IMG/VR virus record: IMGVR_UViG_3300026512_000528
Coordinates: 1-22,394 of that record
Reading direction: 5' to 3' (one strand)
Source: a virus
DNA length: 22,394 nucleotides
Below the pieces are notes generated by a model, which was not told where the DNA came from, did not search any database, and saw only the letters and a list, made by a program, of their open reading frames with translations. Of this stretch, positions 1 through 22,394 are shown in pieces; position 1 is the stretch's first letter, and each line of letters opens with the position of its first letter. The position numbers and the translations under genes are program-made.

Positions 1-78
1 CTTGTTTATATGCCTATTGACAGTATTATGGCAGTTGAAAATATGAAAACTGTAACAAAGGCTAAAACATCAATATAA
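1..78 (+). CDS. C-terminal end of a truncated gene
   Basis: The first frame is open from base 1 to a TAA at 76-78 and encodes 25 residues (LVYMPIDSIM, ending AKTSI). It stops 19 nt before the next start on the same strand, which has its own ribosome binding site, so this is most likely the 3' end of an upstream gene in the same operon of virion-type genes. Too little remains to assign a family. The frame could be open by chance; operon context is the main support. Confidence 0.6.
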   Translation, partial: LVYMPIDSIMAVENMKTVTKAKTSI

Positions 79-97
79 CAAAGAAAGAGGGTATGTT

Positions 98-1360
98 ATG
101 GCAATAACATTAGCAGATGTAAAATTTTTTCATAGTCAAGTAAATGATGACTCTGACAATAATGGAGGCCCTATAAGTAATAAGGAAGTGGACAAGAATG
201 CAGGGTATTCTATCTTTCCTATTGTAACGAAAGAAGAAGCTAGTCAGGGAATAATAAGATATAGAAAAATATTTATAACAAGTGCAGACCGGTGGGGCTA
301 TAATCTTTATTACACATTATTAAAACCTCCAGCCAGTCAATTCAAAATGTATATAAGGCCAGGAACATTCTGGGATACACAGGCTGACATAAAAAATGCA
401 AGTGATTGGTATGGATGTGGGAAGTTAATTGAAAATGCAGATAGAGAAACACATCTTCTAAATACTGAGTTTGTAGATGATAATTATACTTTCAATAAAA
501 ATGATATTATTGCAGTGGGAATATTTGATAATAACCAGATAAAATTTACAAACGTAAGGTATTACACCGTAAAAGGTTTCAGAAAAGCTCTATCTTATAA
601 TTCAATACCTGATGGAAGCTATATCGTTATAGATAATCCTGACCAAGCCTTACCAGGACACATATCTACATATAATAAGTCATATGATATCAATGGAACA
701 GAACAAATCAAAAACAATAAAAAACATGAAATCAATGATTATGATATAACAACAACCAGTCCACAAGGAGACGTTACCTTCAATGGCCAACTTGTCAGGA
801 TACATTCTCCAATAGAGGGGTCAGATACTGTAGAAGATTCTCCTCAGTGGATTCAAGGAAATAAACTGAAAATAGAAACACTTGAACAATTGATGGAAAA
901 TTATATACCTGACTCAACATATGTTGGGCGTATATTAAGATTAGGCGATTTGAAGCCAGGAATAACAGATATTCAGGTTAATAGTCCATCAGGATATGTC
1001 AACAAATATAAAATGTCATTTAATACATTAGCTACGATTGAAGAATCATGGACAATTACCTTCACAAGTTCTACTGAGTTTATATGTGAAGGACAACATG
1101 TAGGTAACGTAGGATCTGGAAATATAAGTTCAGTTTTTCAACCAACAAATCCTACATTTAATCACCCATATTTCATTATAAAGACTGATTTTTGGGAAGG
1201 TACATTTGCTGCTAATGATACAGTAACATTTACAACATTAGCTGCAGCTAAAGCTGTTTGGTTAAAACTTGTGATTCCTCCAGGAACAAAAGAATCCCAA
1301 TTAATTGAATGGAGTGTATTTTGGGATATCATGACTGAGGATATCACAATAGATAAATGA
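98..1360 (+). CDS. Phage structural protein, paralogue of the gene at 17161-18150
   Basis: 420 residues with no signal peptide or membrane segment. The N-terminus (residues 1-60, with FPIVTKEEA and IRYRKIF) and especially the C-terminal part (about 315-400) match the 329-residue protein encoded at 17161-18150. Shared strings include WTITFTS, a CEG..GNVGSG motif, FAANDTVTFTT, and AAK.VWLK followed by a proline-rich end. The middle (about 150-300) is absent or unrelated in the paralogue. The beta-rich composition and the tail-type neighbours suggest a virion component, perhaps tail or baseplate, but I do not recognise a named family. Start ATG 98 is preceded by GAGG at 87-90. The next gene follows after 27 nt, consistent with an operon. 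Confidence 0.85.
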   Translation: MAITLADVKFFHSQVNDDSDNNGGPISNKEVDKNAGYSIFPIVTKEEASQGIIRYRKIFITSADRWGYNLYYTLLKPPASQFKMYIRPGTFWDTQADIKNASDWYGCGKLIENADRETHLLNTEFVDDNYTFNKNDIIAVGIFDNNQIKFTNVRYYTVKGFRKALSYNSIPDGSYIVIDNPDQALPGHISTYNKSYDINGTEQIKNNKKHEINDYDITTTSPQGDVTFNGQLVRIHSPIEGSDTVEDSPQWIQGNKLKIETLEQLMENYIPDSTYVGRILRLGDLKPGITDIQVNSPSGYVNKYKMSFNTLATIEESWTITFTSSTEFICEGQHVGNVGSGNISSVFQPTNPTFNHPYFIIKTDFWEGTFAANDTVTFTTLAAAKAVWLKLVIPPGTKESQLIEWSVFWDIMTEDITIDK

Positions 1361-1387
1361 AAATTATAAATCAAAGGAGGATTTCTT

Positions 1388-2338
1388 ATGGCATTATATG
1401 ATACTATATCAGGGTATAATTATTACATACAGGACATAAACAACCAAGATATTAATAAAGGAGATTTTTTCAGGTTTGTAGATGCAGGAGAAGTAAAAAA
1501 TTTTATTTATAGAGCGGTAACACAGGGACATATAACTACACAAACGGCCTCTGATGAACCATCTAATATTGTAGAAGGTCAAATATTCTGGGAAGATAAT
1601 GTAGGTTGGTATTGTTTAGACCATTATATCAGTGATTATTTATTAGATTTGATTTTACAGACCTTACAATCCAATATAAACTACATTGCAATATGCACGA
1701 ACATCCCTATTGAATTTTATGAAGCATATGTTCCTGATGAATGGACTGCAAACACATCCTATTCAGTAGGAGCTCTTGTAAGACCTACAAACTGGACACA
1801 ACCTGGAATATTTGAAGTGAAGGAAATCACAGGTAGTGGAACATCAGGGTCAACTGAACCCAATTGGCCTACTAGTATTGATGATATAATTAATCCCGAT
1901 TACACAATAACTGATAATGAAATCACCTGGAGACCACGACCTAATTATGCATTGGCTCATGGGGTTGTAGATATGCCTAGTATCAGTCAAATAGAACCAG
2001 GAATTCATGCAGGAAGAGTTTTAAAAATAATACAAACAATGTCAGCAATTGTTGATAAAAGCGGTGAAGCTAAATATGTTGCGTTCTGTGATACAAATAA
2101 TAAGAAAATTCTATTAGTTAATAAAAATGCAAACATTGGGACAGTCACTGCAGGAGAAGCAATAGGAATTAATTATTTCAGTTATGAAATTGTTGGGCCA
2201 GGTTACATAATCCCATTAGACCAAGGAACAAGTGGTTCTGGTAGTGGATCTGAGAGTGGCTCAGGTTCTAGTGGTGAAACAGGTGGTGAAACAGGTGGTG
2301 AAACAGGTGGTGAAACAGGTGGAGGAGGAGCTTTCTAA
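1388..2338 (+). CDS. Tail-fibre-like protein with Gly/Ser/Glu-Thr repeat tail
   Basis: 316 residues. Residues about 118-183 carry a pattern frequent in phage tail proteins: EWTANTSYSVGALVRP, then FEV...GTSGSTEPNWPT and a closing ITWRPR, a small beta module. The C-terminus (about 277-316) is low-complexity: alternating Ser-Gly, then four GETG units encoded by an exact 12-bp tandem repeat, then GGGGAF. Such tails usually act as flexible linkers or tips. ATG 1388 follows AAAGGAGGATTTCTT, a near-ideal ribosome binding site. The next gene (DUF2341/LamG) begins 27 nt downstream on the same strand, so the two may belong to one fibre or decoration assembly; that link is inference. Virion type fairly sure, exact role unknown. 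Confidence 0.85.
   Translation: MALYDTISGYNYYIQDINNQDINKGDFFRFVDAGEVKNFIYRAVTQGHITTQTASDEPSNIVEGQIFWEDNVGWYCLDHYISDYLLDLILQTLQSNINYIAICTNIPIEFYEAYVPDEWTANTSYSVGALVRPTNWTQPGIFEVKEITGSGTSGSTEPNWPTSIDDIINPDYTITDNEITWRPRPNYALAHGVVDMPSISQIEPGIHAGRVLKIIQTMSAIVDKSGEAKYVAFCDTNNKKILLVNKNANIGTVTAGEAIGINYFSYEIVGPGYIIPLDQGTSGSGSGSESGSGSSGETGGETGGETGGETGGGGAF
2273..2320 (+). repeat. 12-bp tandem repeat, four exact units
   Basis: The unit GGTGAAACAGGT occurs four times in a row without mismatch and encodes GETG x4 in the C-terminal tail of the tail-fibre-like protein. The length is a multiple of three, so gain or loss of units keeps the frame. Confidence 0.95.
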
Positions 2339-2364
2339 AAGATTTCTAATAGGAGATATTCTAA

Positions 2365-3579
2365 GTGGAATTGAACAACTGGCTATATTTCAGGGAGATC
2401 CAAATAGATGCAACAAATATCAATATGAACCTGACTGATTGGTTAGTTGCTATTAAGTTAGACTCCAATAACTTTGATTTCAGTAAAACTCAACCTTCTG
2501 GAGCTGATATTAGGTTTACGGATTCGGATAAAACTACATCACTTGATTACTGGATAGAAAACTATGATACAAATAATCAGAAAGCTACTATTTGGGTCAA
2601 AATCCCATCAATACTAGCCAATTCATCCAAATCAATTTACATATGGTATGGAAATCCAAATGCAATAACTAATAGTAATATAACTATTATTAGTGATCCA
2701 TTCAATGACAATTCCTGTCTAGCATTCTATCCATTTGACGGAGACACAAATGATTATTCAGGTAATGGCTATCATGGAACATGGTATGGCAATGAACAAT
2801 ATGATGGTGGGGTATTTGGACAGTGTGCTAAGTTTGATGGAGAAAGTTATATTGAAACAAGTTTCAATAGTAATTCATTAACATGTGTTGTATATTCATT
2901 TTGGCTTTCGTTTAATAATAACCCTGAATCTCAAAAAATTCTCGGGTTCTCTGGTTCGTCTGATATGGCTATACAAATAATGAATGGGACAACGGCAAGG
3001 GTTTACTTTCGTAGTAATTTAGTATATCAAGATGTTTCAAATTTCTTTATTAACGATGGTTCATGGCATCATTATTTATTTATAATAGATAATAACGGAA
3101 CCAAACATTATAGAGATGGAACATTTATAACAACTACAACACAAACAATTTCATCAGTAACAACACCATTTAGAATAGGATTAGTAATAGATGATTCAAA
3201 TTTATCAAACTATTATAATGGCTTGATGGATCAAACACACATTTTCAACCGTCCATTAACCGAATATGAAATTTTATCATTATCCCAACAACTACCTTAT
3301 TCCATAGGTGATGAAATATTCCATGGGTCCAAACTATCAGGTGTTGTATGTGATAAATATGGTATTCCTATTGTCGATAAACCAGTAAAAATATTTATTT
3401 TTGATAAGGATTCAGGTAAATTATATAGGACAACAACATCAGACAAAGGAAAATGGGAAGCTGATCATCTACCTGTAGCAGAAAATTCTAAAGTATTGGT
3501 GGTATACACTCTGGAAGGAGATTATCGTGGGGATAACGATCTTGTAGGAGGGGAATTTTCTATAACTCAACCACTATGA
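2365..3579 (+). CDS. DUF2341 + LamG-type jelly-roll protein with C-terminal Ig-like domain
   Basis: 404 residues starting at GTG 2365, chosen because AGGAG at 2351-2355 lies 9 nt upstream. Residues about 5-105 fit DUF2341: NWLYFREIQID, ADIRFTDSD, WIENYD, ATIWVKIP and IYIWYGNP. Residues about 118-310 fit a concanavalin/LamG-like fold: CLAFYPFDGDTNDYSGNGYHGT, AKFDGESYIET, DGSWHHYLFI, NGLMDQTHIFNRPLTEYEI. Residues about 320-404 are a carboxypeptidase-regulatory/Ig-like domain (LSGVVCDKYGIPI, TTTSDKGKWEA, YTLEGDYRGDND). The last domain closely matches the end of the protein at 10295-11503. This architecture is typical of carbohydrate- or surface-binding adhesins, so a receptor-binding or decoration role is likely. 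It ends 1 nt before the convergent helicase gene. Confidence 0.9.
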   Translation: MELNNWLYFREIQIDATNINMNLTDWLVAIKLDSNNFDFSKTQPSGADIRFTDSDKTTSLDYWIENYDTNNQKATIWVKIPSILANSSKSIYIWYGNPNAITNSNITIISDPFNDNSCLAFYPFDGDTNDYSGNGYHGTWYGNEQYDGGVFGQCAKFDGESYIETSFNSNSLTCVVYSFWLSFNNNPESQKILGFSGSSDMAIQIMNGTTARVYFRSNLVYQDVSNFFINDGSWHHYLFIIDNNGTKHYRDGTFITTTTQTISSVTTPFRIGLVIDDSNLSNYYNGLMDQTHIFNRPLTEYEILSLSQQLPYSIGDEIFHGSKLSGVVCDKYGIPIVDKPVKIFIFDKDSGKLYRTTTSDKGKWEADHLPVAENSKVLVVYTLEGDYRGDNDLVGGEFSITQPL

Positions 3580-3580
3580 A

Positions 3581-5542
3581 CTATAACAGTCTCGCTTTGA
3601 GTTTCGATTTCTTCTTGACTGCTAAAAATTCCACATACATATCTGTATTAACTTGTTGCCCATCAAGTATACAGGATAGATTGCGTTTCTTTTTATTTAA
3701 TAACTTAATCATAGTCTCTTCAATAGTATCATAAGCAATCAAATAATAAACATTTACATAACTAGCAGTCTGTCCTATTCTATGAACCCTATCTTCTGCC
3801 TGCTCAAGTTTCATAGGATTCCAAACAAGTTCAAGAAAAGCAACACTTGATGCTGCAGTTAATGTTATACCTTCAGCCGCAGCCATAGTACCTAAAAATA
3901 ACCTTATATTTGGATCATTCTGAAACCTATCAACTGCAATAGCTCTATCCCTAGCATTTACACTTCCATCTATATATACTGCAATATCCCTGAATTCTTC
4001 ATATAAAATCCTTCTAGTTTCGAGGTGTTGCATGAAAACAACAAGTTTATCAGACTGATTTAAAAAGTCTTTTATCCATTGTATACCTGGTTGTATTTTA
4101 CCTTCAGCAATAACACGACGTAATTTTGTCAGTTTGATTAACCCTCCAGCTGATTTAACCACTTTTCTTAACTGACAGGATTCCTCAGGTGTAATTAAAT
4201 CAGGATCAGGCAAGATATCCATATTTTCTGCAATCCATTCATCTAACAAATATTCTAGTTCATCATATTTATCCCTATTATCCAATTCTAATGGGATTAC
4301 AGAATATATCTTATCAGGCAGTTGGTCATACACATCCTTTTTTAATCTTCTTATCATAATATTACGCTCGATGAGATCATTCAATTCTTTTAAATTGGAA
4401 GACCCAGTAAAATCCCAAGCATTGAAAACTCTTCTACCTGCACAATACCGGATACCATATTTTGTATATGACCAGAATATTTCAGGACGTAAAAGGTGTA
4501 AACAATTGAAAAATTCAATTGGTCTGTTTTCAATAGGAGTTCCTGATAATGCTAAAATATTTTTAGCTTTTTTAGCAATTTTTATTGTAGCATTTGATTT
4601 GGCATTTCTATTTTTTATGTATTGAACCTCATCTAATATAACAGTTCTGTATTTTGCCCTTTTGAAAAAATTGAGCCAACCTTTAAGCTTCTTCCCTCTA
4701 TTAGCTAATACTTCATAATTCACAATTATAGCAGGATATTTGCCTTTTCTGACCTGAAATTCAGTTAATTCACTTTGCTGTTTATACATTCCATTTATAA
4801 CATAAATACCAACATCATCAGACATCCACTCCTTTATTTCTCGAGCCCAATTATATTTTAATGAGGAAGGACATATTATGATTGCAGGGAAAGCATTTTC
4901 TTTTTCATGTTGTAAAAATCCAATCGCCTGAACAGTCTTACCTAATCCCATTTCATCAGCAATCAACACTCTCCTCTTATTACAAGCGAAATCAACTCCA
5001 GCTTTTTGAAATGGATATAATTCTTTCTTTAATCCTTCAATTCTGATATTATCAGTGGGAGTATATTTTTTTAATACTCGGTCTACCCAATCACGTAAAT
5101 CCTTACTTAGATTAAACCCTGCTGATATCAACACTAATATATTAGGAACTATACGTAACACTGACCAATATTTGCCTGTCCATCTAGCTCCATCAAGACT
5201 GGCAACCATATTCTTCACATCTTCATTATAAGGGAATACAACTTTTAACTTATGCTTATTTTCAGGATCTTGACTGACTTTATAATTTTTATACATCAAG
5301 GGAGGAATCAAAATTTTATCAACAGATTTGATATAAGGTAAATAGTCTGATAAATAATCACGCAAATCATATATTAAAAAATCAGCTAATTTACCTTGTT
5401 TACATTCAAAAAATTTGATAGCTTGCCGCAATCTACTATCTTCAGTAACTAGATCAGGGTAGTATTTGTTTAAAGTATATACAACCCTTATTGGAAATGT
5501 GGGGAAATTATATAGTTTCTTCTTTATCTGAACCGGATTCAT
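3581..5542 (-). CDS. SNF2-family DNA helicase/translocase (SMARCAL1/HARP-like)
   Basis: 653 residues. A HARP-like segment (about 103-131, FPYNEDVKNMV to GKYWSVLRI) precedes a full SNF2 core: motif I DEMGLGKT (196-203), Ia IIICPSSLKYNW, II DEVQ (304-307), III SGTP (333-336), V GTMAAAEGITLTAAS (551-565) and VI QAEDRVHRIGQ (581-591). All ATPase motifs are intact. Family members move along double-stranded DNA and remodel forks or anneal strands; in a phage, a role in replication-fork repair or recombination is likely. ATG 5540-5542 is preceded by AGGAGAG. The start lies inside the end of the upstream gene (about 35-nt overlap), so the two are translationally coupled. It is the last gene of the operon and meets the plus-strand DUF2341 gene tail to tail with 1 nt between. 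Confidence 0.95.
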   Translation of the reverse strand: MNPVQIKKKLYNFPTFPIRVVYTLNKYYPDLVTEDSRLRQAIKFFECKQGKLADFLIYDLRDYLSDYLPYIKSVDKILIPPLMYKNYKVSQDPENKHKLKVVFPYNEDVKNMVASLDGARWTGKYWSVLRIVPNILVLISAGFNLSKDLRDWVDRVLKKYTPTDNIRIEGLKKELYPFQKAGVDFACNKRRVLIADEMGLGKTVQAIGFLQHEKENAFPAIIICPSSLKYNWAREIKEWMSDDVGIYVINGMYKQQSELTEFQVRKGKYPAIIVNYEVLANRGKKLKGWLNFFKRAKYRTVILDEVQYIKNRNAKSNATIKIAKKAKNILALSGTPIENRPIEFFNCLHLLRPEIFWSYTKYGIRYCAGRRVFNAWDFTGSSNLKELNDLIERNIMIRRLKKDVYDQLPDKIYSVIPLELDNRDKYDELEYLLDEWIAENMDILPDPDLITPEESCQLRKVVKSAGGLIKLTKLRRVIAEGKIQPGIQWIKDFLNQSDKLVVFMQHLETRRILYEEFRDIAVYIDGSVNARDRAIAVDRFQNDPNIRLFLGTMAAAEGITLTAASSVAFLELVWNPMKLEQAEDRVHRIGQTASYVNVYYLIAYDTIEETMIKLLNKKKRNLSCILDGQQVNTDMYVEFLAVKKKSKLKARLL

Positions 5543-6167
5543 AAAATACTCTCCTACGACGAAAGGCTATTCCAGATTCAGGATCCTTGACAATAATCCT
5601 CATACCTTCAAACTCTTCACCTATAAACAAGACTTTCCCATCTACAATAGCATTATATAAAGTTACAACCTCTTCTGGGATAAGATGTTCCTTATTATGA
5701 GGAACATATTCTACATAATCAAGAAATTGATTAACATAATCTTTTAATTCATCTCCTGTTGCTGTTAAGATAGTAGAAATATCTAACTTTTTATTAGGAA
5801 TAAGATTTGACTCATTTAACAATTGCACAGCTTCATATATTAGATCTCTTCCATCCAACATTGATTCATTCCTCCCTTCCTTTAAAGAAAAGAACAGATT
5901 TGTCCTACTATACCTTTTTAATTTAAACACATTCATTTCAAGGTATTGCTTGATACTACAATCATTAGCCTCACATGCCCTGCATACTTCAACTGAAACA
6001 GTTCTATCTCGCCTAGGACAATGAAATCCATTTCCTAACAACCAATCATTACAAGAATATGTAGCATCTACAAATTCAAGTTTACGCAAACATAATTTCC
6101 TATTCCTAACAGGGTCATATGAAGCAGACTCAAGCCAATACTCACAAAATTCACAACGTCTAAACAT
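5508..6167 (-). CDS. Cys-rich putative zinc-binding protein of unknown function
   Basis: 219 residues. The N-terminal third holds about nine cysteines in pairs (CEFCEYW, LCLRKLE, YSCNDW, FHCPRR, VCRACEANDC), suggesting one or two zinc-binding knuckles. The remaining two thirds are helical and acidic without a recognised fold. I start it at ATG 6167 rather than TTG 6173: AAGGAG lies 7 nt before the ATG but only 2 nt before the TTG. The start overlaps the stop of the topoisomerase gene (TAG 6160-6162), and the end overlaps the helicase gene, so expression is coupled to both. Context suggests a replication or repair accessory factor; that is inference. Confidence 0.8.
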   Translation of the reverse strand: MFRRCEFCEYWLESASYDPVRNRKLCLRKLEFVDATYSCNDWLLGNGFHCPRRDRTVSVEVCRACEANDCSIKQYLEMNVFKLKRYSRTNLFFSLKEGRNESMLDGRDLIYEAVQLLNESNLIPNKKLDISTILTATGDELKDYVNQFLDYVEYVPHNKEHLIPEEVVTLYNAIVDGKVLFIGEEFEGMRIIVKDPESGIAFRRRRVFYESGSDKEETI

Positions 6168-7992
6168 TTTCAAACTCCTTAATATATTTCATTATTAAGT
6201 TTTTTCTATCAATGTTTTCTGCCATTAATTGAGACAATAATTTATCACATTTCTGTGCATCTTGGATCGTTACTCGCTTTAATGTTCTAGTCTCTTTATT
6301 CATAGTAGTTTCCCATAACTGCTCAGGATTCATTTCACCTAAACCTTTAAACCTCTGTATAGCACTTGTATCATATTTTTTCACAACATTATGATCTGAT
6401 GTATAAATTACTTTTCCTTTATATTTAATCCTATATAAAGGAGGAACTGCAATATACAAATGACCCTCCTCTATTATAGGTCTGAAATATTTATAGAAAA
6501 GGGATAATAATAGTGTTTGTATGTGCTGACCGTCAACATCTGCATCTGTCATTATTATAATCTTGTTATATCGTAATTTGGACAAATCAAATTCAGGACC
6601 TATACCCGTTCCTAATGTCTTTACTAAATCTCCTACTTCCTTATTATTCAATAACTTATTCAATGACGTTTTATGCACATTTAAAATTTTTCCTTTTATT
6701 GGTAATATAGCCTGATATTTATTATTTCTAGCTTGCTTAGCAGACCCTCCCGCTGAATCCCCTTCCACAATAAATAATTCCCTTTCCCTTGGATTGCGAG
6801 AATAGCAGTCACTAAGCTTACTAACAAATCTGGAAGATATAGTACTGGTCCTATTTAAATCCCTAGCTTTCTTTAAAACTTCTCTGGATTTGTAATGACT
6901 TAAAATAGCCTGAATAACCTTTGCCTTATGTTGAGGATACCTTTCAAAATAACGGGCAATTGCTTGATTAATGACATTAGCAACATTCTTGGTAACGTCT
7001 TTATTTCCTAATTTCATTTTGGTTTGACCCTCAAACTGAGGTTCAGGTAAATACACTGATAATACCCCAGATACACAAGCAAATACATCTTCACCAGAAA
7101 CAAAACTTAACTTATTGTCCAATTTTTTGATAGCTTGTGTGCATCCTTTCTTTAACCCAGATAAATGAGTTCCACCTTCTTTGGTTTTAATATTATTGGC
7201 AAAAGTCAAGATATTGTTTTTTGATGCAAACCTAATCGCAAAGTCAATTATCAAATTATCCACCTGGCATGTATCCGCAATGATACCAGTAAATATTTCA
7301 TCATTTTCATCAGTTAATTTGTTAAGTAGTCCTACTAACCCTTTATCACTCTTGAATGTAATACTTTTATCACCATATTTGAATTCAATAGTTAATCCCT
7401 TTACCAAAAAACTTAACTCTTCTAACCTTTCCTTAATTAAATTAATATCCCATTTTATTTGATTAAAAATAGATTTATCAGGTAAAAATGTAACGGATGT
7501 TCCTGATTTATTTTTATTAATAGGAACACATTTAAGTTCAGTCTTTGGAGCTCCTCTGCTATATTCCTGAACACAATGTTTCCCTTCTCTATATATCTCT
7601 ACAACCAATCTATCACATAACGCATTAACAACTGAAATACCTACACCATGTAATCCACCTGAAATCTTATAGGCTTTATTATCAAACTTTCCTCCTGAGT
7701 GAAGAGTAGTCATTATTAATTCAACTGCAGGTTTTTTATATTCAGCATGAATATCAATTGGAATACCTCTTCCATTGTCAGCTACAGTGATACTATTATC
7801 AGGATTCATAATAACCTGTATATGATCACAATATCCAGCAATAGCTTCATCAACACAATTATCTATAACTTCCCACAACAAATGATGCAATCCTTTATTA
7901 GATACATCTCCAATATACATGGAAGGACGTTTCCTTACCCCTTCCAATCCTTTTAAAACTACAATTGAATCAGCATTATACGATTCAGTCAT
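6160..7992 (-). CDS. gyrB: Type IIA DNA topoisomerase, B subunit (GyrB/ParE-like)
   Basis: 610 residues, about the length of the short bacterial GyrB/ParE type. The GHKL ATPase domain has VIDNCVDEA (42-50), DNGRGIP (72-78), GGLHGVG (112-118) and the QTK loop (323-325). The transducer and TOPRIM domains follow with EGDSAGG (410-416), PIKGKILNVHK (431-441), DADVDG (483-488) and QRFKGLGEMNP (546-556). All catalytic and Mg-binding residues I can check are present, so it should be active with an A subunit. No A subunit lies in this window, so it is encoded elsewhere in the genome or supplied by the host. Calling it gyrase rather than Topo IV is not possible from the B subunit alone. ATG 7990-7992 follows AGGAGATTAAGCCT. 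It sits between the coiled-coil gene and the Cys-rich gene. Confidence 0.95.
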   Translation of the reverse strand: MTESYNADSIVVLKGLEGVRKRPSMYIGDVSNKGLHHLLWEVIDNCVDEAIAGYCDHIQVIMNPDNSITVADNGRGIPIDIHAEYKKPAVELIMTTLHSGGKFDNKAYKISGGLHGVGISVVNALCDRLVVEIYREGKHCVQEYSRGAPKTELKCVPINKNKSGTSVTFLPDKSIFNQIKWDINLIKERLEELSFLVKGLTIEFKYGDKSITFKSDKGLVGLLNKLTDENDEIFTGIIADTCQVDNLIIDFAIRFASKNNILTFANNIKTKEGGTHLSGLKKGCTQAIKKLDNKLSFVSGEDVFACVSGVLSVYLPEPQFEGQTKMKLGNKDVTKNVANVINQAIARYFERYPQHKAKVIQAILSHYKSREVLKKARDLNRTSTISSRFVSKLSDCYSRNPRERELFIVEGDSAGGSAKQARNNKYQAILPIKGKILNVHKTSLNKLLNNKEVGDLVKTLGTGIGPEFDLSKLRYNKIIIMTDADVDGQHIQTLLLSLFYKYFRPIIEEGHLYIAVPPLYRIKYKGKVIYTSDHNVVKKYDTSAIQRFKGLGEMNPEQLWETTMNKETRTLKRVTIQDAQKCDKLLSQLMAENIDRKNLIMKYIKEFENV

Positions 7993-7996
7993 AGGC

Positions 7997-8221
7997 TTAA
8001 TCTCCTAATATTTCTTCCAATTCTGAATATAACTTATTATACCTAGCTGATAAAGTTTTTAATTCTTGTTGTAACTTTTCCAAATGCTTTTGGGCTTCTT
8101 CTATAGAAGCAAATCCTAACTCCTGTAGTGTTTCTTCTAATATTTTCTTACGCATCTCTAATTCTTTCTTTTTATTTAATTTTTCATCCAATTTCTGTCT
8201 TAATTTGAGTAAGTCTTTCAT
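7997..8221 (-). CDS. Small coiled-coil protein
   Basis: 74 residues, almost entirely Leu/Lys/Glu heptads (LRQKLDEKLNKKKELEMRKK, then KHLEKLQQELKTLSARYNKL), with a short break at GFASIEEA. It is predicted to form a helical hairpin coiled coil. A strong AGGAGGATTAT precedes ATG 8219-8221. It lies between the SbcD-like nuclease gene (32 nt upstream) and the topoisomerase gene (4 nt downstream), so it is probably co-translated with them. It could be an oligomerisation or scaffold partner of either. It is far too short to be SbcC/Rad50 and has no ATPase motif. Confidence 0.85.
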   Translation of the reverse strand: MKDLLKLRQKLDEKLNKKKELEMRKKILEETLQELGFASIEEAQKHLEKLQQELKTLSARYNKLYSELEEILGD

Positions 8222-8253
8222 ATAATCCTCCTAAGAATAATAAATTTATTAAA

Positions 8254-9201
8254 TTATTCCAACCTTTTATTATGTTGATTATCATAAATCTCAACTATTT
8301 TGTTTATCCAATACTTGATTGACTTATCTACAGATTCCTTATTTAGATTTTCCTGTAATATTTGCATAAAATCCACACTCTTATCACTTATACTATATAT
8401 AGCATCCACAAATTCCTTGACATTTTTATTAAATTTAGTATCTTCCGGTTCTTTCAATACCTTTCTAGCCTCCATAATATTCAAGTACTTCCATTCAAAA
8501 TCATATGTTCCATCCTCTCGTATAGTAATTAGACTACAAGCAGGGGTGTGGTCATAATCAGCAATAGTCAAACGAACCAAAGGACCATTATTAATCAATA
8601 ACTTTCCTTTATAAGTTAAATGAAACTGCTGATGGTTATCTCCTGATATAACTATATCATATCCTGATTCCTTTAATAGTCTAGCTGCTGTAATAAAATC
8701 CTGTTGACCTTTCCATAATTTCCTAGTTTTAATAACCATCCTATGGATTACCAAAATATTAAACATTCCTTCAATAGGATCTGGAATAGGTTGACTAAAA
8801 TCTGCACCTTGTATTGCAACAAAATCATTTAATATTACTGGTTTATCTGATACAGGAAATGCATCCAAACTAGCTAATAAAACAGATAAAGGAGAATTAT
8901 GTTTATTCTTGAGAGAATGATACCTTAAATCATGTTGTCCATATACAACACATAATTTTGTATAAGAAGGAAGTAATCTTCTAAATATCCTTATTATCCT
9001 TCTGACTAATCCATGACTTACAAATGCACTATCAAATACATCTCCTGCTATACATAAAGCATCTGCTTTGAATTTTTTACACTCTGCCAGAACCTGTTTT
9101 ACCTTTTTTACTTGAGTTAAACTGAAATCATCCGTTCTACATTCTGGTGTTGCCATGCGTAAATGCCAATCTGATGAACCTATAATTCTGACTTCTTTCA
9201 T
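8254..9201 (-). CDS. SbcD/Mre11-like calcineurin-type phosphoesterase (nuclease)
   Basis: 315 residues. The metallophosphoesterase motifs occur in order: DWH (11-13), GDVFD (53-57), GQHD (88-91), H153 in VIHRM, and GDNH (187-190), with NNGPLVR closing the core. Members of this family are Mn-dependent nucleases that process DNA ends with a Rad50/SbcC or T4 gp46-type ATPase. The usual Asn of GNHD is Gln here, a substitution that could alter metal geometry. No SbcC-type partner lies in the window. The start is supported by GAGGTG 6 nt upstream of ATG 9199-9201. It is the first gene of the minus-strand replication/repair operon, 58 bp or more beyond the terminator at 9298-9340, with a possible promoter in between. 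Confidence 0.88.
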   Translation of the reverse strand: MKEVRIIGSSDWHLRMATPECRTDDFSLTQVKKVKQVLAECKKFKADALCIAGDVFDSAFVSHGLVRRIIRIFRRLLPSYTKLCVVYGQHDLRYHSLKNKHNSPLSVLLASLDAFPVSDKPVILNDFVAIQGADFSQPIPDPIEGMFNILVIHRMVIKTRKLWKGQQDFITAARLLKESGYDIVISGDNHQQFHLTYKGKLLINNGPLVRLTIADYDHTPACSLITIREDGTYDFEWKYLNIMEARKVLKEPEDTKFNKNVKEFVDAIYSISDKSVDFMQILQENLNKESVDKSIKYWINKIVEIYDNQHNKRLE

Positions 9202-9252
9202 ATTAACACCTCACAAGTTGAATTGAAAACATAATAGAAACATGGAGTTATT

Positions 9253-9281
9253 AGAATATTAGATTTTGGAGAAGTTATCAA
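9253..9281 (-). promoter_or_regulatory. Possible sigma70-type promoter for the repair operon
   Basis: On the minus strand TTGATA (9276-9281) is followed after 17 nt by TATTCT (9253-9258). It lies between the upstream terminator and the SbcD-like gene, where a promoter would be expected. The -10 box is a mediocre match, so this remains a candidate. Confidence 0.4.
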
Positions 9282-9297
9282 GACTCAAACAAAATTA

Positions 9298-9340
9298 AAC
9301 TCTGCAAGGAACATTGAAACGAAACATCCCTTGCAGAGTT
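9298..9340 (-). terminator. Rho-independent terminator
   Basis: The arms AACTCTGCAAGG (9298-9309) and CCTTGCAGAGTT (9329-9340) are perfectly complementary over 12 bp with a 19-nt loop. On the minus strand the stem is followed by TAATTTTGTTT, a T-rich tail. It sits just after the end of the 105-residue gene and before the SbcD-like gene, separating two minus-strand transcription units. Confidence 0.8.
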
Positions 9341-9389
9341 GAAAAATTTAAAAATTTTAGATGGACTAATTTACATCAAACACGACCCA

Positions 9390-9707
9390 TCAATCCATCA
9401 ACAATGATCGATACCATTTGATGAAAAATTCCATATCTGGAAACCAATGAAATTCATCTCCTGCTTTAATACCTTTTTCAATAAAATATATTAAATCTTC
9501 TATACAACGGACAACAGTAAAATTACTATCTCCTCTTGCATCATAATGACAAGTACACCAAAAGAAAGTTCCTCCTTCAGGATGTTCCTTGATAAACCTA
9601 ATTGTAACTGGATCTTTTTTCTCCACCCAAACAAGTATACCCTGTTTATCTTCCAGTTTTTTCTTCAAAGTATCCAAACTGATAGCATCAGATCTAGTAA
9701 TCTGCAT
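9390..9707 (-). CDS. Hypothetical protein, 105 residues
   Basis: The frame is open further upstream to 9947, but that extension overlaps the DUF1653 gene in another frame and has shadow-like composition. ATG 9705-9707 has TAGGAGGAATATC directly upstream, so I start there (MQITRSDAIS). The protein is aromatic-rich toward its end (FFWCTCHY, FHWFPDMEFFIKWY) with two cysteines in WCTC. I recognise no family. It lies 31 nt after the DUF1653 gene and before a strong terminator, so the two form a small operon. Calcium- or nucleotide-binding motifs are not visible. Confidence 0.8.
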   Translation of the reverse strand: MQITRSDAISLDTLKKKLEDKQGILVWVEKKDPVTIRFIKEHPEGGTFFWCTCHYDARGDSNFTVVRCIEDLIYFIEKGIKAGDEFHWFPDMEFFIKWYRSLLMD

Positions 9708-9738
9708 GATATTCCTCCTACAAACTGGAGAGATTGGT

Positions 9739-9960
9739 TCATTCAGAAATTTTTCTAAACCTTTCAACTTTGTTACCTTGAGGATCAACAACCATTTCAG
9801 ACCACATAGAAATAGGTCTAGCCCAAACCTTAGATTCATCAGTAGTGTCTTGATAAATAACCAATTCCTCACCAGTTTCTGAATGTTTAGCAATAGCCAG
9901 AACCTTATAAATAGTCCCTTTCTTGAAATGCTTATATAATGCTCCAATTTCTACAGCCAT
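9739..9960 (-). CDS. DUF1653-family small protein
   Basis: 73 residues matching the DUF1653 pattern throughout: GALYKHFKKGTIYKVL, AIAKHSETGEELVIYQD, VWARPISMWSEMV, and a closing RFRKI. The family is common in bacteria and phages; its biochemical role is unknown to me, though the short beta-rich fold resembles small SH3-like modules. AAGGAGGT lies 7 nt upstream of ATG 9958-9960, an almost perfect ribosome binding site. It is preceded by a 334-bp gene-free region holding structured element A, whose inner edge is 106 nt from this start codon. Confidence 0.9.
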   Translation of the reverse strand: MAVEIGALYKHFKKGTIYKVLAIAKHSETGEELVIYQDTTDESKVWARPISMWSEMVVDPQGNKVERFRKISE

Positions 9961-10005
9961 AATGAAACCTCCTTTTTAGATATTATTATTGTTATTAGAA
10001 CTTAA

Positions 10006-10024
10006 ATTGAAAAAACTTTTCAAT
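10006..10024. promoter_or_regulatory. 8-bp inverted repeat, possible operator half
   Basis: ATTGAAAA (10006-10013) and TTTTCAAT (10017-10024) form a perfect inverted repeat with a 3-nt spacer. Its left arm contains the -35-like TTGAAA of a candidate plus-strand promoter. A second inverted repeat begins 3 nt further on. Confidence 0.45.
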
Positions 10025-10034
10025 ATGGTATATT
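10007..10034 (+). promoter_or_regulatory. Candidate plus-strand promoter facing element A
   Basis: TTGAAA (10007-10012), a 16-nt spacer and TATATT (10029-10034) each match the sigma70 consensus at five of six positions. The start would fall near 10041, about 26 nt before structured element A. This would let A be made as a plus-strand RNA. No equally good promoter precedes element B. Confidence 0.4.
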
Positions 10035-10045
10035 TTAGATATACC
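10027..10045. promoter_or_regulatory. 7-bp inverted repeat, possible operator
   Basis: GGTATAT (10027-10033) and ATATACC (10039-10045) form a perfect inverted repeat with a 5-nt loop. It overlaps the -10-like TATATT of the candidate plus-strand promoter and would also lie in the 5' leader of the DUF1653 gene on the minus strand. Confidence 0.45.
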
Positions 10046-10066
10046 TATCAGACAATGATATTTTGG

Positions 10067-10179
10067 TTTCTCACCCAGTTTCTTAAAAATCAGGTATGAT
10101 TATATGTAAACGTAATAAAAATGTCATCTCAACCGATTTATCATTGTCTCGCATGGTGATTTGAAATTGGGATAAGAAA
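10067..10179. ncRNA. Structured element, copy A (about 113 nt)
   Basis: The ends pair as TTTCT/AGAAA and, inside a small loop, CCCAGTTTC (10074-10082) with GAAATTGGG (10163-10171). A further stem pairs AAATCA (10087-10092) with TGATTT (10157-10162), then ATGAT (10096-10100) with ATCAT (10140-10144). Copy B at 11608-11721 has the same layout. Conserved unpaired or inner blocks are TATGTAAA, GTCATCTCA-CCG and TATCATTGTCTC. In the inner stem the sequence differs between copies but pairing is kept, which supports a folded RNA. Strand is unresolved: G-U pairs favour the plus strand, whereas the equal distance to a downstream minus-strand start codon (106 and 104 nt) favours a 5' leader on the minus strand. 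I recognise no known RNA family. Confidence 0.55.
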
Positions 10180-10247
10180 TAATTCTTAATTACATCACTA
10201 AAAGGTATTTTGATAGAATGAAAAAAGAACTGAATGTAGGTATGAAA

Positions 10248-10290
10248 AATAAGTTATTTTGATATTTAAAAACTTTTTAGAAAACTTATT
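10248..10290 (-). terminator. Weak terminator candidate after the DUF2341 gene
   Basis: AATAAGTT (10248-10255) pairs with AACTTATT (10283-10290). On the minus strand the stem follows the stop codon at 10295 by a few bases and is followed by TTTTCAT. The stem is nearly all A-T and the loop is long, so termination would be weak. Confidence 0.35.
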
Positions 10291-10294
10291 CACC

Positions 10295-11503
10295 TCACCA
10301 TGGAAAAGTGAATTCTGCACCTGCAATATCCACATCCCCGTGGTATTCACCTTCAAGTGTAAAAACAGTAACAACCTTAGTTTCAGAAGAAGCTGCAACC
10401 TTACAACTCCAATTTCCATTATTATCACTAGTTGTCTTACCTAATAGTTGTCCTGTAGTTTTCTCCAAAACAAAAACTTTTACAGTTTTGCCCAAAATAG
10501 GATTTCCATATTTATCACGAACAGTTCCTGACAAAGTAGCACCTGTTCTTTCATCTCCTATTGAACTAAGGGTGGGTGTAGGATCAACATATTTACGAAT
10601 TCTTATCCAATCAACCCGTGAAGAACTCGAACCTCCCCATTTTGCATGGCCTAAATAAATATAATAATCCTCAATCTCATTATGGGAGTCCTTTCCATTT
10701 AATTTATTTACATAGTTCACATTAAAAATTTGAGAACCAGTAGAATTCCAAACAAACGACCAGATTCCTTCTGTATCAGAACATCCAATTGAAGCTACTG
10801 TCCATCCATGAGAATTGTCATCCCCTATTATCCTATAACTACCTCCATAAACATCAGCAGAGTAGTCATCATAATAATTTCCATCCCCTCTCAAAACTAT
10901 CCCTGTTGACTGACCCAGTCTAAGAGTTGCACCAGTAGAAGTAAAAAAATCTGTTTTTGCTTCCACCCATACAGGATATACAAATTTATCATTTGAATGA
11001 ATCCATATATAATCCCCTCCCCCACTACTAAATATAATTCGAGAGTTTATAATATTTAAACTCCCTCCACTTGAATACTGCTGAGTCCATTTACTTGTAT
11101 CCAAACTATCTCCGTCAAAATCATCAAAAAATTCAAAAACATCCTCTCCATTACTAACATTGAGAGCCTCTGGATTTCCATAATAGCAATAAATATCCAC
11201 ATCATTGTCAAGTGAATCCAATATTTTTACCCAAACATAGGCAATCCTATTGGGAGCTGTTCCTTCTACCTTTTCTACCCAGATTGGAAATATGTTTGCT
11301 GCATTTAAACCTGTAAATCTTATATCACCTGAATCATTTTTACCAATTGGAAATCTTGAGGAATGTCCTTCTAGATGGAAATCATAATTACTAGAACCTT
11401 CACTTTCTCCAATCTTAAATAACATCTGATATCCCATTCCAATACCATTTCTTCCTTTTATTGTAATTTTTTTACAATAACCCCATCCAGTTAACCACTT
11501 CAT
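10295..11503 (-). CDS. DUF2341 protein with C-terminal Ig-like domain (second copy)
   Basis: 402 residues from ATG 11503, chosen because GAGAGG lies 7 nt upstream and DUF2341 proteins usually start at this point (MKWLTGWGYCKKITI). DUF2341 covers about residues 4-120 (GDIRFTGLN, PIWVEKVE, AYVWVKIL, DIYCYYGNPEA). A concanavalin-like beta sandwich follows (FFDDFDGDSLDTSKWTQ to SSSSRVDWIRIRKY). The last about 80 residues form an Ig/carboxypeptidase-regulatory domain (LSGTVRDKYGNPIL, TTSDNNGNWS, FTLEGEYHGD) closely like that of the protein at 2365-3579. It is probably a surface-binding virion or secreted protein. The frame is open a further 57 codons upstream, through half of element B; a TTG at 11584 after GGAGGT is an alternative start. 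It is flanked on both sides by the structured elements. Confidence 0.88.
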   Translation of the reverse strand: MKWLTGWGYCKKITIKGRNGIGMGYQMLFKIGESEGSSNYDFHLEGHSSRFPIGKNDSGDIRFTGLNAANIFPIWVEKVEGTAPNRIAYVWVKILDSLDNDVDIYCYYGNPEALNVSNGEDVFEFFDDFDGDSLDTSKWTQQYSSGGSLNIINSRIIFSSGGGDYIWIHSNDKFVYPVWVEAKTDFFTSTGATLRLGQSTGIVLRGDGNYYDDYSADVYGGSYRIIGDDNSHGWTVASIGCSDTEGIWSFVWNSTGSQIFNVNYVNKLNGKDSHNEIEDYYIYLGHAKWGGSSSSRVDWIRIRKYVDPTPTLSSIGDERTGATLSGTVRDKYGNPILGKTVKVFVLEKTTGQLLGKTTSDNNGNWSCKVAASSETKVVTVFTLEGEYHGDVDIAGAEFTFPW

Positions 11504-11607
11504 TTCATATCCTCTCAACAATTTTTCAAAACCAGAAGTATTATGTATAGCTATCCAATGTTTTTGGAATGTGACACCAAACAATTTACCTCCAAAATAA
11601 AATATTG

Positions 11608-11721
11608 GTTTCTCACCCAATTTAAAACCCAATCTGAATGATAATATGTAAAACCAATCAAAACGTCATCTCACCGGTGTTATCATTGTCTCAGACGGGG
11701 ATTTGAAATTGGGATGGAAAC
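11608..11721. ncRNA. Structured element, copy B (about 114 nt)
   Basis: The ends pair as GTTTCT (11608-11613) with GGAAAC (11716-11721), one G-U if plus strand. Next CCCAATTT (11616-11623) pairs with AAATTGGG (11706-11713), and AAAACCC (11624-11630) with GGGATTT (11698-11704) with one A-A mismatch. TCTGA (11633-11637) then pairs with TCAGA (11691-11695), and ATGATAA (11638-11644) with TTATCAT (11680-11686). A CACCGGTG palindrome sits at 11672-11679. Compared with copy A, the third stem changes CCC/GGG to TCA/TGA and stays paired, a compensatory change. It lies between the terminator at 11730-11771 and the DUF2341 gene on the minus strand, 104 nt before that start codon. No family recognised. 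Confidence 0.55.
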
Positions 11722-11729
11722 AAATTATT

Positions 11730-11771
11730 GACTCCTTATCTCATGTTCATGAGTTTTTGAGACAAGGAGTC
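11730..11771 (-). terminator. Rho-independent terminator
   Basis: The arms 11730-11743 and 11758-11771 (GACTCCTT.TCTCA with TGAGA.AAGGAGTC) pair over 14 positions with one mismatch and a 14-nt loop. On the minus strand the tail is AATAATTTGTTT. It follows the end of the 167-residue gene and precedes element B. Confidence 0.75.
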
Positions 11772-11788
11772 AGCTAGACCAAATTTAA

Positions 11789-12292
11789 TTAGCTATTTTT
11801 TGCAGCCTTGAATACTTTTGGAAGGTATTTTTTCTTATTTAATTGAATCCATTGATGGTAATTGCCAGTATAACCTGAGCAGGGTCCAGCAACCGCATAA
11901 ATTGCTAAATCCATGCTAATATTTCCATCATACCTTTCATCCAACCATTTATACACCTCAATAGGAACTACAATCAGCATAGGGTTGACCCATCTACCAG
12001 TTGCCATATCATCAATATCATCAATCTTTTCTTTTAAATCATCCAAAGATACTTTTGTTGGGAACACATCATCTTCATCACAAAACCATATTGGATCCGA
12101 CAATTCTATTTCTACAAATACAAATTCTTTATATTGGCAGTTGAGTAAATCTTCAATTTGATTTATTATTTCTCTGGCATTATTATACCCTTCTACTGGA
12201 TCAACTGCTTTGGAATCTAAATGAGAAAAGAAAATTTTCTTTTCTAATTCAAAATAAGACTCAAACAAATTTCCAATTTTTTGACTACTCAT
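11789..12292 (-). CDS. Hypothetical acidic protein, 167 residues
   Basis: I start it at ATG 12290-12292 because AAGGAGG lies 5 nt upstream; a 12-residue Phe/Lys extension to 12328 has no such site. The protein is acidic in the middle (FCDEDDVFP, LKEKIDDIDDMATG), with a hydrophobic strand LIVVPIEVYKWLDE and a glycine-rich turn AGPCSGYTGNYHQW near the end. I recognise no family. It is a self-contained unit: a near-consensus promoter lies about 50 nt upstream and a strong terminator 18 nt downstream. That layout is typical of a host-polymerase-transcribed early or accessory gene; this is inference. Confidence 0.8.
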   Translation of the reverse strand: MSSQKIGNLFESYFELEKKIFFSHLDSKAVDPVEGYNNAREIINQIEDLLNCQYKEFVFVEIELSDPIWFCDEDDVFPTKVSLDDLKEKIDDIDDMATGRWVNPMLIVVPIEVYKWLDERYDGNISMDLAIYAVAGPCSGYTGNYHQWIQLNKKKYLPKVFKAAKNS

Positions 12293-12349
12293 ATATTCCT
12301 CCTTAAACTTAAATTTAAAAATTAACATTATATCCTTTCAACTGATTAT

Positions 12350-12378
12350 ATAATAATAAAAATTAAATATGTTGTCAA
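12350..12378 (-). promoter_or_regulatory. Sigma70-type promoter for the 167-residue gene
   Basis: On the minus strand a perfect TTGACA (12373-12378) is followed after 17 nt by TATTAT (12350-12355), five of six matches. A start near 12343 would give a leader of about 50 nt. This is the best promoter match I see in the window and it implies use of the host housekeeping polymerase. Confidence 0.7.
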
Positions 12379-12454
12379 GTATTAATTAGAAAATTTGAAA
12401 AAATTTTTAGAGGAGATTTTCAAAAGATACAAGTAGTTACATACAATTAATCAG

Positions 12455-13231
12455 TTATTTTTCTCTAATTCTAAAAAATCCATCCTTAGTATTTATCGTC
12501 AAATCATTATTTTCACGTTTCCATTCAAACATACACGGATCGGTTAACACACAAAAAGGATTTATTTCTAAAAGTTTAACTTCCCAAATATTAGTCGATT
12601 TCTCACTGGTGGGAATCTTTTTGATAAAAACATCAAATACAACATCATCTAAATGGCAGGCTTGAACAAAAAACGATGAAAAGAATATCTTAATCGCCCA
12701 TTCTATACTTTCTTTTTCATCCTTTATTTCAGGATAGATATCAAAATACTGATATTGAGAAATACCAATTAATTTTCTTTGTTTCATAAAACACCTAAAT
12801 TCTGTCCATTTGGGAATATCAATCCATTCTCTCACCCAAATATAAGGATTATAATTGTGAGCTATGGCCATTTGAAGGTCATCATATATTCTCTCTGACC
12901 AATCAGTCAAAACCTCAATAGCTTCCTTACCTGAAGTAACTTTGAATCCTTTTTTGTATCCTATATAACTATCTTTAGGTGACCGTGACCCTAGCCTTAC
13001 AAAAGCTCCATTAGGAAAAGTTTTGATAATATCATCTAACTCTGTTTCTAACCATGATATATCTTGCTTCTCTCCAAAATCCTCCCCAAACTCTGCAATG
13101 TTTGAACCTAGAGCTTTCGCCTGTTTCATAGATAAAGGGATTGAAACTCCTGGTATAGATAATTTTTTCAAACTATTTGGCCAATTCTCAATAAATGTAG
13201 GTTTTAAAATATTTTCAAAAAAATGACTCAT
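12455..13231 (-). CDS. CDC123/D123-like ATP-grasp protein
   Basis: 258 residues from ATG 13229-13231, chosen because GGAGG lies 7 nt upstream; the longer frame to 13294 has no site. The order of motifs fits the CDC123/D123 family: FVRLGSRSPKDSY (77-89), VREWID (133-138), TEFRCFMKQRKLIGISQY (143-160), VVFDVF (197-202) and LLEINPFCVLTD (220-231). In eukaryotic CDC123, an ATP-grasp-fold factor that helps assemble eIF2, the matching acidic and basic residues bind ATP-Mg. Bacterial and viral homologues are known but have no established substrate. Here the Lys of the usual KLNWSAPRD-type motif is Arg. A role in ATP-dependent modification or ligation of a host protein is a guess. It is the first gene on this strand after the divergent region at 13232-13432. 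Confidence 0.75.
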   Translation of the reverse strand: MSHFFENILKPTFIENWPNSLKKLSIPGVSIPLSMKQAKALGSNIAEFGEDFGEKQDISWLETELDDIIKTFPNGAFVRLGSRSPKDSYIGYKKGFKVTSGKEAIEVLTDWSERIYDDLQMAIAHNYNPYIWVREWIDIPKWTEFRCFMKQRKLIGISQYQYFDIYPEIKDEKESIEWAIKIFFSSFFVQACHLDDVVFDVFIKKIPTSEKSTNIWEVKLLEINPFCVLTDPCMFEWKRENNDLTINTKDGFFRIREK

Positions 13232-13432
13232 TACAAATCCTCCAAACACCATGATAATTTTTGAACTTTTAGAAAATCTATAATTTAATTTCAAACCTTT
13301 TCATTTATTAGACTCTAAAATAAATATATTCTAATTATCCTTTGAATAAATGACAACAATAGGATCATAGTAAATCCTACAAAACATATATGAAATACAT
13401 GACTTCCAAATCCAAAAGGAGGAATTAAAATT
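13232..13432. promoter_or_regulatory. Divergent intergenic region with weak promoter candidates
   Basis: This 201-bp gap separates the minus-strand CDC123-like gene from the plus-strand block. On the minus strand TTGAAA (13289-13294), a 17-nt spacer and TAAAAG (13266-13271) make a moderate promoter, with a leader of about 28 nt. On the plus strand TATAAT (13279-13284) is a perfect -10 box without a -35 box at the right distance. AAGGAGG at 13416-13422 is the ribosome binding site of the next gene. Confidence 0.35.
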
Positions 13433-13936
13433 ATGATGCTCATCGCAACAAAATCTAAAGTCAATAGAGCATACGAAGTTGCAATTGCTATCGACAAAAA
13501 TAAATATGCTGCAATTGCAGTGCCACAATCTCATCCATCCATAGGAGTTTATAACAACAAAGAATATCATACCAAGAAGAAAGCCGTGTTTTTTCCTATC
13601 TACGATGCTACATTAATAAAATATAAAAAAGAAAAAAATAAAGTTATTTATAAAGCAGAATTCAAGAAAAACCATCATATATTACTCCTTCATAAAGGAT
13701 CCAGCCTATTATTTGATACAAAAGATGTGAAAATTATGAAAGGATTATCTGGAATATTATATGATATACTAGTTATACAAACATCATTACCTAGTATAAA
13801 ATGTTTCAACCGTAGGACAAACAAAACAGTAGAAATCAAGCTAAAACCTTTATTAAAATCAACAGGACTTGAGTCTGTGGTAAAAAGCTCTTCTAAGGAT
13901 CCAATTGAGCCAAGTTCAAATAATCTTCATATATAA
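13433..13936 (+). CDS. Hypothetical basic protein, 167 residues
   Basis: I do not recognise a family. The protein is basic and beta-rich in its first half (ATKSKVNRAYEVAIAIDKNKYAAIAVP), with a Lys-rich stretch (about 62-80), a hydrophobic strand HHILLLHKGSSLLFD and a Ser-rich end. No membrane segment or Cys pair. Two ATGs stand in tandem; the first (13433) lies 10 nt after AAGGAGG and is preferred. It is the first of four closely spaced plus-strand genes ending in the DnaB/RecA-fold ATPase, so a replication-linked or regulatory role is possible but unproven. Confidence 0.75.
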   Translation: MMLIATKSKVNRAYEVAIAIDKNKYAAIAVPQSHPSIGVYNNKEYHTKKKAVFFPIYDATLIKYKKEKNKVIYKAEFKKNHHILLLHKGSSLLFDTKDVKIMKGLSGILYDILVIQTSLPSIKCFNRRTNKTVEIKLKPLLKSTGLESVVKSSSKDPIEPSSNNLHI

Positions 13937-13951
13937 AAAGGAGAGTATACA

Positions 13952-14353
13952 ATGGATATAATCAATAGTTTAGATGATATAGGAAAACTTCCAATTCCTA
14001 ACCACATTGGACACATGTTTAGATCATTTGGTGATAGAGGAGCTATCTTTATCTTTTCTTGCTATATGTATGAAGGGCAACCTATCAAAATAATATATCC
14101 TCGATATGTAGATATGAAAACATATAAAAAATTTCTAGACAAATTAGGTATAACTGAACTACAATTTAACGATATAATAAAAGATATTGAAAACACCTAC
14201 TGTGAACAACTACGAGATAATCCTCAGTTGTTTTATAAACCTTATAGATTACTAGGAGATATTATAACATTAGGAGAAGATACAGATGATATAATGGAAG
14301 CTCTTGATTACAGAGAATGCGACTTATATAATCTAGAAATGCAATTGAGGTAA
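13952..14353 (+). CDS. Hypothetical acidic protein, 133 residues
   Basis: No family recognised. Mostly helical in appearance, acidic in the C-terminal third (LGEDTDDIMEALDYRECDLYNLEMQ). A central pattern YVDMKTYKKFLDKLGITELQFNDIIKDIENTY could be a helix-turn-helix-like or EF-hand-like helical pair, but I cannot support either. Start ATG 13952 follows AAAAGGAGAGTATACA. It sits 15 nt after the previous gene and 10 nt before the next, so the block is an operon. Confidence 0.78.
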   Translation: MDIINSLDDIGKLPIPNHIGHMFRSFGDRGAIFIFSCYMYEGQPIKIIYPRYVDMKTYKKFLDKLGITELQFNDIIKDIENTYCEQLRDNPQLFYKPYRLLGDIITLGEDTDDIMEALDYRECDLYNLEMQLR

Positions 14354-14363
14354 GGAGATAGAA

Positions 14364-15383
14364 ATGCGATACAAGATAACAGAAAAATACGTTAGAAAAG
14401 GTCCTTCCTTTAGAGTTAAACGGTCGGTTGTCCCAGTTAAAATACTAATCAACAAAGGAAAATCCAATTTCTATAGAACATATTATGTATCCAAAGATAA
14501 ACTCCACACATATAAAATGAAAAATTTTCTTAGCAGAGGCAAGCAAAAATATCTTTTTTATGGGGACTATGCTTCAAAAATAATGCATCAAACCTCCATA
14601 AAAGATCCTTTTCTAAGAAAACATCTAGGGGAGTATTGGAGTAAAGATAGTTCCATTGCCTCTGGTGTGTACTACGGGACAGCATGGCGACAAAAAATGA
14701 GATTGGCAGATACATCACTAAGAAAAATACACACTGGGGATAAAACAATTGTACAGACTGCTGGAGGACATTTAAAAATATCTAGTAAATTTATACATCA
14801 AAAATTAAATGATAGCGTAGCTATTAAATTCACAAATGCAGTGTATAAAACAAATGAAAAAGGGGAAATGGTTCCAATAAAAAGCGCCAAGATTGAAGGT
14901 ATCGCAAAGGATAGAGAGTTACATATAACTAATGCTTCTAAATATTCAAAAGAGGATTTTGCAGGGTTTCTAGTAAATATGACTAGGAACTTTAAAAAAA
15001 TAACAATTCCAAAGAAAATATTGCATAAAATAAGTCCTACTGCAGTATTATTAGGATTTACAGGCAATAAGATAAAGGAAGGGTTAAAAGAAAAACTGAT
15101 GGAAATCATTAGAAATTCCAAAGTTCTTCCAAAAAAGAAAAAACAAAGTATTTTACAACAATTAGAAGGAGCTACATCATTAAATCATGCAATGAATATA
15201 ATAAACAAACATGGAATAATAGGATCTTTGTCACAATTAACTAAACAGGTATCAAAAACAATTCTAGATCATATTGAGGATGATGTATTAACCTTTGCAG
15301 GAACAGATTCAGAACATAATTTACATTCATATGTACTGCAAAGAGATATAAGTAATGATTTTCATAAAGGTTATATTATATAA
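14364..15383 (+). CDS. Hypothetical basic protein, 339 residues
   Basis: A strongly basic protein with many Lys/Arg clusters (YVRKGPSFRVKRS, KVLPKKKKQS), consistent with nucleic-acid binding. The N-terminal 200 residues look beta-rich; residues about 235-310 look helical (IKEGLKEKLMEIIRNS, ILQQLEGATSLNHAMNIINK). I see no catalytic motif. ATG 14364 is preceded by AAGGAGATAGAA. It immediately precedes the ATPase gene (17 nt gap), and this pairing with a DnaB/RecA-fold enzyme makes a DNA-binding partner, loader or recombination mediator plausible, but that rests on context alone. Confidence 0.8.
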   Translation: MRYKITEKYVRKGPSFRVKRSVVPVKILINKGKSNFYRTYYVSKDKLHTYKMKNFLSRGKQKYLFYGDYASKIMHQTSIKDPFLRKHLGEYWSKDSSIASGVYYGTAWRQKMRLADTSLRKIHTGDKTIVQTAGGHLKISSKFIHQKLNDSVAIKFTNAVYKTNEKGEMVPIKSAKIEGIAKDRELHITNASKYSKEDFAGFLVNMTRNFKKITIPKKILHKISPTAVLLGFTGNKIKEGLKEKLMEIIRNSKVLPKKKKQSILQQLEGATSLNHAMNIINKHGIIGSLSQLTKQVSKTILDHIEDDVLTFAGTDSEHNLHSYVLQRDISNDFHKGYII

Positions 15384-15400
15384 ATAAGAGGAATCCACTT

Positions 15401-16918
15401 ATGAGAATTAATAAGGTGAGTAATGATGAAATCATTACAATTTTAAAATATTGCCTTTACTCTTCAACATTTCTATCACACATAGAACCCTTAAAATCCA
15501 AAATATTAAGTAGTATATCCAATGACTTAGTAAGAGATTTTATAAAACTATGCATTGAATATAAAAAAGAGTATGATCAAGCACCTGGAGACGCTATAAC
15601 AACCATAATAAAAAAGAAACTAAGTGGGAATTCATCTGATGAAACATTACAAGGATTATTAGCACTAGCTGATAACGTTATATATTCAGATATTGAAATA
15701 CCTGAAAATCTCGACTACGGAATAGATCTATTTATAAAATATAGTAATAAAGAACAATTACAACGACTGATTGAAACTATAGAAAATCATATAAGTAACA
15801 TAGATTCTGTTCCTAAAGCCTTAAAAGAAATAGAAAATTTTAAACCTATAAAAATAGAAGAACCTTCAGATATTAATCTAGCAGATGAGAAACTAGTTGA
15901 GGAATACTTCTCATCAAACAAAGAATGCCTTATTCCTTTATCAGGAAAAATTGGGGAAATAATTCGTCCTCATACATATCCAGCCTCCTTAATAGCATTT
16001 CAAGGTCCTGAGAAGTCAGGTAAATCATGGATTCTTCAGTATTTAGCCATACAGGCAGCAAGAAGACATAGAAAAGTTGCTATATTTGAGGCAGGGGATT
16101 TATCAGCAGCACAAAGGGTATGTAGAATATATAGCCAACTAGTTGGAAAACCTTGGTTACCTAATAGAAAGTTAGAAGTCAGTAAGTTACCTTATCCACA
16201 AGATATTTCATACGATGAGGAATTACATGAAATGAAACTAAAAATAGGATATAAACTCGTTCCAGTGTTACAAGAACAGGACGTTAAAGACTTCTTGCAA
16301 TCCTCAAGAGCATCAATTTTAAAGAACATTAGATTATCAGTACATGTTAGCTCCACCTTAACAGTCAAACAAATTCAAAATATATTAGAACAATGGCAAA
16401 AAACTGAAGATTTTGTTCCCCAAGTAATTATAATTGACTATGCTGATATATTAGACACTACTACAGGAAAAAATGAAGATAAAAGACATAAGATAAACCA
16501 GATATGGCTAGATTTGCGTAAATTGAGCCAAGAGTGGGAAGCATGTGTTGTGACAGCAACACAGGCAGACTCAAAATCATACAAAAAAGGAACCCAAACA
16601 TTAGAAAACTTCTCTGAGGATAAACGCAAATATAGTCATGTAACCGCAATGTTTGCATTAAATAAAAGTAATGCAGAACGCAGAGGACTGGTTACAAGAA
16701 TCAGCCCATTATTAGTAAGAGAAGGATTTATAGAAACAAGTTGGGAAGTGGCATGTGTAGGTGACCCAACAGAAGCTAATCCTGTAAAAGAATCCAAATA
16801 TGTAAAAGGACCTGTACAAATAATATTCCCAGAAGACGATAATGATAAAAGCAGTAAAAAGCCCAGACCTAGAAGAAGACCTCCATCAAAAAAGGAAGAC
16901 TACAATGTAGAATCTTAA
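15401..16918 (+). CDS. DnaB/RecA-fold ATPase, probable replicative helicase
   Basis: 505 residues. A helical N-terminal region (1-150) precedes a RecA-type core: Walker A GPEKSGKS (202-209), FEAGDLSAAQRVCRIY (229-244), resembling the DnaB motif after Walker A, Walker B VIIIDYADIL (342-351), and a TATQAD sensor (385-390). The spacing between core motifs and the layout of a helical N-terminus plus RecA core fit DnaB-type helicases of phages better than RecA/UvsX, but a recombinase-like role cannot be excluded. The C-terminus is a basic, proline-rich tail (KKPRPRRRPPSKK). The start follows AGAGG and 9 nt. It is the last gene of the plus-strand operon and meets the small Cys protein gene tail to tail. 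Confidence 0.85.
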   Translation: MRINKVSNDEIITILKYCLYSSTFLSHIEPLKSKILSSISNDLVRDFIKLCIEYKKEYDQAPGDAITTIIKKKLSGNSSDETLQGLLALADNVIYSDIEIPENLDYGIDLFIKYSNKEQLQRLIETIENHISNIDSVPKALKEIENFKPIKIEEPSDINLADEKLVEEYFSSNKECLIPLSGKIGEIIRPHTYPASLIAFQGPEKSGKSWILQYLAIQAARRHRKVAIFEAGDLSAAQRVCRIYSQLVGKPWLPNRKLEVSKLPYPQDISYDEELHEMKLKIGYKLVPVLQEQDVKDFLQSSRASILKNIRLSVHVSSTLTVKQIQNILEQWQKTEDFVPQVIIIDYADILDTTTGKNEDKRHKINQIWLDLRKLSQEWEACVVTATQADSKSYKKGTQTLENFSEDKRKYSHVTAMFALNKSNAERRGLVTRISPLLVREGFIETSWEVACVGDPTEANPVKESKYVKGPVQIIFPEDDNDKSSKKPRPRRRPPSKKEDYNVES

Positions 16919-16921
16919 TCA

Positions 16922-17122
16922 CTAGTATTTTCTAGCAATCTTAAATCCAAAAAATGAAAAAGGACTATCAGTCAACCATTCACGACCACAAGGACATCTT
17001 GCAATATATACAGACTTACCTGAAACTGTATCAGTGAAATGATAGGTATGTCCTATTAGAGGCCTATGGATACCTAATCTACACAAAAACTTGAACATAC
17101 ATAACACTTTAAAGGGGACCAC
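16922..17122 (-). CDS. Small phage protein with CPCG motif
   Basis: Up to 66 residues. The core CRLGIHRPLIGHTYHFTD, VYIARCPCGREWLTDS and FPF-like end resembles short conserved proteins seen in large phages; the Cys/His set (C15 region, H20, C44, C46) could bind one zinc. The start is uncertain. GTG 17122 has AGGAG only 3 nt upstream and lies inside a stable hairpin; ATG 17098 (58 residues, MFKFLCRLGIH) gives the more usual N-terminus but has no ribosome binding site. It is the last gene of the minus-strand block and ends 4 nt from the ATPase gene. Confidence 0.7.
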   Translation of the reverse strand: MVPFKVLCMFKFLCRLGIHRPLIGHTYHFTDTVSGKSVYIARCPCGREWLTDSPFSFFGFKIARKY

Positions 17123-17146
17123 CAGCTCCTATCAAGCTAGTGATCC
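17114..17146 (-). promoter_or_regulatory. 13-bp hairpin over the ribosome binding site of the small gene
   Basis: On the minus strand, GGGATCACTAGCT pairs with AGCTGGTGGTCCC over 13 positions including two G-U pairs, with loop TGATAGG. The Shine-Dalgarno AGGAG and the GTG start of the 66-residue gene lie in the loop and 3' arm. On the plus strand the two G-U positions become C-A mismatches, so the minus strand is the favoured RNA. It could act as a terminator for the structural gene upstream, but the tail CTTTAAAG is not T-rich. Translation control is the alternative. Confidence 0.6.
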
Positions 17147-17160
17147 CGACCAAAAAGAAA

Positions 17161-18150
17161 TTAATAAACCTTACCTAAGATTCCAATCCTAAACATATTA
17201 GATGTTACATTCATACCTGGGACAACAACTCTTTTTAACCATACAGGTTTAGCAGCAGGAATTGTTGTGAATGTTACTGTATCATTAGCAGCAAATGTTC
17301 CGCCCCATCCTGCTGAAGGAATGGTAAAATAAGGCGTACTAAAATCAGGATTGTCTGGACTGAAATCAGCTGTAATATACCCAGACCCTACATTACCTGT
17401 ATATTCTCCTTCACATGTAAAGTCAGAATCGCTTGTAAAGGTAATTGTCCAATTATCAAATACAGTCCCTACACTATTTAACTGGATAGGATTATTGGTA
17501 TTATCATAAGTTCCATTGGTACTGTTCACCGTAAAATTTTCTAATCCCACTCCAATATCCCCTAATACTAATAATGAACTTACATGTGTATCAGAAGCAG
17601 TAAAATCATGTTGAATTGCATCCCCATCTTGTAATTGAATGGTAATTTGCTTATCTGTAACACTGACTACTGTTATGTTTTCATGTAATTCCTCATCAAC
17701 CGAACCACCTATCCAAATACTATCCCCTGTCTGAAATATTTCATTAGCAATATCAGTATGTTCCACCTCTACAACTAACTGTGTATCTCCTGCAGTTAAA
17801 TCATTAACAAGTTGAGCTCCTCCATAATTCCTTTCACTACCAGTTAGATCAGCTTGAGTATCAGTTTGGGTTCCCTCAAACATTGTAATGTAGTCCTCAC
17901 CTGTGGTAGGTAATGCAAGGTAAACTCTACTGTCAGCTAAAACTGTATTCTGTGCATTCTCAACTTTGAAAAATACCTTGCGATATTTAGTGGAACCATT
18001 AACCCTTTCTGTTTCTAATACATCTGGAAAAATGTTGTTTCTAACACCAGAAGCTACCAAAGATGAGGACATCCGTCCTCCTCCAGATGATGTATCAAGC
18101 ATTACTTCTGATTTATACATTTTGATTTCTTCAGGTTGGATCGTTGCCAT
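17161..18150 (-). CDS. Phage structural protein, paralogue of the gene at 98-1360
   Basis: 329 residues. The N-terminus (MATIQPEEIKMYKSEVM, with FPDVLETERVNGSTKYRKVFF) and the C-terminal about 110 residues (WTITFTSDSDFTCEGEYTGNVGSG, FAANDTVTFTTIPAAKPVWLKR) match the protein at 98-1360. The middle (about 100-185) has its own beta-rich insert with TAGDTQLVVEVEHTD and SIWIGG, resembling a small ligand-binding or assembly module. No signal peptide or membrane segment. A virion role is likely. AGGAGG lies 6 nt before ATG 18148-18150. It follows the 98-residue gene on the same strand after about 42 nt. Confidence 0.87.
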   Translation of the reverse strand: MATIQPEEIKMYKSEVMLDTSSGGGRMSSSLVASGVRNNIFPDVLETERVNGSTKYRKVFFKVENAQNTVLADSRVYLALPTTGEDYITMFEGTQTDTQADLTGSERNYGGAQLVNDLTAGDTQLVVEVEHTDIANEIFQTGDSIWIGGSVDEELHENITVVSVTDKQITIQLQDGDAIQHDFTASDTHVSSLLVLGDIGVGLENFTVNSTNGTYDNTNNPIQLNSVGTVFDNWTITFTSDSDFTCEGEYTGNVGSGYITADFSPDNPDFSTPYFTIPSAGWGGTFAANDTVTFTTIPAAKPVWLKRVVVPGMNVTSNMFRIGILGKVY

Positions 18151-18192
18151 AATTATCCTCCTATGAAAATTTTAATTAATGTTTTGTTGGAA

Positions 18193-18489
18193 TTAGAATC
18201 TTTTCTTTATATCTTCAATCATCTCAGGGGTGACTATCACAAGATTACCTAAACCCAATTTAGTCACAACTTCTTTGACTAAATCAATTAAATCCTTTAG
18301 AGTCAACTCTAAGACTTGATTCTCTTCCATAGGTTTATTGATGATCTTAATACCTCCCAAACCTGCAGCTGAAACAGTACTATCTACCAAAGTAAGTATT
18401 TCATTCAATGTTAAACGCTCATCAGCTGCAGCCTCTTCAATATTTTGCTGCAATTTAGATACAATATTCATTATCATAAACCAATTCAT
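18193..18489 (-). CDS. Hypothetical helical protein, 98 residues
   Basis: Mostly helical, leucine-rich, without a clear membrane segment: a first helical stretch NIVSKLQQNIEEAAADERL, then LTLNEILTLVDSTVSAAGL and LTLKDLIDLVKEVVTKLGL. The two latter stretches look like an imperfect internal repeat of LTL.(D/E)(I/L)...(V). I recognise no family. ATG 18487-18489 has GGAGG 10 nt upstream; ATGs at 18477 and 18471 are less likely. It starts 2 nt after the stop of the 170-residue gene and precedes a structural gene, so a tail or assembly role is possible. Confidence 0.75.
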   Translation of the reverse strand: MNWFMIMNIVSKLQQNIEEAAADERLTLNEILTLVDSTVSAAGLGGIKIINKPMEENQVLELTLKDLIDLVKEVVTKLGLGNLVIVTPEMIEDIKKRF

Positions 18490-18491
18490 AA

Positions 18492-19004
18492 CTATTCTAC
18501 CTCCTTATTAGTTTCTTCATTTCTATTATCAAAAAATTCCTGTACTTGCCTTGATATATCATACTGATATATAAACCTAGTATCATGCATTGCCAATAAC
18601 GACATATCAGATGGAGAAATACCTCCTAAATATAAAGTTGTATATAATATCTTATTCACTGTAAGGTTTTCGCACAATGCTAAAACTTGTTGGATATTAT
18701 CTTCTCCTATAATAGGTCTTGCTATTAGAGCTGTCCCCTCTTTTATATTAAAAAGATTATCAGTTAATTCAATTGAATCCAGCAAATCAAACATATTAAA
18801 AAATAAAACACGTGAGGAATGGTCATATACAACATGGTCAATCTTATTCACCAGATTTCTACTGATAAAATAATCTCTAAACTGTTGAGAAAACCATATA
18901 ATAAACTTCTTATTAAACAACAAATCATAATTGACTTTTATGATTCCAGATTCTTCCTGAAATATCACTCCACTTTCAATCAAATTACTTATTACTTCTT
19001 GCAT
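18492..19004 (-). CDS. Hypothetical protein, 170 residues
   Basis: No confident family. The C-terminal half has a pattern of buried strands and turns (GTALIARPIIGEDNIQQVLAL, VNKILYTTLYLGGI) that faintly recalls phosphoribosyltransferase-like folds, but the signature PRPP-binding loop is missing, so I do not call it that. The end is acidic (RNEETNKEVE). TGGAG lies 7 nt before ATG 19002-19004. It follows the DUF262-like gene after 25 nt and is followed closely by the 98-residue gene, all on the minus strand. Confidence 0.75.
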   Translation of the reverse strand: MQEVISNLIESGVIFQEESGIIKVNYDLLFNKKFIIWFSQQFRDYFISRNLVNKIDHVVYDHSSRVLFFNMFDLLDSIELTDNLFNIKEGTALIARPIIGEDNIQQVLALCENLTVNKILYTTLYLGGISPSDMSLLAMHDTRFIYQYDISRQVQEFFDNRNEETNKEVE

Positions 19005-19029
19005 AAAACTACTCCATTTTCTCTATGTT

Positions 19030-19455
19030 TTATTTAAAAAATCTATTCTTACGATTATACCACTCAATAATAAGATCATCATCTTCCAGTGTAAAAATAT
19101 GAACAAAAAATACACAATATCTATTTAAATCTTTCATATCCTTATAAAACTTTCCTGATACATTAAACTCATTATTCAAAAACCGCAACACTGCATGAAT
19201 CCGTTGCTTACCATCCAACAACATATGTACCATTTTCCGTTCTTCTAGCCTCATTATAAAATATATGTTTCTATCAGTTGGAATACCTAACATTGTATTT
19301 TCTATGTACTCAGCAGCCTGTTCTATCGTCCATATACTCGCACGTTTGTGAAAACTACAATCTAATTTTATATTGGCTTTATTATACCATTCTTTAAAAT
19401 TTTTCCAAGGCATTTCCATTGGAATTGAATCTATATTGAACTTTGGATGAATCAT
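19030..19455 (-). CDS. Solo DUF262/ParB-like N-terminal domain protein
   Basis: 141 residues. Its pattern fits the DUF262 (GmrS-type, ParB/Srx-like fold) domain: PMEMPWKNF, FHKRASIWTIEQAAEYIENTMLGIP, IYFIMRLEE, LLDGKQRIHAVLRFLNNEF and a final DLIIEWYNRKNRFF. The DGKQR motif, the family's nucleotide-binding or hydrolysis signature, is intact. The usual C-terminal DUF1524 HNH nuclease is absent and the protein ends right after the first domain. DUF262 occurs in type IV restriction enzymes and, as solo domains, in phages. GGAGGAGAGG precedes ATG 19453-19455, and the TAA stop of the upstream giant gene abuts it, so translation is coupled. Confidence 0.8.
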   Translation of the reverse strand: MIHPKFNIDSIPMEMPWKNFKEWYNKANIKLDCSFHKRASIWTIEQAAEYIENTMLGIPTDRNIYFIMRLEERKMVHMLLDGKQRIHAVLRFLNNEFNVSGKFYKDMKDLNRYCVFFVHIFTLEDDDLIIEWYNRKNRFFK

Positions 19456-22394
19456 TTACCTCTCCTCCCAATCTTTAAGATGCCAAAGGTTAAATCCTGA
19501 TGGTGTGGACACCGTTATGAGTAAGGGTTCTATAGCTTTATAACTGAAAGGATGTATATTGGAACTGTACTCATATTGCCAATATAACTGCCCATCTTCT
19601 AGATATAATACATTCCCATAGACTGAATGCCGAGTATAATCATATAACTTTGTTCCATCTTTGTATTCCTTAATATTATACTCCCATCCCCAGTTAGTGA
19701 TATAATACTTATGGACCTCAATTAATTCTCCATAATCTATAAAATAATAATCAGGCTTCATACTAGCTAATGGATCGGATGCAAACGTCAGATAATTTGT
19801 TACCCCAGACTGATAAAAAAGTAACATTCCAGGTAGGAAAGGCATAGCAAAATTCTTTTTTGGATATCCTGTATTTATATAACTTCCTAGATAATATTTA
19901 AAATCAGTATCTTTCTTTACATATATATATCTACTATTGAAAACTTCCTCCATTCCATCAAGATTATATTTCAATAAAGCTCCATGACAAGTTTCAATAT
20001 TTCTTATTTGAGATAAATCATCAAAATCTCTATAAATATAAGTAGAATCTAATTCATAGGAACGATTTTTATTTTTGACAAAATCAATTGCAGATTCAAG
20101 TGCCGATTTATTAGCAGGTGAAGATTGATTAAAATCAATTAAATACCAATGTGCATATCTGTTTTCAAAAACAAGAGAAACATCATCATTCTTAATTTGA
20201 ACCAATCCATCATTCACATATTGACGTATTACATGTAATTTAAATCCATCAGTCACTCCTCCAAGACTAATATTAAAAATTATATAGTAATTATCAGGTA
20301 ATTGTAAATCAAACTGCCTGTCAATAGGTTTACCATAAATCCAATTTGATTTAGATTGCGGCTCTATATGATAACACAACTTATTGTCTTCTTTCCATAA
20401 AGAGCATGTTATAGGAGATGATAAAGTATCATAAGCATGTAATGCATAATATTTTTCCTCTCCTACCTTCCAAACTCTGATATTATCATGAAATCCATCA
20501 GTATATATGTTAGGAACCACTACCTGTGCATCTTCCTCATCATAATCTGCATAAACCTCTATCTGGGTTCTTTTATTATATCCATCTAACCATGAACCGG
20601 ATTCATCATATGTAATAAGATTAATATGATACGGTTGCATCATGGGATGGATTGTCAAATATTTTAAGGAGTGACAAGAACTGTTCGTTGAATAGAACTT
20701 AACAAAATAATTTGGCATAGTTATTCCCATCCATCCCTTTGGGTTACACAAAAACGATGGATTATATCTAAGAGTCCCATTTAAATGAGAACCAAAATAA
20801 GCAGAATATCTGTTATTTCCTAACAGATAAATTCTATATCGATCTCCTGGAGACTCTGACAAATGCACAGGAGGATCAGTTACATACATCATATGAGGGC
20901 CAGCTACATATCCTTGACCCGACAACCATATAAGTGAATCCCATCTGTAAAGTCCACTATGAGTTCCTGTATACACTGCAAGAGCAGGTGCTCCAGAACC
21001 TACTGAATTGTAATAATCAAATACAATTTCCCCCGATGCACGCCTTGGCAGAGTATATTCAGTCTCACACATAAATTGAGAATCAAGACTACAAAGTGAT
21101 GTCATATCTATCCATCTGGATAAATAAAAATCTGAAATAACCTCACTTGGTCTCTTATTTAAATCAAGTCCAAACCCACAAAATGTTACATTATTTCTGG
21201 TACTATAAGAATCATAATACAACTCAAATTTATTTGAACCTTTTTTCAAATCAGTAGTGATAACGTAGTGATTATCTCCATCATACTTTCCAATATTATG
21301 TAATTCCTTTACAGGATTAACCTCTCCATGTTGTTTGATTCCTTTTGTCACTACTTTATCAAATGTTAAATCCAAATAAATATCACCATTAGAAGCTCTC
21401 GTGTAAACATCATATTCTACAAAGACTAAATTTTTGGCTAGAACTTTATTTAATACTTTTATTGGAACTACCCTTTCCCCATCGTATGTAGAGAATGTTC
21501 TTATCGTAATAGGCAAACAATATTTATAATACTCTCCATTTACAATCCAATTACCTTTTTTAATTTCATCAGTATGAAGTTTTATATCAACATCAGTAGC
21601 AGTGAACATGTTGAAATAATAATACAACCTAACACCACCAGTTATCTTATAATTAACAAAAGGTTTTAACCTTTCATTACCTACACCTTCAATATAGTCT
21701 CTTATAGGACACATGTAATCATTTGATTTTGTATAAGTTTTCAGTATAGAATGTCCATTCATAACTGATGTAAAACTATTGTCATCAAATAAATTAATAG
21801 TTGTCTGGTAATAGCTAAATACCCTGTCATAACGCACATATATATGAGACGGAAATGGGATATAACGGGACCCTCCTCTGTAATCATCATAAACCATCTC
21901 CTTAAACCCTATCAAATTTTCTTTCGTACTACCTAATGCATATTTTGGACATAACCAATAAGGATCAATATGACCCTCCCTATATTCATGATAACTACAC
22001 AAAAATTTATCCTTAGTATATGATAAATCATTAAAATAATCATAAACCACACATACACCATCATTATCAAAATTATCATCACCTTGATAATTAAAATACA
22101 TATAAATCTTATGTTTAAACTTATCAGTTTCTGGAATTCTAACAAGCACCACATTATACAAACTATCATTACAAACATGAATATAACGATCAGACAACCC
22201 AACACTTCTTCCCAAACTAACAACAGGAGTTGGATCCGCTAGGACATATACATACCTAGAAGTATTGCTATCATCATTAACAAGTGATTTACCTTCTAAT
22301 AAATCAACTTCCCAATAAGAATATCTACTGGATAAACAGGTTTTACTATATTGTACAGAACTCAATAAGAATGAAACATCTTCAGGAATCTTTG
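19456..22394 (-). CDS. Giant beta-rich protein, 5' end outside the window
   Basis: At least 979 residues. The frame continues past the TTG at 22365 to the window edge (KIPEDVSF before SSVQYS), with no stop, so the true start lies beyond base 22394. The composition is very rich in Tyr, Asp and Asn with many short beta strands and few helices; one stretch (about 690-710 of the visible part) reads NIRVWKVGEEKYYAL. I see no catalytic motif, signal peptide or membrane segment. Length, composition and operon context suggest a tail fibre, baseplate or other virion protein, but no family is recognised. It leads the minus-strand block and ends directly at the DUF262-like gene. Confidence 0.85.
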   Translation of the reverse strand, partial: KIPEDVSFLLSSVQYSKTCLSSRYSYWEVDLLEGKSLVNDDSNTSRYVYVLADPTPVVSLGRSVGLSDRYIHVCNDSLYNVVLVRIPETDKFKHKIYMYFNYQGDDNFDNDGVCVVYDYFNDLSYTKDKFLCSYHEYREGHIDPYWLCPKYALGSTKENLIGFKEMVYDDYRGGSRYIPFPSHIYVRYDRVFSYYQTTINLFDDNSFTSVMNGHSILKTYTKSNDYMCPIRDYIEGVGNERLKPFVNYKITGGVRLYYYFNMFTATDVDIKLHTDEIKKGNWIVNGEYYKYCLPITIRTFSTYDGERVVPIKVLNKVLAKNLVFVEYDVYTRASNGDIYLDLTFDKVVTKGIKQHGEVNPVKELHNIGKYDGDNHYVITTDLKKGSNKFELYYDSYSTRNNVTFCGFGLDLNKRPSEVISDFYLSRWIDMTSLCSLDSQFMCETEYTLPRRASGEIVFDYYNSVGSGAPALAVYTGTHSGLYRWDSLIWLSGQGYVAGPHMMYVTDPPVHLSESPGDRYRIYLLGNNRYSAYFGSHLNGTLRYNPSFLCNPKGWMGITMPNYFVKFYSTNSSCHSLKYLTIHPMMQPYHINLITYDESGSWLDGYNKRTQIEVYADYDEEDAQVVVPNIYTDGFHDNIRVWKVGEEKYYALHAYDTLSSPITCSLWKEDNKLCYHIEPQSKSNWIYGKPIDRQFDLQLPDNYYIIFNISLGGVTDGFKLHVIRQYVNDGLVQIKNDDVSLVFENRYAHWYLIDFNQSSPANKSALESAIDFVKNKNRSYELDSTYIYRDFDDLSQIRNIETCHGALLKYNLDGMEEVFNSRYIYVKKDTDFKYYLGSYINTGYPKKNFAMPFLPGMLLFYQSGVTNYLTFASDPLASMKPDYYFIDYGELIEVHKYYITNWGWEYNIKEYKDGTKLYDYTRHSVYGNVLYLEDGQLYWQYEYSSNIHPFSYKAIEPLLITVSTPSGFNLWHLKDWEER

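Follow-up and report, generated by a model that had tools for sequence, protein, structure and literature searches.

A repeated intergenic element in two viral contigs

What are the two similar sequences that lie between genes, in direct orientation and 1542 nt apart, in a 22,394-bp IMG/VR virus record (the window; GC 31.9%)? The initial annotation described copies A and B as sharing named conserved blocks and nested stems, and read them as a structured RNA with compensatory changes. The blocks are indeed present, and the copies are 78% identical over 92 ungapped nt (10096-10187 and 11638-11729), with a further stretch of 86% identity over 28 nt on the other side (10054-10081 and 11596-11623). 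Scanning 2.9 million viral contigs by pattern retrieved a second carrier, IMGVR_UViG_3300026512_000684 (21,768 bp; hereafter contig 000684), with three additional full copies, termed L31, L32 and L33. The family consists of repeats of about 105 bases scattered between genes, with five full copies and one decayed copy (Table 1). The five copies score 86-101 bits (E 6e-26 to 1e-30) with a sequence model built from these same copies, so that the high scores arise by construction and it is the difference from the background that carries information: apart from the decayed copy, the rest of both contigs reaches at most about 8 bits. A protein-coding explanation of the shared blocks is unlikely because a 1-nt gap near the centre of the element sets copies apart and their small open frames are not common to them.

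Table 1. Features of the element and its surroundings in the window and in contig 000684
Feature	Position	Strand	Basis or remark
Copy A, conserved core (TTTCAAATC ... GGGTGAGAAAC)	10066..10168	-	sequence model 101 bits; five-copy alignment
Copy B, conserved core	11608..11710	-	sequence model 93 bits; five-copy alignment
Copy L31	contig 000684 ~843-965	+	full copy
Copy L32	contig 000684 ~2068-2189	+	full copy
Copy L33	contig 000684 ~2229-2331	+	full copy
Decayed copy	contig 000684 742-804		sequence model 14 bits, E 0.002
Promoter-like site in A: ATGACA - 17 nt - TATAAT	10099..10127	-	11/12
Promoter-like site in B: ATGACG - 17 nt - TATTAT	11641..11669	-	9/12
Upstream box 1 (TTTCAAATC) in A	10158..10166	-	alignment; TTCAAATC invariant in 5/5 copies
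Upstream box 1 (TTTCAAATC) in B	11700..11708	-	alignment
Upstream box 2 (GAGACAATGAT) in A	10140..10150	-	alignment; GAGACA invariant in 5/5 copies
Upstream box 2 (GAGACAATGAT) in B	11682..11692	-	alignment
Downstream box (GGGTGAGAAAC) in A	10066..10076	-	alignment; ~+16 to +26 of predicted transcript
Downstream box (GGGTGAGAAAC) in B	11608..11618	-	alignment
Inverted box 2 (CAGACAATGAT) just downstream of A	10049..10059	+	candidate second operator half
15-bp stem-loop directly upstream of B	11729..11772	-	-22.9 kcal/mol
DUF2341-domain gene between B and A	10295..11503	-	Pfam PF10102 7e-20; alternative start TTG 11584
DUF1653 gene downstream of A	9739..9960	-	Pfam PF07866 1e-21; predicted leader ~132 nt

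At the gathering threshold, no Rfam family matches the copies, in line with the initial annotation, which could match the element to no RNA family; a permissive threshold gave nine weak matches, far below the gathering threshold. Pattern and blastn searches of IMG/VR, INPHARED, PLSDB and GTDB contigs returned chance matches only, beyond contig 000684. Two sets of pattern matches in viral contigs (2 + 25) have nothing but the searched motif in common with the element and appear to be chance matches, those inspected lying inside coding sequence, and seven further viral matches are likewise chance-like. Scans of GTDB genomes yielded none and then 17 matches to the searched letters only (10-20 bits, versus 86-101 for the real copies). 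No genuine match to the element was found in INPHARED phages or PLSDB plasmids, nor a clear copy in three viral records that carry a relative of the window's GyrB, and no syntenic relative was found. The element is a real repeated element, undescribed as far as searched.

The PHROG matches of the window include the large subunit of a type II DNA topoisomerase (GyrB-like), a DnaB-like helicase and SNF2-type helicases; no tRNA genes were found in it. Two of its proteins, encoded on opposite strands (98-1360, plus; 17161-18150, minus), are function-unassigned paralogues with the same PHROGs (6128 and 9261). There is no convincing protein similarity between the window and contig 000684, and the only DNA common to them besides the element is one plain promoter region. 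This intergenic stretch (window 12343-12396, minus; contig 000684 17295-17350, plus) is 79% identical over 56 nt and carries TTGACA-17-TATTAT directly before a gene in each contig. Given that GC content and tetranucleotide signatures are alike in both contigs (0.43-0.59 within and between contigs), the two may be fragments of a single large-genome phage lineage. The copies are accordingly known from two contigs that may represent a single lineage, rather than from demonstrably different phages.

A promoter-like site flanked by conserved boxes

In the orientation of the window's minus strand, all five copies contain a sigma70-like site, ATGAC[A/G] and TAT[A/T]AT separated by exactly 17 nt. The hexamers were judged against a sigma70-type consensus, with the sigma factor of the host assumed; the sites of L31, L32 and L33 match at 9/12, 10/12 and 10/12 positions, respectively. 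Both hexamers fall inside nearly invariant blocks (GAGATGAC.TTTT and TTTACATAT.ATCAT), while the central 7 nt of the spacer differ between copies (TATTACG, GATTGGT, AATCAAT, TATGATG) at constant length. Length changes do occur elsewhere in the element family, and a variable spacer of fixed length between hexamers is what a promoter predicts. Permuting the columns of this alignment produced an equally good shared site on either strand in 1.1% of cases by lowest score and in 0.3% by summed score; the match was noticed after the fact, and a chance of about 1% is only moderately improbable. The -35 hexamer is weak in B and L31 (ATGACG). No promoter common to the copies was found on the opposite strand. 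Judged from these patterns, a minus-strand promoter would account for the conserved blocks better than a structured RNA does.

The promoter-like site is flanked by two boxes upstream, TTCAAATC at about -75 and GAGACA at about -55 relative to the predicted start, and by GGTGAGA downstream at about +20. Box 2 recurs in inverted form (CAGACAATGAT) just downstream of A; it is also found in L32, is degraded in L31 and is absent from B.

Further strong promoter-like sites of this type were recognised in both contigs, namely TTGACA-17-TATTAT before window gene 12328 (minus) and contig 000684 gene 17401 (plus), and TTGACA-17-TATATT before contig 000684 gene 1276 (plus). They sit 22-59 nt before the starts of co-directional genes.

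Position of the copies relative to genes

The gene layout bears out that A and B each lie upstream of a minus-strand gene. The predicted transcription start lies 132 nt before the start codon in the case of A and 131 nt before it in the case of B, and the genes are co-directional. The near-equal spacing to the start codon given in the initial annotation (106 and 104 nt) is correct provided that ATG 11503 is the start codon of the gene below B, most likely the true one since the window's other DUF2341 protein aligns from there; the TTG with GGAGG at 11584 is also possible. These DUF2341 paralogues (2365-3579, plus, and 10295-11503, minus) have a C-terminal Ig-like domain that is 49% identical over 88 residues. 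On the other side of B, the adjoining stem-loop probably ends gene 11789-12328, as a putative terminator without a strong T run.

The copies of contig 000684 deviate from this arrangement, so equal spacing is not a rule. The promoter of L31 lies about 360 nt before the following gene, and that gene has a better promoter of its own. L32 and L33 stand in tandem (2026-2345) and point into the 3' end of gene 2338-2904, a convergent gene, which leaves them without a gene to drive. The protein encoded there is an IrrE-like metalloprotease (Peptidase_M78), and antisense transcription of its gene is possible.

Several intergenic copies without a fixed relation to genes, L32 and L33 among them, would also suit a DNA site that acts in replication, packaging, recombination or looping, with origin iterons as one example; its boxes would then bind a phage protein, and the promoter match would be incidental. 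The recurrence of GAGA-containing boxes inside the element and the inverted GAGACAATGAT sites about 90 bp apart in A and L32 point the same way. Yet at least five copies in 44 kb are many for an origin or a packaging site, neither an initiator gene nor an iteron array was seen beside the element, and the fixed-length variable spacer between the hexamers is predicted by a promoter. We regard a site of this kind as unlikely.

Folding of the copies

Under the structured-RNA reading, the element would be a small RNA or a 5' leader element with nested stems, of which possibly the outermost alone is retained. Copy B folds far better than its dinucleotide shuffles on either strand (z -3.5 plus, -4.0 minus), and the nearly equal leaders of about 130 nt behind A and B would agree with such a role. 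Copy A (z -1.2 and -1.3) and L31, L32 and L33 (z -0.9 to +0.7), however, fold no better than shuffles, and RNAalifold found no stable common fold of the aligned copies on either strand. Copy B resembles Rfam families in its size and apparent stems, but none of them matches at the gathering score.

Individual stems were followed across the family by counting the pairs kept in a hand alignment, given here in the order A, B, L31, L32, L33. The form of stem 3 seen in A keeps 6, 2, 5, 6 and 1 of 6 pairs, and that seen in B keeps 1, 6, 0, 1 and 5 of 7; the counts are 3, 5, 3, 2 and 3 of 5 for stem 4, and 6, 8, 7, 4 and 5 of 8 for stem 5. The nested structure proposed as common to the copies is, therefore, not upheld: B alone exceeds shuffles, and reshuffling of the arm variants without regard to pairing has broken stems 3 and 4 in several further copies. 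The compensation reported for the third stem between A and B is real at the level of letters, but L33 joins an A-like left arm to a B-like right arm, with neither version of the stem complete. A and B thus seem compensatory because both happen to carry matching alleles, whereas L33 carries a mismatched pair.

With the structure of B imposed on the alignment, 66.7% of cells are paired, barely more than the 63.7% obtained with shuffled partners (27 of 500 shuffles as high), in a MAFFT alignment that misplaces part of L33. Double changes occur in 2 of 23 pairs, a number equalled by 68 of 500 shuffles with five sequences only. Pairing of the outer arms fares better and is weakly positive: in A, B and L33 it is equalled by 0.2-1.4% of shuffled arms, and in L31, where it is weak, by 7%. 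Among 120 permutations of the arms, pairing of each copy's own arms takes 6th place, and a promoter does not explain the pairing in A, B and L33. L32 has no outer stem. The earlier argument that G-U pairs imply a plus-strand RNA also fails, as the wobbles point to different strands in different copies: the outer-stem mismatch of A favours plus, while G-T wobbles in the same arms of L31, L32 and L33 favour minus. Taken with the three further copies, which do not support a structured RNA with compensatory changes, we consider this reading improbable. Two copies alone can suggest an RNA covariation that further copies fail to bear out.

Mosaic copies and putative gene modules

In the five-copy alignment, 258 of 406 pairs of informative columns failed the four-gamete test, so segments have been reshuffled between copies. 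The variable segments between the conserved blocks comprise a few alleles in recombined combinations; L33, for instance, combines the first segment and the spacer of A with the second segment of L32 and the last segment of B.

In both contigs, direct copies in the same orientation lie on either side of a single gene. In the window, B and A enclose the DUF2341 gene; in contig 000684, gene 1276-1842 has L31 on one side and L32 followed by L33 on the other. Gene 1276-1842 has the look of an acquired module, with 26% GC against 32% for the genome, a promoter of its own (1192-1220) and a terminator (1869-1900). From these two loci, we infer that the layout is the expected trace of gene-module exchange by recombination between cassettes. 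Such exchange would account for L32 and L33 preceding a convergent gene.

The dispersal of the copies could alternatively reflect a transposing, MITE-like miniature mobile element that ends in imperfect inverted repeats and contains a promoter by chance. Imperfect inverted arms (GTTTC-CCCAATTT and AAATTGGG-GAAAC) flank A and B, and several copies occupy unrelated places. Nevertheless, the 5' arm is non-homologous in L31 and different in L32, although true terminal repeats are the best-kept part of such elements; neither contig showed a transposase or a duplicated target site, and all copies are oriented like the gene between them. A transposing element is, thus, very improbable.

Comparison with known phage cassettes and operators

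The closest kind of element is the PeSL (promoter-early-stem-loop) cassette of T4-like phages (Arbiol et al. 2010; Comeau et al. 2014; cited in PMC4503421 and PMC5348500). PeSLs are repeated intergenic regulatory cassettes that carry a host-type promoter and are linked to the shuffling of gene modules. The present element shares a predicted host-type promoter, found in all five copies (ATGAC[A/G]-17-TAT[A/T]AT), the mosaic copies and the single genes between direct copies. It differs in that a stem-loop adjoins only B, lying about 170 nt off for L32 and adjoining neither A nor L31; its conserved core spans about 105 nt with extra boxes; and its putative module shuffling is read from flanking direct copies and mosaic alleles rather than from genome comparison. 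As to a T4-like genome, the comparison covered the PHROG matches to a GyrB-like topoisomerase, a DnaB-like helicase and an SNF2 helicase. We do not file the element as a PeSL because most copies lack an adjoining stem-loop and a T4-like genome is not established.

Two other systems are alike by description. The haloarchaeal virus HGTV-1 is a large virus with a promoter/inverted-repeat motif before many genes, which has been compared with PeSLs (PMC3950731); it shares a conserved promoter and an inverted repeat with our element, but its promoter is archaeal and TATA-box-like. The SPbeta repeated element (SPBRE) is an operator of the repressor MrpR, and its binding protein went unrecognised for decades (PMC10516654). 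It too is a dispersed intergenic element in the promoter regions of a large phage; it is an operator of 15 bp, whereas the present element contains the promoter itself. SPBRE is a functional analogue, by resemblance, for the putative operator part of the element. The element resembles PeSL or SPBRE and is assigned to neither; it is new in sequence and of a known general kind.

Proposed role of the element

With moderate confidence, we favour the explanation that A and B are copies of a dispersed, mosaic intergenic promoter/operator cassette of one phage lineage. The element is most likely closer to a reusable on-switch shuffled round the genome than to a new structured RNA. Its promoter role and mobility are deduced from sequence patterns, and the following steps are proposed on that footing. 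RNA polymerase would bind ATGAC[A/G]-17-TAT[A/T]AT and, on the minus strand, begin transcription some 7 nt beyond it; with leaders of about 130 nt, A would drive the DUF1653 gene and B the DUF2341 gene. A phage or host regulator would act by binding at the candidate boxes TTCAAATC, GAGACA and GGTGAGA, and shared regulator sites would let all genes behind cassettes respond together. Near-identity in the blocks would allow the copies to recombine, swapping variable segments between them and moving genes, so that single genes between direct copies would be exchangeable modules.

A more elaborate form of this proposal, which would be a regulatory device not seen before and to which we attach a slim chance, places the promoter between two operator halves, GAGACAATGAT on its upstream side and an inverted GAGACAATGAT about 90 bp away on its downstream side. 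Either a phage protein or pairing of the arms would bridge the halves; the cassette, multiplied over a large phage genome, would then be both a co-regulated switch and a recombination seam for gene swapping.

If the promoter/operator cassette is the correct explanation, the repeats would mark a phage-wide regulon and the gene-swapping seams of this uncultivated phage; from them, co-regulated genes and cargo modules could be predicted in fragments of its genome.
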